This document shows, one piece after another, positions 1-64,000 of a stretch of DNA of 64,000 bases (the first letter of the stretch is position 1; each line of letters starts with the position of its first letter). Location of the stretch: positions 172 to 64,171 of the forward strand of contig NZ_JAEQ01000020.1 of NCBI RefSeq assembly GCF_000518985.1, in the 5' to 3' direction. The notes below the pieces were generated by a model. The model was not told the DNA's origin, made no database searches, and saw only the letters and a program-made list of their open reading frames with translations. Origin of the DNA: Chelativorans sp. J32. Its GTDB lineage: Bacteria > Pseudomonadota > Alphaproteobacteria > Rhizobiales > Rhizobiaceae. A program made the position numbers and the translations under genes.

Positions 1-794
1 CCGAACGGCCTGAGCAGGAGCGGCGAATAGCTGCCGAGCGCGACGACAACCGCATCGGCGGCAAGCCGTCCCCGCTCGGTCACGACGGCGCGAACCCGGC
101 CGCCTTCCACATCCAGGCCCTTGATCTTCGTGCCATAGGCGAAGCTCACGCCGAGCGCTGCGGCTTTTTCGGCGAGCGCATTGGCGAATTTGAAGCAGTC
201 GCCGGTCTCGTCCTTCGGCGTCAGAAGGCCGCCGACGATCCTGTCGCGCACATGGGCGAGCGCCGGCTCGACGCGGATGCAACCGTCCCGGTCGAGCACT
301 TCATAGGGGATGCCGTCGGCGGCCAGTGCCTTCACATCCTTGGCCGAGGCGTCGAGCTGCTGCTGGGTGCGGAACAGCTGCAGCGTGCCCTGCATGCGCT
401 CGTCATAGGATATGGCCGTTTCGGCGCGCAGCTCCGCCAGCGAGATGCGGCTGTAGTCGGCCAGGCGCAGCATGCGGCTCTTGTTGATCGCATAGCGGCT
501 GGACGTGCAGTTGGCGAGCATCTGGACCAGCCATGACAGCATGGCCGCATCGACCTTGGGCCGCAGGATCAGCGGCGCGTGCTGCATGAACAGCCACTTC
601 ACCGCCTTGACCGGAATGCCCGGTGCTGCCCATGGCGAGCAATAGCCGAAGGACACCTCGCCGGCATTGGCGAAGCTGGTCTCCAGAGCCGGGCCAGCCT
701 GCCGGTCGACCACGATGACCTCATGGCCCGCCTTCGCCAGCTGATAGGCCGACGTCACGCCGATTATACCGGCACCCAAAACAATGACTTTCAT
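1..794 (-). CDS. dadA: D-amino acid dehydrogenase small subunit, partial (3' end outside window)
   Basis: FAD enzyme of the inner membrane that oxidises D-alanine and other D-amino acids to 2-oxo acids and passes electrons to the respiratory chain. Reading from the ATG at 794, the protein opens with [17 protein letters not shown], the dinucleotide-binding GxGxxG fold of the DAO/DadA family. The segment [14 protein letters not shown] and the following SPWAAPG at about residues 38-58 are typical of DadA. About 264 codons are visible of a usual length near 415, so the C-terminal part lies beyond base 1. It follows the alanine racemase gene by 19 nt on the same strand, the standard dadX-dadA order for L-alanine catabolism through D-alanine. 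I see no break in the visible part. Confidence 0.9.
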
Positions 795-813
795 GTTTCC
801 CCCAGAAGATATT

Positions 814-1947
814 TCAGCGGTATAGCCGGTGATAGCGATGACCGAGCCCGGTCAGGATCTCGTAGGAAATCGTGCCCGCGTCGCGGGCGACATCCTCCAG
901 CGTCTGGTTGGGCCCAAGCACCTCAACCAGCGAGCCAAAGCCGAGCCGCCCCTCCGGCAGGGTGGAGACATCGACGGTGATGCTGTCCATCGACACGCGC
1001 CCCACCATTGGCAGACGGACGCCGTCACAATAGACGGCGCCTCGGTTGCTCAGGCTGCGCGGCAGGCCGTCTGCGTAGCCCGCAGCAATGGTGGCGAGGC
1101 GCGTCTCACGCGCCGTGACGTAGGTGGCGCCGTAGCCAACGCGTGTACCCGCGGGCACCGTTCGCGTTTGCACCACAGCGACATCCAGGCGCACGACGGG
1201 CTCCATCGGATTTGGCTTGCCGGCTGTGGGTGCCCCGCCGTAAAGCGCGATACCGGGGCGGGCGAGGGCGCCATGATAGGAATTTCCCAGGAAAACACCG
1301 CCTGAATTTGCAAAGCAGATGTCGAATTCAGGGAATTCCTCGGCAACGCGATGCATCTCGGCAAGCTGCTCGCCATTCTGTTCACTGCCGGCATCGTCGG
1401 CGGAAGCGAGATGGCTCATCATGAACAGGATTTCGACCATGCCGCAGGTTTTCAAAATGGCCGAAAGTGCCGCCCGATCCTGCGGCGGCACGCCAAGGCG
1501 CGACATGCCGGTATCGAACTGCAACACGGCTGGCAGACGGCGCTTGAGGTGGGCAGTTGCGCTCGCCCATTGCTGAAGCTGTTCCAGTGAATTGATAACG
1601 GGGACTATACCGCCCTCCGCACAGGGGATCTCGTTTCCGGGCTGCAGGCCGTTCAGCACGAAGATGGCCGCATCCGGGGAAAGAAGCGGCCGGAGGCGCT
1701 CTGCCTCGACGAACTGAGCGACAAAGAAATGGCGGCAGCCATGCTCGTAGAGTTTCCTGGCGACGCGCTCCGCGCCGAGCCCATAGGCATCGGCCTTGAC
1801 GACCGCAGCCGCCTGCGCCGGCGCGACCTCCGCCGACAGCTTTTCGTAATTGCGGGCAAGAGCACCAAGGTCAATGGTCAGATAGCCCGAGGCGCCCTGC
1901 AGAGCGCTTTCTTCGTGAGGCCGGTGATCCAAAATCGCACTATCCAT
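814..1947 (-). CDS. dadX: Alanine racemase, catabolic type
   Basis: PLP enzyme interconverting L- and D-alanine in the cytoplasm. It is 377 residues, normal for the family. The PLP-lysine motif AVVKADAYG (Lys51) and the second catalytic tyrosine in RVGYGATY, in the C-terminal beta domain, are both present. The C-terminal [11 protein letters not shown] matches the family end. The gene heads a two-gene unit with dadA, so it most likely supplies D-alanine for oxidation rather than for the cell wall; the symbol dadX rests on this context. The divergent Lrp/AsnC gene 124 nt away is the probable regulator. ATG at 1947 is the first good start. Confidence 0.9.
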
Positions 1948-2071
1948 TCGAGTCCCCCGTCGGACGAGAGACTAATGAAAAGATCGTGAAATTGCGTACG
2001 AAATGGTAATCTGTTATTGCGCATGAATAGGATGTTTCCGCAGGATCAACGAATTTTTGGAACAATCTGGC

Positions 2072-2536
2072 ATGAAGGCGCTGGATGCGATCGATCGCAA
2101 TATTCTACGCCTCCTGCGGGTTGATGCCCGCATGAGCAACGTAGCCCTCGCCGGCAAGGTCGGGCTTTCACCCTCGGCCTGTTTGCGGCGGATCAAGCTG
2201 ATGGAGCAAGCGGGCGTAATTCGCGGTTATACGGCCCTGGTGGATACGTCGAATGTCGAGGCGACGATTGCCGTCATCATCAATATCACGCTAGAGCGGC
2301 AGACAGAGGAGTATCTCGATCGTTTCGAGTCCGCGGTGTGCATGCATCCGGAGATCCGCGAATGTTTCCTGATGACCGGCGGTTCAGATTATCTGCTGCG
2401 CGTCGAGGTCGAAAATGCCGGCGAATTCGAGCGCATTCACAAGGATATCCTTTCGTCCTTGCCGGGCGTCTTGCGGATCCATTCGAGCTTCTCGATCCGC
2501 AACGTTTTGGCGACGCGACCCAGAGGGCGGCGCTGA
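2072..2536 (+). CDS. Lrp/AsnC-family transcriptional regulator of the dad genes
   Basis: Amino-acid-responsive DNA-binding protein of about 154 residues. The N-terminal part (residues 1-60) is the AsnC-type winged helix-turn-helix, with DAIDRNILRLLRVDAR and then VGLSPSACLRRIKLME as recognition region. The C-terminal part is the RAM effector domain, with MTGGSDYLLRVEV and a final VLRIHSSFSIRNV. The ATG at 2072 gives the usual start a few residues before the helix; a TTG at 2057 in the same frame would add five residues. The gene is divergent from dadX-dadA, the layout of DadR/AlaR-type activators that respond to alanine. Direct control of dadXA is an inference from position. Confidence 0.87.
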   Translation: MKALDAIDRNILRLLRVDARMSNVALAGKVGLSPSACLRRIKLMEQAGVIRGYTALVDTSNVEATIAVIINITLERQTEEYLDRFESAVCMHPEIRECFLMTGGSDYLLRVEVENAGEFERIHKDILSSLPGVLRIHSSFSIRNVLATRPRGRR

Positions 2537-2545
2537 AGGTGAAGC

Positions 2546-2574
2546 GGGAGCATACGGCCCGGAGATATGCTCTC
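2546..2574. terminator. Hairpin between convergent genes
   Basis: Arms GAGCATA (2548-2554) and TATGCTC (2566-2572) pair perfectly and extend by two further pairs. The hairpin lies between the ends of the Lrp gene and the convergent cupin gene. No U-tract follows on either strand, so it is only a possible terminator or mRNA end-stabiliser. Confidence 0.4.
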
Positions 2575-2617
2575 CATCATGCAGCTGGTATCGGCGGGGC
2601 TCATGCATTTCGGCGGC

Positions 2618-3259
2618 TCATAGACGCAGGTCAAACTCGCCCAGAAGTCGCTGGTTTACGGAGCGCGGCCGATCGGCCTCCTCGGCATTGGCCGGCACGA
2701 AGGACGACTTTCCGCCTTTCAGTTCGGCAGGCAACACCATGACGCGAACGAAGATATTTTCGCCCGAATGGATGTTGCGGCCGATGACCCAATCCCGCCC
2801 GGTCTCGTACCAGGCGCGACCTGCTTCAAAACATTCGACCGTGGTGCCGATGGTGGCCAGAATGCGCCCGGCGATCAGCCGCCTGATGCCGGGCCCGCGA
2901 TGGCCATGGAGAGGCGTCTGCGCGCCAGGGTTGGAGGCAACCTGATCAGCCCGCAAAATGTACGGACCTTGGAAGTCAAGCTCGATGCGGTGGGAGAGAA
3001 CGGGAACCGTACCCGCGCCCTCCAGCAGAGATTGTCCGATCGGTGCAAGCTCGAACAGCCAGCCTGCTCCCGCAATCTCGAAGGAACCATCCAGAAACTG
3101 GCCGTCGCCCAGGGTTAGCCGCCGTTCGCCATCCGTGCCGGAAAGATGGAGTTCGCTTGCAACCGCGAAAGCGAAGCCAGTCCCGACGGTCTTCACGGCA
3201 AGTGGCTTGTTGCCGGTGTCGATATCATAAACGGCAAGGCGGAGATCGGTATCGGTCAC
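2618..3259 (-). CDS. Cupin-domain protein of unknown function
   Basis: About 213 residues when begun at the GTG at 3259. That start overlaps the stop of the upstream hydrolase gene (GTGA), suggesting translational coupling; longer reading frames upstream run through the hydrolase in another frame and are not credible. The C-terminal half has a cupin signature: TPLHGHRGPGIRRLIAGR followed by ECFEAGRAWYETGRD, giving two histidines and a glutamate in the usual metal-binding layout. The N-terminal half (VYDIDTGNKPLAVKTVGTG onward) is beta-rich and not recognised. The substrate is unknown. Pairing with an alpha/beta hydrolase suggests a small-molecule step in the same pathway, possibly hydrolysis or isomerisation. 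Confidence 0.7.
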   Translation of the reverse strand: MTDTDLRLAVYDIDTGNKPLAVKTVGTGFAFAVASELHLSGTDGERRLTLGDGQFLDGSFEIAGAGWLFELAPIGQSLLEGAGTVPVLSHRIELDFQGPYILRADQVASNPGAQTPLHGHRGPGIRRLIAGRILATIGTTVECFEAGRAWYETGRDWVIGRNIHSGENIFVRVMVLPAELKGGKSSFVPANAEEADRPRSVNQRLLGEFDLRL

Positions 3260-4140
3260 TTGCTGAGGCTCCTCTCGACCAGCGCTGCGCCGATCAGACT
3301 TTCCGGCTCCATGAAGTCCAAGAGGATGTCGAAATGGCCGAAGCGCGGCAGAACATGCACTTCCGCGATGATGCCGTTTCGATGCAGGTGATGAGCATAG
3401 CGATAGGTCTGGTCTATCCAATGCCAGGGCTCGCGGCCGCCGACAAAAAGCGAGACCGGGCATTTCACAAGCGGGGGGCGCTTCTCCACATTGTGTCGCG
3501 CCGCGATCTCCCGCGTCAGGCGCAATTGTTCGTTGACGGTCGTCAGCATGGCCGGTTCGGGATCATAGATGCCGCTCACCGCGACAGCGCCTGTTATGAA
3601 TGCCGGGTCGAGGTTCCTAGCCTGCCAGTCCGCCGCCAGGACCTCCGCGACCAGATGGGCGCCGGCGGAGTGGCCGGACAGGCTGATCCTCATCGGGTCG
3701 CCGCCGTGCTCGGCAATGTTGCGGTGAACCCATTCGACCGCTGCAAGAGCGGAATCGACCACCCCGTCCAGGGTGGAGTCCGGGCACAATTCGTAGTTTG
3801 CGATTACGGTGGTGATGCCGCGCTCCACCAGCATGGGGGCGATATAAGCAAAGCCTTCCTTATCCTGAGCCCGCCAATATCCACCATGGAAGAAGATATG
3901 GACCGGCGACGGCCCGGAAGAATTGGCCGGGTAAACGTCGATCTTGCGCAGCGGATGGTCGCCAAAGGCAATATCGCGGTACTGCTTTAGTTCCGCCCTG
4001 GCTTTGGAATTGGCCGGTTCGCGCAGCGTGCGGGATTGGGCAAAATCGGGAAATGCCTTTTGCGGGTTATACTGGAATTCATGCTCGTCCGGCGTAAGGT
4101 CGGACCAGATCGGGGGCATATCCTGCATCGGCTTTTCCAT
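3256..4140 (-). CDS. Alpha/beta hydrolase, kynurenine-formamidase-like esterase
   Basis: About 294 residues. HIFFHGGYWRAQDK is the HGG oxyanion-hole motif of the BD-FAE/arylformamidase group, and SGHSAGAHL is the nucleophile elbow with the catalytic serine. The C-terminal PRFGHFDIL supplies the probable catalytic histidine. No signal peptide is seen, so it should be cytoplasmic. The start is taken at the ATG at 4140; a longer frame to 4230 adds 30 residues of no family character. It is coupled by overlap to the cupin gene and divergent from the enolase-superfamily gene at 4306. The natural substrate could be an N-formyl, ester or lactone compound; the family alone does not decide. Confidence 0.8.
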   Translation of the reverse strand: MEKPMQDMPPIWSDLTPDEHEFQYNPQKAFPDFAQSRTLREPANSKARAELKQYRDIAFGDHPLRKIDVYPANSSGPSPVHIFFHGGYWRAQDKEGFAYIAPMLVERGITTVIANYELCPDSTLDGVVDSALAAVEWVHRNIAEHGGDPMRISLSGHSAGAHLVAEVLAADWQARNLDPAFITGAVAVSGIYDPEPAMLTTVNEQLRLTREIAARHNVEKRPPLVKCPVSLFVGGREPWHWIDQTYRYAHHLHRNGIIAEVHVLPRFGHFDILLDFMEPESLIGAALVERSLSK

Positions 4141-4305
4141 CCTCCATACTTGTCTCAATGCAAGGAGGATAGACCGCATCGCTGGGAAAATGAAAGTAGC
4201 CTCTTGCTCTTTGGCCGCAAAATGGTTCACATATAGGTCGAAATTGATCTGCTATTGGATCACCTCGGCTTTCTAAAGCCGTAATGCGTTTTGGGAGGCG
4301 CGGGC

Positions 4306-5439
4306 TTGGAAATCAGATCAATCGAATTCATCGCCTTGAGCGTGCCGCTGGGAGCCGGGAAGGCTTACGGGATGTCGAAGTCCCTCGCCGCTGGCCGGCA
4401 GTCGACCCTGGTGCGCATGACCCTGGTGGACGGAACGGTCGGTCATGGCGAGGCCTGGGGTATCCCGGCGGTAAACAAAGCTTATGAGCCGCTTCTTTCG
4501 AGCTATCTGAAGGGAACGGATGTGTTCGATTGCGAACATGTCTTTTCCCGTATCCTTGCCCGCCATTATCACTTCGGCATTCAGAACGGCATGATGTCCG
4601 CCATCAGCGGTATCGACATGGCGGCCAAGGATGCCATGGGAAAGCTTACGCGGCTGCCTGTCTGCAAGCTGATCGGCGGCCAGCGCATCGACCGAGTGCC
4701 GATCTATGCTTCGGGCGGATATCTGACCGAGACGCCACGCGAGGATTTTCGCCCGCAGATCGAGGCGATGGCCGCGGCAGGCTATCCGGCGGTGAAGATC
4801 AAGATTGGCCTCGGGCCGGAGAGCGATGAGGAGCGCGTGGCCATCGCCCGCGAGGTCCTGGGCGATGATGTCGAGCTCATGGCGGATATCAATTCCAATT
4901 ATACGCTCGACCTCGCGCTCGAGGCGATGGAACGGCTCAGGCCATACCGCATCGGCTGGCTCGAAGAGCCTTTGAGCCCGCAGGATTTCGAAGGCTTTGC
5001 CCGGCTGCGCGCGCGGGCGACGATGCCGATTGCGACAGGTGAGGCGCTGTATACGGTCTTCGACTTCAAGCGCCTGACGGATCTCGGTGCGATCGATATC
5101 CTGCAGCCCGATCTCTCGTTATGCGGAGGGTTCTGGCAGGGGCGGAAAATCGCCGATCTGGCTTATGCGAACCATTTGCGCCTCTCGCCCCATGTGTGGG
5201 GCGGCGCGGTCGGCTTGGCTGCCGGGTTGCACTACATTGCCTCGTTGCCGGCCTATCCGCATTCCGACAATATCCCCAAGCCGGTCCTTCTGGAATACGA
5301 CCTGGGTGCCAACCCGTTGCGGACCGAACTATTGAAGGAGCCTATCCTCGTAAAGGACGGGTTCGTCGCGGTGCCGGAGGGGCCGGGACTTGGCATCGAA
5401 ATCGATGAGGATGCACTGGCCCGTTATGCTGTCTCCTGA
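4306..5439 (+). CDS. Mandelate racemase/muconate lactonizing enzyme family protein (enolase superfamily)
   Basis: About 377 residues, typical for the superfamily, which abstracts a proton alpha to a carboxylate. The Lys-x-Lys base is in YPAVKIKIG. Metal ligands are the Asp of MADINSNY, the Glu of WLEEPLS and the Glu of ATGEALY. The opposite His-Asp dyad is in ILQPDLSLCGG and RLSPHVWGG, so this belongs to the mandelate-racemase-like subgroup and is probably an acid-sugar dehydratase or racemase. The start is taken as TTG at 4306 because GGGAGG at 4293-4298 lies seven bases upstream; the in-frame TTG at 4291 lacks such a site. It leads a tightly packed operon with the Dpp-type importer, which probably imports its substrate. 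Confidence 0.87.
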   Translation: MEIRSIEFIALSVPLGAGKAYGMSKSLAAGRQSTLVRMTLVDGTVGHGEAWGIPAVNKAYEPLLSSYLKGTDVFDCEHVFSRILARHYHFGIQNGMMSAISGIDMAAKDAMGKLTRLPVCKLIGGQRIDRVPIYASGGYLTETPREDFRPQIEAMAAAGYPAVKIKIGLGPESDEERVAIAREVLGDDVELMADINSNYTLDLALEAMERLRPYRIGWLEEPLSPQDFEGFARLRARATMPIATGEALYTVFDFKRLTDLGAIDILQPDLSLCGGFWQGRKIADLAYANHLRLSPHVWGGAVGLAAGLHYIASLPAYPHSDNIPKPVLLEYDLGANPLRTELLKEPILVKDGFVAVPEGPGLGIEIDEDALARYAVS

Positions 5440-6466
5440 TCCGATCAAGCCGCTAGGTCAGCTGCAACGCCCCGTCTTGATGGTGCGCGATCTCAAGACG
5501 CATTTCTTTACCGAAGCGGGCGTCGTGAAGGCGGTCAACGGCGTCAGCCTTAGCGTGAGCGAGGGCGAAACCCTGGCGGTCGTGGGCGAATCCGGCTCCG
5601 GCAAATCCGTAACCGGGCTGACCGTGATGCGGCTCCTGTCGCGAACCACAGCCCGGGTAGTCGGAGGATCGATCGAGTTCTGCGACCGCAACGGTAAGGT
5701 GGTTGATGTTCTCGGTCTTTCCGAGGCTGCCATGCAGCGTGTGCGGGGACACGATATCGCGATGATCTTCCAGGATCCGATGTCGAGCCTCAATCCAGTC
5801 TTCACCATCGGCGACCAGATCGCGGAACCCATCCGCATCCACAAGGGGCTCGACAGACGGCAGGCGAGGGAACAGGCGCTCGATCTTCTTAGGCAGGTAG
5901 GCATTTCCGATCCCGAGCAGCGCATCGACAACTACCCGCACCAGCTTTCAGGCGGGATGCGGCAGCGCGTGATGATCGCGGTGGCGCTGGCCTGCGATCC
6001 GCGGCTGCTCATCGCCGATGAACCAACGACAGCGCTCGACGTGACCATCCAGGCGCAGATCATCGCGCTCCTGAAACGTCTGCAAGGCGAGCGCCGCATG
6101 GCGATGATCTTCGTGACGCACGACTTGAAGCTCGTGGACGAGATCGCCGACCGGGTCGCGGTGATGTATGCCAGCCAGGTCGTGGAGGAGGGGCCGGTGA
6201 AGACCGTCCTGGCACGGCCTCGCCATCCCTATACGCGGGCGCTGCTCGATTGCATTCCAAGCAGGCGCGACGCTTCGGGCGGGCGTCGCAAGCTGCGCCC
6301 CATACCAGGTACGCTTCCCAATCCGCTTTCCCCGCCCCTCGGATGTCGCTTCCATTCCCGCTGCGCCTTCGCGGCCGAGAGGTGCAAGGCCATAGAGCCG
6401 GCTCTGGAAGCCGTGGGTGAGGATCATGTGACGCGATGCCTGCGCTGGAAGGAGATCGAGCTTTGA
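5426..6466 (+). CDS. Dipeptide/oligopeptide-type ABC transporter ATP-binding protein (DppD/OppD-like)
   Basis: About 346 residues. Walker A is GESGSGKS (about residues 54-61), the signature is LSGGMRQR, and Walker B runs into LLIADEPTTALDV. The C-terminal oligopeptide-transporter extension (GCRFHSRCAFAAERC) carries the cysteines that bind an iron-sulphur cluster in DppD/OppD homologues. The ATG at 5426 overlaps the end of the enolase-superfamily gene by 14 nt. It works as a heterodimer with the next gene product on the inner face of the membrane, energising the permeases at 10632 and 11591. Confidence 0.9.
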   Translation: MLSPDPIKPLGQLQRPVLMVRDLKTHFFTEAGVVKAVNGVSLSVSEGETLAVVGESGSGKSVTGLTVMRLLSRTTARVVGGSIEFCDRNGKVVDVLGLSEAAMQRVRGHDIAMIFQDPMSSLNPVFTIGDQIAEPIRIHKGLDRRQAREQALDLLRQVGISDPEQRIDNYPHQLSGGMRQRVMIAVALACDPRLLIADEPTTALDVTIQAQIIALLKRLQGERRMAMIFVTHDLKLVDEIADRVAVMYASQVVEEGPVKTVLARPRHPYTRALLDCIPSRRDASGGRRKLRPIPGTLPNPLSPPLGCRFHSRCAFAAERCKAIEPALEAVGEDHVTRCLRWKEIEL

Positions 6467-7482
6467 TGTCTTCCCTCGATCAACTCACCTTGCCGCAGGT
6501 GGCTGAGCAGGAGGCCAGGGCTCCGCTCGTTTCGGCGCGCGGTCTCAGCAAATATTTCGAATCCCGTGGCGGGTTTCTCGCTCAGGCCAAGCCGCCGGTG
6601 AAGGCGGTCGAAAGCGTCGATCTCGATATCGGGCGGGGGGAGGTGCTTGGCGTTGTTGGTGAATCCGGCTCCGGCAAGTCGACGCTCGGCAGGCTGATCC
6701 TGCGGCTGATCGAGCCCACGAGGGGCGAGGTGGTTTTCGACGGCCATCGGCTCCAGTCGCTCAATGCCGGCGAGATGCGACGCTTCAGGCGCCATATGCA
6801 AATGATCTTCCAGGATCCATTCGCGAGCCTGAATGCCCGCATGACCATCGGTGACGCGCTGATGGAGCCTCTCTCGCTCCATCGCGGTCTTAAAGGCACT
6901 GCCGCAAGGGAAGCCGTAGTCGCGCTTCTGGAGAAGGTCGGGCTTTCGGGCGACCACATGAAGCGTTATCCGCGCATGTTCTCAGGCGGGCAGCGGCAAC
7001 GTATCGCTATCGCCCGTGCGCTTGCCTCGAATCCGAGCTTCATCGTCGCGGACGAACCCGTCTCGGCGCTCGACGTGTCGATCCAGGCGGAGGTTCTGAA
7101 CCTCCTCCAGACATTGCAGGCCGAACTCGACCTGACGCTGATGTTTATCAGCCATGATCTCTCGGTGGTCGAGGCGGTTACGGACCGTGTGATGGTGCTC
7201 TATCTCGGCCGCGTGATGGAGATCGCCTTCACCGACGCGCTCTACAGCAAACCCCGCCACCCCTATACAGCAGCCCTTCTTCAAGCAGCGCCGGGCGTAG
7301 CCAAGAGCAAACGCTATATACTGAGGGGAGAGATCCCAAGCCCGTCCAATCCCCCTTCGGGCTGCGTTTTCCGCACCCGTTGTCCCTTTGCGATTGACGA
7401 TTGCGCCAAGGTGGTTCCGCCTCTGAGCAAGGTCGGCACCGAGCACTACAAGGCATGTATCCGCGATGATCTCGACCTCTGA
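6466..7482 (+). CDS. Dipeptide/oligopeptide-type ABC transporter ATP-binding protein (DppF/OppF-like)
   Basis: About 338 residues. It has Walker A GESGSGKSTLG near residue 66, signature FSGGQRQRIAIARAL, Walker B then ADEPVSALDVS, and the C-terminal cysteine segment GCVFRTRCPFAIDDC of the OppF group. Its ATG (6466) shares one base with the TGA of the DppD-like gene. A ribosome-binding site AAGGAG lies at about 6449-6454. It is the second ATPase of the same importer. Its end overlaps the next gene by 17 nt, so transport and metabolism genes are translated as one unit. Confidence 0.9.
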   Translation: MSSLDQLTLPQVAEQEARAPLVSARGLSKYFESRGGFLAQAKPPVKAVESVDLDIGRGEVLGVVGESGSGKSTLGRLILRLIEPTRGEVVFDGHRLQSLNAGEMRRFRRHMQMIFQDPFASLNARMTIGDALMEPLSLHRGLKGTAAREAVVALLEKVGLSGDHMKRYPRMFSGGQRQRIAIARALASNPSFIVADEPVSALDVSIQAEVLNLLQTLQAELDLTLMFISHDLSVVEAVTDRVMVLYLGRVMEIAFTDALYSKPRHPYTAALLQAAPGVAKSKRYILRGEIPSPSNPPSGCVFRTRCPFAIDDCAKVVPPLSKVGTEHYKACIRDDLDL

Positions 7483-8437
7483 CTTCTTTGATCCTGCCAG
7501 GCCAGTTCTCGTGATCGGGGGCAGGGGCTTTGTCGGCTCCCATATTGTCCGGGCACTGCTTGCGGCGGGTCTGACGCCGCATGTCTACGGGCCACCGATG
7601 CGAGAGAACCTGCTTGCCGCTTGCCAGGGGCGTTTCGGGGAGACGCTCGGAACGGTGGAGGAACGGGAGGCGATCGCCGCAGCGATCCGCGACACGCGCG
7701 CCGGTGCCGTGGTGACGACCGCTGCCTATGCGGCCGGCAACAAGGGCCTGATGCGCGGGGGAGACGCGGATTCCGACAAGGCTATGGCGGTCAATGTCGA
7801 AGGATTTCGCCACACGCTGGAGGCCGCGCGCAGGGAGGGCATCCGCCGTGTGGTGTGGGCGGATTCCACCGTGGTCTACGGCGCGGCTGATTTATACGCG
7901 AAGGAGAGGGTGGACGAGGGGGATCAGCGGTGCCCGACAACCTTCTACGGCCTGACCAAGGTGCTTTGCGAAGACCTGGCGCAATATTATCGCGACCGTT
8001 ACGCGATGGACGTCGTCGGCTTGCGCATGTCGCTGCTGCTTGGACCAGGGCTCTGGTACCAGGGCGCCGCCAGCGCCATTGCCGGTGTCGTCCGCAATGC
8101 CGCCCCGGGGGCGGTCCACGAAGTTGCGTTCCACAACGAGCGCATCGACCTGATGCATGTGGCGGATGTCGCCCATGCCGCTCTGCTTGCCCTTGGCAGC
8201 CCGAGAAAACTGGAAGCCGTGTACAACATCAACGGTTTCACGGCTTCGCTGAGCGAGATCGCCGCGAAGGCAGAGGCTGCCGTGCCGGGCTACCGCGTGA
8301 AGCACAGGATCGAGCCGCCCCAGCTCATTTTCCCGCTTATCAGCGACCAGCGCTTCCGCGACGATACGGGTTACGCGCCGGCCTATTCGCTGGATGACGT
8401 CGTGGCCGAGCTGATCGGAAAAGGAGAAACCGTATGA
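7466..8437 (+). CDS. NAD-dependent epimerase/dehydratase (extended SDR)
   Basis: About 323 residues of the extended short-chain dehydrogenase fold. VLVIGGRGFVGSHIV is the N-terminal glycine motif for NAD(P). The catalytic Tyr-x3-Lys is in FYGLTKVLCEDL, with the preceding serine of VVWADSTVVYG in the expected place. The family acts on nucleotide sugars, aldonates and similar hydroxy acids; an oxidation or epimerisation of the imported acid would fit next to the enolase-superfamily enzyme. It begins inside the end of the DppF-like gene and ends in an ATGA overlap with the RidA gene. The exact reaction is unknown. Confidence 0.83.
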   Translation: MISTSDFFDPARPVLVIGGRGFVGSHIVRALLAAGLTPHVYGPPMRENLLAACQGRFGETLGTVEEREAIAAAIRDTRAGAVVTTAAYAAGNKGLMRGGDADSDKAMAVNVEGFRHTLEAARREGIRRVVWADSTVVYGAADLYAKERVDEGDQRCPTTFYGLTKVLCEDLAQYYRDRYAMDVVGLRMSLLLGPGLWYQGAASAIAGVVRNAAPGAVHEVAFHNERIDLMHVADVAHAALLALGSPRKLEAVYNINGFTASLSEIAAKAEAAVPGYRVKHRIEPPQLIFPLISDQRFRDDTGYAPAYSLDDVVAELIGKGETV

Positions 8438-8892
8438 TCGAGAGCCGGCTCACAGAACTTGGCATTACGCTACCGGAGGCCGCTTCCCCGTCCTTCAATT
8501 ATCTGCCCGTTACTCTGCATAATGGTATTGCCTATGTCAGCGGCCAGATGCCGAAGGTCGATGGCGAGGTGCGCGTCTTCGGCAAAGTGGGCGGCGAAGT
8601 CGATCTGGAGACCGCCAGGGAAGAGGCGCGCATCTGCATTCTGCAGGGCCTTGCCTGTCTCAAGGCGGCGCTGGGTTCGCTCGACAGGATCGAGCGCATC
8701 CTGAAGATGAACGGCTATGTGGCGTCGGCGCGCGGGTTCAACGCCCAGCCAAAGGTGATCGACGCCGCATCCGATCTTCTGGTGCAGATCTTTGGTGATG
8801 CAGGCCGTCACGCGCGTGCGGCGGTGGGTGTCGCCGAGTTGCCGCGCAACGCAGCGGTGGAAATAGAGATGACGGTGGCGTTTGGCGATTGA
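8434..8892 (+). CDS. RidA/YjgF/YER057c family protein
   Basis: About 152 residues, slightly longer than classical RidA and closer to the YjgH/Rid-like groups. FNYLPVTLHNGIAYVSGQMPK opens the fold, and VAELPRNAAVEIEM keeps the arginine that binds the substrate carboxylate in active RidA deaminases. Such proteins hydrolyse reactive enamines or imines. Its ATG overlaps the SDR stop by four bases (ATGA). Presence here hints that the imported substrate contains nitrogen, or that a PLP enzyme elsewhere produces an imine. This is inference. Confidence 0.85.
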   Translation: MIESRLTELGITLPEAASPSFNYLPVTLHNGIAYVSGQMPKVDGEVRVFGKVGGEVDLETAREEARICILQGLACLKAALGSLDRIERILKMNGYVASARGFNAQPKVIDAASDLLVQIFGDAGRHARAAVGVAELPRNAAVEIEMTVAFGD

Positions 8893-8962
8893 GCATCGTC
8901 ATGGTCGGGGAGTGCCGATCTCATCCGGAACTGGGCAAACACAGATAAAAGGGGTTCAAAAA

Positions 8963-10564
8963 ATGGTTTTGACGAGAATGTTCAGCCGCAGAGGCTTCCT
9001 GCATGCGGGTCTAATGGGAGCAACCATGCTGTGTGCGTTGCCGGCGCTGCCGGCCTTCGCACAATCGGAAGGGCTATATGGCCCCGTTGCCGAAAACGCC
9101 GTGAGGGGCGGGCGGCTCAATATGGGCCTTTTGGTGGAGCCGCCCGGTCTCGATCCCTTCCATCAGGCCGCGGATGCCCGCATCCGCATCACCGTCCTCG
9201 TGTATCAGGGGCTCTTCTACGAGTCTCCGTCGGGCGAGGCCGTGCCCCTGCTCGCCGAGAGCTACGAAGTTTCCGACGATAACCTCGTCTACACGATCAA
9301 GCTGCGCCAGGGGGTCAAGTTCCACAATGGCGCGGAGATGACCGCCGAGGACGTTGCCTACAGCTATAACTACATCCGCAATCCGGAGAACGGCTCGCCA
9401 GGAGCGGGTGATTTCTCCATGATCTCCGACATCAAGGCGGTCGATCCGACCACGGTGGAGATCACGCTTAGCGAACCGAACGCGTCACTACCAATGACAC
9501 TGGGCAACAAATATGGCGCGGTGGTGCCGGCGGGTTATTTCGATGACGAGGCCGCCAAGAACCTGATGAACTCCGAGAGCGTCGGGACCGGTCCGTTCAA
9601 GCTGGTCGAGTTCGTACCGAATTCGCACATCGTGCTCGACCGGAACGAGGACTATTGGGAAGAGGGCGCGCCCTACCTCGACGGGATCGACTTCGCGATC
9701 CTGCCCAACAGCGCATCGATGCTCGTGGCGCTGCGCAACCAGCGGGTGGATCTCGTGGCGCTGACACGGCCGCAGGACGTGCAGCAGGTGCAGCAGGTGG
9801 AAGGCCTGGAGATCGAGCGTTGGCCTTCGCTTGGCCAGGCATCCGTCGATCTTGGTTCTGAGACTAAGCCGCTCGACGACGTGCGCGTGCGCCAGGCAAT
9901 TTCGCTCGCGGTCGACAAGGAGGAGGTGATGAAGGCCTCAATCGGGGATTTCGGGCAGGTGCTGGGCACGATTCCGGCAGGTTTGCAGGAAAGGTGGGGG
10001 CTGCCGCTGGACCAGGTGCCCATGCAGGGTCCCGACATCGAGGCCGCCAAGAAGCTGCTTGAGGAGGCAGGCCTTGGAAATGGCTTCACCCTCACCCTGA
10101 CGACCATCAACGGCTATGATTGGATGGATCCGGCTGCCGTCACGCTGCGCGAGCAGTTGGCGAAGATTGGTGTCACGGTCGATATACAGCGGGTCGATCT
10201 CGGTGTTTGGATCAACAATTTCCGCTCCAGCCAGATGGGGTTCACCTTCAATGACTGGGCGAGCCAGCCCGATCCGAACCTCCTCTTCTACCGTCACTTC
10301 CACAAGAAGCCGGAAGGCGCGGATTTCCGTAATTGGAACAATGACGAAGCCAGCGCTCTGCTGGATGAAGGCAGGGCCACCTCCAATCCGGAGGAGCGGC
10401 GCGAGATCTACAACAAGTTCCAGACGATCCTGGCCGAGACGGTACCCACCATCATGCTGTTCTCGCCGGACCATATCACTGTGCGCAGCCAGAGGGTGCA
10501 GAATTACGTCCAGCATCCGACGGGCTGGTATTACGGCCTCGCGCGGGCCTATCTGAGCGATTAA
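8963..10564 (+). CDS. ABC transporter substrate-binding protein, family 5 (DppA-like)
   Basis: Periplasmic solute receptor of about 533 residues, normal for SBP_bac_5. The N-terminus MVLTRMFSRRGFLHAG followed by a hydrophobic run and PAFAQ is a signal peptide with a twin-arginine-like SRRGF motif. The family signature region YEVSDDNLVYTIKLRQGVKFHNG is clear. The start at 8963 is chosen because AAAAGGGG lies at 8947-8954; the frame remains open upstream to 8882 without signal-peptide character. It delivers a peptide, opine or acidic compound to the DppB/DppC-like permeases that follow. The order D-F-metabolic genes-A-B-C is unusual for this importer. Confidence 0.9.
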   Translation: MVLTRMFSRRGFLHAGLMGATMLCALPALPAFAQSEGLYGPVAENAVRGGRLNMGLLVEPPGLDPFHQAADARIRITVLVYQGLFYESPSGEAVPLLAESYEVSDDNLVYTIKLRQGVKFHNGAEMTAEDVAYSYNYIRNPENGSPGAGDFSMISDIKAVDPTTVEITLSEPNASLPMTLGNKYGAVVPAGYFDDEAAKNLMNSESVGTGPFKLVEFVPNSHIVLDRNEDYWEEGAPYLDGIDFAILPNSASMLVALRNQRVDLVALTRPQDVQQVQQVEGLEIERWPSLGQASVDLGSETKPLDDVRVRQAISLAVDKEEVMKASIGDFGQVLGTIPAGLQERWGLPLDQVPMQGPDIEAAKKLLEEAGLGNGFTLTLTTINGYDWMDPAAVTLREQLAKIGVTVDIQRVDLGVWINNFRSSQMGFTFNDWASQPDPNLLFYRHFHKKPEGADFRNWNNDEASALLDEGRATSNPEERREIYNKFQTILAETVPTIMLFSPDHITVRSQRVQNYVQHPTGWYYGLARAYLSD

Positions 10565-10583
10565 CTGCACGACGCGAGCAGGA

Positions 10584-10609
10584 GCGGAAGGCACCTCGGC
10601 GCCTTTCGC
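10584..10609 (+). other. Stem-loop between receptor and permease genes
   Basis: GCGGAAGGC (10584-10592) pairs with GCCTTTCGC (10601-10609), with one G-U pair and an eight-base loop. It follows the receptor stop by 19 nt and has no U-tract. Such hairpins after receptor genes commonly stabilise the upstream message so the receptor is made in excess over the permeases. Confidence 0.5.
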
Positions 10610-10631
10610 CCCCTCGGAAGCAGGGTCTTTC

Positions 10632-11576
10632 ATGGGCAAGTATCTGGTAAAACGTCTCGCCGCCTCTCTCCTAACGGCATTTCTGGCTTCAATGCTCGTT
10701 TTCCTGCTCGTGCGGCTGGTACCAGGCGACGTGGTCGCGCAGATGATGGGGCAAGCCGGCGGCGAGACTGCGGCCAATGCGCTGCGCGAGTTCTTCGGGC
10801 TCGATCAGCCGATCTATATGCAATATCTGGCCTGGCTCATGAAAGTTCTGCAGGGCGATCTCGGCGTAAGCTGGACACGTGGCATGCCGGTCACCACCAT
10901 GATCGGCCAGGCATTTCTGGTGACTCTGGAAATCGGGCTGCTCACCCTGCTGGTGGCGACGATCATCGGCGTTCCCTTGGGCATATTGGCCGGCATCTAT
11001 GAGGGGCGTCCTCTCGATACCGCCATCCAAAGCTTCAACATCCTGGGTCTCGCGGCACCTGTTTTCTGGGTCGGGCTCATGCTGCTCGTGGCCGTTTCGA
11101 GCTTGTTCTCCTGGTCTCCGCCGCTGCGCTATGTGCCGCCGACGCGGTCGCTTGGGGACAATCTGGCAATCCTGGCCCTTCCCATCCTCAGTCTAGGCCT
11201 GCTCCAGGTGGCTGCCTACAGCCAGTTCGTGCGGCAGAACGTGGTTTCCGCGCTGCATCAGGAATATGTGCGGACGGCCATCGCCAAGGGCGTCCCCGTC
11301 CGCATCATCTTCTTCAAGCACATTCTTCGCAACGTGCTGATCCCGATCATCACGTTCATGGGGCTGATCCTGATCCAGATCCTCGGCGGCGTCGTCATCA
11401 TCGAATCGCTGTTTGCGCTTCCTGGACTTGGCCGGCTTCTCCTGACGGCGATCGAGACGCGCGACTATCCTGTTCTGCAAGGCGCTTTGTTGATCGTTGT
11501 TGTCGCCGCGATGGTGGTCAATCTGCTTGTCGACCTTGCCTATCGGCTGATCGACCCGCGCGTGCGCGTATCCTGA
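10632..11576 (+). CDS. Dipeptide-type ABC transporter permease (DppB-like)
   Basis: About 314 residues. The N-terminal MGKYLVKRLAASLLTAFLASM starts the first membrane helix, and VRLVPGDVV is the conserved DppB/OppB segment after it. About six membrane segments are visible. The EAA cytoplasmic loop is in YVRTAIAKGVPVRIIFFKHILRN. It forms the translocation pore with the DppC-like protein 14 nt downstream. Confidence 0.9.
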   Translation: MGKYLVKRLAASLLTAFLASMLVFLLVRLVPGDVVAQMMGQAGGETAANALREFFGLDQPIYMQYLAWLMKVLQGDLGVSWTRGMPVTTMIGQAFLVTLEIGLLTLLVATIIGVPLGILAGIYEGRPLDTAIQSFNILGLAAPVFWVGLMLLVAVSSLFSWSPPLRYVPPTRSLGDNLAILALPILSLGLLQVAAYSQFVRQNVVSALHQEYVRTAIAKGVPVRIIFFKHILRNVLIPIITFMGLILIQILGGVVIIESLFALPGLGRLLLTAIETRDYPVLQGALLIVVVAAMVVNLLVDLAYRLIDPRVRVS

Positions 11577-11590
11577 GGGAGGGCTATCTC

Positions 11591-12472
11591 ATGGCTCAGT
11601 ACCAGAACGTTGCCACTCCCGAAAATGGCTCCCGGAAAGAACCGCACCTCCAACCATTGCTCCTGCGCATGGCACGGCGTGAGCCGGGACTGCTGCTCGG
11701 GCTCGTCCTCTTGGTGTTCATTTTCCTTGTTGCCTTGTTCCCCGGCCTCTTCACGCAGGCGTCGCCCTATGCGGTGGACGTCAATGCAGCGATGATGCCT
11801 CCTTCCGCCGGCCACTGGTTCGGAACGGACGATACCGGGCGTGATCTGTTCGCCCGCGTCGTCTATGGAACGCGCATCACCCTAGCAATTTGCGGCGGGT
11901 CCCTGCTGATCTCAGCTTTTTTCGGCGGACTTCTCGGGCTTGTCTCCGGCTTTCTCGGTGGCTGGGTCGATCAGGCACTCGGGCGTCTGGTCGACGTTCT
12001 CCTAAGCTTCCCGCCCATCATTCTCGGCGTCATAATCACCGGGGTTCTGGGACCTGCGACGGTAAACCTCATCCTGGCGCTCTCTATCGTCTATGTCCCG
12101 GTGTTCTTCCGTATCGCTCGCGCAGGAACGCTAAGCGAGAAGGACAAGACCTATGTGGAGGCCGCGCGCTCGATAGGCATCAGCGAGCCGACGATCCTGC
12201 GGCGGCATGTGACGCGCAATGTAATGCCGCTGATCCTCACGCAATACATGATCCTGTTTCCGTTGATCCTGCAGATCCAGGCGGCGCTGGGCTTTCTCGG
12301 CCTGGGCGTGCAGCCGCCCACGCCCGATTGGGGCGCGATCCTGGAACAGGGAAAGGACTACATCCTTTATGCGCCCTGGATGTCTCTCTTTCCCGGACTT
12401 GCGGTGCTGCTGGCGGCGTTGTCCCTGATGCTGGTCGGGCGTGCGCTCCAGAGGCGGATAGATCAGCGATGA
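11591..12472 (+). CDS. Dipeptide-type ABC transporter permease (DppC-like)
   Basis: About 293 residues. The N-terminal cytoplasmic stretch leads to a first helix near residues 36-56. HWFGTDDTGRDLFARVVYG is the diagnostic DppC/OppC segment. The EAA loop reads YVEAARSIGISEPTILRRH, and FLGLGVQPPTPDWG is the conserved C-terminal motif. It partners the DppB-like permease. A strong GC hairpin with a short U-tract follows directly, ending the operon that began at 4306. Confidence 0.9.
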   Translation: MAQYQNVATPENGSRKEPHLQPLLLRMARREPGLLLGLVLLVFIFLVALFPGLFTQASPYAVDVNAAMMPPSAGHWFGTDDTGRDLFARVVYGTRITLAICGGSLLISAFFGGLLGLVSGFLGGWVDQALGRLVDVLLSFPPIILGVIITGVLGPATVNLILALSIVYVPVFFRIARAGTLSEKDKTYVEAARSIGISEPTILRRHVTRNVMPLILTQYMILFPLILQIQAALGFLGLGVQPPTPDWGAILEQGKDYILYAPWMSLFPGLAVLLAALSLMLVGRALQRRIDQR

Positions 12473-12487
12473 CCATCGGCCCGCATT

Positions 12488-12513
12488 CGGCGCCCGCCCG
12501 GGCGCCGCTTTTA
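12488..12513 (+). terminator. Rho-independent terminator of the Dpp-type operon
   Basis: CGGCGCCCG (12488-12496) and CGGGCGCCG (12499-12507) form a perfect nine-pair stem, followed by CTTTTAT. It lies 16 nt after the DppC-like stop and just before the convergent GntR gene end at 12517. Confidence 0.75.
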
Positions 12514-12516
12514 TCG

Positions 12517-13212
12517 TCAATCGCTGCTGGCGCTGCTCAAGGTGCGGAGCAGATATTCGCGGATCGCCTCCCGGGCAGCCGCGCTGTCGCGGTTTTTGAG
12601 CGCTTCCACGATCTTCAGATTGTCGCGATAGGCGGTCTCGCGAACGGCCGACACCGGGGAAGGATGCCCTCCCGGCCGACCCCAGCCCGCCCGCCTCCGC
12701 GACTGGAGGATTTGCTCGAATATGGAAACGATGAAGCGGTTGCGCGAGCCTCGCGCGATGGCGAGGTGCAAGGCGTATTTGGCCTCCTTGAACTCGGACC
12801 AGCTCGCCGCCTGACGCATCGCTTCAAGGCTCTTCTCCATCTCGACGATGTGCTCGGGCGAAGCGCGCTCAACGACGAGGTCGGGCAGGCTCGGCTCGAA
12901 AAGGAGCCGGGCTTCAAGCAGTTCGGTGAGGCTGTATTCGTCCGAACCGGAGGGCTTGCGCTCGGCAACAAAGGTGCCCCTGCCGACATGACGCTCGATC
13001 AATCCTTCTTCGACCAACTGGTTCATGGTTTTGCGCACGGTGTTTCGCGCGGCTCCAAAACGGTCGGCAAGCGCGCGCTCCGTCGGCAGACGGCTTCCCG
13101 CCTCAAAGCTGCCATTCATGATCGCCGCCTTGAGGTCCCGGTAGATCGCTTGCGCGTCGCGTTCCGACTTTTCCCGGACCCCCGGAGAGGAAAGGACGTC
13201 TTCTTGAAGCAT
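12517..13212 (-). CDS. GntR-family transcriptional regulator, FadR/FCD subfamily
   Basis: About 231 residues. The winged helix begins at YRDLKAAIMNGSFEAGSRLP and continues with LADRFGAARNTVRKTMNQL, the GntR recognition helix. The remainder is an FCD-type helical ligand domain with LLEARLLFEPSLPDLV, a histidine in YALHLAIARGSRN and a further histidine near FVEIFEQ-like helices; FCD domains bind small carboxylic acids. The start at 13212 is the first ATG before the recognised domain; the frame is open to 13467, so the N-terminus is uncertain. It is divergent from the TPP-enzyme gene and convergent with the Dpp-type operon, so it may control either or both. Confidence 0.8.
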   Translation of the reverse strand: MLQEDVLSSPGVREKSERDAQAIYRDLKAAIMNGSFEAGSRLPTERALADRFGAARNTVRKTMNQLVEEGLIERHVGRGTFVAERKPSGSDEYSLTELLEARLLFEPSLPDLVVERASPEHIVEMEKSLEAMRQAASWSEFKEAKYALHLAIARGSRNRFIVSIFEQILQSRRRAGWGRPGGHPSPVSAVRETAYRDNLKIVEALKNRDSAAAREAIREYLLRTLSSASSD

Positions 13213-13278
13213 GCTGAGGCGCTCATTGGCTGGAAGTGATGTGCTATTGGCCGGGATGGCAAAATCGTCTTGTACATT

Positions 13279-13299
13279 ATTTGTCGCTGCTGGACAAAT
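13279..13299. promoter_or_regulatory. Candidate GntR operator
   Basis: Perfect inverted repeat ATTTGTC-N7-GACAAAT, arms 13279-13285 and 13293-13299, in the divergent space between the GntR gene and the TPP-enzyme gene. A nearby palindrome TGTACA stands at 13271-13276. The dyad has the form and position expected for an autoregulating FadR-type repressor. Confidence 0.55.
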
Positions 13300-13441
13300 C
13301 ATTGGGAACAGGATGCCACTGGCAGTAAATTGAGATAAGTGCGAGATGGGTTGTTTTTGGTTGGAATTGGCTCGTGAGGCGACGGAGAATTCTCGTGAGT
13401 TCGCGCGGAGCCAGAAAATGCTCTTGAGAGGATGAGTATCG

Positions 13442-15124
13442 ATGCAAGACTCACATGAAATCGGCAAGCGCGGCGCGGATATTCTCGTCGAGAGCCTGTT
13501 GGCGCAGAAAGTGGATCGCGTGTTCTGCGTTCCCGGTGAGAGCTATTTGCCGGTGCTGGACGCTCTTTACGAGAAGCGTGATTCCATCGAACTCGTCGTG
13601 TGCCGGCAAGAGGGCGGGGCCGCCAATATGGCCGATGCCTATGGCAAACTCAGGGGCCGGCCGGGCGTCTGCTTTGTGACACGCGGCCCGGGCGCGACGA
13701 ACGCATCGATCGGGGTGCATACGGCGTTCCAGGACTCCACGCCGATGGTTCTCTTCATTGGTCAGGTCTCGCGCGAGATCAAGGATCGCGAAGGCTTCCA
13801 GGAGGTGGATTTCGTCGCGATGTTCCGGCCGCTGGCGAAATGGGCTGCAGAAATCAACGACCCGCAGCGCATACCTGAATATGTTCATCGTGCCTTCCAA
13901 ACAGCCATGGCAGGGCGGCCCGGCCCCGTGGTACTGTCCCTGCCGGAAGACATCCTAAGTGAGATCGTGCATGGAGATCTCGACGCGGGGCTACCCGCCT
14001 ATCCGCTCGGGGGGGCGCCCAGCGCCGAACGACTCGACAAGCTGGTGGGACTCCTCGGGCAATCCACCAAGCCGCTGATGATCCTCGGTGGGGGAGGGTG
14101 GAGCGAGCAGGTCGGCGCGGATGTAATGACCTTTGCCGAACGCTTCGGCGTAGCGGTGGCGACCTCGCTGCGGTGCCAGGATTACGTGCCGAACAGCCAT
14201 CCAAATTACGCGGGTCATATGGCGATCGGGATCGAGCCCACGCTCGGCGCCCATATTCGGGAGGCGGATCTTCTGATCGTCCTCGGGGCAAGGCTCGGCG
14301 AAATGACGACGGCGGGCTACAAACTCGTAACGCCGCCGCGGCCTCAGCAGAAGCTGGTTCATATTTACCCGGATCCGGAGGAACTGGGGCGTGTCTACCA
14401 GGCCGACCTGCCAATCAACGCTTCATCTGCGGAGATGGCTGCCGCGCTTGCGCGGCTTGATCCCAAACGGCCTGTAGACGGCGCCTGGGTGCGTACCTGC
14501 CGGGCGGATTTCGAATCAAGCGTGGAGGTGCGAAGCTCCGGCCAAAAACTCGACATGGCCGAAGTCGTGACAAGGATGCGCAGGCGTATGCCGGTCGATA
14601 CGATCGTTACCACCGGGGCCGGCAACTATACCGGCTGGGTTCACAAATACTGGCCATTCGAAAAATTCCGCTCCCAGCTCGCTCCCACGTCTGGAGCAAT
14701 GGGCTACAGCGTGCCGGCAGCGGTAGCGGCTAAACTCACCGCGCCAGACCGGGCCGTGGTCGCCTTTGCGGGAGACGGCTGTTTCATGATGAATGGCCAG
14801 GAATTGGCCACCGCTATGCAGCATGACGCCAAGATATTAGTCGTGGTTGTCAACAACGGCATGTATGGCACCATACGCATGCATCAGGAACGCGAGTTCC
14901 CGCATCACGTCCACGGCACGACCCTGCGGAACCCGGATTTTGTGGCGCTGGCCAAGGCATACGGCTTTCATGCGGAGCAGGTCAGCGACATCGATGCATT
15001 TGATGAGGCGTTGGAGCGGGCCTTGGGCGCGCCGCAGAGCGCGCTTCTGGAACTCATCGTAGATCCGAATGTCATTTCGATCAGAACGACCATCGAGGCG
15101 TTGCGCGAAAAGGCATCGGCATAG
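13442..15124 (+). CDS. Thiamine-diphosphate-dependent enzyme, acetolactate-synthase-like
   Basis: About 560 residues with the three domains of the IlvB/POX group. The catalytic glutamate is in VVCRQEGGAANMADAYG, followed by FVTRGPGATNASIG. The C-terminal TPP/Mg motif is GDGCFMMNGQELATAM, continuing to VVVNNGMYGTIRMHQ. Possible reactions are 2-oxo acid decarboxylation or carboligation. The FAD-type central domain is present in sequence, but whether it binds FAD cannot be told. There is no small subunit gene, so it is not a normal biosynthetic acetolactate synthase. Its place beside an acid-dehydratase/importer island suggests it handles a 2-oxo acid from that pathway. The N-terminus MQDSHEIGKRGADILVESLL suits an ATG at 13442. 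Confidence 0.83.
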   Translation: MQDSHEIGKRGADILVESLLAQKVDRVFCVPGESYLPVLDALYEKRDSIELVVCRQEGGAANMADAYGKLRGRPGVCFVTRGPGATNASIGVHTAFQDSTPMVLFIGQVSREIKDREGFQEVDFVAMFRPLAKWAAEINDPQRIPEYVHRAFQTAMAGRPGPVVLSLPEDILSEIVHGDLDAGLPAYPLGGAPSAERLDKLVGLLGQSTKPLMILGGGGWSEQVGADVMTFAERFGVAVATSLRCQDYVPNSHPNYAGHMAIGIEPTLGAHIREADLLIVLGARLGEMTTAGYKLVTPPRPQQKLVHIYPDPEELGRVYQADLPINASSAEMAAALARLDPKRPVDGAWVRTCRADFESSVEVRSSGQKLDMAEVVTRMRRRMPVDTIVTTGAGNYTGWVHKYWPFEKFRSQLAPTSGAMGYSVPAAVAAKLTAPDRAVVAFAGDGCFMMNGQELATAMQHDAKILVVVVNNGMYGTIRMHQEREFPHHVHGTTLRNPDFVALAKAYGFHAEQVSDIDAFDEALERALGAPQSALLELIVDPNVISIRTTIEALREKASA

Positions 15125-15133
15125 GCTCAGCGT

Positions 15134-15180
15134 CGGCGAGCTCGGCAACGACTGTTTGCGTCTCCATGCCGAGCTCGTCG
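15134..15180. repeat. Long inverted repeat after the TPP-enzyme gene
   Basis: CGAGCTCGGCA (15137-15147) and TGCCGAGCTCG (15167-15177) are perfectly complementary, and the stem extends to 15134/15180 with one G-U pair, giving 14 pairs around a 19-base loop. It lies ten bases after the TPP-enzyme stop. There is no U-tract. It may act as a transcript end. Confidence 0.5.
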
Positions 15181-15252
15181 CGCGCCATCCTTATGTTACC
15201 CGGTCGATAGCAGGAGGCCCTCGTAGGGAAGTCTTAAAGACCTGCCGCAGAT

Positions 15253-16014
15253 TCAAACGTAGAAATAATAGCAGGCCAGGAAGAGACCGAACGCAACGAC
15301 AAAAAAACGCGTCAAAGCGAGCGGGAGCCGCTTCGCCGCCCAGACGCCGGAATAACCTCCCGCCGCAACGCCGGGTACGATGGCTGCTACTTCCCGCCAC
15401 GCCACAACGCCGCCGGAGACGAAGACTGCTATAGCCACGGCTGCGATAACGATCGAAAGCAGGTTCTTCAGTGCATTCAGGTGATGATAGTCACCCCGCT
15501 CGGTGAGGCCGAGCGTCGCCAGCATCATGATCCCCATCCCGGCGCCGAAGAAGCCGCCATAAATGGAGGTCATGAACTGAACGAGTTTGCCGGACAATGC
15601 TCTTCCGGTCGGCGCGGCTTCATCTTGCGTGCGTCGTTTCGGCATCAGGCGAGGACCGGCGGCAAATAGGATCGTCGCCGCGATCAATAGCCAGGGCACG
15701 ATGGCCTTGAAGGCCACATTATCGAACGAAAGCAGCAACAAGGCGCCCGCAAGCGCGCCGGCGCCCGAGAGCAGGGCATAGGAAATCGCCTTGCGCCATA
15801 TGCGTGCGATATCCTTCCGATAGGCGAGGGCCGATGTGACATAGCCGGGAAATTGTGCGATCGCCGATGTGGCATTGGCCGAAATCGGCGGCACCCCCAC
15901 CAATGTAAGGGCGCCGAAGGTGATGAAGGTCCCTCCGCCCGCTACTGCGTTTACAACGCCGGACATGAAACCGCCCGCAAAGAGCAGGAGGGCCGTCAGA
16001 AAGGTCACATCCAT
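15253..16014 (-). CDS. TSUP-family (TauE/SafE) membrane exporter
   Basis: About 253 residues with around eight membrane segments. The family hallmark SGVVNAVAGGGTFITFGAL is at the N-terminus, and the related internal repeat YGGFFGAGMGIMMLATLGL stands near residue 150. TSUP proteins carry organosulphur compounds, sulphite or small carboxylates out of or into the cell. It stands alone, convergent with the TPP-enzyme gene. The substrate cannot be read from the sequence; either a sulphur anion or an acid intermediate of the neighbouring island is possible. Confidence 0.85.
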   Translation of the reverse strand: MDVTFLTALLLFAGGFMSGVVNAVAGGGTFITFGALTLVGVPPISANATSAIAQFPGYVTSALAYRKDIARIWRKAISYALLSGAGALAGALLLLSFDNVAFKAIVPWLLIAATILFAAGPRLMPKRRTQDEAAPTGRALSGKLVQFMTSIYGGFFGAGMGIMMLATLGLTERGDYHHLNALKNLLSIVIAAVAIAVFVSGGVVAWREVAAIVPGVAAGGYSGVWAAKRLPLALTRFFVVAFGLFLACYYFYV

Positions 16015-16285
16015 CTATCTGACCGCCGCGGCAATATCCGGCCTCCAACAATGAGTGCGGATATGAAACGCATGCGCAGCCTCCCCAAATCCCCCGATGG
16101 CGACCATCGATAAAGGAATGCGGCGGAATACGGAACTCAGATTTTGGGTTTCCCGATCCCGCCGCCGAAGCCGTTGCCGTAGTGCAGTATCAGATCAGTA
16201 CCTGGGCGCCGACAAGATAGGCGGGGCTCGATCGAGCCCCCCCAAGACCCCACGCAGAGGCGAGGGCAGACCTCGCTATCGCCGA

Positions 16286-17080
16286 CTACTTTACAGGCTC
16301 AAGATCGACGCGGATGGCCCAGCCTTCCATGTGCGGCACTGCGGGATAACGCTCGAATACAAGCGGATCATGGCCTGGCACGACATGCCGCATGGACGAC
16401 GTGAGCCGGCGGATCGTCCGGTAGCCTTCCAGCAATTCCGCGAGATTGTCGAAGACTGCGAAGGCACGGTCCGTTTCGATGTGCTCGTAGTAGTGGCTGG
16501 CATCAGAAGCGAGGACCACCGGTCCGCGCGCGGTGTTGACACGGACGATCTGTAACCCGCGCGAATGCCCGCCCACCTTGTGCACGCTTATACCGGGGGC
16601 AATCTCCGCCTCGCCATCGTAGAACTCGACGCGACCCGCGAACACCTTGCGCACCATCGAGACGACGTCTTCTTCCTCGAAAGGGTGATTGAGCAGGTGG
16701 TGGCACATGCAACGCCCCGTGGCGTAGGCCATTTCGCAATCCTGAATATGGAAGCGGGCGCGCGGCAAAAGATCCAGGTTGCCGGCGTGATCGTAGTGCA
16801 TGTGGGTCACGATGACGTCGGTCACCTGCTCGGGCTCGAGCCCCACCGCCTTGAGGCCCAGGCCGACGGGCTTCAACAACTCGCGCTGCCGACGTTTGGC
16901 GCGAACCTCGTCGAACCCCGTATCGACGACGAACGTTCTCTTGTCGTTGGAGATGACCCAGAAGAAATAATCGATGGGCATCGGCGTATCGTGCGGATCG
17001 CCGCCGTGGAAATTGGCGGGACGGTTACGGTCCGACCGGCCGTAGCGGATCATGCGGATTTCGTACTGGTCGTCGCTCAT
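16286..17080 (-). CDS. Metallo-beta-lactamase-fold hydrolase, AHL-lactonase-like
   Basis: About 264 residues. The zinc motif THMHYDHAGNLD (HxHxDH), the later histidine of VGGHSRGLQ, the bridging aspartate in VLASDASHYYEH and the last histidine in VVPGHDPLVFERYP are all present. The layout resembles N-acyl homoserine lactonases of the AiiA group. In this context, 10 nt after a 3-hydroxyisobutyrate-dehydrogenase-like gene and next to a CMD protein, a catabolic lactonase or thioester hydrolase is as likely as quorum quenching. The start at 17080 (MSDDQYEIRM) is preferred over a 51-residue extension that overlaps the upstream gene. Confidence 0.82.
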   Translation of the reverse strand: MSDDQYEIRMIRYGRSDRNRPANFHGGDPHDTPMPIDYFFWVISNDKRTFVVDTGFDEVRAKRRQRELLKPVGLGLKAVGLEPEQVTDVIVTHMHYDHAGNLDLLPRARFHIQDCEMAYATGRCMCHHLLNHPFEEEDVVSMVRKVFAGRVEFYDGEAEIAPGISVHKVGGHSRGLQIVRVNTARGPVVLASDASHYYEHIETDRAFAVFDNLAELLEGYRTIRRLTSSMRHVVPGHDPLVFERYPAVPHMEGWAIRVDLEPVK

Positions 17081-17090
17081 GCCGCGTGCC

Positions 17091-17990
17091 TCACGTCTTC
17101 TTCGCCACGACCTCGATACCGGCCCAGCGCTCGGGGAGCTGCACGATCTGGGTGAAATCACTGTCAGGCCCGATTTGCGAATGAACGAGTTGCCAGAGCT
17201 GCTTGACGGCGCTGCCGACCCACATTTGCGCACCGATGGCTTCCGCCTCTTCCATGCACAGCTTCAGGTCCTTGTACATGAGGGCCGTCGTGAAGCCGTA
17301 GTCGAACGTTCGCGGCAGAATGGCCTTCGGAAACTTGTCCTGCGAAGCGCTGTTGCGGCCGGACCCGGTGTTTATGACATCGATTACGGTTGCCGGATCA
17401 AGGCCGGCCTTGACCGCCATCACGACGGCTTCGGAAGTGGCGGCCAGAGCCGTGGCGGAGAGGAGATTGTTGACCAGCTTCATGGTCTGACCAAGCCCCG
17501 CCTTCTCGCCGACATAGAACAGCTTGCCGATATTTTTCAGAAGCGGCTCCGCCACCTCATAATGGTCGCGCGGCCCCGAGATCATCACAGCCAGCGTGCC
17601 GGCCTTCGCGCCTGCCTTACCGCCGGAAACGGGTGCGTCGAGATGGGCAATCTTGCTCTCGGCGAGCTTTGCCGCGATCCTCTCAGAGGAGGTTGCGCCC
17701 GTGGTCGACAGATCGATGAAACGCTTGACCGAACTGCCTGACGAGACCCCATTCTCGCCGGCGGCGACCTTCTCAACAATGTTGGGAGTGGGCAAACTGG
17801 CGAAGACGGTCTCGCAGGCATCCGCCACCTCTCTTGGACTGCTTACCGTCCGGGCACCGAGTTTCGCGAACTCCTTTAGCGCCGCGGTGTTCACATCGGT
17901 GACGACCAACTTGTGCCCGGCAGCAACGAGCCTGCCGGCCATCGGCGCGCCCATATTGCCGAGACCTATGAATCCAATCTCTTCGGACAT
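17091..17990 (-). CDS. NAD(P)-dependent beta-hydroxyacid dehydrogenase (3-hydroxyisobutyrate dehydrogenase family)
   Basis: About 299 residues. GFIGLGNMGAPMAGRLVAAG is the Rossmann glycine motif. HLDAPVSGGKAGAKAGTL is the substrate-binding SGG motif. The catalytic lysine is in GLGQTMKLVNNLL. The family oxidises 3-hydroxyisobutyrate, tartronate semialdehyde, L-serine-like and related beta-hydroxy acids. It is the middle gene of a three-gene unit (CMD, dehydrogenase, MBL hydrolase) whose promoter region holds a perfect ATAGC-T-GCTAT palindrome. Confidence 0.87.
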   Translation of the reverse strand: MSEEIGFIGLGNMGAPMAGRLVAAGHKLVVTDVNTAALKEFAKLGARTVSSPREVADACETVFASLPTPNIVEKVAAGENGVSSGSSVKRFIDLSTTGATSSERIAAKLAESKIAHLDAPVSGGKAGAKAGTLAVMISGPRDHYEVAEPLLKNIGKLFYVGEKAGLGQTMKLVNNLLSATALAATSEAVVMAVKAGLDPATVIDVINTGSGRNSASQDKFPKAILPRTFDYGFTTALMYKDLKLCMEEAEAIGAQMWVGSAVKQLWQLVHSQIGPDSDFTQIVQLPERWAGIEVVAKKT

Positions 17991-18032
17991 GACGAGAAAG
18001 CTCCTCCCAACCTTCCGCAGGCCACCTGCGGA

Positions 18033-18422
18033 TTATTTCTGGCCGTCTATTTCGGCGAACACGTTGCGTGCGATGCGGAACGAATCGACCGCTGCCGGCA
18101 CGCCGCAATAGATGGCAACCTGAAGAAACACCTCGCAGATTTCCTCACGCGTAAGACCGTTGTTCAACGCACCCTTCACGTGCACCGCGATCTCATGCGG
18201 GCGGTTCAGGGCGGAAAGCATCGCAAGATTCAGGAAGCTGCGTGTCTTGCGGTCGAGGCCAGGTCGGCCCCATACGGCACCCCAGCAATATTCGGTGACA
18301 AGCTCCTGCATCGGCCGGTTGAAGTCGTCGGCCGTCCTTATGGCGCTGTCGACATAGTCCTTGCCGAGCACCGCACTTCGAATTTCCAGGCCTTTCTCGT
18401 AAGTCGCCTTATCCATCGTCAC
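18033..18422 (-). CDS. Carboxymuconolactone decarboxylase (CMD/PcaC-like) family protein
   Basis: About 129 residues, the normal length of PcaC-type CMD proteins. TEYCWGAVWGRPGLDRKTRS and HVKGALNNGLTREEICEVFL are the family core, and there is a cysteine in VAIYCGVPAAV. PcaC decarboxylates 4-carboxymuconolactone in protocatechuate breakdown, but no other pca gene is present here, so that role is not supported. Many CMD paralogues act on other lactones or as AhpD-like proteins. It opens the unit with the dehydrogenase and MBL hydrolase. The regulatory palindrome is 75 nt upstream. Confidence 0.82.
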   Translation of the reverse strand: MTMDKATYEKGLEIRSAVLGKDYVDSAIRTADDFNRPMQELVTEYCWGAVWGRPGLDRKTRSFLNLAMLSALNRPHEIAVHVKGALNNGLTREEICEVFLQVAIYCGVPAAVDSFRIARNVFAEIDGQK

Positions 18423-18496
18423 TCTCTCCCTTATGTTCGTCTGGCCAGATTCATTATGCGCAGATGTGGCGCAGGCCGCTCAATGCCGGGGGCCGT

Positions 18497-18507
18497 ATAG
18501 CTGCTAT
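18497..18507. promoter_or_regulatory. Perfect ATAGC-T-GCTAT palindrome upstream of the CMD operon
   Basis: An 11-base perfect dyad. It overlaps the stop codon of the CitE-like gene and lies about 75 nt upstream of the CMD start. The same motif, or close variants, recurs at 31484, 36888, 44208 and 45235, each time in a regulatory position, so it is a candidate operator. Confidence 0.55.
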
Positions 18508-19313
18508 CCCTCGGTCGGTATGGCTGCAGCCTCCATGAGGCGCCGGGCTCGCTCCACCAGGGGCTTGTCGATCATCTGGCCGTCGATCTTGATCGCGCTG
18601 TCGGATGTCGCGGCAGCGAGCACCCGTTCGGCCCAGGTGATCTCCTTTTCCGTGGGTCTGAACGCCGTAAGGATGGGCAGGACCTGTTTGGGATGGATGG
18701 CAAGCTTGCCGCCGAAACCCATATTGCGCGCCCGGTACGCTTCGGCAGCGATCAGGTCTGGGTCGTCAAGCGTGGGGGTGACACCGTCGATTGGCGCCTG
18801 TTTCCCCGCGCGGCGTGATGCCAGTACAAGCTGTGAGCGCGTGAAAAGAAGCGCCTCCCACGACGGCTGGCAGCCAAGATCGAGGCCGAAATCGAGCGAG
18901 CCGAATCCAACGCAGATCACCTCCGGAACACTCAGGATGGCTTGGATATTGTCGAGTCCTTCCACCGTTTCGATCAAAGCGATGATCGCCAGTTTTCCAC
19001 CCGCCGAGCCGGCGGCTTCAGCAAGGTCTTCGGCCCGTTCCGCCTTCGGCACGATGACGCCGGAAAGCGCCGCCGAGTCCAGCATGGCAAGATCTTCCTT
19101 CCACCAGGACGTGCCGGCACCGTTGATGCGCGCCAATACCGGCTTTGAAGCGATGTCATGCCGTAGGAGATTGGCGCGCGCAGCCTCCTTGGTAGAGGGG
19201 TCGACCGCATCCTCAAGGTCTATGATGACGGCATCGGCCGCGGTTGCCGCGGCTTTGGTGAAGCGCTCCGGGCGGTCGCCCGGCACGAAGAGGGGAGCAA
19301 TCGGGGCGCGCAT
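18504..19313 (-). CDS. CitE-like CoA-ester lyase (HpcH/HpaI superfamily), possible citramalyl- or malyl-CoA lyase
   Basis: About 269 residues. LFVPGDRPERFTKAAATAAD opens the TIM barrel and VIIDLEDAVDPSTKE is the CitE motif. The metal-binding Glu is in IALIETVEGL and the Asp in GFGSLDFGLDLG. Stand-alone CitE-like proteins cleave (S)-citramalyl-CoA, malyl-CoA or methylmalyl-CoA. The absence of citrate-lyase alpha and gamma genes excludes a citrate lyase role. The ATG at 19313 overlaps the aldehyde-dehydrogenase stop (TGATG). With three CoA-transferases, a methylsuccinyl-CoA-dehydrogenase-like enzyme and an HTD2-type hydratase close by, citramalyl-CoA lyase is the favoured guess. Confidence 0.83.
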   Translation of the reverse strand: MRAPIAPLFVPGDRPERFTKAAATAADAVIIDLEDAVDPSTKEAARANLLRHDIASKPVLARINGAGTSWWKEDLAMLDSAALSGVIVPKAERAEDLAEAAGSAGGKLAIIALIETVEGLDNIQAILSVPEVICVGFGSLDFGLDLGCQPSWEALLFTRSQLVLASRRAGKQAPIDGVTPTLDDPDLIAAEAYRARNMGFGGKLAIHPKQVLPILTAFRPTEKEITWAERVLAAATSDSAIKIDGQMIDKPLVERARRLMEAAAIPTEG

Positions 19314-20788
19314 CAGCGGATCACGAACGGGTTGGAGGTGCTGGTCTCGGTGGCGATCCAGACCGATTTGAGCTGCAGATATTCGCGTACGGCGTCGATC
19401 CCGCTTTCGCGGCCAATGCCGCTGCGCTTGTAGCCGCCGAAGGGCGAGGTGTAACTGACGGCGCGATAGGTGTTGACCCAAACGGTACCGACCTCAAGGC
19501 GCTCCGCCATGCGGATCGAGCGCCCTATGTCCGAGGTCCAGACGCCGGCCGCGAGGCCAAAGTCCACATCATTGGCGATCTGGACTGCTTCCTCCTCGTC
19601 CTCGAAGGGGATCACCGCCAACACCGGGCCGAATACTTCCTCCTGGGCAATGCGCATATCGTTCCGGACATCGGTGAAAATGGTGGGCTCGACAAATTGC
19701 GTACCGTTGGCGCCCGGTCCGGTATAGGGCTTGCCTCCCAGAACGCAGGTTGCGCCCTCGTTGCGGGCCACCTCGATATAATCGAGAACTTTCCGGTATT
19801 GCGGCGGGGTGGTGACAGGCCCGACATTGGTATCCGGCGACATCGGGTCGCCGATACGGGCGGCGCCGGCAACCTCGACGAGCCGTTTCATGAAGCGGTC
19901 GTGGATCGAGCGCTGAAGAAGGAGGCGGGAGCCGGCGATGCAGGTCTGGCCCGAGGCGGCAAAGATGCCGGAAATCGCCCCCATGACGGCAGCCTCGATA
20001 TCGGCATCCTCGAAGACGATGTTCGGCGATTTGCCGCCGAGTTCGAGCGAAACATGCTTCAGATCGCGCGCGGCAGCCTCGTAGATCTTCTGTCCGGAAA
20101 GATCCGAGCCTGTGAAGGCGATCTTTGCGATGTCCTTATGCGCGACAAGCGCAGCACCGACATCCGCTCCGAAGCCGGTGACGGTATTGACCACGCCTTT
20201 AGGGAAACCGGCTTTGCCGAAAAGGTCCATGAACTCGAGCGTGGAAGCCGAAGTAAACTCCGACGGCTTGATGACGGCGGTGTTGCCGGCAGCAAGCGCC
20301 GGAGCAAGTTTCCACGCAAGCAGCAGCAGCGGCGAGTTCCAGGGGGTGATCATCGCCACAACGCCAAGCGGCTCAAGCCGGGTGAAATTGAAGATAGACT
20401 TCTTATCGGTTGGAATGACCGTGCCTTCTATCTTATCGGCCAATCCTCCGTAATAGCGGTACCACTCGGCGAGATATCTCGTCTGCGCCGACATTTCGGC
20501 AAGGAGCTTGCCATTATCGCGTACCTCCGTTTCCGCGAGGCTTGCGGCGTTCTCCTCAATGAGTTCCGCCAACCGAACCATCAGTTTGCCGCGGGCCGAC
20601 GCGGTCATGGTTCCCCATTCGCCACGCCGAGCAGCCTTTGCCGCCGCCACTGCACGGTCCACATCGCCGGCCGTTGCATGCGCGATAAGCGCCCAGGCCT
20701 TGCCATCGTAGGGATTTGCGGTCTCAAACGTGCGGCCACCCTCGGCCTCCACATAGGCGCCGTCAATGTAAAGGCCATAACGCTTCAT
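19313..20788 (-). CDS. NAD(P)-dependent aldehyde dehydrogenase
   Basis: About 491 residues, standard for the family. The general-base glutamate is in SLELGGKSPN and the catalytic cysteine in ASGQTCIAGSRL. GSDLSGQKIYEAA is the NAD-binding GxxxxG region. The C-terminal SPFGGYKRSGIGRE is also normal. The sequence resembles the betaine-, hydroxymuconic- or succinic-semialdehyde groups, but no single substrate can be assigned. The ATG at 20788 overlaps the CoA-transferase stop by four bases. It may oxidise an aldehyde or semialdehyde released by the lyase encoded just downstream. Confidence 0.87.
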   Translation of the reverse strand: MKRYGLYIDGAYVEAEGGRTFETANPYDGKAWALIAHATAGDVDRAVAAAKAARRGEWGTMTASARGKLMVRLAELIEENAASLAETEVRDNGKLLAEMSAQTRYLAEWYRYYGGLADKIEGTVIPTDKKSIFNFTRLEPLGVVAMITPWNSPLLLLAWKLAPALAAGNTAVIKPSEFTSASTLEFMDLFGKAGFPKGVVNTVTGFGADVGAALVAHKDIAKIAFTGSDLSGQKIYEAAARDLKHVSLELGGKSPNIVFEDADIEAAVMGAISGIFAASGQTCIAGSRLLLQRSIHDRFMKRLVEVAGAARIGDPMSPDTNVGPVTTPPQYRKVLDYIEVARNEGATCVLGGKPYTGPGANGTQFVEPTIFTDVRNDMRIAQEEVFGPVLAVIPFEDEEEAVQIANDVDFGLAAGVWTSDIGRSIRMAERLEVGTVWVNTYRAVSYTSPFGGYKRSGIGRESGIDAVREYLQLKSVWIATETSTSNPFVIR

Positions 20789-21936
20789 GGTGCTCGTTCT
20801 CCAAGCGCAGCTGCGGGTGCGAATTCCGCCCGCAAAGCGGGGCCGTTCTCGTCCAGTCTCGGAACGTGGCGCCGGGTGGCGCCGGGCACCGGAAGGTCTG
20901 CCAATCGCACCTCGGTGCCGGCAAGTTCCACAAAGCGCTCGCGCAGATGCGGGTGCGTCGACAGATCCTCGACCGAATTCAGGTTCGAGCAGGCGATTCG
21001 CCACTTCTTGAGAATTTCAATCAGTTCGGCTCGCGAATAGCGAGCGAACACGTCTCCGATGATGGCATCGAGAGGAGGTCGGTTCTCCACGCGCGCCATG
21101 TTGGTGGCGAACCGCGGATCGCTGGCCAGTTCGGGTTGGCCGAGAACCTTTCCGCAGAGCGTGGCGAACTCCCGGTTCGATTGGACGGCGATCAAAAGCG
21201 GTTCGCCACCGGCAGCGAAGTAAGCGCCATAGGGCGCCAGCGTCGCGTGCGCCACACCCATGCGAGCAGGCGCCTTGCCAAGATAGCGCTGGAAGGCGAG
21301 GGGGACGTTCATCCAGTCCGCCATCACGTCGAACATCGCGATCGACAGATCGATACCTTCGCCGGAGCGGGCGCGGAGAAGCAGCGCGCGTAATATTGCC
21401 GAAAAGGCGGTCAGTCCTGTTGCGATATCGCAGACCGAGAAGCCGACGCGCGAGGGCATGGCCTCGTTGCCGGTAACCGAGCATAATCCGCTTTCCGCCT
21501 GCACGAGAAGGTCATAGGCCTTCATGTCGGAGAAGGGACCGGTCCGCCCGTAGCCGGTGATCTCGCAGGTGATCAAACCGGGGTTGGTCTTGCGCAGTTC
21601 TTCACCGCCGAACCCCCGCTTTTCCAACGAGCCCGGAGCGAGATTCTGCAGGAGAACATCCGCACGGGCAAGCATGTTGCGCAGTAAATCCGCATCTTCT
21701 GGCTTGTCGATGTCGAGGCAGATGGATTCCTTGCCGGCATTGAGCCAGACGAAATAGGCGCTCTCGCCATTTGCAGCGTTATCGTAAGAGCGGGCGAAAT
21801 CGCCCTCCGCGCGCTCGATCTTGATGACGCGGGCACCGGCATTGCAAAGGAGAAGACCGCAATAGGGCGCGGCTACCGCTTGCTCGATGGAGACGACGGT
21901 TATGCCTTCGAGTTCTCTGCCGAGTCCTGATCCCAT
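20785..21936 (-). CDS. CaiB/BaiF family CoA-transferase (second of three)
   Basis: Class III CoA-transferase of about 383 residues. GITVVSIEQAVAAPYCGLLL opens the fold, and the catalytic aspartate lies in FSVCDIATGLTAF. TGYGRTGPFSDMKAYD is the usual conserved loop. These enzymes move CoA between carboxylic acids, for example from succinyl-CoA or within mesaconyl-CoA. It starts one base after the acyl-CoA dehydrogenase stop and overlaps the aldehyde-dehydrogenase start, so it is part of a five-gene unit that begins at 24856. A mesaconyl-C1/C4-CoA transferase role is a hypothesis from context. Confidence 0.87.
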   Translation of the reverse strand: MGSGLGRELEGITVVSIEQAVAAPYCGLLLCNAGARVIKIERAEGDFARSYDNAANGESAYFVWLNAGKESICLDIDKPEDADLLRNMLARADVLLQNLAPGSLEKRGFGGEELRKTNPGLITCEITGYGRTGPFSDMKAYDLLVQAESGLCSVTGNEAMPSRVGFSVCDIATGLTAFSAILRALLLRARSGEGIDLSIAMFDVMADWMNVPLAFQRYLGKAPARMGVAHATLAPYGAYFAAGGEPLLIAVQSNREFATLCGKVLGQPELASDPRFATNMARVENRPPLDAIIGDVFARYSRAELIEILKKWRIACSNLNSVEDLSTHPHLRERFVELAGTEVRLADLPVPGATRRHVPRLDENGPALRAEFAPAAALGERAP

Positions 21937-21937
21937 G

Positions 21938-23605
21938 TCAATTCTGCCTCGACAGCAGCCCGCGGCCGATGACCTGAGCCTGGATTTCGGCCGCACCTTC
22001 AAAGATGTTGAGGATACGTGCGTCGCACAGCACGCGGCTGATTTCGCTTTCCAGCGCATATCCGATGCCGCCGTGGATCTGCAGACTGGTGTCGGCATTC
22101 GACCAGGCGACCCTGGCGGCGAGCAGCTTCGCCATACCAGCCTCGATATCGCAGCGACGCCCCTTGTCCTTTTCCCGCGCAGCGAAATAGGTCAGCTCGC
22201 GCGCCATGACGATTTCGGCCAGCATCATCGCCAACTTGTCCGAAACACGCGGAAACTCGACAAGTTTGCGGGCGAACTGCTTACGTTCCTCGGCGTAGCG
22301 AAGCCCGAGCTCATACGCATTGCGGGCGACTCCGATGGAGCGTGCCGCAGTCTGAATGCGCGCGCCTTCGAAAGTTTGCATGAGGTGCTTGAAGCCTTGG
22401 CCTTCGACCCCGCCGAGCAGGCAGTTGGCCGGTACTTCAAAGTCCTCGAAGGCGATTTCGTATTCCCGCATACCGCGATAGCCCAGCACTTCGATGTCGG
22501 AACCGCTCATTCCCGGGGAGGGAAACGGATCGGACTCGGTGCCGCGCAGCTTCGGAGCAAGAAACAGGCTGAGACCGCTATAGCCCGTTGTGGCCGGGTC
22601 GGTGCGGGCGAGGATCGTCATCAGGTCGGAGCGGCCGCCATGGGTAATCCAGGTCTTGTTGCCATTGATGCGCCAGGAGCCGTCCGGCGCGCGATCCGCC
22701 CGCGTGCGCAGACTGCCGAGATCGGAGCCCGTATCGGGCTCGGTGAATACGGCCGTCGGCAACACCTCGCCGGAGGCGATGCGCGGCAGCCAGTATTTCT
22801 TCTGTTCGGGTGTCCCGCCGATCGTGACGAGTTCGCCGGCGATCTCGGAACGGGTTCCAAGGGAGCCAGCCGCGATCCATCCGCGGCTCAGTTCCTCGGT
22901 GGTAACGCACATGGCGAGCTTGCCCATGCCCATGCCGCCATATTCGGGATCGATACAGATACCGAAGACGCCGAGCTCGGCCAGCCGGTCGACCACATCG
23001 AGGGGGATCAGGCTGTCGGCCAGATGCCAGCGGTGCGCATGCGGCGCTATGTGGGTATTGGCGAACCGGCGGAACTGATCGCGGATCAGATCAAGCGTAT
23101 CATCCTCGAGCGTCTCGTCGATTTCGCCCCCGGTGCGCACAAACTCGATCAGTGCGCGGCGAAGTTCCGGCAGATCGCTGCGTTCCACGAATTCCGCCGT
23201 TTTTTCGCGCAACGTTTCCGCTGCCGCGCTGACGCCGAGCTCGGACGGACGCACATATTCGTTCTGGCTCATGGGAACGCCGCCGATCAGCTGGCCGAGA
23301 TATTCGGCAAATCCGATCTGCAGGACCAGTCGTTCCCCGTGGCCGAACCTGCCGCGCTCTGCGAGCCGCGCGGCCCAATTCGCGGTAGCCGCTATCGCCT
23401 TGACGGTGGTGGCCGTCCAGGCAAGACCGTGAACGGCTCGTTGATGCCTGTCGCCCAGATCACCATCGAACAGCCCGTCCTTCATCACGCGCGGCTCGAT
23501 CGCGCTTCGGACGGCCAGAACATAAGCCTCCGCTGCTGCCGCAGCCCGCTGAGCCGCGATCAGGATTTCTTCCTCGGGCCTTTTTTTTATTAGTGCTCCG
23601 TTCAT
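21938..23605 (-). CDS. Acyl-CoA dehydrogenase with N-terminal helical extension, methylsuccinyl-CoA dehydrogenase-like
   Basis: About 555 residues, some 160 longer than ordinary acyl-CoA dehydrogenases. The first 150 residues form a helical extension containing [27 protein letters not shown] and GGVPMSQNE. This extension and total length are typical of (2S)-methylsuccinyl-CoA dehydrogenase (Mcd) of the ethylmalonyl-CoA pathway. The catalytic core follows, with [22 protein letters not shown] and the base glutamate in [10 protein letters not shown]. It would make mesaconyl-CoA, passing electrons to ETF. The ATG at 23605 is preferred; a TTG at 23623 directly after the upstream stop is an alternative. 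Neighbouring CoA-transferases and the CitE-like lyase suit a mesaconyl-CoA product. The match to Mcd is by recalled family features, not alignment. Confidence 0.8.
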
Positions 23606-23623
23606 GATACTCGTTCCGTTCAA

Positions 23624-24856
23624 TCACGATTTGCCGGTCGGGCCAGCGATGATCCCGGCATCGTGCAGCTTGCCGATCGTCGCGGCAGTCAGGCCGAGCA
23701 CATTGCTCAACACCTCGTCGGTATGGGCACCCAAGCCCTTGCTGGGTGCCGCGGAAAGACGATCGGCACGGGGCAGCGTGGCGGCTGCGCCAGGTGTGGG
23801 ATAGCGATGGCCGCTCGGATGCTCGACCATGTCGAAGAGCCTTCCGTTGGCGGCGAAGGGATCACCCTTCGCGATTGCTTCCTTCAGCGTGTTGTATGGT
23901 CCCCAGCACACCCCGGTGTTCTCGAACGCGTGCTCGAGTTCAGCGAGCGAGCGCTCTCCGACGGCGGCGGTTACAAGCGGATTCAGCCGGTCGCGATGCT
24001 GGAACCGCAGCCCCTCGTCGGAGCCAAGATCGACCCCCAGCTCGGCTTCTATGGCTGCTATCTCCTCGCGCAGTCCCAACGCGTCGACCAGATCCTTCCA
24101 GTGACGTTTTGTGAGCGCGACGATCATCACGCGGCGGCCATCCTTGGTGCGGAAGTCACGGCCGAAGGCACCGAAGATGTCATTACCCATGCGCGGGCGA
24201 TCCTCGCCGGAAACATAGACCTCCGCTACCTGGCCGAGATGACCGAGGCTTGCGGCGGCGACATCGCCGAGCGGCACGCAGATTTCCTCGCCCTTTCCGG
24301 TCAGGCGGCGGTTTCGCTCTGCAGCCAGCAAAGTGAAAGCGGCATAGGAGCCGGTCACGAGGTCCCACGCCGGCAGCACGTGGTTTACGGGTGCATCGCC
24401 AAGCGTATCCGGCCCTGTCATCAAGGGAATTCCCACGGCACTGTTGACCGTGTAATCGACGGCCGACGTGCCGTCCGCCCAGCCCATGACACGCAGGGTG
24501 ATCATGTCTGCGCGGTGCTTCACCAAATTCTCGTGGGATAGGAAACCGGACACAGGGTAGTTCGTGACGAACAGGCCCGCATTTTCCCCCGGCGCGGTGG
24601 CGATCGCGACCGCCAGTTCACGACCCTCCGGTCGGGAGAGGTCGATGGCGACGGACTTCTTGCCCTTGTTCAGACCCTCCCAGTAGAAACTCGGACCATT
24701 GGGCGAGCGCGGCCAGCGGTGGTAATCCGGGCCACCGCCGATCATGTCGAAGCGGATCACTTCGGCGCCCATCTGCGCGCAGTAGAGCGCACAGGAGGGG
24801 GCTGCCACGAAGGCGGCCCCTTCGACGATACGCAAGCCTTTGAGAAGCTCATACAT
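23624..24856 (-). CDS. CaiB/BaiF family CoA-transferase (first of three)
   Basis: About 410 residues. GLRIVEGAAFVAAPSCALY is the N-terminal family motif and the candidate catalytic aspartate is in LPAWDLVTGSYAAF. SFYWEGLNKGKKSVAIDL is the typical CoA-site region. It is the promoter-proximal gene of the leftward unit and is divergent from the TRAP transporter operon, so it is the best candidate for activating the imported acid to its CoA ester at the expense of succinyl-CoA or another donor. The particular acid is unknown. Confidence 0.86.
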   Translation of the reverse strand: MYELLKGLRIVEGAAFVAAPSCALYCAQMGAEVIRFDMIGGGPDYHRWPRSPNGPSFYWEGLNKGKKSVAIDLSRPEGRELAVAIATAPGENAGLFVTNYPVSGFLSHENLVKHRADMITLRVMGWADGTSAVDYTVNSAVGIPLMTGPDTLGDAPVNHVLPAWDLVTGSYAAFTLLAAERNRRLTGKGEEICVPLGDVAAASLGHLGQVAEVYVSGEDRPRMGNDIFGAFGRDFRTKDGRRVMIVALTKRHWKDLVDALGLREEIAAIEAELGVDLGSDEGLRFQHRDRLNPLVTAAVGERSLAELEHAFENTGVCWGPYNTLKEAIAKGDPFAANGRLFDMVEHPSGHRYPTPGAAATLPRADRLSAAPSKGLGAHTDEVLSNVLGLTAATIGKLHDAGIIAGPTGKS

Positions 24857-25098
24857 GTCAGGCGGCCTGCTTCAATGCGCTGCCTCGATCGCATGAATCG
24901 TATTTTGCTTGGGAAAGTTTCATCGCCACGCACCAGATTTGAGCACCCAGCAACGATCATCGCCCACAGGTTTGCCGAAGACGATGCTCAAGAAGGTGAA
25001 ACCTGTTATGCGACAGGGCGGACTCCCCAAGCGCCTGCCTCCACCGAAAGATACCGCCATCACAGCGGCACGAGGATGCCTGTCGAGGGAGGAAAAGA

Positions 25099-26181
25099 AT
25101 GATGAGAATGGCTGGGTCTCTGCGCGTATCCGCAAGACTTCTTCGAAGGCTGATCCTGACAGGCATCACGGCAGCCGGCATGGCCGCCTCCACGCATGCC
25201 TCCCTTAGCGCCGAATTCGAATGGCGGTATTATTCGGTGTCCCCGATGGGGCATCCGTATTCACAGATCCTCGACAAGCATTTCAAGGCCATCCAGGAAC
25301 GTTCCGGAGACAAGCTGAAGATCGATCTCGTTTATTTCGGCGAGACGCCCTATAAGGGTGCCGAAGCCGAAAAGCTGATGCGCGACGGCCTGGGTGAGAT
25401 GACCGAATGGCTGGTGAGCTATTCGACCAGCACTTACCCGCTTCTCTCTGCTCCCGAGCTACCCTTCCTGCCCATCGAGGCGCTGGACCCGGCAAAGCAC
25501 ATTCCTGCCGCAGATAAGGCCTGGCAGAGCCCGAGCGTGGCCAAGGAGCTGGACAGCATCCTCGAACGCCACAACGCAATCCGGCTGTCTCGTTTCTACT
25601 GGCCACCACAAAATCATTGGCTGAATAAACCGATCGGCGGGCCGGAGGGTTTCAACGGGTTGAAGATCCGCGAATATTCGGCGGAAGGGATCGACTTCAC
25701 AACAGCCATCGGCGCGACGCCGGTGTCCATGACCGCGCCCGATGTCTATGCCGCCCTGCAGCGCGGCGCCTTAGATGGTGTCGTAACCGCTTCGACCTCC
25801 ATGACCGGAATCAAATGGGGCGAAGTGCTGAAGGCCGGGTACATCACGAACTTCAAGCTATCGATCAGCCTCATCCTCGTTTCGAAGCGCGAATACGACA
25901 AGCTGCCACCCGATGTGCAGACTATCCTCGGTGAGGAGATCGACAAAGCGACCAGCGAAATCCTAACTTTCATGGTCGACAACGAGACGAAGCTGCACGA
26001 GCAGCTGAAAAAGGATTACGGCTTCACCATCACCTACGCGTCGCCGGAAGACTACGCCAAGCTGCGTGAAATCGCTCAGACAGCCGTGTGGCCAGCTTGG
26101 GTCGAGCGAGTGGGCCCGGATGTGGGCAAGCCTTTGATCAATGACGTGTTGACGGCTCTGGGCGCTCCCGAGCGGCTCTGA
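25099..26181 (+). CDS. TRAP transporter solute receptor (DctP family)
   Basis: About 360 residues. The N-terminal MMRMAGSLRVSARLLRRL leads into a hydrophobic signal peptide ending near STHASLSA. The DctP fold is seen in SPMGHPYSQILDKHFKAI and FYWPPQNHWLNKPIGGPEG, with the carboxylate-binding region in GLKIREYSAEG. A strong GGGAGG (25087-25092) precedes the start by six bases. It hands a carboxylic acid to the DctQM membrane pair that follows. Sodium-coupled uptake is the family norm. The divergent CoA-transferase and the downstream PrpD and CaiB genes point to a branched or unsaturated dicarboxylic acid, by inference. Confidence 0.88.
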   Translation: MMRMAGSLRVSARLLRRLILTGITAAGMAASTHASLSAEFEWRYYSVSPMGHPYSQILDKHFKAIQERSGDKLKIDLVYFGETPYKGAEAEKLMRDGLGEMTEWLVSYSTSTYPLLSAPELPFLPIEALDPAKHIPAADKAWQSPSVAKELDSILERHNAIRLSRFYWPPQNHWLNKPIGGPEGFNGLKIREYSAEGIDFTTAIGATPVSMTAPDVYAALQRGALDGVVTASTSMTGIKWGEVLKAGYITNFKLSISLILVSKREYDKLPPDVQTILGEEIDKATSEILTFMVDNETKLHEQLKKDYGFTITYASPEDYAKLREIAQTAVWPAWVERVGPDVGKPLINDVLTALGAPERL

Positions 26182-26231
26182 TCGAACGCAGGCGTCCGCG
26201 TTGCGGACGAAACTCCTCAGAAGGGGCTCTC

Positions 26232-26747
26232 ATGGACCGCAAACCCGAAGCATTGCGCTCGGTCGACCGCGCGCTTTTCTTTCTCGCATGTCTGTGCGGT
26301 GTGGCAATCCTGGTGCTGCAGCTCGCCGAGATCGGAGCGCGCGTACTCGGCGGCAGTGTCGTTTTCTCCTCGGAGGCGACAGGCTTCCTGATGGCCATCA
26401 TGGTATTTTTGGCCCTGCCGGAGGTGACCAGGCTCAATGAGCACATTACTGCCGATTTCGTCGTGCTGATGATGGGGCCGAAGCTGAGAGGCGTAATCGA
26501 ACAGATCGTTGCGCCACTCTTCTCGGCGATCTACGTCGCGATCCTCATTTACCTGCTCTACGCCCTGACGCGTGATTCCTATCTGGATGGCGTCCGATCG
26601 GAAGGCGTCACGCGCCTCCCGGTCTTCATTCCCCAGGCGATCATGTCGCTCGGCATCGTTATCATGCTTGTGCGGCTGATCATCATGCTCGCCTCGCCTC
26701 AAGCGCCCCGTCCGCATTCCGACGAGGCGAAGGAGCATATCCAATGA
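26232..26747 (+). CDS. TRAP transporter small permease (DctQ family)
   Basis: About 171 residues with four hydrophobic helices, near residues 15-36, 50-68, 90-115 and 130-155, as in DctQ. LNEHITADFVV is the conserved segment after the second helix. The stop overlaps the ATG of the large permease by four bases. It is the scaffold partner of DctM in the inner membrane. Confidence 0.87.
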   Translation: MDRKPEALRSVDRALFFLACLCGVAILVLQLAEIGARVLGGSVVFSSEATGFLMAIMVFLALPEVTRLNEHITADFVVLMMGPKLRGVIEQIVAPLFSAIYVAILIYLLYALTRDSYLDGVRSEGVTRLPVFIPQAIMSLGIVIMLVRLIIMLASPQAPRPHSDEAKEHIQ

Positions 26748-28036
26748 TCGTGCTGACTGCGATCTTCGCCACTCTGATCGTTTTTCTCTTTATAGGATTG
26801 CCGATCGCGGTGTCGCTCGGCCTTTCCGGGCTCGTCTGGATCCTTGCGAAGGACCCGATGCTCCTGCGGGGAGCGGCCTATGCGGTATGGAACAACGCAA
26901 ACAGCGTGACGCTGGTCGCCGTCCCGATGTTCCTGCTGATGGGCGAGATCATCCAGCGCAGCCAGGTTGCCGTGAAATTCTACCGTGCCATGTCGCTATG
27001 GGTCCGCTGGCTGCCGGGAGGCTTGCTTCATTCCAATATCGGCGCCTCCGCGGTCTTCTCTGCGGTGTCGGGCTCAAGCGTTGCAACCGCCGCCACGATC
27101 GCAACCACCGCCATCCCGGACCTTTTGAGGCTGGGCTACAAGCGATCCCTCGTCGCTGGAACGCTGACGGCCGGCGGGACGCTCGGGATCCTGATCCCGC
27201 CGTCGATCCCGATGATCATCTACGGCGCCATCACGGAGACCTCGGTGGGACAGCTCTTCATGGGCGGCGTTCTGCCAGGCGTCATGATGACCGCGCTCTT
27301 CTTCCTCTACGTCGTCCTATCATCGATCTTCGATCAGCGGAGCAAGGCGCGCGAGCCGAGTGCCGCCGTGAGTACAAGAGAGCGCCTCACTTCGTTGGTG
27401 GACATCTTTCCGATTGCCGTGCTCATTGCGGTCATCATCCTCGGCATCTACCGCGGCTGGGCTACACCGACCGAGGTCGCGTCCCTGGGAGTGGCCGGTG
27501 CGATCATAATCGCCGCAGTGTTCGGGCAATTCTCCTGGGCGATCTTCCGCGACTCGCTGATTTCGACGGTCCGGTTCACTTCGATGCTGACCTTTGTCAT
27601 CCTTTCAGCGCACGTCTTTGCGTTTGCCTTGTTCGGCTGGGGTTCCACCCGCGCCGTGGTGGCGTTGATTGCCGATCTCGGCCTTTCGCCATCCGGCGTA
27701 CTCTTGGCGGTCGTCATCCTTTGTCTGTTCCTTGGCATGTTCATCGATGCGATCTCCATGATGGTGCTGATCCTTGGCGTCGTGTTCCCGATCATCACCG
27801 CAGTCGGCTACGATCCCGTCTGGTTCGGTATCGTGCTGGTCCTGCTGCTCGAGATCGGGCTCATCACTCCGCCCGTCGGTCTCAATCTCTACACCGTACG
27901 CGGGCTGATGCCGGCCGCGACCCTTTCCGAAGTGAGCTGGGCCTCTCTGCCATTCGTATTTCTGCTCCTGCTCGGAATCTTCATTCTCTATCTGTTCCCG
28001 GAGATCGTGCTATGGCTTCCACGCAACGTAAACTGA
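26744..28036 (+). CDS. TRAP transporter large permease (DctM family)
   Basis: About 430 residues, twelve or so membrane helices. IGASAVFSAVSGSSVATAAT and GTLGILIPPSIPMIIYGAITE are the two hallmark DctM segments, with LLEIGLITPPVGLNLYTVRG as the internal repeat. It is the ion-coupled channel unit of this TRAP system. It overlaps the DctQ gene by four bases and the MmgE/PrpD gene by 25 bases, so uptake and metabolism are co-translated. Confidence 0.9.
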   Translation: MIVLTAIFATLIVFLFIGLPIAVSLGLSGLVWILAKDPMLLRGAAYAVWNNANSVTLVAVPMFLLMGEIIQRSQVAVKFYRAMSLWVRWLPGGLLHSNIGASAVFSAVSGSSVATAATIATTAIPDLLRLGYKRSLVAGTLTAGGTLGILIPPSIPMIIYGAITETSVGQLFMGGVLPGVMMTALFFLYVVLSSIFDQRSKAREPSAAVSTRERLTSLVDIFPIAVLIAVIILGIYRGWATPTEVASLGVAGAIIIAAVFGQFSWAIFRDSLISTVRFTSMLTFVILSAHVFAFALFGWGSTRAVVALIADLGLSPSGVLLAVVILCLFLGMFIDAISMMVLILGVVFPIITAVGYDPVWFGIVLVLLLEIGLITPPVGLNLYTVRGLMPAATLSEVSWASLPFVFLLLLGIFILYLFPEIVLWLPRNVN

Positions 28037-29388
28037 GCGCGGCGCCGGCCCCGGTGGCGCAGCGGCTTGCCGAATTCGCGGTCGCCGCCGATGTCGCGGA
28101 TATGCCTCAAGAGGTGGTCCGAAAAGCGCAGGGGTGTCTCGTCGATTACATCGCCTGTGCTCTTGAAGGCGCCGACCTGCCCTGGAGCAGACAGGCGATC
28201 GAGTACGCGTCGACGGGGCCGCAAGGACCCGCGACCGTGATCGGTACGCATAAGCGGGTTGCAGCCGGTGAGGCTGCCTTTGCCAATGGCGTGCTGGGTC
28301 ATAGCCTTGTGCGGGAGGACATGCACGTCGCGAGCTGTACGCATCTCGGGGTCGTCGTTTGGCCGACTCTTTTGGCTCTCTCTGATCTTGTGGGGGCCAA
28401 CGGCAAGGATTTCCTCGCGGCTGCCGTCGTCGGCTATGAGGTCGGAGCCCGCGTTGGCCGGGCTCTCTTTGATGCGGATCTCGCGGCCAGGCTGCGCCCG
28501 ACGGGTACAGTGGGTGCGATCGGTGGCGCTGCCGCGGCCGCCCGGCTGCTTGGCCTTGACGAGGAGCAGACGATTGCCGCGATCGGCTTTGCGGCGAACT
28601 GTGCCGGAGGGGTGAACGAGTGGCCCTGGGTCGGCGGTACGGAAGTTTTTTTCCATGCGGGCTTCGCGGCGCGAAACGCGGTAACGGCAGCGCTTCTGGC
28701 AAGGGCCGGCGCGTTCGCGTCGCCGACCGCGCTTGACGGCCGCGCGGGTCTCTTTGCCGCCTTCGACCGACGGGAGCGAGCCGACGTAATCGCACCACTT
28801 GCGGACGGCGAATACGACATCATGGCGGTTTACTGGAAGCCGGCGCCGGCCTGCAATTACGTTCAAACGCCGTGTCAGGCAGCGCTGGCCGTTGCGAGAC
28901 AAGTTCCTGATCCGGCCGAGATAAGAGAGGTGCGCGTCGGCTCCTTCACCGCGGCGCTGCGTTATCCCGGCTGCGATATGTCGGGCCCCTTTGCCGGCAT
29001 TCTGGAGGCGAAAATGAGCATCCAGTATTCGGTGGCCGCCACACTGGTGAACCGGGCGGTAGCCGAAACCAATTATGCTCGCCTCGACCACCCGGAGATT
29101 TTGCGGCTGGCTGCCGCCACCAAGCTTATCGTCGATCCGGATTTCGAACGCGCCTTCCCCGCCATGCAGGGAGCGGAGATAAGCGTTGTCCTCAAGGATG
29201 GAAGAACGATAAGCCAACGTTGCGACGATGTAAGCCCGGTGGATGATGACGGCGTGCGGCAGCGCTTCCTGGCCGCTGCCACCGGAGCGCTCGGCCAGGA
29301 GACCGCGAGCGAGGCGCTTGCGGCGATCGACAGACTGCCGATCGATGGCCAAGCGGGTGATCTGACGAAGCGGTTTGTTCGGACATGA
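28012..29388 (+). CDS. MmgE/PrpD family protein
   Basis: About 458 residues, normal for MmgE/PrpD, which contains 2-methylcitrate dehydratase, cis-aconitate decarboxylase and epimerase or lyase relatives. VVRKAQGCLVDYIACALEG is the N-terminal motif, and GEAAFANGVLGHSLVREDMH corresponds to the conserved region that normally reads AxxxNGxxxHxxDxDD. Here the acidic cluster is reduced to REDMH. KPAPACNYVQTPCQAAL stands where many members have a KxYPCC-type motif. The ATG at 28012 with GGAG at 28000-28003 is used; a very long upstream frame is the DctM gene in another frame. The reaction is likely dehydration, isomerisation or decarboxylation of a tricarboxylic or branched acid. Confidence 0.82.
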   Translation: MASTQRKLSAAPAPVAQRLAEFAVAADVADMPQEVVRKAQGCLVDYIACALEGADLPWSRQAIEYASTGPQGPATVIGTHKRVAAGEAAFANGVLGHSLVREDMHVASCTHLGVVVWPTLLALSDLVGANGKDFLAAAVVGYEVGARVGRALFDADLAARLRPTGTVGAIGGAAAAARLLGLDEEQTIAAIGFAANCAGGVNEWPWVGGTEVFFHAGFAARNAVTAALLARAGAFASPTALDGRAGLFAAFDRRERADVIAPLADGEYDIMAVYWKPAPACNYVQTPCQAALAVARQVPDPAEIREVRVGSFTAALRYPGCDMSGPFAGILEAKMSIQYSVAATLVNRAVAETNYARLDHPEILRLAAATKLIVDPDFERAFPAMQGAEISVVLKDGRTISQRCDDVSPVDDDGVRQRFLAAATGALGQETASEALAAIDRLPIDGQAGDLTKRFVRT

Positions 29389-30572
29389 AGGACGATATCA
29401 GCGCGCTCGGCGGCATCAGGATCCTGGAGCTCAGCCGGCTCCTCCCGGGTGGCTTGGCCACACAGATGCTGGGCGACCTCGGAGCCGACGTCATCAAGGT
29501 AGAACAGCCGGGAATTGGCGACTACACCCGGGCTTTCCCGCCCATGGGAAAGCAGGATTCCGGGTTCTTTCTGGTCGGCAATCGCAATAAGCGCTCCATT
29601 ACCGTCGACTTGAAGTCGGGTCCAGGCAAGGAAATCGTCCACCGGCTGGCCAAGGAGTGCGATGTCGTCGTCGAAGGTTTCCGGCCAGGCGTGGCCGACA
29701 GGCTAGGCGTCGGCTACGAGGCACTGAAGAAGATAAATCCCGGCATCATCTACTGCTCGATCTCGGGCTTCGGTCAAACGGGACCATACCGCGATATCCC
29801 GGGCCATGACATGAACTATCTCGGTATCACCGGTATGCTGCAGCTCACCTCCCGGCCGGGTATGGGGCCGCAGGTGCCTGGGCCGCTGATCGCCGATATC
29901 GGTGGCGGTACGATGATGGCGGTGTTCGGAATTCTGGCGGCACTGATCGCACGGCAGAAGACCGGCAAAGGCCAGTTCGTGGATGTATCGATGACCGACG
30001 GATCGATACATTTCATGCATTCCCACGCCTCGCACTACCTTGTCGCCGGCGAGGAGCCGATGGGCGGCGTTCATCGGGTGGCGGGTGGATCCATGCCCTA
30101 CAACATCTATCAGTGCGCGGATGGAAAATATCTGACGCTGGGGATTATCGAGGATCATTTCTGGCAGCGGCTGCGCAAGACGCTTCGTCGCGATGACCTG
30201 CCCGAAGACCCATTCCCGCCGCGTGAAGAGATGGAACGGGCAAAGACCATCCTAACCGAGATCTTTCTGAGCAAGGCTCGGGACGAGTGGGTGAAAATCC
30301 TATGGGAGAACGATCTGCCCGCCGGGCCGGTCAACTCATTTGCGGAGGCCTTCAGCGATCCGCAGATGATGGCACGCGAAATGCTGCTCCACGTCGATCA
30401 TCCTGTCGAAGGAAAGATACCCCAGATCGGCTTTCCGGTGAAGTTTTCCGAGACGCCGGGAAAAATCACCCGCCATCCTCCGGTGCTTGGAGAACACACC
30501 GACGAAATCCTGCAGTCGCTGGGCTATAGTGCGGAGGAGATCGACAGCCTCAAGAAGGAAAAAACTGTTTAG
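29385..30572 (+). CDS. CaiB/BaiF family CoA-transferase (third of three)
   Basis: About 395 residues. GIRILELSRLLPGGLATQML begins the fold; the catalytic aspartate is in PLIADIGGGTMMAVFG and CSISGFGQTGPYRDIPGHD is the conserved loop. The start overlaps the MmgE/PrpD stop (ATGA), making it the last gene of the TRAP operon. Its stop codon overlaps that of the convergent hydratase gene by four bases. Together with the two transferases at 20785 and 23624 it makes three class III CoA-transferases within 10 kb, implying more than one CoA exchange step. Confidence 0.87.
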   Translation: MKDDISALGGIRILELSRLLPGGLATQMLGDLGADVIKVEQPGIGDYTRAFPPMGKQDSGFFLVGNRNKRSITVDLKSGPGKEIVHRLAKECDVVVEGFRPGVADRLGVGYEALKKINPGIIYCSISGFGQTGPYRDIPGHDMNYLGITGMLQLTSRPGMGPQVPGPLIADIGGGTMMAVFGILAALIARQKTGKGQFVDVSMTDGSIHFMHSHASHYLVAGEEPMGGVHRVAGGSMPYNIYQCADGKYLTLGIIEDHFWQRLRKTLRRDDLPEDPFPPREEMERAKTILTEIFLSKARDEWVKILWENDLPAGPVNSFAEAFSDPQMMAREMLLHVDHPVEGKIPQIGFPVKFSETPGKITRHPPVLGEHTDEILQSLGYSAEEIDSLKKEKTV

Positions 30573-31408
30573 GCGAGCCTTCCTTCGATCTGCATGGCAA
30601 TCTCGTTTGCGGCATTAAGTGCCACGAGTTGGAAACGATCGCCGTCCTGGCGGCCGGCAAGCTCGAAAGGGGCAATGGCGAAGAGTGGCCGCATGGCTGT
30701 GATATTGAACGAGGAAACCGCACGACCAGGAAGGTTCTTCGACAAAAGCTCCATCAGCAGGGTGGCTGTAAGCGGCCCATGCACCACGAGCCCCGGATAG
30801 CCTTCGACTTCCGTGGCATAGGGATAGTCGTAGTGAATCCTATGCGTGTTGTAGGTGACCGCCGAGTATTGAAACAGGAGCAGGGCGTCTGGCTCCACCC
30901 GGTCTTGCCATTGTGGCTCGAAGCCCGGACCGCTCCCCGCCTGCGGTGTAGAGCCGGGCGAGCCCGGCGTTGCCGCCTCGCGATAAGCGATGCGCTGGCT
31001 CTCCCGCATCAGACCGCCGGCGGTTCCCTCGATCACATGGTCTACGGTTACAAAGACCAAGGCACCGCTGCGCCCGGTCTTTTCCAAGATATTGACAATC
31101 GTCGAGGTGCGGCAAACTTCTTCGCCCACGACCAAAGGCTTCTCGATCGCAATGGTCGAGCCTGCCCACATGCGGCGAGGCAGGTGAACAGGCGGCAGGA
31201 ACTCTCCTCGTGCCGGATGTCCGTCGGGTCCCGCCTCGCTATGAGGCATGGCCGGCCAAAACAGGGCCCATGTCCATGCCGGCGGCCAAGGGTCACCATC
31301 CGCCGGTGCGGCCCTGTCCAGCAGACCCGCCATTCGGCTTGCGACAAGGCGCGAAGCGGTATCCCTGACCGTCTCGCTTCTGCCCAGCCACTCTGCATAG
31401 TTCGACAT
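30569..31408 (-). CDS. MaoC/HTD2-type hot-dog hydratase, possible mesaconyl-C4-CoA or itaconyl-CoA hydratase
   Basis: About 279 residues with two hot-dog domains. The N-terminal half (FLPPVHLPRRMWAGSTIAIEK) is the FAS1-type dehydratase domain. The C-terminal half carries the hydratase motif YNTHRIHYDYPYATEVEGYP with catalytic His and Asp, followed by GLVVHGPLTATLL. This layout and size match HTD2-like enzymes, including mesaconyl-C4-CoA hydratase and itaconyl-CoA hydratase, whose product citramalyl-CoA is the substrate of CitE-like lyases such as that at 18504. The start at 31408 has GGAG about ten bases upstream inside a hairpin. It is divergent from the thiolase-like gene at 31679 and shares its control region. 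Confidence 0.8.
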   Translation of the reverse strand: MSNYAEWLGRSETVRDTASRLVASRMAGLLDRAAPADGDPWPPAWTWALFWPAMPHSEAGPDGHPARGEFLPPVHLPRRMWAGSTIAIEKPLVVGEEVCRTSTIVNILEKTGRSGALVFVTVDHVIEGTAGGLMRESQRIAYREAATPGSPGSTPQAGSGPGFEPQWQDRVEPDALLLFQYSAVTYNTHRIHYDYPYATEVEGYPGLVVHGPLTATLLMELLSKNLPGRAVSSFNITAMRPLFAIAPFELAGRQDGDRFQLVALNAANEIAMQIEGRLA

Positions 31409-31410
31409 TG

Positions 31411-31432
31411 GTGCGCTCCAAATTTGGCGCAC
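31411..31432 (-). promoter_or_regulatory. Hairpin covering the ribosome-binding site of the hydratase gene
   Basis: Read on the minus strand, GTGCG-CCAAA pairs with TTTGG-AG-CGCAC with a two-base bulge. The GGAG that serves the ATG at 31408 is partly inside this ten-pair stem, so the structure could limit translation. Confidence 0.4.
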
Positions 31433-31483
31433 TATCCGGCAGAGGAACTCCCCGGTCGAGACCGAGAGAGCCGAGTTGCTCGA

Positions 31484-31494
31484 ATAACAGCTAT
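31484..31494. promoter_or_regulatory. ATAGC-W-GCTAT-type site in the hydratase/thiolase divergent region
   Basis: ATAACAGCTAT matches the palindrome at 36888 in ten of eleven bases, and its flanks extend the dyad as GAATA-N5-TATTC. It lies between the two divergent genes at 31408 and 31679. Confidence 0.5.
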
Positions 31495-31678
31495 TCACCA
31501 CGTGCCTAAACCGACAGCTGCAGTGAAAAGGTGTTTCTGGTTCAAGGCGTTAGCTGGCCGATATCTCTCAAGTCGGCCCCCTTGCAGCCACCCAGAGGGG
31601 CTATCCTGCTCGAGTGAAATTGCGCAATCTCGCCTGACCGCTGTGGAACGCGCGGCTAAATGGTGAGGGCAGACGAGA

Positions 31679-32812
31679 ATGGCAAAAGCGCAGGCGGCCG
31701 TTGTCGGCGTTGGGACCACGGCCTATGGCCGGCTCCCGGACTACGATGCATACGATCTGGGAATGTGGGCGTTGACCGAGGCACTAGGCGACGCTGGCCT
31801 GAAATTCGAAGACATCGATGGCGTCATCATAAACCGCATACCGGACTACCAGCGCTTTTGCGAGATCGCCGGTATCGATCCGCAATATGTAACGATCACG
31901 CCGGGGCATGGGAGGTTCGCGGCGATCTGCATCGATACGGCGATCAGCCTTGTTGCAAGCGGTCGCTGCAAGACCGTAGCTCTCGTCTATGGCAACAATG
32001 GCCGCTCAGCCGGGGCTTCTTATGGAGGACCTGAGGACAGTTATGGTTCCGGCGCAAATGGCCTGTGGTTCCCGTATGGGATGACGTCGCCGGGTGCCTT
32101 CCATGCATTGATGATGCGTCGCCACATGGGTCTCTATGGCACGACGCCCGAGCAGATCGCCCAGGTTTCCATGACCTTTCGCAATCACGCCGCTTTGAAT
32201 CCGCAGGCAGTGATGCGTGAGCCATTCAATCTCGACACCTATCTCGATGCGCGCATGATCTGCGATCCGCTGCGCTTGCTCGACTACTGCCTGATCAATG
32301 ACGGCGGCGTCGCCATCATTATCACCGCGGCGGAGCGTGCGAGGGATTTTCCAAAGCCGCCGGTATATCTCCGCGGAGCAGCACTTCAGACGGTCTTCGC
32401 CGACTCGATGTTTCCGCCGGAGGATTTTTGGCGAGGCGCGATGAAGAAGGTGACGGACCGCAGCTTCGGCGATGCTGGCCTTTCCCACGCCGACATGTCG
32501 GCGCTCATGATCTATGACAACTTTACCCCGACCGTGCTGTTCTCCCTTGAAGGCTGCGGCTATTGCGGTGAGGGCGAGAGTGGCCCGTTCGTGGCGGAAG
32601 GTCATCTGGCGCTCGGGGCGAAATTCCCGACCAACACGTCCGGCGGGCATCTATCCGAAAGCTATATGCAGGGCTGGGCGCTCAATGTCGAAGCGGTGCG
32701 GCAGCTTCGCGGAGAATGTGGCGAACGGCAGGTCAGCGAGGCTGCCAATGTCCACTACTGCGCCGCCGCGCCTGTATGCTCTTCAATCGTATATTCGAGG
32801 GACGCATCATGA
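31679..32812 (+). CDS. Thiolase-like/lipid-transfer-protein family enzyme (first copy)
   Basis: About 377 residues with the thiolase fold (AAVVGVGTTAYGRLPDYDAY, then LTEALGDAGLKFEDIDGVI). Where thiolases carry the nucleophilic cysteine, this protein reads TPGHGRFAAICIDTAISL, with no cysteine at the usual CASG position. The segment MIYDNFTPTVLFSLEGCGYC and NTSGGHLSESYMQGWAL match the SCP-x/Ltp group, some of which are retro-aldolases that act with a DUF35 partner. The gene overlaps such a DUF35 gene by four bases. A C-C bond cleavage of a CoA ester is therefore likely. A second pair lies at 34290-35884. Confidence 0.83.
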   Translation: MAKAQAAVVGVGTTAYGRLPDYDAYDLGMWALTEALGDAGLKFEDIDGVIINRIPDYQRFCEIAGIDPQYVTITPGHGRFAAICIDTAISLVASGRCKTVALVYGNNGRSAGASYGGPEDSYGSGANGLWFPYGMTSPGAFHALMMRRHMGLYGTTPEQIAQVSMTFRNHAALNPQAVMREPFNLDTYLDARMICDPLRLLDYCLINDGGVAIIITAAERARDFPKPPVYLRGAALQTVFADSMFPPEDFWRGAMKKVTDRSFGDAGLSHADMSALMIYDNFTPTVLFSLEGCGYCGEGESGPFVAEGHLALGAKFPTNTSGGHLSESYMQGWALNVEAVRQLRGECGERQVSEAANVHYCAAAPVCSSIVYSRDAS

Positions 32813-33240
32813 GCGCAGTGTTACCATCAGACAAGCCGCGCCCACGGCTTGACGGCCCGGAGCAGCCTTTCTGGGCCGGGCTGAAGGATCGCCAGATCCG
32901 TGTGCAGCGCTGTGATCACTGCGGGCGCCACCGCTTCCCGGCGAGCCGCTATTGCCCGCATTGCCACGGCCCGCATTCCCATTGGGATGCGGTTGGGGGG
33001 GAGGGCGAGGTGGAAAGCTTCTGTATCTTCCACAAGGCCTATTTCCCGGGTTTTGCTGCCGAGACCCCATATGCGGTCATTCAGGTGAGGCTCGATAGCG
33101 GTGTTCGTTTCTTTTCCAATTTGGCCGGGGGAGCCGACAACGCCGAAATCCAAATCGGCATGCGGGTGAGGGCGGTCTTCGAGGATGTCGACGATGCATT
33201 GACATTGCTCAAGTTCCGCACGGCGGAGGCAAAGCCATGA
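32809..33240 (+). CDS. DUF35 OB-fold zinc-ribbon protein (partner of the first thiolase-like protein)
   Basis: About 143 residues. The N-terminal zinc ribbon is CDHCGRHRFPASRYCPHC and the C-terminal OB-fold follows from VESFCIFHKAYFPGF through RVRAVFEDVDDALTLLKF. DUF35 proteins bind acyl-CoA and form complexes with thiolase-like or MaoC-like enzymes, as with Ltp2 in steroid side-chain breakdown. The ATG at 32809 sits in an ATGA overlap with the thiolase-like gene, and the stop overlaps the dehydrogenase gene at 33237. A 31-residue longer frame upstream is not credited. Confidence 0.87.
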   Translation: MSAVLPSDKPRPRLDGPEQPFWAGLKDRQIRVQRCDHCGRHRFPASRYCPHCHGPHSHWDAVGGEGEVESFCIFHKAYFPGFAAETPYAVIQVRLDSGVRFFSNLAGGADNAEIQIGMRVRAVFEDVDDALTLLKFRTAEAKP

Positions 33241-34280
33241 AGGCGATCGTGGTCGAGACGCCCGGAGGCGTCGACGTACTCAAGCCGCAGATCGTACCCG
33301 ACCCGGTCGCAGGCCCGCAGGATGTGGTCATCAAGGTGGACAGCTGCGGTGTCTGCTTCCATGACATCGTCACGCGCAACGGAACGCTGAAGGCAGGCGT
33401 CAAGATGCCGCTCATCCTGGGTCACGAGATCGCCGGCACCGTGGTGGAGGTCGGCAGCCGAGTGACAAAATTCCGGCCGGGCGAGCGCGTCGCGACGACC
33501 CAGCGTTACCATATATGCGGCTCGTGTCAGCATTGCCGGACCGGTTACGAGCCGCTTTGTGAGGACCGCAGATTCCTCGGCGACTATGAAATGGTTGGCG
33601 GCTACGCCGAGTTCGTCGCGGTGGAGGACGACAATGTCGCTCACGTGCCCGCCAATGTTCCGCTGCATGAGGCAGCCATCGTCGCCTGCACCATCGGCAC
33701 CATCGTGAACGCGATGCGGGAGGTCGGACGCATATCCGCCGGCGAAACGGTCCTGGTCACGGGCTCGGGCGGCGGGCTCGGCATGCATGCAATCCAATTC
33801 GCCAAGCTTCAGGGCGCACGCGTCATCGCGCAGACAACCTCGCCGAAAAAGGTGGATCGGCTGCGGGAGTTGGGTGCCGACGAGGTCGTCGTGCACGAAC
33901 GCGGCGCGGATTTCTCCGGCGAAGTGCGTAAGCTGACCGGCGGTCAAGGTGTGGATGCCGTGGTCGACAATGTCGGCAGTCTGCTGTTTCAGCCGATCCG
34001 CCGGTCCTTGGCCGTGCGCGGCCGCTGGATCCTTGTTGGGCAGCTTACCGGTGACTTTGTGCCGTTCAACCCGGCGCAGCTCTTTCTCAAGAACATCTCG
34101 ATGCTCTCCGCAACGTCGACAACGCGCAGGCAGCTCGAGCAGTGCCTTGAATTGGTATCGCGCGGCGGCATCAAGCCGATCGTCGATCAGCGGCTGCCGC
34201 TGTCGGAGGCGCGCCGCGCTCACGAGCTTGTCGAGGCAGGCGCGGTGACAGGGCGCATCGTCCTGCAACCGGGAGCGTGA
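33237..34280 (+). CDS. Zinc-dependent alcohol dehydrogenase family protein (MDR)
   Basis: About 347 residues. The catalytic zinc ligands are Cys in VDSCGVCFHD and His-Glu in LILGHEIAGTV. The structural-zinc region has CGSCQHCRTGYEPLC, four cysteines. The NAD(P) motif is VTGSGGGLGMHAIQFAKLQG. The protein likely oxidises an alcohol or reduces an aldehyde or ketone released by the thiolase-like/DUF35 aldolase steps around it. It is coupled by ATGA to the DUF35 gene. The substrate is unknown. Confidence 0.88.
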   Translation: MKAIVVETPGGVDVLKPQIVPDPVAGPQDVVIKVDSCGVCFHDIVTRNGTLKAGVKMPLILGHEIAGTVVEVGSRVTKFRPGERVATTQRYHICGSCQHCRTGYEPLCEDRRFLGDYEMVGGYAEFVAVEDDNVAHVPANVPLHEAAIVACTIGTIVNAMREVGRISAGETVLVTGSGGGLGMHAIQFAKLQGARVIAQTTSPKKVDRLRELGADEVVVHERGADFSGEVRKLTGGQGVDAVVDNVGSLLFQPIRRSLAVRGRWILVGQLTGDFVPFNPAQLFLKNISMLSATSTTRRQLEQCLELVSRGGIKPIVDQRLPLSEARRAHELVEAGAVTGRIVLQPGA

Positions 34281-34289
34281 GGAGGAAAC

Positions 34290-35456
34290 ATGAAGATCAA
34301 CGCAGCCATCGTCGGGGTTGGCGCATCGAAGTTCGGAAGATTCATGCCGGACACGCAGCTCGCCATGGCCGCCAAGGCTCTGAAAGAAGCGCTCGACGAT
34401 TCCGGTCTTGAACGCGATGAGATCGACGGCCTCTCCATGCATATGGGATGGCCGCTGGGCCTTGATTACGACAGCGTCGCGGAAGGCCTGGGTCTCAACA
34501 TCCGCTACGTCAATCAGGCATGGACGCACGGGCGCTTCGTCACCAACACACTGCAGCATGCCGCGCTCGCAGTGTCGGCCGGCCTTGCAAATGTCGTCGC
34601 CTGCGTGACCGCGATCAGCTTTACGCGCGAGCGGGACATCCTTGGCGGACCGGGTGACATGGAGGGTTACCGGGAGGGCGGCGGCACCCATGGGGAGGCG
34701 CCACATTATGGTCTCACCTCGCCTGCGGGCGGTGCGGCATTATCCATGCAGCGCTACATGAAGTTGTACGGGGCGACGAGCGAGAAGCTGGCCGCCGTTC
34801 CGATCCAGATCCGCCAGCATGCGCTGCAGAACCCCGATTCCGTCATGAAGGAGCCGTTGACGCTGGAGGCACATCAAACCTCTCGCATGGTCGTTGATCC
34901 ACTCCATCTCTTCGATTGCTGCCTGATGACCGACGGCGCCGTGGTGACCTTGGTTACGACCAGGGAACGTGCGCGCGACCTCAAACAGAAGCCGGTGGCG
35001 ATCGCGGGGATGCAGGGCATACGGTCCGGCCGCGATGAGTTCATTTTCGCACCGCCGGGTTTGGGCATAGGCCAGCAGCCGGCGACGAATATCCGTTCCC
35101 GGCCCATCGACGTGGAAGTGTTCGAGGCAGCGGGCGTGACCCAGAGCGATGTGAAGGGCGTCTATACTTATGATGCCTTCTCGCCGCTCGTGCTTTTCGT
35201 GTTGGAACGCTACGGCTATTGCGGTGAGGGAGAGGCGGCGGATTTCGTGCAGAACGGAGCGATCGGTCCGGGAGGAAGGCTGCCGGTCAATACCAATGGC
35301 GGCCTGCTTTCCGAGGCGCACGTTGCCGGCTGGAACCATATCCGCGAAATGACACGGCAGATACGCGGTACCGCAGGGCCGCGGCAGATCCCGAATGCCG
35401 ACGTGCTGCAATGGGGCACGGTATGGGGCGATTCGGTTATCCTGACGGCCGATTGA
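34290..35456 (+). CDS. Thiolase-like/lipid-transfer-protein family enzyme (second copy)
   Basis: About 388 residues and clearly related to the copy at 31679: both share VGVG, a GRF segment in place of the thiolase cysteine (here WTHGRFVTNTLQHAAL), the acidic YTYDAFSPLVLFVLERYGYC and the NTNGGLLSEAHVAGWN motif. The usual C-terminal thiolase CxGxG is replaced by WGTVWGDS, so classical thiolysis is unlikely. It is followed after 11 nt by its own DUF35 gene. A good GAGGAGG (34279-34285) precedes the ATG. Confidence 0.83.
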   Translation: MKINAAIVGVGASKFGRFMPDTQLAMAAKALKEALDDSGLERDEIDGLSMHMGWPLGLDYDSVAEGLGLNIRYVNQAWTHGRFVTNTLQHAALAVSAGLANVVACVTAISFTRERDILGGPGDMEGYREGGGTHGEAPHYGLTSPAGGAALSMQRYMKLYGATSEKLAAVPIQIRQHALQNPDSVMKEPLTLEAHQTSRMVVDPLHLFDCCLMTDGAVVTLVTTRERARDLKQKPVAIAGMQGIRSGRDEFIFAPPGLGIGQQPATNIRSRPIDVEVFEAAGVTQSDVKGVYTYDAFSPLVLFVLERYGYCGEGEAADFVQNGAIGPGGRLPVNTNGGLLSEAHVAGWNHIREMTRQIRGTAGPRQIPNADVLQWGTVWGDSVILTAD

Positions 35457-35467
35457 GGAGGCATTCC

Positions 35468-35884
35468 ATGAGTTTCAAGCAGGGCATCACGGCCAAGCCG
35501 CGTCCGCGCATCACGCCCGATCACCAACCCCTGTGGGACGGCTTCAAGGTCCACAAGCTCATGCTTCCGTATTGCGAGGAGTGCGGCAAACCACATTTGC
35601 CGCCGGGGCCCGTCTGCCCATACTGCCTCTCCGATCGGCTTGACTGGCGCGAGGCATCGGGCTGCGGCACCATTTCCACCTGGGTCGAAGTGCATAAGGT
35701 GTGGTTTCCGGCCTTTGCCGACGATGTCCCTTACAATGTGATCCAGGTCGAATTGGCCGAGGGGCCGCGCATCACCGCGAACCTGATCGATTTCGGTGGG
35801 AAGATCGAAGTCGGGCAGAAGGTGCAGGCCACCTTTGACGACGTAGATGAAGATCTGACAATGCTGCGGTTCAAACCGGCATAG
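35468..35884 (+). CDS. DUF35 OB-fold zinc-ribbon protein (partner of the second thiolase-like protein)
   Basis: About 138 residues, with zinc-ribbon cysteines in CEECGKPHLPPGPVCPYC and OB-fold segments from STWVEVHKVWFPAF to VQATFDDVDEDLTMLRF. The similarity to the protein at 32809 in length and arrangement shows that the whole thiolase-like/DUF35 cassette is duplicated. GAGGAGG at 35456-35462 provides the ribosome-binding site. It is the last gene of the rightward unit from 31679. Confidence 0.87.
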   Translation: MSFKQGITAKPRPRITPDHQPLWDGFKVHKLMLPYCEECGKPHLPPGPVCPYCLSDRLDWREASGCGTISTWVEVHKVWFPAFADDVPYNVIQVELAEGPRITANLIDFGGKIEVGQKVQATFDDVDEDLTMLRFKPA

Positions 35885-35893
35885 ATGCACCGC

Positions 35894-35924
35894 GGCGCGG
35901 GATGGATTGAAACCCTCCCGCGCC
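35894..35924. terminator. GC hairpin between convergent genes
   Basis: GGCGCGGGA (35894-35902) pairs perfectly with TCCCGCGCC (35916-35924). It stands between the second DUF35 gene and the convergent SMP-30 gene. No long U-tract follows, so termination is likely but not certain. Confidence 0.5.
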
Positions 35925-35931
35925 ATGTCGC

Positions 35932-36816
35932 TCAGCCATAGAATGGCTCCGGAAGACCGGCGACGTCGACATCCATGGAAAGCAATCCACCTGAGAAGGG
36001 CTCTGCAGCTAGCTTCTCCGGCGGCAGACGGAATCTTGCGGTGGTGATATATGCGGTCTTCAGATCTTTGCCGCCGAACGTGAGATGCGTGGGCTTTGTC
36101 ACGCCCAGCTCTATGATCTGGTCCACCTCGCCGTCGGGGCTGAAGCGGACAAGGCAGCCGCCATCATATCGCGTATTCCAAAGATAACCTTGGGAATCGA
36201 CGCTAGAGCCGTCGACATCCCCCGGAAGGTCCTTGGTGTCGGCGAAGAGACGCCTGTTGGAGATACGGCCCGTATCCAGATCATAATCATAGGCAAAAAT
36301 CAGGTTTGTGTGGCTGTCTCCGAGGTAGAAGGTTCCCCCGTCCGGACTCCAGCAGATCGAGTTCGGGAGGTAGATGTCCTCGTCCTGCATCAATGCGACG
36401 CCGCCTTCGGCGCTGACTTGCCAAAGCCGGCCCTTGGGACCTGAAAGCATCTTGTCCATGCTGGCCACGAGAAAGCGGCCACGCTGGTCGGTGCGGCCAT
36501 CGTTGAGGATGTTGCCGGGACGGTCGGCCTCCGGGTGGGAAAGACGCTCGAGACTGCCGGTCTCTGGATTCCAGATCGCCATACCGTTGCGTCCGGAAAC
36601 CAGCACATTGCCATCTCTGCACAGCGCATAGGAACCGAGCTTCTCCGGCGGGGTGGCGCTCTTCGTTTCGCCTGTGGAGATGTCAAGACGATGAAACCCC
36701 GGCTTCAAGACATCTATCCACGTAAGCGCCGAACGGTCTGCATCCCAGAGCGGCACCTCGCCCAGCACGTCTTCGGTCTGTGCAACGAGCCGAACCTCGC
36801 CAACTTCCACCGGCAT
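35932..36816 (-). CDS. SMP-30/gluconolactonase family protein
   Basis: About 294 residues of the six-bladed propeller family. EDVLGEVPLWDADRSALTWID has the first metal-binding glutamate, NSICWSPDGGTFYLGDSHTN an asparagine ligand region, and DGSSVDSQGYLWNTRYDGG the later acidic ligand. The enzymes open sugar lactones or related esters with a divalent metal. No signal peptide is seen. It is divergent from the LivH gene and shares a control region that contains a perfect ATAGC-A-GCTAT palindrome, which links it with the transporter and the thiolase island. Confidence 0.86.
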   Translation of the reverse strand: MPVEVGEVRLVAQTEDVLGEVPLWDADRSALTWIDVLKPGFHRLDISTGETKSATPPEKLGSYALCRDGNVLVSGRNGMAIWNPETGSLERLSHPEADRPGNILNDGRTDQRGRFLVASMDKMLSGPKGRLWQVSAEGGVALMQDEDIYLPNSICWSPDGGTFYLGDSHTNLIFAYDYDLDTGRISNRRLFADTKDLPGDVDGSSVDSQGYLWNTRYDGGCLVRFSPDGEVDQIIELGVTKPTHLTFGGKDLKTAYITTARFRLPPEKLAAEPFSGGLLSMDVDVAGLPEPFYG

Positions 36817-36887
36817 CGCAAATCCTCCTCTTACGATCGCTTCAGGGATTACCGCATGGATATCGTCGACGCAGGTAAGGTCCCACT

Positions 36888-36898
36888 ATAGCAGCTAT
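36888..36898. promoter_or_regulatory. Perfect ATAGC-A-GCTAT palindrome between SMP-30 and LivH genes
   Basis: An 11-base perfect dyad, 72 bases upstream of the SMP-30 start and 181 bases upstream of the LivH start. It is the best copy of a motif that recurs at 18497, 31484, 44208 and 45235. Confidence 0.6.
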
Positions 36899-37078
36899 GC
36901 ACCTGCCGTTATTGACGTCTGAGGGGTGACCCTGACCTATTAGGCGCAGGGTTCCGGCCTGCGTTTTATGCAGTGCGGGCTTGGGCAGGAGGCAGGATCA
37001 GGGAGGACCGCCGATGCTATGCCACCGTCCGGCTAACATTCATTTTGTGAGCCGCAGTCCGAAGGCAAAGTATGCCGC

Positions 37079-38041
37079 ATGAGTGACGGGCTGATCCTTC
37101 TCGAAAACTTTCTCCAAGCGCTGGCTGCCGGCCTGATGGTCGGCTGTCTTTACGGCCTGATGTGCACGGGTCTCGGCATGATTTTCGGCATCATGCGTGT
37201 GATCAATTTCGCGCAGGGCGATCTCATGATGCTAGGCATGTATGCTGCCTGGTACCTGTTCACCGGCTTCGGCATTCTCGCTTTCCTCGGTCCGTATGTG
37301 GGTCCGGTGGCAGCGGCGATCGTCGCGGGGCCGCTGCTTTTCATCGTCGGCTATTTCCTGCATCAGTTCCTGATCTCACGCGTAACGGGGGTCAGTGTTG
37401 CAGCAAGCGACAACCAAGGCCACTACGCCCAGCTGATCCTGACGCTCGGCATCGCGCTTATTCTTCAGAATGGCGGCCTCATTCTGTTCGGGTCTGAGCC
37501 GGTTTCGATACGCACGCCCATGTCTTCTTCGGCTTGGGAGATCGGGCCAATGGTAGGCGAGTGGGTATCCGTCTTTCTCAACAAGGCGCGGTTGGTCGGT
37601 GCCATCGTGTCCGTTCTTGTGGCGCTCGGGCTTTATGTCTTCGTCAATCGCACCCGCCTTGGCAAGGCGCTGCGCGCGTCCGCCGATAATGTGGAAGCGG
37701 CTCAGTATATGGGCATCAATGTCGATCGCGCCCACCGCATCGCCTTTGGGCTAGGCACGGCAATCACGGCTATCGCAGGCGGTCTGGTCGCAACCTACTA
37801 TCCCTTTCAGCCCTATGTCGGCATCGAATTCGTCATCGTCATGTATGCCGGTGTTGTCCTCGGCGGGCTCGGCTCGATCGTGGGCGCCTTCTGGGGCGGC
37901 ATGACTATCGGCCTGGTGCAGCAGCTTTCGACATTGGTCCTGCCGATCCAGTTGCAGAATACGGCGATCTTCGCGGTGTTCCTTTTGGTCGTGTTTTTCC
38001 GGCCGCAAGGCCTGTTCGGCAAGAGCGTGGAGCGGGTCTGA
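37079..38041 (+). CDS. Branched-chain-type ABC transporter permease (LivH-like)
   Basis: About 320 residues, eight or so membrane helices. GLMCTGLGMIFGIMRVINFAQGD is the LivH hallmark near residue 30-50. FRQ-type loop regions are replaced by ALRASADNVEAAQYMGINVD, the cytoplasmic coupling loop. Members carry amino acids, amides, urea or aromatic and other carboxylic acids; with no amino-acid genes nearby an organic acid is more likely. The TGA overlaps the ATG of the LivM-LivG fusion by one base. Confidence 0.88.
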   Translation: MSDGLILLENFLQALAAGLMVGCLYGLMCTGLGMIFGIMRVINFAQGDLMMLGMYAAWYLFTGFGILAFLGPYVGPVAAAIVAGPLLFIVGYFLHQFLISRVTGVSVAASDNQGHYAQLILTLGIALILQNGGLILFGSEPVSIRTPMSSSAWEIGPMVGEWVSVFLNKARLVGAIVSVLVALGLYVFVNRTRLGKALRASADNVEAAQYMGINVDRAHRIAFGLGTAITAIAGGLVATYYPFQPYVGIEFVIVMYAGVVLGGLGSIVGAFWGGMTIGLVQQLSTLVLPIQLQNTAIFAVFLLVVFFRPQGLFGKSVERV

Positions 38042-39813
38042 TGGGAAGCCGTACGACATTCATGCAGTCGCTGGGCATTCTGGCAGTGCTGTCCGCGGTC
38101 TATCTGCTGCTCGTCTTCATCGTGCCCAATCAATATTACCAGCTTATGCTGACGCTCGTGGCCATCTGGGCGGTGATGGGCATTTCCTGGAATGTCCTCT
38201 CGGGCTATTCCGGGCTTGTCTCCTTCGGCCATGCGGCCTTCTTCGGACTTGGTGCGTATACCGTCGCCCTCGGCCTGCTGCATTTCAACTTGTCGCCATG
38301 GATCGGACTGCCGCTGGCCGGGCTGGTCGGTGCCGTTGCGGGCATCATCGTTGGCCTGCCCACGTTCCGGTTGCGCGGCCACTACTTCGCGCTTGCCATG
38401 CTCGCCTATCCGTTGGCGTTGCTCTACGTCTTTGAGTGGCTGGGCTATCAGGAAGTCGCGCTGCCGATGAATCGTGAAAACCCGGCCGCCTATATGCAGT
38501 TTTCGGACGGACGCATTTATTCTGTCATCGCGCTGGTTCTGCTGGTCATCGCCGTCCTGGTTTCACGCTGGATCGAGACAACCCGTTTCGGTATGGCGCT
38601 TCTTGCCATTAAGCAGAACGAGCTTGCTGCGGAGGCTGCCGGCATAGAGACGCGCAAATGGAAGCTAAGGGCGATCGCCATTTCAGGTGCGATCGCGGGC
38701 GCGATCGGCGGCTTTTATGCAGTGATCCTTATCGTCGTGACGCCGGCCAGCGTGTTCTCCATGCTGACCTCGGCACAGGCGCTGATCGTCGCGCTCTTCG
38801 GAGGCATCGGCACCGTCTGGGGCCCGGTGATAGGCGCGGCGATCCTGATTCCGCTGTCGGAAACCCTGCATGCGGAACTGGGCAATATACTGCCAGGTAT
38901 ACAGGGCGTCGTCTTCGGCACCGCCATTGTTCTCGTCATCCTTCTCGCGCCGGAGGGCATCTTCTGGAAGATCCGCGACTTGATAACACGCAGCGACCGG
39001 GACGGACGTTCCGGGGAAGCGCCTGTCGCCACCGCGCTCGTGGATGCTGGCGAACTGCTTGAGCGTCCCGAGGCGATGGCCGGCAAAACCGTCCTCGAGG
39101 TCAAGGGCCTCTCTAAGAGCTTCGGTGGCCTCAAAGCCGTGCAGGACGTGTCATTCAAGGTCCCGGAGGGCGCGGTGATCGGCATCATCGGGCCGAATGG
39201 CGCCGGCAAGACGACGCTTTTCAACATGCTGAACGGCTTCCACACGCCAAGCAGCGGCGAAGTCATTTTCGAGGGCGAGAACCTCGTCGGGCTTCAGCCG
39301 AGCGGCGTCTGCAAACGCGGAATCGGCCGGACATTCCAGGTTGCGCGACCCTTCGCCCGGCTCTCTGTGCTCGACAATGTCCTGGTCGGCGCATATGTGC
39401 GCGCCGACGACGACGCGACGGCGTTGCGGCATGCACGCGAAGCCTTGGCGCTGGTCGGCATGGAAAAGGACGCCGAGCGAACGGCCGGCGGACTGCCATC
39501 CAAAGAGCAGCGACTGATGGAGCTGGCGCGCGCACTTGCCGGCAAGCCGAAAATCCTTCTGCTCGACGAAATCCTGGCCGGGCTCGGCTCGTCCGAAATC
39601 AATGAGGTGATCGTCGTGCTCCGCAAGCTGACGGAATCCGGCATTACGATCCTCATTATCGAGCACACGATGCAGGCGATGCTCCGGCTTGCCGATCACT
39701 TCATCGTCCTCGATCACGGCGCACTGCTCGGCGAAGGTAAGCCGCGCAACATCATGCGTGACCCGAAGGTCATCGAAGCTTATCTGGGCAGGAGGTGGCG
39801 CGAACGTGCTTGA
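38041..39813 (+). CDS. Fused ABC permease and ATP-binding protein (LivM-LivG fusion)
   Basis: About 590 residues. Residues 1 to about 310 are a LivM permease with helices and GISWNVLSGYSGLVSFGHAA and LLAIKQNELAAEAAGIETRK. After a linker, residues 340-590 are a LivG ATPase with Walker A GPNGAGKT (384-391) and Walker B running into ILLLDEILAGL. The ABC signature is degenerate, reading GGLPSKEQRLMELARAL instead of LSGGQ. LivM and LivG are usually separate, although fusions occur. The single chain would still pair with LivH and LivF. I checked that one frame stays open across the junction near 39000-39070. Confidence 0.88.
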   Translation: MGSRTTFMQSLGILAVLSAVYLLLVFIVPNQYYQLMLTLVAIWAVMGISWNVLSGYSGLVSFGHAAFFGLGAYTVALGLLHFNLSPWIGLPLAGLVGAVAGIIVGLPTFRLRGHYFALAMLAYPLALLYVFEWLGYQEVALPMNRENPAAYMQFSDGRIYSVIALVLLVIAVLVSRWIETTRFGMALLAIKQNELAAEAAGIETRKWKLRAIAISGAIAGAIGGFYAVILIVVTPASVFSMLTSAQALIVALFGGIGTVWGPVIGAAILIPLSETLHAELGNILPGIQGVVFGTAIVLVILLAPEGIFWKIRDLITRSDRDGRSGEAPVATALVDAGELLERPEAMAGKTVLEVKGLSKSFGGLKAVQDVSFKVPEGAVIGIIGPNGAGKTTLFNMLNGFHTPSSGEVIFEGENLVGLQPSGVCKRGIGRTFQVARPFARLSVLDNVLVGAYVRADDDATALRHAREALALVGMEKDAERTAGGLPSKEQRLMELARALAGKPKILLLDEILAGLGSSEINEVIVVLRKLTESGITILIIEHTMQAMLRLADHFIVLDHGALLGEGKPRNIMRDPKVIEAYLGRRWRERA

Positions 39814-40513
39814 GATAAGAGAACTTTGTGTCGCCTATGGCGGCGTATCAGCGCTGAATGCCATCTCGTTGACGGTGAATGCGGGCGATTTCGTCTCCAT
39901 CGTCGGCCCCAACGGCGCCGGCAAGACGACCCTCTTCAAGTCGATTTCCGGGTCGGTGCCGGTTAGGTCTGGACACATCACCTTCGAAGGCCGGGATTTA
40001 ATCGCCATACCGGCACATGAGCGGCCCCATCTGGGAATCGCACATGTGCCGGAAGGACGGCAGGTGTTTCCGAACCTGACGGTCGAGGAAAATCTCGAAA
40101 TGGGCGCCTATACCGAAACTGGCCGGCGCGACTGGAAATCGAACCTCGCTTTCATCCTGAACCTGTTTCCTATTCTCGACGAACGGCGGCGGCAGTTGGC
40201 CGGCACGCTCTCCGGCGGTCAGCAGCAGATGGTTGCCATTGCCCGCGGGCTCGCCTCCTCGCCGAAATTGCTGATGCTCGACGAGCCGTCAATGGGGCTC
40301 GCACCGGCCGTCGCGGATTCGATCTTCGAGGCCATTGTGGAGATTCGAAAAGCGCGGAACCTGACGGTGCTGCTGGTGGAGCAGCGCGCAGTGGAAGCGC
40401 TCGAAAGCTGTGATCGAGGTTATGTGATCGAAACCGGGCGTGTCGTGCTCGAGGGCGAGCAGAATGAGCTCCTTTCGGATGAACGTGTCCGGAAGGCCTA
40501 TCTCGGCATGTGA
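39806..40513 (+). CDS. Branched-chain-type ABC transporter ATP-binding protein (LivF-like)
   Basis: About 235 residues. Walker A is GPNGAGKTTLF, the signature is LSGGQQQMVAIARGL, Walker B runs into LLMLDEPSMGLAP. HVPEGRQVFPNLTVEENLEMG is the LivF-specific stretch. The start is taken at the GTG at 39806 because GGAGG stands at 39791-39795 and the protein then opens with VLEIRELCVAYGG; it overlaps the fusion gene by eight bases. This ATPase has a full signature, complementing the degenerate one of the fused LivG half. Confidence 0.9.
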   Translation: MLEIRELCVAYGGVSALNAISLTVNAGDFVSIVGPNGAGKTTLFKSISGSVPVRSGHITFEGRDLIAIPAHERPHLGIAHVPEGRQVFPNLTVEENLEMGAYTETGRRDWKSNLAFILNLFPILDERRRQLAGTLSGGQQQMVAIARGLASSPKLLMLDEPSMGLAPAVADSIFEAIVEIRKARNLTVLLVEQRAVEALESCDRGYVIETGRVVLEGEQNELLSDERVRKAYLGM

Positions 40514-40545
40514 GTGAACAGTCTACAATATCGGGAGGAACCACA

Positions 40546-41787
40546 GTGTTTACACGCAGACAGTTGCTATCGGCCGGCGTGGCCGGGCTTGCCATGTCCA
40601 TCGTCACTGGCCAGCCCTCCGCCTTTGGCCAGTCCAATCCGGCCGAGGTGAAAGTGGCGCTGATCGCGCCGATGTCCGGCCCGTGGGCTCGCCAGGGCGA
40701 ATTGATGAAGAAGGGTGCCGAGCTTGCCATAAAGGACATCAATGACGCCGGCGGTGTCGCCAGCCTTGGCGGTGCAAAGATGCAGTTGCTGGTGTTCGAT
40801 GCCGGCGACACGGCAGAGAAGGCAAAGAACGCCGCGCAGCGTATGGTCTCCCAGGAGCCGGACCTTGTCGGAGTCACCGGTGCCTGGCTGTCCTCGTTTA
40901 CGCTGTCCGTCTCCGAAGTCACCGAACGGGCAGAGCTGCCAATGGTGACCTTGTCCTATTCTGACCAAATCACCTCCCGCGGCTTCAAGTATATTTTCCA
41001 GATGCCGCCGACCGGAGTGAAGCAGGCACAGGACGCCCTTCCGGCGCTGATGGAGGTGGCGGAGAAGGCGACCGGTAAACAACCGAGCACGACCGGCATC
41101 ATTTCTGACAATACGGCATCCTCGGTGAGTTTCGCCAAGCCGATGCGGGAAGGTGGACTCGAGGAAATGGGCATCGAGCTGCTCTTCGATGAGACCTTCA
41201 CGCCGCCACTGGCAGATGCCACCGCGCTGATCCAGCAAGCGCGCTCCGCGCGGCCTGAATTCCTGATCATGCTTGGCACTTCCGTACCAGACGACAAGCT
41301 GCTGCTGGAGAAGATCAACGAGTTCAATCTTGGTGGCGGTCGCATGCCGATCATTTCGAGCGGCGCTCACATCGGGGCTCCCGAACTCCTGAAAAACATC
41401 GGCCCCGACCTGCTTGAAGGCGTGATGTCGGTGGTCGGCAACTGGGGTGCCAAGGGTCAGGAAGAGATCATCGAGCGCTTCAAGCAGGAAACGGGCGAGC
41501 CTTGGATGACCCAAGACTCGATTAGCGCTTACGGCGACATCTGGCTCTTCAAGCAGGCGCTGGAAGACGCGGGAAAGGCGGACAGGAAGGCCGTCGCGGA
41601 AGCGTTGCGCAACATGGATACCACCGAGGGGCCGGCGAAGTTTTATCCGGGCGGTCATATCAAGTTCGACGAAGCCGGCCACAACGTAAACGCCAAGCTG
41701 ATTATTGTGCAGTGGCAAGGCGGCGAGCCCAAGCCGATCTACCCGGAGGCATCGGCGCTGGCCGAGCCTGTTTGGCCGACCAGGTAA
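40546..41787 (+). CDS. Branched-chain-type ABC transporter substrate-binding protein
   Basis: About 413 residues of the Peripla_BP_6 type. The N-terminus VFTRRQLLSAGVAGLAM with PSAFGQ is a signal peptide with twin-arginine character. KVALIAPMSGPWARQGELMKKGAELA is the family opening. The GTG at 40546 is chosen because GGGAGG lies at 40533-40538; a GTG at 40510 in the same frame would place extra residues before the signal. It is the receptor for the LivH/LivMG/LivF importer and is followed by a strong terminator. Confidence 0.88.
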   Translation: MFTRRQLLSAGVAGLAMSIVTGQPSAFGQSNPAEVKVALIAPMSGPWARQGELMKKGAELAIKDINDAGGVASLGGAKMQLLVFDAGDTAEKAKNAAQRMVSQEPDLVGVTGAWLSSFTLSVSEVTERAELPMVTLSYSDQITSRGFKYIFQMPPTGVKQAQDALPALMEVAEKATGKQPSTTGIISDNTASSVSFAKPMREGGLEEMGIELLFDETFTPPLADATALIQQARSARPEFLIMLGTSVPDDKLLLEKINEFNLGGGRMPIISSGAHIGAPELLKNIGPDLLEGVMSVVGNWGAKGQEEIIERFKQETGEPWMTQDSISAYGDIWLFKQALEDAGKADRKAVAEALRNMDTTEGPAKFYPGGHIKFDEAGHNVNAKLIIVQWQGGEPKPIYPEASALAEPVWPTR

Positions 41788-41811
41788 ATCCTGCTCCTTT
41801 CAAGAGGAAAG

Positions 41812-41839
41812 CCCGCGATGCACAGCATCGCGGGTTTTT
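41812..41839 (+). terminator. Strong rho-independent terminator of the Liv-type operon
   Basis: CCCGCGATGC (41812-41821) and GCATCGCGGG (41825-41834) make a perfect ten-pair stem with a three-base loop, followed by TTTTT. It ends the operon 25 bases after the receptor gene. Confidence 0.92.
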
Positions 41840-41878
41840 CACTATAGCAGCCGGCGCTTGATAGTCAGTTTATGGAGG

Positions 41879-42874
41879 TCAGCTTAGGCCGCGATCGATA
41901 ATGGTCTGAATGCCGGCGAAAACCGTGTCGGGCATTTCTATGAAGCCACCCTTGAGCATCCCCGCTCGTTTGGCACGAGAACGGTCAAAGGGCATGCGGA
42001 CCGGCTCGCCGCCTTCGACAGGCCGGGTCGATCGAACCGCCTCGGCGTAGTCGAAGATCTCCGCCTTGAACGCCTCGGTTTCGACCAGCAGGTCCGGGCG
42101 AATTGCCACGATCAGATAGCCGAATTCGCGCAGCTCGCCCGGGATCATCGGTGAGCCGGCCAGGATGCCGAGCATCTGCACGACCATGGCCAAGCCCGAA
42201 CCTCGATGCCCACCCCAGGGCGCGAAGGCTCCTTGAAGCGCAGCGTCCGGATCGGTTGTCTCCTGGCCGTCCGGTCCGAAAGCCAGTCCCGGATTGAGCC
42301 GCTCGCCGAGGCGGCGCGCCAGAACGACCTGCGCGTGGATGATCGCCGAAGTGCCGATATCCCAGATGACGGGATCATCCTTGCTGGGGAAGCCGAAGCA
42401 AATCGGGTTGGTCCCGAAACGCCCTTCGCTGCCTCCGTGCGGTGCGACCCAAGGAGAGGCGTTCGACGCGATCATCGTCACGAGATCATGTTCCGCTGCC
42501 ATTTCGGCGTAATAGGAAAGCATGCCCGTATACCAGGTGTTGCTGGCGCCGATGACGGCAATACCGCTGGTCAGCGCCTTCTCGATCGCGATCTGGGTGG
42601 CGCGGTGGGCCACCAGATAGCCGAGGTTGTCGGCGCCATCGATGCGGGCCGAGATGGAGGACTCTTTCATCACCCTGATCGGGCGAGTGGAGAGGCCTTG
42701 TTTCTGCAGTCGCTCGGCGATCGACAATATCCGTGCGAAACCGGCATAGTCGAGCCCGCGAAGTTCGCTGTCCATGAGGTGGTCGGCAGCGATCTTCGCC
42801 TGGCCGGCTTCGTAGCCCAGCTTGGATAATGCGGATTCGGCAAGGATGTAGGCCTCTGGGATCGCGATACGCAT
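41879..42874 (-). CDS. Malate/L-lactate/ureidoglycolate dehydrogenase family oxidoreductase (Ldh_2)
   Basis: About 331 residues. The family has an unusual NAD(P)-binding fold unlike Rossmann dehydrogenases. DSELRGLDYAGFARI is the N-terminal substrate region with the usual HG-like motif altered, APHGGSEGRFGTNPICFGFP is the central cofactor segment and APWGGHRGSGLAMVVQMLG is the hallmark. Substrates in the family include 2-hydroxy acids, ureidoglycolate and sulpholactate. It follows the acyl-CoA dehydrogenase gene by 27 nt on the same strand, so it may work on a hydroxy acid of the same pathway. Confidence 0.85.
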   Translation of the reverse strand: MRIAIPEAYILAESALSKLGYEAGQAKIAADHLMDSELRGLDYAGFARILSIAERLQKQGLSTRPIRVMKESSISARIDGADNLGYLVAHRATQIAIEKALTSGIAVIGASNTWYTGMLSYYAEMAAEHDLVTMIASNASPWVAPHGGSEGRFGTNPICFGFPSKDDPVIWDIGTSAIIHAQVVLARRLGERLNPGLAFGPDGQETTDPDAALQGAFAPWGGHRGSGLAMVVQMLGILAGSPMIPGELREFGYLIVAIRPDLLVETEAFKAEIFDYAEAVRSTRPVEGGEPVRMPFDRSRAKRAGMLKGGFIEMPDTVFAGIQTIIDRGLS

Positions 42875-42901
42875 GGAGACTCCTTGTTTCTGCCTGAACG
42901 C

Positions 42902-44083
42902 TCAGTAGGAACGCGGCATCCCGAGCACATGCTCGGCTATGAAGGCGAGGATCAGATTGGTCGAAATAGGCGCCACCTGATAAAGGCGTGTCTCGCGAAA
43001 CTTGCGCTCGACATCATATTCCTCGGCAAAGCCGAAGCCGCCATGTGTCTGCAGGCAGGCCTCCGCCGCGTGCCAGGCCGCTTCAGATGAGAGCAGCTTG
43101 GCCATATTCGCCTCCTTCCCGCACGGCATCTGCCGCTCGTAAAGCTCGGCGCCGTGATAAACCATCAGCCGCGCGGCGGACATTTCCGCATAGGCGCGCG
43201 CGATGGGGAACTGTACGCCCTGGTTTTGGCCGATGGGTCGATTGAAGACGATGCGCTCACGGGAATAGGCCGCGGCCTTGTTGATGAACCACGTCGCGTC
43301 TCCAATGCATTCGGCGGCAATCAAAAGGCGCTCCGCGTTCATGCCATCCAGCACATAGCGGAACCCCTTTCCTTCTTCACCGATGAGATGCTCCGCCGGC
43401 ACCTTCAGATTGTCGAAGAACACTTCCGTGGTGGCATGGTTCATCATGGTGCGGATCGGCCGGATGGTCAGGCCGTTCCCGATCGCCTCCCGCATGTCCA
43501 CGACGAGGATCGACAGGCCGTCGGAACGTTTGGCGACCTTGTCCTTTGGGGTGGTGCGGACGAGCAATATCATCAGGTCGGAATGCTCGGCGCGTGAAGT
43601 CCAGATTTTTTGGCCGTTGACGATGTAGTGGTCACCCTGCCGTACGGCAGTCGTCTTGATGGACGTGGTATCGGTTCCGGCGGTCGGCTCAGTCACCCCA
43701 AAGGCCTGCAACCGGAGCTCCCCGGATGCGATTTTTGGCAGCCAGCGCCGCTTTTGCTCTTCGTTGCCATGGCGCAGGATGATGCCCATGACATACATCT
43801 GCGCATGACAGGCGCTGCCATTGCCGCCATTCGCATGAACAGTCTCAAGGATCGCGACGGCGTCGGAAAGGCCGAGGCCCGAGCCGCCATACTCCTCCGG
43901 AATTAGCGCGCCGAGATATCCCGCCTCCGTCATCGCATTGACGAACTCCGACGGGTAGCGACGCTCGCTATCCACCTTGCGCCAGTATTGGTCGGGAAAG
44001 CGCGCGCACAGGGCCGTTACGGCATCCCGGATGTCCTGTTTAGGATCCTCGACGTTATCCAGATTTGTAGGTCCGTCCAGCAT
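42902..44083 (-). CDS. Acyl-CoA dehydrogenase family protein
   Basis: About 393 residues with the three-domain fold: ALIPEEYGGSGLGLSDAV, AFGVTEPTAGTDTTSIKTTA and NGQKIWTSRAEHSDL are FAD and substrate regions. The site that in many members holds the base glutamate (YEGT) reads LYQVAPISTNLI here. A glutamate is instead available in LDGMNAERLLIAAECIG, the position used in isovaleryl-CoA dehydrogenase, so the enzyme is probably active with that base. It is divergent from the LysR gene. It likely introduces the 2,3-double bond in an acyl-CoA made by the ligase at 46307. Confidence 0.87.
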   Translation of the reverse strand: MLDGPTNLDNVEDPKQDIRDAVTALCARFPDQYWRKVDSERRYPSEFVNAMTEAGYLGALIPEEYGGSGLGLSDAVAILETVHANGGNGSACHAQMYVMGIILRHGNEEQKRRWLPKIASGELRLQAFGVTEPTAGTDTTSIKTTAVRQGDHYIVNGQKIWTSRAEHSDLMILLVRTTPKDKVAKRSDGLSILVVDMREAIGNGLTIRPIRTMMNHATTEVFFDNLKVPAEHLIGEEGKGFRYVLDGMNAERLLIAAECIGDATWFINKAAAYSRERIVFNRPIGQNQGVQFPIARAYAEMSAARLMVYHGAELYERQMPCGKEANMAKLLSSEAAWHAAEACLQTHGGFGFAEEYDVERKFRETRLYQVAPISTNLILAFIAEHVLGMPRSY

Positions 44084-44207
44084 GAAGTCCTCTCCGCCCT
44101 AACAGCATCCCCATCGAGGGGATGGCGGCAATCTCAGATGAGGCAAGTTGCCCCGTTTGAACGGTAGAGTAGCGGCGAACGCTGCAGACGTCATACGCCA
44201 ACAAATC

Positions 44208-44218
44208 CTATCAGCTAT
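44208..44218. promoter_or_regulatory. ATAGC-W-GCTAT-type site upstream of the LysR gene
   Basis: CTATCAGCTAT agrees with the 36888 palindrome in nine of eleven bases. It is 60 bases upstream of the LysR start in the divergent space to the acyl-CoA dehydrogenase gene, where an autoregulated LysR protein would bind. Confidence 0.45.
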
Positions 44219-44277
44219 ATTGTCAGTGGTGGGCCTGGGACATATCTTTGCGCGCCGGGAGGAGGCATACTGCACTG

Positions 44278-45252
44278 ATGGAACTGAAGCAGCTCAAATA
44301 TCTGCTGTCCGTTTCGGAGCTTGGCAGCTTCTCGAAGGCAGCGGTCGTGTTATCGGTGGCTCAGCCGGTTCTTTCGCGTCACATACGAAGCCTGGAGGAA
44401 GAGCTAGGCGTCGAGCTTCTTCACCGTACAGGCCGCGGCATCGTCGTTTCGGATGCCGGTAAGGTCGTGGTCGACCACGCCCGCTCGATCATGGCGTCCA
44501 TCGGCGCGATTTCCGCGGATATCGACACCCTAAGGTCGGATCCAAGCGGCAGGATATCGATAGGAATGCCGCCGACCGCGGGCTCGGTTCTGACCGCGCC
44601 GCTGATCGAACGGTTCCATGAGGAATATCCGCGCATAAGGTTGAAGGTGCAGGAGGGCTATAGCGGCCACGTCCTGGAATGGCTTTCAACGGGACGCATT
44701 GACGTTGCCATTCTCTACAACGCCCCGAAAACGTCCACATTGATGACGGAGCCGCTGATCGAGGAGGAGTTGCTGCTCGTAGGCCCCGGGCGGGAGCGGT
44801 GCATGGCAATGAATGGGCCGGTGAGCGGCGAGCAATTGGCCGAGTTGCCGCTGATCTTGCCTTCGCATCCGCACGGGTTGCGCGTGCTGGTCGAATCCCT
44901 TCTCGGCGCGCGCAAGATCTATCCCAATGTCGAATATGAGATCGATAGTCTCAGCGCCGTCGTCAACATGGTGGAGCGCGGCGTCGGATATACGATCCTG
45001 CCTTATGCCAGCGTCAATTCCAAGGTCGAGGATGGTGCGCTCAGGGTAACTTCCATCATAGAGCCGAGGATGACCCGGCACCTGGTGCTGGCGACCTCGA
45101 CACAGCGGCCGGTGACAAACGCGACGCGTATGCTGGCGAAGATGGTGACCCAGCTCGTGCGCGACCTCGTCAGGGAAGGCGTGTGGCTCCCTCGCGTTTC
45201 AACAGCGGACCAATATCACGCCTCCACCTCATCTATACCTGCTATACCGTAG
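44278..45252 (+). CDS. LysR-family transcriptional regulator
   Basis: About 324 residues. The N-terminal helix-turn-helix is LKQLKYLLSVSELGSFSKAA followed by QPVLSRHIRSLEEELG. The rest is a periplasmic-binding-like effector domain with GRISIGMPPTAGSVL and VERGVGYTILP, as in the CbbR/CysB/nitrogen-assimilation group. The ATG at 44278 (MELKQLKYL) is typical; an upstream in-frame start at 44248 adds ten residues. It sits in the centre of the second CoA island and is the only LysR in the window, hence the favoured binder of the ATAGC-W-GCTAT sites, two of which flank this gene. Confidence 0.9.
   Translation: MELKQLKYLLSVSELGSFSKAAVVLSVAQPVLSRHIRSLEEELGVELLHRTGRGIVVSDAGKVVVDHARSIMASIGAISADIDTLRSDPSGRISIGMPPTAGSVLTAPLIERFHEEYPRIRLKVQEGYSGHVLEWLSTGRIDVAILYNAPKTSTLMTEPLIEEELLLVGPGRERCMAMNGPVSGEQLAELPLILPSHPHGLRVLVESLLGARKIYPNVEYEIDSLSAVVNMVERGVGYTILPYASVNSKVEDGALRVTSIIEPRMTRHLVLATSTQRPVTNATRMLAKMVTQLVRDLVREGVWLPRVSTADQYHASTSSIPAIP
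45235..45245. promoter_or_regulatory. ATAGC-W-GCTAT-type site upstream of the amidohydrolase gene
   Basis: ATACCTGCTAT agrees with the palindrome at 18497 in ten of eleven bases. It lies in the last codons of the LysR gene, about 82 bases before the amidohydrolase start, where a promoter for the amidohydrolase-ligase-permease operon would be expected. Confidence 0.48.
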
Positions 45253-45326
45253 GCCGCAATTGTTCGCGCCACTGCGATTGCTGAGAATGCAATTCTTGAT
45301 GTCGGTGTTCGCAGGGAGGACGAGCG

Positions 45327-46295
45327 GTGCCAGTTGTCGATTCGCACGCGCATATCTGGGGCGAGGGGTTTTTGCCCCGGGCGTTCTTTCGACGCGCCGC
45401 CGAGCGGTGGGCTGCAAAGTCCGATGAACGCACGCCCGACATGATCCTGCCGCGGCTGCTTGCCGGCGTCGAGGATCAGAATGGCGATGATTTCGTAGAA
45501 AATATGAATCGGGCTGGCGTCGACCGGTCGTTCATCATGATGATCGACGTGGGCGAGCCCGTATTTGGCGAGGAGCCACCTGTCTCGATCGATCAACAAA
45601 TCGAGTTTTACGGCGCGTTGCAGAAGCGGCACAAGGGACGCCTCCACTGCCATGTCTCGGTCGATTTCCGGCGCAGCAACTATCTCGAAGCGCTAAAGCG
45701 CGGCGTCAGGGATCATGGTCTCGCCGGTATCGGCGAACTGACCCCAGACGGCTTTGCAGCCGACGGAGAGAGTGTGCGCCCCATGTTCAAGCTTGCAGCC
45801 GAGCTCGGCGTGCCGGTCCAGATCCATACCAGGGCCGGGGTCTGGACGGATTTTGCCGGCGCGGATTATTCGGAGAAGAACCCGGTTCATCCGATCCATG
45901 TCGCCCGGCTTGCGAAAGAGATACCGGATCTGAAGATCGTTCTCTGCCATGCAGGCTTTCCGCATTGGTGGCAAGTGGCGGCAGAGGCTGTTGCCGACCT
46001 TCCCAATTGTGTTCTCGACGTTTCCAACTGGAACGAACAGCTGGAATCCGATCCAGGCAATCTGATCGCTCGGCTTGCAACCTGGCGCTCCTTGGTGGGA
46101 AGCGAGCGAATCCTGTTTGCGTCGGATCAGGCGTCCGGCAAGCGCTTTACGGGTGACCGCTCGGATTTGGGCCGTTGGGTCGCATTCTTCCGCGACCTGC
46201 CGGCCAATGCGGAAAAATGGGGTTACCGCTTCAGAGCGGAGGAAGCCGAGCAGATGCTCGGCGCCAACGCACTTTCTTTCTACAATCTCTCATGA
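45327..46295 (+). CDS. Amidohydrolase-2 family metal-dependent hydrolase or decarboxylase
   Basis: About 322 residues of the TIM-barrel group that includes ACMS decarboxylase and lactone hydrolases. VVDSHAHIWGEG has the HxH metal ligands, VQIHTRAGVW and VLCHAGFPHWW the later histidines, and ILFASDQASG the conserved aspartate. The GTG at 45327 is used because GGGAGGA stands at 45314-45320 with six bases between. It starts an operon with the CoA ligase and a membrane permease. Likely tasks are lactone or ester opening, or non-oxidative decarboxylation, to give the acid that the ligase activates. Confidence 0.83.
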   Translation: MPVVDSHAHIWGEGFLPRAFFRRAAERWAAKSDERTPDMILPRLLAGVEDQNGDDFVENMNRAGVDRSFIMMIDVGEPVFGEEPPVSIDQQIEFYGALQKRHKGRLHCHVSVDFRRSNYLEALKRGVRDHGLAGIGELTPDGFAADGESVRPMFKLAAELGVPVQIHTRAGVWTDFAGADYSEKNPVHPIHVARLAKEIPDLKIVLCHAGFPHWWQVAAEAVADLPNCVLDVSNWNEQLESDPGNLIARLATWRSLVGSERILFASDQASGKRFTGDRSDLGRWVAFFRDLPANAEKWGYRFRAEEAEQMLGANALSFYNLS

Positions 46296-46306
46296 GGGGC
46301 CATAGA

Positions 46307-47911
46307 ATGCCAACCATGCCGAAAGCTCGAACGATTCCTGCCTTGCTCGATGAGCTGGCGGAAACCTATCCCGAGAGAGAGGCTTTGGTCGCCAAGGACA
46401 GGCGTTTCACCTATGCCGGCCTGCGAAAAGAAGTCCGTGCGTTTGCCAAGGGGCTGTCGGCAATGGGCGTCGGAAAAGGCAGTCGCGTCGCAATTCTGAT
46501 GGGCAACAAATGGGAGTGGATCGTCGCGGATCTCGCCATATGCAGCCTCGGCGGGATCATGGTTGCGGTGAACACCTGGGTCACGGCACGCGAACTCGGT
46601 TATATCCTGAAACACTCGGACGCGGACACGCTCGTCTATGTCGGCCGTTTTCTGAAATATGATTACTTGGCGATGCTGGGCGAATTGGAACCGCTTTCGC
46701 AAAGCATCCCGAAGCTCAAGAGGCTGATCCATGTCGGAGACCATGGATACGAAGGAAGCGTGCCGTTTGCTGCCGTTTATGAGAAGGGCAGGGACGTCCC
46801 CGACCATGTCATCAACGAGGCTGCAGCCGCTGTCGATCCCCAGGACGTCACTTATCTGCTCTACACTTCCGGCTCTACATCTACACCGAAAGGCGTGCAG
46901 ATTCAGCACTACGGCCTGATCGAAAACATGTGGAATATCGGCGAGCGTATGCACGCCACCCATGAGGACCGCTTGTGGCTTGCCGTCTCGCTCTATTGGG
47001 GCCTGGGATGCGAGAATGCGCTGTTCAACATCTTCACCCACGGCGGTTGCCTCGTATTGCAAGAACATTTCGATGCCGGGGAAGCATTGCGCATTATCGA
47101 AGAGGAGCGCTGTACGCTCTACTATGGCACGCCGAACATGGCGCAGGCGATGGCTGAGCATCCCGACCGGCCGAAGCGCGATCTGTCTTCCCTGCGTTCG
47201 GGCGGCGCAACCGGTTCCCCCGACCAGCTGCAACGCGTCGCCGACCTCGGCGCCAAGGAGATCTGCCACATTTACGGTCTCACCGAGACCTACGGAAATT
47301 GTGCGGTTTCCGATGGTCGGCTCGATCCGCCGGATAAGCGGTTCGCCACGGTCGGCCGGCCGCTTGATGGCGTTGACCTTCGCATCGTGGATCCCGAGAC
47401 GCTGGCGCCTGTTCCACGCGGCGTGACGGGCGAAGTGCAGGTGAGGCGCTATGTCACCATCGGCTACTATAAGGACGAGGACAAGAACCGGGACTCGTTC
47501 ACGCCCGACGGCTATTTCCGCACTGGCGATTTCGGCATCCTCGACAAGGATGGTTACCTCCATTTCCGCGGCCGTATGAAGGAGATGATCAAGACCGGCG
47601 GCATCAATGTCGCGCCGGCCGAGGTCGAGGAGATCCTAATGCAGCAGGAGGGCGTCAAGCTCGCTTTTGTCGTGGGTGTACCGGACAAGACCCGGGACGA
47701 GGTCATCGGCGCGGTGGTCGTCACTGAAAGGGAGCCGGCAGCTGGCACGGAGAAGAAGCTGGCCGAAGCTCTCAAGAAGCAACTCGCCGCATACAAGATA
47801 CCGCGTCTTTACCGCTTTGTGCGCGAGATCGATTTACCGCTCACCAATACGGGTAAGGTCAAGAAGAACGAACTGGCGAGCCTGTTCTTCGACCAATCTG
47901 CCGACGCATGA
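46307..47911 (+). CDS. AMP-dependent acyl-CoA synthetase/ligase
   Basis: About 534 residues. The AMP motif LLYTSGSTSTPKGVQIQHYG is clear, with YGLTETYGNCAVSDG and GYFRTGDFGILDKDGYLHF later. RMKEMIKTGGINVAPAEVEE and the catalytic lysine in LTNTGKVKKNEL complete the fold. It forms an acyl-adenylate and then the CoA thioester in the cytoplasm. The acid is unknown; neighbours (amidohydrolase, acyl-CoA dehydrogenase, thiolase-like/DUF35 pairs) point to a degraded organic acid. The ATG at 46307 (MPTMPKARTI) follows the amidohydrolase by 11 nt; its stop overlaps the permease start. Confidence 0.88.
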   Translation: MPTMPKARTIPALLDELAETYPEREALVAKDRRFTYAGLRKEVRAFAKGLSAMGVGKGSRVAILMGNKWEWIVADLAICSLGGIMVAVNTWVTARELGYILKHSDADTLVYVGRFLKYDYLAMLGELEPLSQSIPKLKRLIHVGDHGYEGSVPFAAVYEKGRDVPDHVINEAAAAVDPQDVTYLLYTSGSTSTPKGVQIQHYGLIENMWNIGERMHATHEDRLWLAVSLYWGLGCENALFNIFTHGGCLVLQEHFDAGEALRIIEEERCTLYYGTPNMAQAMAEHPDRPKRDLSSLRSGGATGSPDQLQRVADLGAKEICHIYGLTETYGNCAVSDGRLDPPDKRFATVGRPLDGVDLRIVDPETLAPVPRGVTGEVQVRRYVTIGYYKDEDKNRDSFTPDGYFRTGDFGILDKDGYLHFRGRMKEMIKTGGINVAPAEVEEILMQQEGVKLAFVVGVPDKTRDEVIGAVVVTEREPAAGTEKKLAEALKKQLAAYKIPRLYRFVREIDLPLTNTGKVKKNELASLFFDQSADA

Positions 47912-49356
47912 ACCCGGAGCCCGCGCACGGACCAGGCGCGGGAACCGCAATCGCTGCAACCGCCTCCAGTCGCCCGCGCCCTCTGCAGAGGTTGGCGGGC
48001 CTCCTGCTTGTTGCCACCATGTTCGTCGTCATTGTCGGCGAATTCGGTGCGCGGACCTGGATGGAACCGGTCGCGGCCGCGCTGGTCGTCGCCTTCATGC
48101 TGACGCAGCTCGGCCGGCTGAGTTTCTCCGTTCTCATCCTCTCCGCGATCGGCGTGATCTTCGTGGCGTTCGGGACTTTGACGCGATCGGATATGCTGGA
48201 GCTGATGGCGGCGGCGATTATCCGCTCGGGCTCGGTGGTGGCGATCTTCGTCTCGCTTCTGACCCTTCGCTCGGCAGTGAACGATATTCCGGGCATCGTT
48301 CGATCAGGTCTTTATCTGGTCAGCCAGCCGCCCGGGCGCCGCTATGCTGCCCTGACGCTCGGCTCCCAGCTCTTTTCCCACATTCTGCAATATGGTGCGG
48401 TCACACTTCTGGGAGGCCTGGTTACGAGCATCACCGCGCGAGAACCGGACGGATGGTTGCGTCAATCACGGGAGCGACGAATGCTGCTGGCGATCCAGCG
48501 CGGCTTTGTCGCGACGCTATGCTGGTCGCCCGTCGCCTTCCCGATGATCATATCGACGACGGTCATTCGCGGTTCGAGCTGGCTGGGATCGGTTCCGGGG
48601 GCACTGGGGACCAGTGTCATCCTAACGTTCGTCGGCTGGTTTCTGGATTCCTTGTTCAAGCCGCAGGTCAAGCCCGCGCCGCCACCTATGCCGGCGATCG
48701 GAAGGGTCGCTGACCTTTTTCCGCTGGCCCTCCTCTTTGTTGCCCTGTGTGGAGGCGCCTCGGTATTCGTCCTCACATTCGGAATGCCGATCTTGGCCGC
48801 AATCGTGGTCCTCGTGCCCATCACGTCGCTCAGCATCGTCGTCGCCAGAGCGGACAACGGCATCGCGGGGCGACTTGGAGCGGTGAGCGAATGGTTGCGC
48901 CGCTTTACCACTCAGGAGGCGCCATCCTTCTCCTCCGAATCGATGCTGGTGATGGTCGCCACGTTTACGGGCCTGCTTTCGGTCGATCTTTTCGGCCCGG
49001 TTGTTGCGGAGGCACATCTGCCGGCTTTGCCCGGTTGGCTCATACTGGTGCTCATCGTGTGGTGGATGCCGCTTATCGGTCTCTTCGGCCTGCACCCGAT
49101 CCTGGCAGCATCGCTCGTCAGCGGTCTGCTGCCGCAACCCGCATTGTATGATTTGACGCCGGATCAGATCGTCATCGCGATAACGGCGGGATGGGCGCTC
49201 TCGGGAGCGACGTCGCCGTTCACAGCAGTAACCCTTTTGGTCGCTCGCCTCGGACGCGTCCGGGCCACCACGGTGGGCTTGCAGTGGAACCGATGGTTTC
49301 TCCTCGTAAATGCGGTCGCGTTGTCGCTCTGGGCTGCCTTCAATCCCTTAGCCTGA
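47908..49356 (+). CDS. Unassigned polytopic membrane protein, probable organic-acid permease
   Basis: About 482 residues, with roughly twelve hydrophobic helices and a short polar N-terminus (MNPEPAHGPGAGTA). RSAVNDIPGIVRSGLYLVSQ and LCWSPVAFPMIISTT lie in loops that resemble re-entrant regions of ion-transporter superfamily members, and WALSGATSPFTAVTLLVARL is a repeated-looking counterpart in the C-terminal half. I do not recognise a named family. The four-base overlap with the CoA ligase suggests it transports the same acid or its product. The previous Liv-type importer would make it a second route, perhaps an exporter. Confidence 0.7.
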   Translation: MNPEPAHGPGAGTAIAATASSRPRPLQRLAGLLLVATMFVVIVGEFGARTWMEPVAAALVVAFMLTQLGRLSFSVLILSAIGVIFVAFGTLTRSDMLELMAAAIIRSGSVVAIFVSLLTLRSAVNDIPGIVRSGLYLVSQPPGRRYAALTLGSQLFSHILQYGAVTLLGGLVTSITAREPDGWLRQSRERRMLLAIQRGFVATLCWSPVAFPMIISTTVIRGSSWLGSVPGALGTSVILTFVGWFLDSLFKPQVKPAPPPMPAIGRVADLFPLALLFVALCGGASVFVLTFGMPILAAIVVLVPITSLSIVVARADNGIAGRLGAVSEWLRRFTTQEAPSFSSESMLVMVATFTGLLSVDLFGPVVAEAHLPALPGWLILVLIVWWMPLIGLFGLHPILAASLVSGLLPQPALYDLTPDQIVIAITAGWALSGATSPFTAVTLLVARLGRVRATTVGLQWNRWFLLVNAVALSLWAAFNPLA

Positions 49357-49791
49357 ACGGGCGGCCACTCCGATACCGAGTCCGCCCGGAACGATCAGAA
49401 TTTCCGACAACATTGTTGCTTGAGGCGCGAAAAGCGCAGATGGCCGCGCCGCAGGGCTGCCGTATTTTTTATCCAGTGTTCTCCACTGCTTGAAGGACGC
49501 GCCTCAAGAACGGGCGCGTTGCGGGCTTTTTGTATCGAGAGGCATTCTTCGACGGTTTCACAGAGGCGGGTAGGGGCGCGATAGAAACATGGTCCAGAAA
49601 GTGGGCTCAATGAAAGCCCATGGGAAATGGAATAAGACGGCAGAAACTTCACGGTTCCTCGGTCAGGAAGCTGTGCTAGCCCGACCGGTCGGGAAGTTCC
49701 GCCAGAGGTTTTTTTTAAGGTCTTAGGTTTTTACTGGCCGCAAAATCGCCGGACAGGTTAGCTCCATCTCCGACACAAGCACAAGCATGAG
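49357..49791. other. Intergenic stretch without a gene
   Basis: 435 bases between the permease gene and the YbhN-type gene. No open frame has coding character. The region holds a hairpin with a T-rich tail (49497-49532) and, near the right end, T-rich runs at about 49709-49716 and 49726-49736 that may belong to the promoter of the next gene. No tRNA or known small RNA is recognised. Confidence 0.6.
49497..49532 (+). terminator. Hairpin with T-rich tail, possible terminator
   Basis: ACGCGCC (49497-49503) pairs with GGCGCGT (49513-49519), then TGCGGGCTTTTTG. It lies 141 bases after the permease stop and could end the operon that began at 45327. Confidence 0.6.
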
Positions 49792-50733
49792 ATGTCACGC
49801 ATGCACCTGAAGAAATATGTTTGGTCAATCATCGGCCTTGGTGCGGTGGTCTTCTCAGCTTGGCTCCTCTACCATGAATTGCGTGGGCTTTCGCTTGACG
49901 AGCTCTGGGGCAGCCTCACCGCAATTCCGGCAGTCAACTGGCTCCTCTGTGTGATCGCCACGCTTGTGGCTTATGGTGCCTTGGCCGCATACGACCACCT
50001 CGCACTTACGCATCTGAGGAAACGGGTCGGCTGGATCTATATCACCATCACCTCGTTCACCACTTATGCGTTGTCGCACAATATCGGCGCGTCGGTCTTT
50101 TCCGGGTCGATCGTGCGCTATCGTGCTTATACGGCGAAGGGATTGACCGGGCCGGAGGTGGGCGTCCTGGTGGCCTTCTGTTCCTTCACCTTCGCCCTCG
50201 GCATTGTTCTTCTTACGGGCCTCGTCCTGCTGATCGAGCCGCAGATCGCGGACCGCTTTGTCGATATGCTTCCCGTGGAGGCATCGGCGCTGACAGGCGC
50301 GCTCCTCCTTGGTCTTGTTCTGCTTTATGTTGCCGGCAGCGCGTTGAGACTGCGACCGCTGCATATCGGCAAGCTTGAAATTTCCTATCCGCGCCTTTCG
50401 ATTGTTGCGCGCCAATTGCTGATCGGGCCCTTGGAGATCATCGGCGCGGCAGCGATAATCTATTTTGCGCTGCCGGCTTCGGGGAATCCCGGCTTTGTGA
50501 CGATCCTGGGGATTTTTCTGATTTCCTTTTCCCTGGCCCTTCTTTCCCATGCCCCGGGCGGTCTTGGGGTTCTCGAGCTTGCTTTCATCTCCGGGCTGCC
50601 GGAACTCGACCCGGCGGATGTTCTGGCCGCCCTTCTGGTGTTCCGGCTTCTCTATCTGATCATTCCGTTCATCGCTGCCCTGATCATCGTTCTCGGGTTC
50701 GAGCGTCGGCAGCTCGTCAATGAACGGACCTGA
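49792..50733 (+). CDS. YbhN/UPF0104 family membrane protein (lysylphosphatidylglycerol-synthase TM region)
   Basis: About 313 residues, seven to eight membrane helices. ITSFTTYALSHNIGASVFSG is the characteristic segment, and LLSHAPGGLGVLELAFISG matches the conserved P-G-G-x-G-x-x-E motif of the MprF flippase domain. The synthetase part of MprF is missing, so the role is probably lipid translocation or envelope maintenance. Its stop touches the stop of the convergent PhaG gene. A start at 49792 is used; an ATG at 49801 (MHLKKYVW) is equally possible. Confidence 0.85.
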   Translation: MSRMHLKKYVWSIIGLGAVVFSAWLLYHELRGLSLDELWGSLTAIPAVNWLLCVIATLVAYGALAAYDHLALTHLRKRVGWIYITITSFTTYALSHNIGASVFSGSIVRYRAYTAKGLTGPEVGVLVAFCSFTFALGIVLLTGLVLLIEPQIADRFVDMLPVEASALTGALLLGLVLLYVAGSALRLRPLHIGKLEISYPRLSIVARQLLIGPLEIIGAAAIIYFALPASGNPGFVTILGIFLISFSLALLSHAPGGLGVLELAFISGLPELDPADVLAALLVFRLLYLIIPFIAALIIVLGFERRQLVNERT

Positions 50734-51129
50734 TCACTGGCGATGTGGCCTGCTGGATGTAATCGGAAACACGGCGTCGGCCTGCTCATCCGCAGGTAAG
50801 ACCGGATCCTTCCCCTCGGCGCGGTCCCGGTAGAGCGCTGCGCGTCCGAGAAGCATCAGGGTGACCGGCGTCGTTGCCGTAATGAAAATGCCGATCAGCA
50901 CCTCGTGCAGCACTGGCCTCGTCTCCACGTAAGAGAAGAACAGGATCGAAGCAATCACGATCGACGCGGTCCCATAGCTCGTTCCCAAGGTCGGCGCGTG
51001 GATGCGCTGATAGAAGCTCTGCAAACGCACGAGGCCTATCGTTCCCAGCAGCGTTAGGAATGCGCCGAGCAGGGCCAGGATCGAGACGCCGAGCGCCAGC
51101 CAGAGGGGGATATCCTGTTCAGGGCTCAT
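50734..51129 (-). CDS. phaG: Monovalent cation/H+ antiporter subunit G
   Basis: About 131 residues, three membrane helices. ALLGAFLTLLGTIGLVRLQSFYQRIHAPTLG is the MnhG/PhaG motif (helix, then R-L-x-D/S-x-x-x-R-x-H). It is the last gene of the pha operon and overlaps the F gene by four bases. It is part of a multi-subunit antiporter that exchanges K+ or Na+ for protons at the inner membrane. The start at 51129 is supported by that overlap; a longer upstream frame is phaF in another frame. Confidence 0.9.
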   Translation of the reverse strand: MSPEQDIPLWLALGVSILALLGAFLTLLGTIGLVRLQSFYQRIHAPTLGTSYGTASIVIASILFFSYVETRPVLHEVLIGIFITATTPVTLMLLGRAALYRDRAEGKDPVLPADEQADAVFPITSSRPHRQ

Positions 51130-51407
51130 TCGATCACCTCTCCTCTCATCAGAAACTTTGCAAGCGCGACGGTTGAGACAAAACCGAGAATCGCGATCAC
51201 CAGCGCCGCCTCGAAATAGATGCTGCTGCCGCTGCGCAGGCCGAAGAGGAGGAGTTCCAGCATCGCGACTACATAGAGCGCGTCGAGTCCCAGAACCTTG
51301 TCCTGCGCCCGCGGCCCGTTCACCATGCGGAAAGTTGCAAGCAGCATCGCGATTCCGAGCATGATCTGTGCGATTGTCAGTGACCATTCCAGGATCGCAG
51401 TGTTCAT
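51126..51407 (-). CDS. phaF: Monovalent cation/H+ antiporter subunit F
   Basis: About 93 residues with three helices. RMVNGPRAQDKVLGLDALYVVAM is the MnhF/PhaF signature. It overlaps phaE and phaG by four bases each. The start at 51407 is MNTAILEWSL. Confidence 0.9.
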   Translation of the reverse strand: MNTAILEWSLTIAQIMLGIAMLLATFRMVNGPRAQDKVLGLDALYVVAMLELLLFGLRSGSSIYFEAALVIAILGFVSTVALAKFLMRGEVIE

Positions 51408-51889
51408 TCGAATATCTCCAGGAGAAGGTTTTCGTAGCGATTCTTGATCAGCTCCACCCAATCATCCTCGTCCACCAGGTCGAAGACATGCAGGAGCAGG
51501 ATGCCTCCCCTGTCGCTGTAGTCGATCCAGGCAGTGCCCGGGGTGCTGGTGACGATGGTTGCCAGCACCGCCAGACCGACAGGATCCCTTAATTGCAGTG
51601 GGATCGAGACGAAACCGGATCTGAGCTTCTCTCTTTCGCCCGAAAGGATCACGCGCGCTACCGCGATATTGGAGCGCGCAATGTCCAGCAAAACGATGCC
51701 CACCAGCCGCGGGATAAAATCCCACCGCCGCAGCCGTGGCTTCGCGGGACGCAAGGCTGCGAGGCCCTGTGCCGCGAGAAGAGCCACGGCGGTGCCGAGT
51801 AAAAGCTGGCCAAGCGAAAACCCAGCGAGAAAAAGCCAGGCTAGCGCAATCGCAACGATCAGCAAGGGATAGGGAAAGAGCCGCCTCAT
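51404..51889 (-). CDS. phaE: Monovalent cation/H+ antiporter subunit E
   Basis: About 161 residues. The N-terminal helices (PLLIVAIALAWLFLAGFSLG) are followed by LVGIVLLDIARSNIAVARVIL and VTSTPGTAWIDYSDRGGILLLHVFD, the MnhE/PhaE pattern. It overlaps both neighbours by four bases. It anchors the complex in the membrane; its exact role in transport is unclear in the family. Confidence 0.9.
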   Translation of the reverse strand: MRRLFPYPLLIVAIALAWLFLAGFSLGQLLLGTAVALLAAQGLAALRPAKPRLRRWDFIPRLVGIVLLDIARSNIAVARVILSGEREKLRSGFVSIPLQLRDPVGLAVLATIVTSTPGTAWIDYSDRGGILLLHVFDLVDEDDWVELIKNRYENLLLEIFE

Positions 51890-53526
51890 GGTGCGATCTC
51901 TCCTTTGTTCGGAACCGCCTGGAGAGCTTGCATGACCGCTTCGATATAGGCTTGCGGCGCATGAAGATCCGAAGCCGTCGCCTCCAGAAGCCTGTAGGTC
52001 GGGCCTGCCGCGACAGTCATCACCACGACCGCCGTCAGAAGAAGGGCGATCGGCGCAACCTCCACGAGAAGCACGCGTGGGACCTCCCCATCAATTCGTG
52101 CCCAGAACGAACGGATCCCAGCACGGGTCATGGCGATGAGGGTGGCAAAACCCGAGAGGATCAGGAAGGAGGCGAGCCACCACGAGGAGTGCCTGATCGC
52201 GCCGTCGCCGAGGCCGGCCGGATTGAACATGGAGGTGAGCATGGCGAATTTGGCAAGGAAGCCAGGCAGCGGAGGCAGTCCGGCAAGCAGGATGCCGCAA
52301 ATGGCGAAGCTTACGCCCAGAACGGCGAGCGTCTCCGGAATGGCCACGCCGATTTCTTCCGTTGCAGGGTCTTCCTCTTCCTCCCCCTCGCCATAGGCTT
52401 CCATTGTCACTGCAAGAACATTGGCGGCGGGGTCCTGGCCGCGTTCGATCAGCTCGATGAGCATGAAGAGAGCGGCAAGCGCCAAGGTGGAACTGAGAAG
52501 ATAGAACAACGCTCCGGCGGTGACACCCGCCTGCGAAAACCCGATGGCAGCAAGAACCGTGCCTGACGATACAAGGACCGAGTAGCCGGCCAGGCGTCCC
52601 ATCGCCTGCGAGGCCAACACGCCCACCATACCGAACAGGATCGTCGCCATGCCGGCCAGGAACAGCGCTTCGGAGCCGAAACCGCTGGACGATCCTGCCT
52701 CGGACCCGAAAAAGAGCAGCGACAGACGCATGAGGATGTAGATGCCGACCTTTGTCATGATCGAGAACACGGCCGCCACAGGCGCGGCGGCAGCCGAGTA
52801 GGCGGTCGGAAGCCAGAAATTCAGCGGCCATATACCGGCCTTGACGAGAAAGGCGATGCCCAAAATACCGGCGCCTGCTTCTGCGATCGCACGGCCGTCA
52901 CCATCGAGCTCCCCAAACACCACCGCCAGATGCGCCATGTTGAGCGTACCTGCAGCGCTGTAGATCATCGCCACACCGATGAGAAAAAGCAGCGAGGCGG
53001 CAAGATTGATGACGATGTAATGCATACCGGCTTTCACGCGGGCTGGGCCGGAGCCGTGCAGCACCAATCCGTAGGAAGCGGCAAGCAGGACCTCGAAGAA
53101 CACGAAGAGGTTGAACAGGTCGCCCGTCAGGAATGCCCCGTTGAGCCCCATCAGCAAGAACAGGAACAGGCTGTGATAGTGGGCGCCGGCCCTCTGCCAA
53201 CGGGCGATGGAGAAGATAAGAGCGGCGAGCCCAAGCACCGCCGTGAGAACCAGCATGATTGCCGAGAGGCGGTCGAGAACGAGATTGATGGCGATCGGGG
53301 CCGGCCAGTTTCCCAGCAGGTAGACGAAGATCCGACCATCTTCCGCACCGGCGGCGGGATAGGTTCTCTTGAGCAGCACGAAAGCCACGACGATCAGCGC
53401 GAGGGCAGTGAGGATGGAAACTGCATCCTTCAGCCGGCGCTCGCGATCCTCGAAAAAAAGAAGCAGCCCGCCCGCCAATAACGGGATGAGGATTGGCGCA
53501 ATGATGAGGTGTGAAGGGTTTGGCAT
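51886..53526 (-). CDS. phaD: Monovalent cation/H+ antiporter subunit D
   Basis: About 546 residues of the NADH:quinone oxidoreductase M/N-like family with about fourteen helices. LNGAFLTGDLFNLFVFFEVL holds the conserved glutamate of helix 5, and FLVKAGIWPLNFWLPTAYSAA the conserved lysine of helix 7. It is a proton- or cation-carrying subunit. A longer cytoplasmic insert with EGEEEEDPATEE near residue 390 is acidic and unlike its hydrophobic surroundings. The ATG at 53526 overlaps the phaC stop; a GTG one codon earlier is possible. Confidence 0.92.
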   Translation of the reverse strand: MPNPSHLIIAPILIPLLAGGLLLFFEDRERRLKDAVSILTALALIVVAFVLLKRTYPAAGAEDGRIFVYLLGNWPAPIAINLVLDRLSAIMLVLTAVLGLAALIFSIARWQRAGAHYHSLFLFLLMGLNGAFLTGDLFNLFVFFEVLLAASYGLVLHGSGPARVKAGMHYIVINLAASLLFLIGVAMIYSAAGTLNMAHLAVVFGELDGDGRAIAEAGAGILGIAFLVKAGIWPLNFWLPTAYSAAAAPVAAVFSIMTKVGIYILMRLSLLFFGSEAGSSSGFGSEALFLAGMATILFGMVGVLASQAMGRLAGYSVLVSSGTVLAAIGFSQAGVTAGALFYLLSSTLALAALFMLIELIERGQDPAANVLAVTMEAYGEGEEEEDPATEEIGVAIPETLAVLGVSFAICGILLAGLPPLPGFLAKFAMLTSMFNPAGLGDGAIRHSSWWLASFLILSGFATLIAMTRAGIRSFWARIDGEVPRVLLVEVAPIALLLTAVVVMTVAAGPTYRLLEATASDLHAPQAYIEAVMQALQAVPNKGEIAP

Positions 53527-53870
53527 CACTTCTCCGACTCCCTCCCGTCCACGTGGTCGGTCCCGGTCAACCCGCGCGAGGCGAGGAGGACGACGAGGAA
53601 GAGGGCCGTTGTGGCAAAGCTGATGACGATGGCTGTGAGCACGAGAGCCTGCGGCACCGGATCAGCAAATGCGGCCGGGTCGATCTCCGTGCCCTTTTCC
53701 ACGATCGGGGCGGCGTTCACCCGCAGCCGGCCGGTGCTGAATATGAACAGGTTGACGGCATAGGAGAGTAGCGAAAGCCCGATGATGACTTGATATGTAC
53801 GCGGCCGGAGCAGGAGCCACACACCCGACCCTACCAGCGCACCGATGCTGAGCGACAAGAGGAGTTCCAT
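53526..53870 (-). CDS. phaC: Monovalent cation/H+ antiporter subunit C
   Basis: About 114 residues, NuoK-like with three helices. TYQVIIGLSLLSYAVNLFIFS and DPVPQALVLTAIVISFATTAL are the MnhC/PhaC hallmarks. It overlaps both phaAB and phaD by single-base or four-base junctions. Confidence 0.92.
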   Translation of the reverse strand: MELLLSLSIGALVGSGVWLLLRPRTYQVIIGLSLLSYAVNLFIFSTGRLRVNAAPIVEKGTEIDPAAFADPVPQALVLTAIVISFATTALFLVVLLASRGLTGTDHVDGRESEK

Positions 53871-56785
53871 CAGGCGACCTCCTCCTGCTTTGCCGTTTCC
53901 GCCGCGCGAACACGGTGGCTTCGTATTGACTGATGCGCGATCGCGATCAGCATGAGGACAGTAGCGCCGACCACGAGCAGGAACACGCCGAGATCGAATA
54001 GCAAGGCGCTGGCAACGGGAACCTGGCCGATCAACGGGATTTCCACATAACGGAACGAGGAGGTGAGGAACGGGTAGCCGAAGAGCCAGGAACCTATGCC
54101 CGTAAGAGTCGAGACAAGCAAGCCGGCCCCGATCCAGCGCACCGGCAGGATGCGCAACCGTTCCTCCACCCAGCGCGTGCCTCCTGCCAGGTATTGAAGA
54201 AGGAAGCCGATGGCCATTGCGATGCCGGCGGCGAACCCGCCGCCCGGTAGATCATGACCCCGCAGGAAGATATAGGCCGCCAGCATGATGATGATTGGGA
54301 ACATCCATTGCATGATCACCGACGGCACCAAAAGGTAATCATGTGCCGTTTCGCCGACGCTACGATCGTGATGGGCGTCATCATAGGCATTCTGGATGCG
54401 CTGTTGCTCTGGCAAGCCGATGCTGTCCGGCGCAGGGCGGAAACGGCGCAGCAGCGCGAAGACAGAAAGCGCCACGATGCCCAGAACGGTGATCTCGCCC
54501 AAAGTATCGAATCCGCGGAAATCGACCAGGATCACGTTCACCACATTGGTGCCGCCACCTTCGGAATAGGCGCGCTCCAGATAGAAATCGCCCACCGAAC
54601 GTAGCGGGGCAGCCGTCATGATCGCATAGGAGATCACGGTGATCCCCATTCCGCACGCCAGCGCAATCAGGAAGTCGCGTTGCCGGCGCAGCCTAGCAGC
54701 CAAGCTTGCCGGCGCGTCACTTTCCGCGATGCGTTCCGGCAGCCAGCGTAGGCCAAGCAAAATGAGGACGGTGGTGACGATTTCCACCAACAGCTGGGTG
54801 AGCGCGAGATCCGGCGCCGAAAACCAGACAAAGGTGATGCAGGTCGCCAGGCCGGCACCGCCGAGGAGGATCAAGGCCGCAAGCCGATGGTACTTGGCCT
54901 GATAGGCAGCGGCGATGGCGCAGGTGATGCCCATCGCCCAGACAAGGACAAGTGCCGGATCGAGATTGGCTATGGAGGACAGCTCCGGCATGAGCCCCGC
55001 TTTGAAAAGCGGCCATGCCGTGACGATGATCGCCACCAACACGAGGGTGCGGAGCTGGGGCTGAAGCCTCCGCGTGCCGAGATGAGCCTCCAGCCAGCGC
55101 GCCCAGCGCCATGAGACGGTCACCAGGATGCGCTCGAAGATTCGTTGCCCTCGCAAACCGCGCAGCCCCGGCGGGTCCTCCTCGCAATGGGCGAGATAAC
55201 GGCGGAGCGCTGCATAAAGCAGGATGCCGCCCACGAGAGCGATCAGACTCATCAGAAGCGGCAAGTTGAAGCCGTGCCATATGGAAAGACTATATTCCGG
55301 CGTCTCCTCACGGAGAACGGAGACAATGGCCGTGTGCAGATAGGGGCCGATCGTCAGGCCTGGGATAACGCCGACAAGAAGGCAGGCGAGGACGAGCAAT
55401 TCTATCGGAAGGCGCATCCAGTGCGGCGGCTCGTGCGGCTCCCGCGGCAAGTCGGTTGCCTTGGGTCCGAAAAACACCGAGTGAATGAAACGAACCGAAT
55501 AGGTCACGGCGAAGGCGCCGGCCAATACGGCCAGATAAGGCGTCACCGAATCGAGCAGCGACTCGCGGTGTTCCAGAATTGCCTCGGCAAAGAACATTTC
55601 CTTTGAGAGGAAGCCGTTGAGGAGCGGTACGCCGGCCATTGCTCCGCTCGCCACCATCGCAAGGGTCCCGGTGATCGGAAGCGCGGTGAAGAGGCCGCTC
55701 AGCTTGCGCATGTCACGGGTACCGGCCTCGTGGTCGATGATGCCGGCGGCCATGAACAGGGATGCCTTGAACGTGGCATGGTTCACCATGTGGAAGATCG
55801 CGGCGACGGCGGCGAGAGGGCTTCCAAGGCTCAGGAGCGTGGTGATGAGGCCGAGATGGCTGATCGTGGAGTAGGCGAGAAGGCCCTTCAGATCCTGCTG
55901 GAAAATCGCGAAATAGGCGCCGAGGAGAAGGGTGGTGAGGCCGGCGGTTCCGACGATGAAGAACCATGCATCGGTGCCGGCGAGCACCGGCCACAAGCGG
56001 GCAAGAAGGAACACGCCTGCTTTGACCATCGTCGCCGAATGCAGATAGGCGGAAACGGGCGTGGGCGCCGCCATGGCATTCGGCAGCCAGAAATGGAAGG
56101 GGAACTGCGCGCTTTTGGTAAGCGCGCCAGCCAGTATGAGCAGGAGCGCCGGCAGATAAAGCGCATGCGAGCGGATTTCGGCTCCTGATCTCAGGACGAC
56201 ATCGAGATCATAGCTGCCGACAATGTGGCCGATGAGGATAACGCCCAGGAGCAGACAAAACCCGCCCATCCCGGTGACTGTGAGAGCCATGCGTGCTCCG
56301 TCGCGGGCAGCGGCATTGTGATGCCAATATCCGATCAGAAGAAAGGAGAAGATACTGGTCGCTTCCCAGAAGACCACCATCAGGACGAGGTTTCCGGAAA
56401 GCACCATGCCCTGCATCGCGCCCATAAAGGCCAGCAACAGCGAGTAGAAGCGCGGGACAGGATCCTGCGGCGACATGTAGTAACGCGCATAGATGACCAC
56501 GAGAAACCCGATCCCGGCGATCAGCATCGTGAACAGCCAGGCAAAACCATCCATTCGCAGGGTCAGGTTGAGACCCAGCTCCGGAAGCCACTGCAGATCA
56601 AGACGGACTACTCTTCCGCCCTCGATGGCGGGATAAAGCAATATGGCCAGGCCCAAAGCAAACAGAGTGACCGCGCCTGATAACCAAGCCTCCGCGTTTC
56701 TCGCATTCGCCTGAAAAAGCGCCGCCAGCAGCGCGCCCAGGAAAGGCAGAAGAATCAGGGCGAGGAGTACGTTTTCCGTAATCAT
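53870..56785 (-). CDS. phaAB: Monovalent cation/H+ antiporter subunits A and B fused
   Basis: About 971 residues. Residues 1 to about 780 are PhaA, NuoL-like with many helices; MVVFWEATSIFSFLLIGYWH has the helix-5 glutamate and FPFHFWLPNAMAAPTPVSAY the helix-7 region. Residues beyond about 800 are the PhaB domain, with VIMQWMFPIIIMLAAYIFLRGHDLPGGG split over one loop and helix. A and B fusion defines group-2 mrp operons, common in alphaproteobacteria. This fits pH adaptation and K+ or Na+ export. The ATG at 56785 (MITENVLL) is preferred; the frame is open to 56797. The upstream region contains three tandem palindromes. Confidence 0.92.
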   Translation of the reverse strand: MITENVLLALILLPFLGALLAALFQANARNAEAWLSGAVTLFALGLAILLYPAIEGGRVVRLDLQWLPELGLNLTLRMDGFAWLFTMLIAGIGFLVVIYARYYMSPQDPVPRFYSLLLAFMGAMQGMVLSGNLVLMVVFWEATSIFSFLLIGYWHHNAAARDGARMALTVTGMGGFCLLLGVILIGHIVGSYDLDVVLRSGAEIRSHALYLPALLLILAGALTKSAQFPFHFWLPNAMAAPTPVSAYLHSATMVKAGVFLLARLWPVLAGTDAWFFIVGTAGLTTLLLGAYFAIFQQDLKGLLAYSTISHLGLITTLLSLGSPLAAVAAIFHMVNHATFKASLFMAAGIIDHEAGTRDMRKLSGLFTALPITGTLAMVASGAMAGVPLLNGFLSKEMFFAEAILEHRESLLDSVTPYLAVLAGAFAVTYSVRFIHSVFFGPKATDLPREPHEPPHWMRLPIELLVLACLLVGVIPGLTIGPYLHTAIVSVLREETPEYSLSIWHGFNLPLLMSLIALVGGILLYAALRRYLAHCEEDPPGLRGLRGQRIFERILVTVSWRWARWLEAHLGTRRLQPQLRTLVLVAIIVTAWPLFKAGLMPELSSIANLDPALVLVWAMGITCAIAAAYQAKYHRLAALILLGGAGLATCITFVWFSAPDLALTQLLVEIVTTVLILLGLRWLPERIAESDAPASLAARLRRQRDFLIALACGMGITVISYAIMTAAPLRSVGDFYLERAYSEGGGTNVVNVILVDFRGFDTLGEITVLGIVALSVFALLRRFRPAPDSIGLPEQQRIQNAYDDAHHDRSVGETAHDYLLVPSVIMQWMFPIIIMLAAYIFLRGHDLPGGGFAAGIAMAIGFLLQYLAGGTRWVEERLRILPVRWIGAGLLVSTLTGIGSWLFGYPFLTSSFRYVEIPLIGQVPVASALLFDLGVFLLVVGATVLMLIAIAHQSIRSHRVRAAETAKQEEVA

Positions 56786-56813
56786 CCAACAATGCACTCA
56801 TAAAAGCATAAAG

Positions 56814-56877
56814 GGCCAAGACTTGGCCTAGATCTTCAACAAGATCCTGGGTTCCACTTTGCCATGCCGGGTGGAAC
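56814..56877. repeat. Three tandem palindromes upstream of the pha operon
   Basis: GGCCAAG-A-CTTGGCC (56814-56828), GATCTT-CAAC-AAGATC (56831-56846) and GTTCCAC-N13-GTGGAAC (56851-56877) follow one another with only a few bases between. All are perfect. They lie 29-92 bases before phaAB, so they may be protein-binding dyads or a folded leader of the pha message. Confidence 0.6.
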
Positions 56878-56939
56878 TATGATTGTCGAGCGATCTACTC
56901 TCTGTGGCCGGGCAGGTTCAGTCAGCGAAGCCAATCGCT

Positions 56940-57332
56940 TCAGCTGAGCATATGCTCTCCAGGCGGAGCCCTCGGATCTTTTTCCCTATTCGGGCTGGGT
57001 AAAATTCCCTGAACGCTTGCTCCGGCTTGAGAGGCGCTCTCTTCGGCGTTCCACTGAAAGCCGGTAAAGGGTGCTTCAAATGCAGCATCATCCCCGCCCA
57101 CTGCACCCTTGCAATCGGCGCCGTCCCGGTTTCGGATTTCCTGAGATGAGGGAGAGGGCACGCGGAACTTATTCTGCAGCGGTTCCAGTGCCGTTCCCGG
57201 GCTTGCGGAATCCCAAAGCGACCGCGCAAAGGAGACGTGCGAGCAGGCGATCACGATCACGCATGCCAGCAAGGCTGGCAGCCAGCGAGAAAAATGAGAT
57301 GGGCGGTGCGGCTCCGCTCCGTTCAACGGCAT
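56940..57332 (-). CDS. Possible small exported protein, unknown function
   Basis: About 130 residues. The N-terminus SRWLPALLACVIVIACSHVSFA resembles a signal peptide (about residues 15-36), with a cysteine at the centre. The rest is polar, rich in Pro, Ser, Gly and Ala, and has no recognised domain. It ends MLS at 56940. The gene is isolated between the pha and mat operons. Composition does not differ clearly from noncoding frames in such GC-rich DNA, so it may be spurious. Confidence 0.35.
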   Translation of the reverse strand: MPLNGAEPHRPSHFSRWLPALLACVIVIACSHVSFARSLWDSASPGTALEPLQNKFRVPSPSSQEIRNRDGADCKGAVGGDDAAFEAPFTGFQWNAEESASQAGASVQGILPSPNREKDPRAPPGEHMLS

Positions 57333-57507
57333 CTCCGGAATGTTTTAGCTTGTGCGCCAATTTAGGCAGTTATGAGCAGGTTTGTCTAACGTTTCTATGA
57401 AGTTCAGGCAATTAATCTGTGTTGCGTCGATTGCGCGCGACCCCACGGGTTTCAAGTCCTGTGTCGCACCTAATTCGCCCTGAGGACCTCATTTCGCCAG
57501 CCATCCC

Positions 57508-57540
57508 ATTGCATGCTTGTGGGAAGGTATTGTATGCAAT
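57508..57540. promoter_or_regulatory. Candidate operator of the mat operon
   Basis: TTGCAT (57509-57514) and ATGCAA (57534-57539) form a dyad with a 19-base spacer. The right arm is itself a near-palindrome, ATTGTATGCAAT. It ends six bases before the ribosome-binding site of matA. A similar dyad with an 18-base spacer stands at 63858-63887, consistent with a FadR-type GntR operator. Confidence 0.6.
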
Positions 57541-57558
57541 TATGTGGAGGATGAGCTT

Positions 57559-58938
57559 ATGTGGTCGCAGACTAGGCTTGGCAGGCGACTGGAAATCTCT
57601 TCATTCGTCGCGGATTTCATCCAGGCGCTGACGGATCGGCGCTGGCCTTCCCTTGGAGGCACTGGCGGTCTGACGCCCAAGGAAGCGGATCTGGGGCAGA
57701 TCTGCGAGCTGTTGTTGTCGCGACGGGGAGAGGTCTCGGGGGTCGCCCTCGCCAGCCTGCTCCTGGATGCATATGCCAAAGCTACGCCCGAAAGCCAAAA
57801 TGCCTTCCTCAGGACACTGCTTGACGGCTTCGGTGTCGATCGGGATGCACTTGCGCAGGCGATCACAACCTATGCCGCGACCGGCGAGGCGAGCGCCGCC
57901 GGCAATCTGCATAAAGCGGCAGAGCCGCGGCGCCAGGAGCTCTTCCGTCGCCTCAACATGGCGCCAGGAGGGACGCGCGCCCTGGTCCGTATGCGTGAGC
58001 ATGTACTGTCGCGTCTGGTCCAGGAACCGGAGCTCGCCGCGGTCGACGATGATTTCGTCCATCTCTTCTCCTCCTGGTTCAACAGGGGATTCCTCACGCT
58101 GGAGGCCATCGACTGGCACACGCCTGCCAACATACTGGAAAAGATCATCCGATATGAGGCGGTGCATGAGATCACCGACTGGGACGAACTGCGCCGCCGC
58201 GTGGAGCCTCGGGATCGGCGCTGCTTCGCCTTCTTCCATCCGCAGATGCCGGACGAGCCGCTGATCTTTGTCGAGGTGGCTCTTGCAGGGCAGATCATCA
58301 CCTCGATGGATGCCGTCCTGGATGTGGGACGGGAGTCGATCGCTGCCGAGGACGCAAGCACCGCGGTCTTCTACTCCATCTCCAACTGCCAGAACGGGCT
58401 GAAGGGCATCTCCTTCGGCAATCTTCTCATCAAACAAGTGGTGACGGACCTGAAGCAGGAGCTTCCCAATCTCAGAACCTTTGTCACCCTTTCCCCCGTG
58501 CCGGGCTTTGCAGACTGGCTGCGCGAAGAGCTGGGCCAAAACTCGTTGCGGATGATCAGCATCGAGGACAGGGAGGTCCTGACGGGGAAAGATCTCCTCA
58601 AGCACGAGGAGCACGATGCCGAGGTCCGCCGGGCCTTGTTGCGCGCGGCCGCGGCCTATCTGCTATCGGCCAAGCGAGGGGATGGCCGCCCCCTGGACCC
58701 GGTTGCCCGATTCCATCTCGGCAATGGCGCCCGGCTCGAACGTATCAATTTGCTGGCGGACAAGTCTGCGCGGGCGATGCGGCAGTCCTTCGGCGTGATG
58801 GTCAACTATCTCTACGAGCCGAGAATGATCGAGGAAAATCACGAGCGTTTTGCGGAAAACGGAGAGGTGGTCGCCTCGCCGGAAACCCGCAAGCTCTTTC
58901 GACCGGACAGGACAGAATCAGAGAAGGCAATTATGTAA
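57559..58938 (+). CDS. matA: Malonyl-CoA decarboxylase
   Basis: About 459 residues, normal for bacterial MatA. It converts malonyl-CoA to acetyl-CoA and CO2. The N-terminal helical domain is followed by the catalytic acetyltransferase-like domain, with FFHPQMPDEPLIFVEVAL, VFYSISNCQNGLKG (Ser273) and VARFHLGNGARLERIN (His386), which sit in the segments expected to hold the catalytic serine and histidine. The C-terminus MVNYLYEPRMIEENHERF is also typical. GGAGG at 57546-57550 places the start at the ATG at 57559. Its stop shares one base with the start of matB. The operator upstream and the GntR gene at 63117 suggest malonate induction. Confidence 0.92.
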   Translation: MWSQTRLGRRLEISSFVADFIQALTDRRWPSLGGTGGLTPKEADLGQICELLLSRRGEVSGVALASLLLDAYAKATPESQNAFLRTLLDGFGVDRDALAQAITTYAATGEASAAGNLHKAAEPRRQELFRRLNMAPGGTRALVRMREHVLSRLVQEPELAAVDDDFVHLFSSWFNRGFLTLEAIDWHTPANILEKIIRYEAVHEITDWDELRRRVEPRDRRCFAFFHPQMPDEPLIFVEVALAGQIITSMDAVLDVGRESIAAEDASTAVFYSISNCQNGLKGISFGNLLIKQVVTDLKQELPNLRTFVTLSPVPGFADWLREELGQNSLRMISIEDREVLTGKDLLKHEEHDAEVRRALLRAAAAYLLSAKRGDGRPLDPVARFHLGNGARLERINLLADKSARAMRQSFGVMVNYLYEPRMIEENHERFAENGEVVASPETRKLFRPDRTESEKAIM

Positions 58939-60467
58939 TGACGAACAACCTGTTCTCGCACCTGATCGCGCATGCCGGGCTTGACCGGACCGCGCTGATT
59001 GTTCCGGCGCACGGCCAGGTGAGCTACCGTGATCTCGATCGGATGTCGGCGCGCTATGCCAATGCCCTGCGCGGGTTAGGCGTTAAGCCGGGAGATCGGG
59101 TGGCGGTACAGGCCGAGAAGTCGCTGGGTGCGGTTCTTCTTTATCTCGGTGTGCTGCGCATGGGGGCGGTCTATTTGCCCCTCAACACGGCCTATACGCC
59201 GGCGGAAACTTCCTATTTCATTGGCGATGCCGAGCCGACTGTTTTCGTATGCGATCCCGCGCGAGAGGCGTCGGCGCGTGATCTCTGCCGTGATGGTCTC
59301 ACGCAAGTGCTCGCCCTGGGCGGAAGCCTCGATGCGCTGGTAGAGAACCAGGAAGATCATTTCGAGACGGTTGCGGTGTCGGACGACGATCTTGCCGCCA
59401 TTCTCTATACATCCGGCACCACAGGACGCTCCAAGGGCGCCATGCTCAGCCATGGCAATCTGCTTTCCAACGTGACCGCGCTGAAGGAGTCTTGGCGTTA
59501 CACGCAGGACGACGTCCTGATCCATGCGCTGCCGATCTTCCATACGCATGGCCTTTTTGTTGCGCTGAACCTCACCTTCTTTTCCCGGGCTTCGGTTATT
59601 CTTCTGCCGAAGTTCGATCCGGACGCCGTCATGGATGCGATGTCCTCCGCGACGGTCCTGATGGGCGTTCCGACCTTCTATACGCGCCTGCTTTCCCATC
59701 CTGGTCTTACAGCAGAAGCATGCCGCCATATGCGCGTCTTCATCTCCGGATCCGCTCCGCTGCGGGCGGAGACACATGAAGAATGGAAAGAGCGGACCGG
59801 CCACGCCATTCTCGAACGCTACGGGATGACCGAGACGAACATGAATACGTCGAACCCGTATGACGAGGAGCGGCGTGCAGGCACGGTAGGCTTTCCGCTC
59901 CCCGGCGTGAGTGCGCGCATCGTCCATCCGCAGACCAACACCCCTCTGCCCACCGATGAAATCGGCATGATCCAGGTGAAGGGTCCGAACGTTTTCCAGG
60001 GGTACTGGCGGATGCCGGAGAAGACAGCTTCGGAGTTTACCGCCGACGGCTACTTCATCACTGGCGACCTGGGCAAGGTCGACGGGGACGGATACATCCA
60101 TATCATCGGACGGCAGAAGGATCTGGTGATCACCGGAGGCTATAATGTCTATCCGAAGGAGATCGAGGTAGAGATCGATGCCATCCCGGGCGTAGCCGAG
60201 AGCGCCGTTTTCGGCGTGGAGGACGCGGACATGGGAGAACGGGTTGTCGCGGCGATCGTCCGCGATGGCAGCTGCGACGTGCAGGCTGCAGATATCGAAA
60301 ATCATCTCGGCAGCCGGCTTGCCCGATATAAACAGCCGCGGGAGATCGTTTTCCTTGCGGAATTGCCGCGGAACACGATGGGCAAAGTGCAGAAGGAAGT
60401 CCTGCGGCGGAACCATGCTGCTGCGGCGAACCAGCGGAGCACCAGGGAGGTGGAGAATGCTCGTTGA
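58938..60467 (+). CDS. matB: Malonyl-CoA synthetase (malonate-CoA ligase)
   Basis: About 509 residues of the AMP-forming ligase family. ILYTSGTTGRSKGAMLSHGNLL is split by the usual P-loop glycines, with MTETNMNTSNPYDEERRAG as the A5 region, typical of MatB. The catalytic lysine is in RNTMGKVQKEVLR near the C-terminus. It converts malonate, and possibly methylmalonate, to the CoA ester that MatA decarboxylates. The assignment rests on the family sequence and the direct overlap with matA (TAATG). Confidence 0.9.
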   Translation: MTNNLFSHLIAHAGLDRTALIVPAHGQVSYRDLDRMSARYANALRGLGVKPGDRVAVQAEKSLGAVLLYLGVLRMGAVYLPLNTAYTPAETSYFIGDAEPTVFVCDPAREASARDLCRDGLTQVLALGGSLDALVENQEDHFETVAVSDDDLAAILYTSGTTGRSKGAMLSHGNLLSNVTALKESWRYTQDDVLIHALPIFHTHGLFVALNLTFFSRASVILLPKFDPDAVMDAMSSATVLMGVPTFYTRLLSHPGLTAEACRHMRVFISGSAPLRAETHEEWKERTGHAILERYGMTETNMNTSNPYDEERRAGTVGFPLPGVSARIVHPQTNTPLPTDEIGMIQVKGPNVFQGYWRMPEKTASEFTADGYFITGDLGKVDGDGYIHIIGRQKDLVITGGYNVYPKEIEVEIDAIPGVAESAVFGVEDADMGERVVAAIVRDGSCDVQAADIENHLGSRLARYKQPREIVFLAELPRNTMGKVQKEVLRRNHAAAANQRSTREVENAR

Positions 60468-62130
60468 AAAAGAACGGACGATGGCTGACACCGGAATAAG
60501 TGTCCTTGATCCGCGTGGATACCCTCCGGTGGTCACCGGCAGAACACCGGCGCCCCGGCTGGGCACGCTAGACGGCAAGACCATCTATCTTGTTGACAGC
60601 CGCTTTGACGACTCGATCGAGCTGTTGAAGCAGATCGAGATCTGGTTTCGCGAATATATGCCCAGCGTAAAAACCAAGATCGTCCAGCTCGCGAGCACCT
60701 ACGCGAAGGATGATCCCGCGCTTTGGGAGGAGATCCGGGCCAATGGGCATGGTGCGATCCTCGGCGTCGGGCATTGCAGCACCTGCGCGCCGGCCGTGTG
60801 CACCCACGCGATCACGCTTGAGACCAAGTATGGGGTCCCGACGGTCGCGGTCCATACAGACAAGTTCGAGAAAGTCGTGAAATCGGTTGCCCGCATGGGT
60901 GGCCTGCCGCAACTGCCTCTGGTTTTCGTGCCGCAGCCGGTAATGGGCAAGACGCCGGCCGAGCTGCGCGAATACGTGTTGGGAGCCGATCCGGTCCGTG
61001 GTGAGCCGGTGATGCGCGAGATTGTGGAGGCTTTGACCCAGGGGCTCGCGCAAACTTCGTCCGCTGATCTGGTTGTCGCGAAGGCCCCGACAGAGCGCCT
61101 TCTTCCGGCGGACACGGAAGAGAACCTGCACGAACTCTTTCTCCGCAACAACTGGACGGACAAACTGCCGATCGTTCTTCCCACGGAAGAGCGGGTGGCT
61201 CAGATGCTCAAGGGTACGAGCCGGGCCCCTGATGAAGTGGTCGGCAAGATGCAGCCGACCGCCAATCGTGGTGCATGGAGCTACACGGTCGAAAAGGTGG
61301 CGGTAAACGCCGTCATGGCTGGCGCCCGGCCGGAATATTTTCCCGTGATCCTCGCTCTTGCCGCCAGCGGCGTGAGCGCGCGAGGGAGCACCTCGAGTTC
61401 TGGTTCGGCGATGGTGGTCGTCAACGGGCCGGTCCGTCATGAGATCGGTATGAATATGGGCATCGGGGCCTTGGGGCCCTACAATCATGCCAACGCCACC
61501 ATTGGCCGCGCTTACGGCCTGCTGTCGCAGAATCTGCAGGGCGGATCCGTGCCGGGCGAAACTTTCATGGGCTCGCTCGGCAACAATTATACCTATAACA
61601 GCATCACCTTCGCGGAAAATGAGGAACGGAGTCCCTGGGAACCGCTGCATGTGCAGAAGGGGTTCGATGCCGATGCAAGCACCGTCAGCATCTTCTTCGG
61701 CTGCCGCTCGACCACGTTCAGCCTGGGCTTGCGGGAGCAGCACTGGCGCGAACATGTGCGCGACATGCTGCTTGGCACCGACGCGGTAACGGCTCCCGTG
61801 TTGCTGCTCGATCCGATCACCGCGCGCCAGTTCGTGGAACGGGGTGGTTTCACCAAAAAGGCCGATCTCATTTCCTGGATCCATGAGACCGCCATGATGC
61901 CGGCAAGCCGCTACTGGGATCTACAACTGATCCAGAACTACGTCTATCCACGCGCCACATTCGGTGAGGAGCCGATGGCGAGCGAATTGAAGAAGGGGCC
62001 AGACGAGCTGGTCCATATCTTCCGTCTGCCGGAGATCAATGCTGTCGTGGTCGGCGGGGAGACGAATGGCTATTGGCAGATCATGGGTGCGCGATATCAG
62101 GCCACGATCTCCATTGACGAGTGGCGCTAG
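60457..62130 (+). CDS. UGSC-like redox protein (Cys form) fused to a large uncharacterised domain
   Basis: About 557 residues. The N-terminal 200 residues resemble the UGSC (seleno)protein family: LDGKTIYLVDSRFDDSIELL opens it and GVGHCSTCAPAVCTH occupies the site that in UGSC members reads GxGD-U-G-S-C. Here Sec is replaced by Cys107, with Cys110 and Cys115 nearby; all are TGC codons. PTVAVHTDKFEKVVKSV follows as in the family. The remaining 350 residues (AWSYTVEKVAVNAVMAG, MGIGALGPYNHANATIG, GETFMGSLGNNYTYNS) are not recognised. GGAGG at 60446-60450 favours ATG at 60457, overlapping matB by 11 bases. The next gene encodes a thioredoxin-reductase-like protein, a natural electron donor. Substrate unknown. 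Confidence 0.75.
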   Translation: MLVEKERTMADTGISVLDPRGYPPVVTGRTPAPRLGTLDGKTIYLVDSRFDDSIELLKQIEIWFREYMPSVKTKIVQLASTYAKDDPALWEEIRANGHGAILGVGHCSTCAPAVCTHAITLETKYGVPTVAVHTDKFEKVVKSVARMGGLPQLPLVFVPQPVMGKTPAELREYVLGADPVRGEPVMREIVEALTQGLAQTSSADLVVAKAPTERLLPADTEENLHELFLRNNWTDKLPIVLPTEERVAQMLKGTSRAPDEVVGKMQPTANRGAWSYTVEKVAVNAVMAGARPEYFPVILALAASGVSARGSTSSSGSAMVVVNGPVRHEIGMNMGIGALGPYNHANATIGRAYGLLSQNLQGGSVPGETFMGSLGNNYTYNSITFAENEERSPWEPLHVQKGFDADASTVSIFFGCRSTTFSLGLREQHWREHVRDMLLGTDAVTAPVLLLDPITARQFVERGGFTKKADLISWIHETAMMPASRYWDLQLIQNYVYPRATFGEEPMASELKKGPDELVHIFRLPEINAVVVGGETNGYWQIMGARYQATISIDEWR

Positions 62131-62141
62131 GCGGACCGGAC

Positions 62142-63083
62142 ATGGATGAGTTCGACATCGTTGTAATCGGCGCCGGGGTCGCGGGATTGAGCGCCGCGGC
62201 TACTGCGGCGCGCCGCGGCGCGCGTGTCGCCGTCGTGGAAAAGCTCGGCGCAGGCGGTCAGATCATGACCGTCGAGCGGATCGAGAACTTTCCGGGGGCG
62301 GTGGAACCCGTTGCCGGATTCGAGCTAGGGCCCGCGATGCAGGAACAGGCCGAGCAGGCAGGGGCGGAATTCCTGCTCGATGCGGTGGAGGAGGTTCTTC
62401 TCGACGGACCTGCCCGGGTGTTGAGATGCTCGCAAGGGGAAATCACCGCGCGGGCGCTGATCGTCGCGGCAGGCTCGAGCCGCCGCGCGCTGGGTGTGCC
62501 CGGCGAGGAACGATTGGAAGGCAGGGGGGTCTCTCACTGCGCCTCCTGCGACGGTCCGCTTCACCGCGGCAAAACCGTTGCGGTCATCGGAGGCGGCGAT
62601 TCGGCTTTTGACGAGGCGCTTATTCTGGCCACCCATGCGGGGCAGGTCCTTCTCATTCATAGAGGCGAGAGCTTCCGCGCTGCCAAGCCGACGGTGGAGA
62701 AGGTGTCCGCGCTTGAAAATGTCAGGATCTGCCTGAACTCCACGGTCGAGGAAATCATCGGCGACAATGTGGTCCAGGGACTTTTGGTGCGAGACCGTAT
62801 CACGGGCGCTTCCCGTCGGGAGAGCGTCGACGGCGTATTCGTCTATGTCGGGCTTGAGCCGAATACCGATTTTCTCAAGGGAAAGCTCGATCTGGCGGAG
62901 GATGGGAGGGTTCTAACCGACCGCTTCATGCAAACTTCGCTTCCGGGGGTGTTCGCGGCTGGTGATATCCGTCACGCATCGGTCGCGCTGTTGGCCGAAG
63001 CCGCGGGGGATGGCGCGACTGCCGCCATTGCCGCTCTCAATTATCTCAGTGAAGGCTTTGAAAAGGCACGTGCGGTGGAATAA
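62142..63083 (+). CDS. Thioredoxin-reductase-like FAD/NAD(P) disulphide oxidoreductase
   Basis: About 313 residues, normal for low-molecular-weight thioredoxin reductase. VVIGAGVAGLSAA binds FAD, the redox cysteines are Cys133 and Cys136 in SHCASCDGPLH, and VAVIGGGDSAFDEALIL is the NAD(P) motif. The C-terminal FVYVGLEPNTDFLKG and GVFAAGDIRH are standard. The loop that holds the two NADPH-phosphate arginines in E. coli TrxB (HRRD) reads LIHRGESFRA here, so cofactor preference may be altered. It follows the UGSC-like gene by 11 bases, so it is probably that protein's dedicated reductase. A GTG at 62121 is an unlikely earlier start. Confidence 0.88.
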   Translation: MDEFDIVVIGAGVAGLSAAATAARRGARVAVVEKLGAGGQIMTVERIENFPGAVEPVAGFELGPAMQEQAEQAGAEFLLDAVEEVLLDGPARVLRCSQGEITARALIVAAGSSRRALGVPGEERLEGRGVSHCASCDGPLHRGKTVAVIGGGDSAFDEALILATHAGQVLLIHRGESFRAAKPTVEKVSALENVRICLNSTVEEIIGDNVVQGLLVRDRITGASRRESVDGVFVYVGLEPNTDFLKGKLDLAEDGRVLTDRFMQTSLPGVFAAGDIRHASVALLAEAAGDGATAAIAALNYLSEGFEKARAVE

Positions 63084-63116
63084 TCGGCTGGTTGGAGCAA
63101 GATCGAGCCTAAGATC

Positions 63117-63815
63117 ATGAATGAAAAGCCCTTGAAGCAAAGCCGTGCGGCCCTTCTGCGTGATGCGATCGAGGAAGACATCGTAACAGGCATCTACAAG
63201 CCAGGGGAACGTCTCGACGAGACCACCTTGGCCGCCCGCTATCAGGTTTCGCGCACGCCGATCCGGGAAGCCTTGAAGCAGCTGAGTGCGACCGGTGTCG
63301 TGAAGATCCTGCCGCACCGCGGCGCCTTCGTGCACGAGATTTCGCTTCCCGAAATGATCGGTATGTTCGAGGTGATGGCGGAACTGGAGGGTATGTGCGC
63401 ACGGCTGGCTGCTCGGCGCATCAGCACCCGGCAACTGGGGGAGATGGCTACCGCGCAGGAAGAATGCATGGCGGCGCTCAGGAATGGGAAGGCGGATGAC
63501 TATTATTACGCCAATGAGCGTTTTCACCTGCTTCTCTATGCTGCCAGCGGCAACAGCTTTCTGGCGGCCACCGCTACGACGCTGCACAAGCGCCTGAAGC
63601 CCTACCGGCGGCTCCAGCTGCGCGTTCCCGGACGTCTCGAACGATCAGCCGCCGAGCATGACGACGTAATCGCCGCCCTTCGAGCGCGGGATTCGGCAAA
63701 GGCGGAGGAGCTCATCGAAAAGCATGTGCTCATACAGGGCGACATGTTCAGCGATTTCCTGTCCGCCGTCAGCTCGCTTCCGTTCGGGGATGAAAAGATG
63801 GCGGCAGAGGCCTGA
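63117..63815 (+). CDS. GntR-family regulator, FadR/FCD subfamily, MatR-like by context
   Basis: About 232 residues. The winged helix reads LRDAIEEDIVTGIYKPGERL and YQVSRTPIREALKQLSATG. The FCD domain contains metal or ligand histidines in ERFHLLLYAAS, AEHDDVIAALRARD and IEKHVLIQGD. FCD proteins bind small carboxylates; malonate is the obvious candidate since the gene ends the matAB unit. Matching dyads before matA and before the exported-protein gene at 63926 are its likely targets. The protein is like MatR of rhizobia in family and location, but identity is not proven. Confidence 0.87.
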   Translation: MNEKPLKQSRAALLRDAIEEDIVTGIYKPGERLDETTLAARYQVSRTPIREALKQLSATGVVKILPHRGAFVHEISLPEMIGMFEVMAELEGMCARLAARRISTRQLGEMATAQEECMAALRNGKADDYYYANERFHLLLYAASGNSFLAATATTLHKRLKPYRRLQLRVPGRLERSAAEHDDVIAALRARDSAKAEELIEKHVLIQGDMFSDFLSAVSSLPFGDEKMAAEA

Positions 63816-63857
63816 TGCTGAGCCGAGGTACCACAGAAAATGCAAAGTAAGGTCGTC

Positions 63858-63887
63858 TTGCATACAATTGCTATGTAATGTATGCAA
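63858..63887. promoter_or_regulatory. Candidate operator upstream of the exported-protein gene
   Basis: TTGCATACA (63858-63866) and TGTATGCAA (63879-63887) form a perfect nine-base inverted repeat with a 12-base spacer. TGTATGCAAT is shared exactly with the site at 57531-57540 before matA. It is 38 bases before the start at 63926. Confidence 0.68.
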
Positions 63888-63925
63888 TTCAGAGCAGGTG
63901 CAGAACATTTTCTTGGGAGGAAGAA

Positions 63926-64000
63926 ATGTTGAAGAATGTCCTGGCAGCGGCAGCTTTTGCCGCATTGCTTCCGGCCACAGCGCTGGCGCAATCGGAGGAT
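63926..64000 (+). CDS. Exported protein, partial; probable periplasmic solute receptor
   Basis: Only 25 codons are inside the window. The ATG at 63926 follows GGGAGGAAGAA and the protein begins MLKNVLAAAAFAALL, then PATALAQSED, a clear signal peptide with an AxA cleavage site. The shared operator with matA and the rhizobial matPQM-matAB arrangement suggest a malonate receptor of the TRAP type, by inference. The rest is beyond base 64000. Confidence 0.6.
   Translation, partial: MLKNVLAAAAFAALLPATALAQSED

Follow-up and report, generated by a model that had tools for sequence, protein, structure and literature searches.

What does a UGSC-family protein do when its gene lies in the middle of a malonate operon? 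The question is raised by the window analysed here, a stretch of 64,000 nucleotides from Chelativorans sp. J32 (contig NZ_JAEQ01000020.1), in which an initial annotation had placed a Cys-type UGSC fusion protein next to malonyl-CoA enzymes. UGSC proteins are described as one of the major selenoprotein families in samples from the ocean and other waters (PMC2398784, PMC9402790), and a 2026 review counts them among the selenoproteins of largely uncharacterized function (PMC13188914).

Gene content of the locus and its putative operator

All genes claimed for positions 57559-63815 are present there, on the forward strand. The first, matA (57559..58938), encodes a malonyl-CoA decarboxylase of 459 aa with MCD domains (PF05292, E=1.1e-102; PF17408, E=3.6e-30) and is the sole MCD match in the 4.7 Mb genome. 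It is followed by matB (58938..60467), whose product, a malonyl-CoA synthetase of 509 aa, scores above the malonyl-CoA synthase subfamily cut-off (NF005702, 780 bits, cut-off 558). The UGSC-family fusion gene (60457..62130; 557 aa, Cys form) begins with an ATG at 60457, has GGGAGGTGGAG just before it and overlaps matB by 11 nt. Next come a gene for a thioredoxin-reductase-like flavoprotein (62142..63083) and one for a GntR/FCD (FadR-type) transcriptional regulator (63117..63815), and coordinates and domain matches agree with the initial annotation on this arrangement. The regulator carries an FCD domain and a GntR HTH (PF07729, E=2.6e-30; PF00392, E=4.1e-18), and its nearest NCBIfam model is TIGR03338, with a score below the cut-off of that model.

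A putative operator for a GntR/FCD protein, the near-palindrome ATTGTATGCAAT, lies upstream of matA at 57529-57540, within an element (57508..57540) which also holds a weaker copy spotted by eye, ATTGCATGCTTG, at 57508-57519. Two further putative copies with one mismatch each, CTTGCATACAAT (63857) and AATGTATGCAAT (63877), occupy 63857..63888, before an ABC-transporter gene. The only exact copy of the 12-mer in the 4.7 Mb genome sits before matA; allowing up to one mismatch gives 6 sites, 3 of them at the two promoters of the locus, and the reversed pattern, used as a control, gives 3 sites in total. An exact copy also precedes matA in genomes G299 and G300, and copies with 1-3 mismatches do so in G302, Rhizobium CF080 and Microbacterium album. 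Moreover, in G299 and G300 this transporter gene, too, is preceded by an exact copy. We infer that the GntR/FCD regulator pairs with ATTGTATGCAAT.

The span noted earlier, 57559-63815, ends too soon, as the transporter gene at about 63926 has the same operator. This gene encodes a solute-binding protein on the forward strand (63926..64000, continuing beyond the window), with a start inferred from a signal-peptide-like ATG. A permease gene comes next, and then an ATPase gene in G299 and, by eye, also in Rhizobium CF080.

The matABC/matR malonate operon of rhizobia comprises MatA, MatB and a GntR-type regulator, all of which are found here too, whereas the UGSC fusion, the TrxR-like protein and the ABC importer are extra in Chelativorans. 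Beside the Chelativorans operon, no MatC-type carrier was recognised.

The UGSC domain, its fused partner and their kin

In profile searches, the N-terminal part of the fusion protein falls into the UGSC family and into no unrelated one. PF24696 is matched at 60502..60978 (E=1e-24; 88 bits against a gathering score of 25), and NCBIfam NF041046 gives 57.5 bits, under its equivalog cut-off of 125; all 71 rows of an alignment of 70 of the 80 named loci plus the window match PF24696 at E<=1. The motif GVGHCSTC, on which the Cys-type call had been based, spans residues 103-110 and contains Cys107 and Cys110, with the C-S-T-C codons at 60775..60786. We examined the Cys107 column in 77 of the 80 named loci, those used for the codon and distance tables (L104, L112 and L123 were dropped for split or cut matches), and found that 55 have an in-frame TGA (U) there, 16 have C, and 6 have another residue or a gap. 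Judged from these sequences, the placement of Cys107 opposite TGA is beyond chance. The first Cys/Sec is missing in 5 of the 71 aligned rows, and the second likewise in 5.

The C-terminal domain of about 349 aa (61081..62127) lies outside known families: searches of Pfam, NCBIfam and PDB sequences gave no match to the ~350 residues, which had rightly been called unrecognised. In 12 pairs from 11 genomes, a list hand-picked from neighbourhood tables, the same domain has a gene of its own adjacent to that for UGSC. Asp226, Asn314, Arg342, Glu378 and Glu380 (numbered from the codon at 60484) are conserved and are predicted to form part of a pocket that faces Cys107. An AlphaFold2 model of residues 10-557 (pLDDT 94.5, pTM 0.93) predicts the UGSC domain to be flavodoxin-like, with alternating beta-alpha elements and flavodoxin/CheY-like structural neighbours; no Trx was among the structural matches listed, which leaves room for a Trx-like fold.

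A deeper relationship was indicated by comparison of profiles. The UGSC profile aligned to that of GrdB, which is the Sec-containing subunit in glycine/betaine reductases, with an hhalign probability of 96.5% (E=8.9e-10), and in this alignment the active Cys falls on the active Sec (C-S-T-C versus U-G-T-C). The GrdB set held 14 sequences, with L159 and L160 (cut), L166 (duplicate) and L153 (wrongly framed) omitted. As controls, 21 clusters, some of which may be ORF artefacts and one of which is antisense to UGSC, gave at most 16.2%, reversed profiles at most 5.1% and TrxR 7.0%. The GrdB HMM PF07355 gave no match to the fusion protein at E<=1. Since the UGSC profile also scores 61.4% against GrdE (E=7.9e-5, 58 columns), the likeness to Grd proteins may partly reflect a shared fold and not a GrdB-only signal. 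We conclude, at the level of profile comparison, that the UGSC domain and the active-site half of GrdB are homologues, which makes the fusion protein a distant cousin of glycine reductase.

UGSC and GrdB/PrdB (PF07355; glycine, sarcosine, betaine and D-proline reductases) share a homologous active-site half in which Sec/Cys occupies the same position, and both have a second enzyme part, encoded by a neighbouring gene or fused as a domain. However, the N-terminal half of GrdB is absent from UGSC, and the partner domain is a different one. The C-terminal domain has no detectable kinship with GrdE by profile (hhalign 0.1%), and in the alignment of 71 rows it lacks a conserved Cys from which a pyruvoyl group could form; by these two measures it is not a GrdE-type partner (PF09338). 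Genes for GrdA, GrdC or GrdD were not recognised near the UGSC gene. Rhizobium and Microbacterium, which also host the locus, are aerobes.

Glycine reductase is described as catalysing a thioredoxin-dependent reductive C-N cleavage, while for D-proline reductase, of the same family, it has been argued that thioredoxin is not used (PMC10298544). Cleavage of the C-F bond of fluoroacetate has been proposed, on the basis of ~5,000-fold induction, for a GrdB/GrdE-like pair adjoining a transporter gene (PMC10838667). This FarB/FarE fluoroacetate reductase of Cloacibacillus resembles our system in its small operon, its transporter, its GrdB-like nucleophile protein, said to be without CxxC, and a substrate-binding partner that, in the same account, lacks pyruvoyl cysteines (PMC10838667). 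Unlike the fusion, FarB and FarE are GrdB and GrdE homologues proper, from an anaerobe and described without malonate genes; they are thought to hand over to GrdA/C, with activity inferred from induction (PMC10838667).

Linkage to the thioredoxin-reductase-like gene and to matAB

The TrxR-like protein of the operon, with the redox centre CASC, reaches 315.6 bits against TIGR01292, under the curated cut-off of 343.45, and is distinct from the canonical TrxB encoded elsewhere in the genome (C2:122551, 395.4 bits). All 19 aligned rows, taken from the window and from 18 of the 26 matching loci, keep the CxxC. A TrxR-like gene lies near UGSC at 26 of the 80 named loci, and at 19 of 77 it is within 400 bp and on the same strand; this recurrence is beyond chance and speaks for the earlier claim that the UGSC fusion has a thioredoxin reductase of its own. 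In the all-Cys clade, 12 of the 15 members have the gene nearby. The tree held 69 rows, namely 65 loci with more than 500 residues and without other stops, the window, G299, G300 and G302, with L049 omitted as a twin of G300.

The protein might also be non-reductive, a thiol-dependent lyase or hydrolase for which the TrxR merely keeps the cysteines reduced in air. Selenol and thiol active sites do need protection from oxygen, and a TrxR-like gene was not seen at 54 of the 80 loci (some flanks being short). Nevertheless, we regard this as unlikely, since a stoichiometric electron supply fits the linkage in the all-Cys clade better and the characterised relatives of GrdB are reductases according to PMC10298544.

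Both matA and matB were found near UGSC at 3 of the 80 named loci, and the pair was absent at the other 77 (again with some short flanks). The complete set is found again within the genus, in a Rhizobium and in an actinobacterium, and the combination matAB-UGSC-TrxR-GntR is retained in G299, G300, G302, Rhizobium CF080 and Microbacterium album. The proposed linkage to matAB thus stands for a few lineages, but matAB is no general partner; taken together with the loci without TrxR, this means that the majority of the family has different partners or forms different products.

The persistence of the cluster across two phyla and through rearrangement also bears on the idea that UGSC and TrxR form a redox-defence or regulatory pair (peroxide, disulfide), metabolically unlinked to the malonate operon beside it. 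In one survey the majority of selenoprotein families were of thiol-oxidoreductase or Trx-like type, and a thioredoxin-like nature was considered probable for UGSC (PMC2398784). Such a pair appears very improbable here, given also the operator common to the locus and the uptake system, the predicted flavodoxin-like fold and the large and conserved C-terminal domain.

A proposed route from a substituted malonate to acetyl-CoA

The homology of UGSC with GrdB, the TrxR linkage, the split UGSC/C-terminal pairs, the shared operator, the kept cluster and the lone MCD are, in our opinion, best explained by a GrdB-like, TrxR-recycled enzyme which reductively strips an imported malonate derivative of a substituent, leaving malonate for MatB and MatA. 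We favour this tentatively, at close to even chances, and on this reading the locus would be a self-contained catabolic unit for such a compound. The idea of a thiol-dependent reductive step before malonate, suggested in the initial annotation, is supported. The gene content, homologies, Sec/Cys column, linkages and operator motif described above are seen in the sequence; the reaction, the step order, the substrate class and the electron path are our proposals.

The ABC importer would take up X-malonate, where X stands for an alpha-carbon leaving group; the halogen, nitro or sulphur substituent named in the initial annotation is a guess. The UGSC fusion would act in the manner of the glycine/betaine reductase B protein. 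Its C-terminal domain would bind and polarise the substrate, and Cys107 (selenocysteine in most relatives) would attack as a thiolate, picking up either the carbon or X. Cys110 may then resolve the intermediate, giving a Cys107-Cys110 disulfide and releasing malonate, and the disulfide would be reduced by the TrxR-like flavoprotein with NAD(P)H. MatB would convert malonate to malonyl-CoA, and MatA would decarboxylate it to acetyl-CoA, with the GntR/FCD protein controlling both transcription units via ATTGTATGCAAT.

The steps might run in another order, as gene order does not fix it. MatB accepts substituted malonates and could make X-malonyl-CoA, which MatA or another enzyme would decarboxylate before the UGSC fusion turns the X-acyl-CoA into acetyl-CoA by reduction. 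Short GrdB-like genes of two Alphaproteobacteria (L149, L150) adjoin a CoA-ligase-like and a CoA-transferase-like gene (named by eye), and two-carbon acids are given as substrates of GrdB-type enzymes (PMC10838667, PMC10298544). However, near relatives of the fusion occur without matAB nearby, so that the enzyme should not generally depend on MatB products, and we doubt that this order applies. Those relatives adjoin aldo/keto reductase, TauD or amidohydrolase genes and indicate no single substrate.

The module had been called undescribed in the initial annotation. In literature outside subscription journals we found no paper on a UGSC/TrxR/matAB operon, but such a fusion is not new, as the Global Ocean Sampling survey of 2008 already mentions one of UGSC with 'Unknown_1' (PMC2398784). 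The family is the same (PF24696, NF041046), and Unknown_1 may or may not correspond to our C-terminal domain; the proteins there have Sec where ours has Cys, and the accessible text of that survey contains neither the operon and TrxR nor the fold model and GrdB kinship (PMC2398784). New here are the putative operator shared by the matA and transporter promoters, the GrdB homology and the C-terminal domain as a separate neighbouring gene.

The operon supplies a selenium-free Cys version of UGSC, a probable electron donor, an importer and a rare operator motif usable in a reporter, and the predicted product of the fusion is consumed by two downstream enzymes. The role of the whole UGSC family thereby becomes testable, through growth experiments and coupled enzyme assays. 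Should the proposal be true, glycine-reductase-type reductive chemistry would extend beyond anaerobes.

Gene content of the locus and family of the fusion protein

The plus strand of the locus carries matA (malonyl-CoA decarboxylase, MCD; 57559-58938), matB (malonyl-CoA synthetase; 58938-60467), the UGSC fusion gene (60457-62130, 557 residues), a thioredoxin-reductase-like (TrxR-like) gene (62142-63083) and a GntR/FCD regulator gene (63117-63815). No MCD match other than matA was found in the window's genome. We favoured the fusion start at 60457 over that at 60481, since the N-terminal MLVEKER is kept in a congener (G299; MLAEQER in another, G300), a good ribosome-binding sequence lies upstream, and the second ATG is not conserved. 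Calculations on the fusion employed 548 residues from codon 60484, full-length numbers being higher by nine.

The initial annotation had likened the N-terminal part to UGSC selenoproteins, and this assignment held: PF24696 matched residues 7-165 with 88 bits (cut-off 25) and, at E<=1, all 71 aligned rows. The NCBIfam UGSC equivalog scored 57.5 bits, below its cut-off of 125. Across 77 related loci, the first motif cysteine corresponds to in-frame TGA in 55, Cys in 16, other residues in 5 and a gap in one. Genes resembling selA, selB or selD (query proteins named by eye) also occur in five loci (L067, L077, L079, L080, L118; the selD-like match of L079 is weak, 34%), and tRNA-Sec was detected in 3 of 21 scanned loci. 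In the midpoint-rooted tree the window protein belongs to a 15-member all-Cys clade (support 100/100), whose nearest outside rows are of Sec type and come from Chloroflexota, Rokuibacteriota, Myxococcota and one betaproteobacterium (join unstarred, 89/99). Thus, under this rooting, the Cys form is probably derived.

Some relatives deserve separate mention. L069 has, beside an intact Sec-type fusion, a second copy (3464-5075, minus strand) that aligns with the window protein in two pieces, at 69% and 72% identity, and looks broken or affected by a sequencing error. Three acidobacterial loci (L086, L090, L093) each hold three fusion matches close together on one contig, suggesting a lineage expansion. 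The gene from a MAG labelled Klebsiella pneumoniae (L075) groups with environmental alpha- and gammaproteobacterial genes, and the species name is probably wrong.

The C-terminal domain

The C-terminal domain had no match in Pfam, NCBIfam or PDB sequences. Modelled alone it reached a pLDDT of 94.1, the model had no convincing structural neighbours, and profile comparison with GrdE gave no relation. Asp226, Thr234, Asn314, Asn337, Arg342, Glu378 and Glu380 are the polar residues found in at least 97% of the 71 rows; none of its cysteines is conserved.

Of 289 genomes sampled at class level, 28, the window's own among them, hold a relative of the fusion or of its parts. The two domains also occur as separate adjoining genes, in 12 pairs from 11 genomes hand-picked from the match tables of the class-level and genus-level surveys, and the domain gene precedes the UGSC gene in 10 of them. 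Such an arrangement would be expected if the two were components of a single enzyme, like GrdB (the Sec subunit of glycine/betaine reductases) and GrdE.

Thioredoxin reductase, matAB, importer and putative operator

A TrxR-like gene is present in 26 of 80 named loci, 25 of them belonging to the 40-row clade that contains the window protein; in 19 of 77 loci it lies less than 400 bp from the UGSC gene on the same strand. The operon copy scored 315.5 bits (cut-off 343.45), and a separate canonical TrxB (395.4 bits) is encoded elsewhere in the window's genome.

Both matA and matB flank the fusion in 3 of the 80 named loci, namely a Chelativorans MAG (L049, apparently the same as G300), Rhizobium sp. 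CF080 (L065) and Microbacterium album of Actinomycetota (L066), and also in G299 and G302 of the window's genus, where 4 of 16 genomes (own included) show the linkage. As matA and matB are divergent in G302, the link has outlived rearrangement. The matAB-linked members are not monophyletic: the tree shows 3 changes, and supported branches require at least 2 of these. Gain or loss of the linkage therefore took place repeatedly. On an acidobacterial contig, two distant UGSC fusion genes enclose an MCD gene (L083:6433-7758, minus strand) that is about 43% identical to matA, an arrangement that could be chance.

Past the window's edge lie genes for a solute-binding protein (PF13343/PF13416) and a permease (PF00528); an importer ATPase gene is also present in G299 and, judged by eye, in Rhizobium CF080. 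Since a like importer (permease 69%, solute-binding protein 48%) adjoins the UGSC gene of a Bradyrhizobiaceae locus devoid of matAB (L054), we link the importer to the UGSC enzyme and not to matAB. In other close relatives (L051, L053, L055, L066, L085), carrier genes of TctA/TctC type were recognised by eye. By eye, too, a MetE-like gene was seen in five UGSC loci (L052, L056, L059, L068, L077), and benzoylformate decarboxylase-like, aldehyde dehydrogenase-like and TRAP carrier genes just past the window (L129:10038-19737), making this part of the contig rich in catabolic genes.

The 12-mer ATTGTATGCAAT lies at 57529, ahead of matA, and one-mismatch copies at 63857 and 63877, ahead of the importer. 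No other site in the 64 kb window comes within one mismatch of the 12-mer. The whole genome has six such sites, three at the locus and one exact, and a reversed-pattern control gave three. Exact copies occupy both places in G299 and G300, and forms with 1-3 mismatches precede the mat/UGSC genes of G302, Rhizobium CF080 and Microbacterium; upstream of the importer of G302 and Rhizobium CF080, a search allowing up to 3 mismatches detected no form. The GntR/FCD protein would be the natural candidate to bind this putative operator.

A proposed GrdB-type reaction on malonate derivatives

The UGSC name, the Sec motif and a fusion with an unknown domain are already published, and the accessible parts of these papers give neither a UGSC function nor a relation to GrdB (PMC2398784, PMC13188914, PMC9312934, PMC9402790, PMC7539508). 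Our literature search, confined to papers outside subscription, found no paper on this operon. Within the reach of the search, several results are new: the homology to GrdB, checked against controls; a model of the fold; the linkage to TrxR; a malonate locus that includes an importer and a putative operator; and the occurrence of the two domains both split and fused.

According to a review, the selenolate of glycine reductase cleaves the C-N bond adjoining a carboxylate, a selenenylsulfide is formed and thioredoxin supplies the electrons; for D-proline reductase thioredoxin use is argued against (PMC10298544). In Cloacibacillus, a GrdB/GrdE-like pair that sits with a transporter is reported to be about 5,000-fold induced on fluoroacetate, whose C-F bond it is proposed to cleave; pyruvoyl cysteines are missing from the GrdE-like part, as is the CxxC from FarB (PMC10838667). 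We also noted short GrdB-like proteins (about 300 residues, C-P-V-C motif) beside CoA-ligase-like or CoA-transferase-like genes (named by eye) in two alphaproteobacterial loci (L149, L150); they may form a further GrdB-superfamily branch within this class.

Malonate is suited to reductive chemistry of this kind, because its carbanion is stabilised. By analogy, a malonate derivative with a leaving group (X-malonate) would be imported and attacked by Cys107 of the fusion; Cys110 would resolve the intermediate, malonate would be released, and the TrxR-like protein would reduce the fusion. The substrate may be an aminomalonate, with or without an N-substituent, a halomalonate or a malonate bearing sulphur. 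Activation with CoA as the first step is a possible but less probable order of events; with reductive cleavage coming first, the malonate would be processed by MatB and then by MatA.
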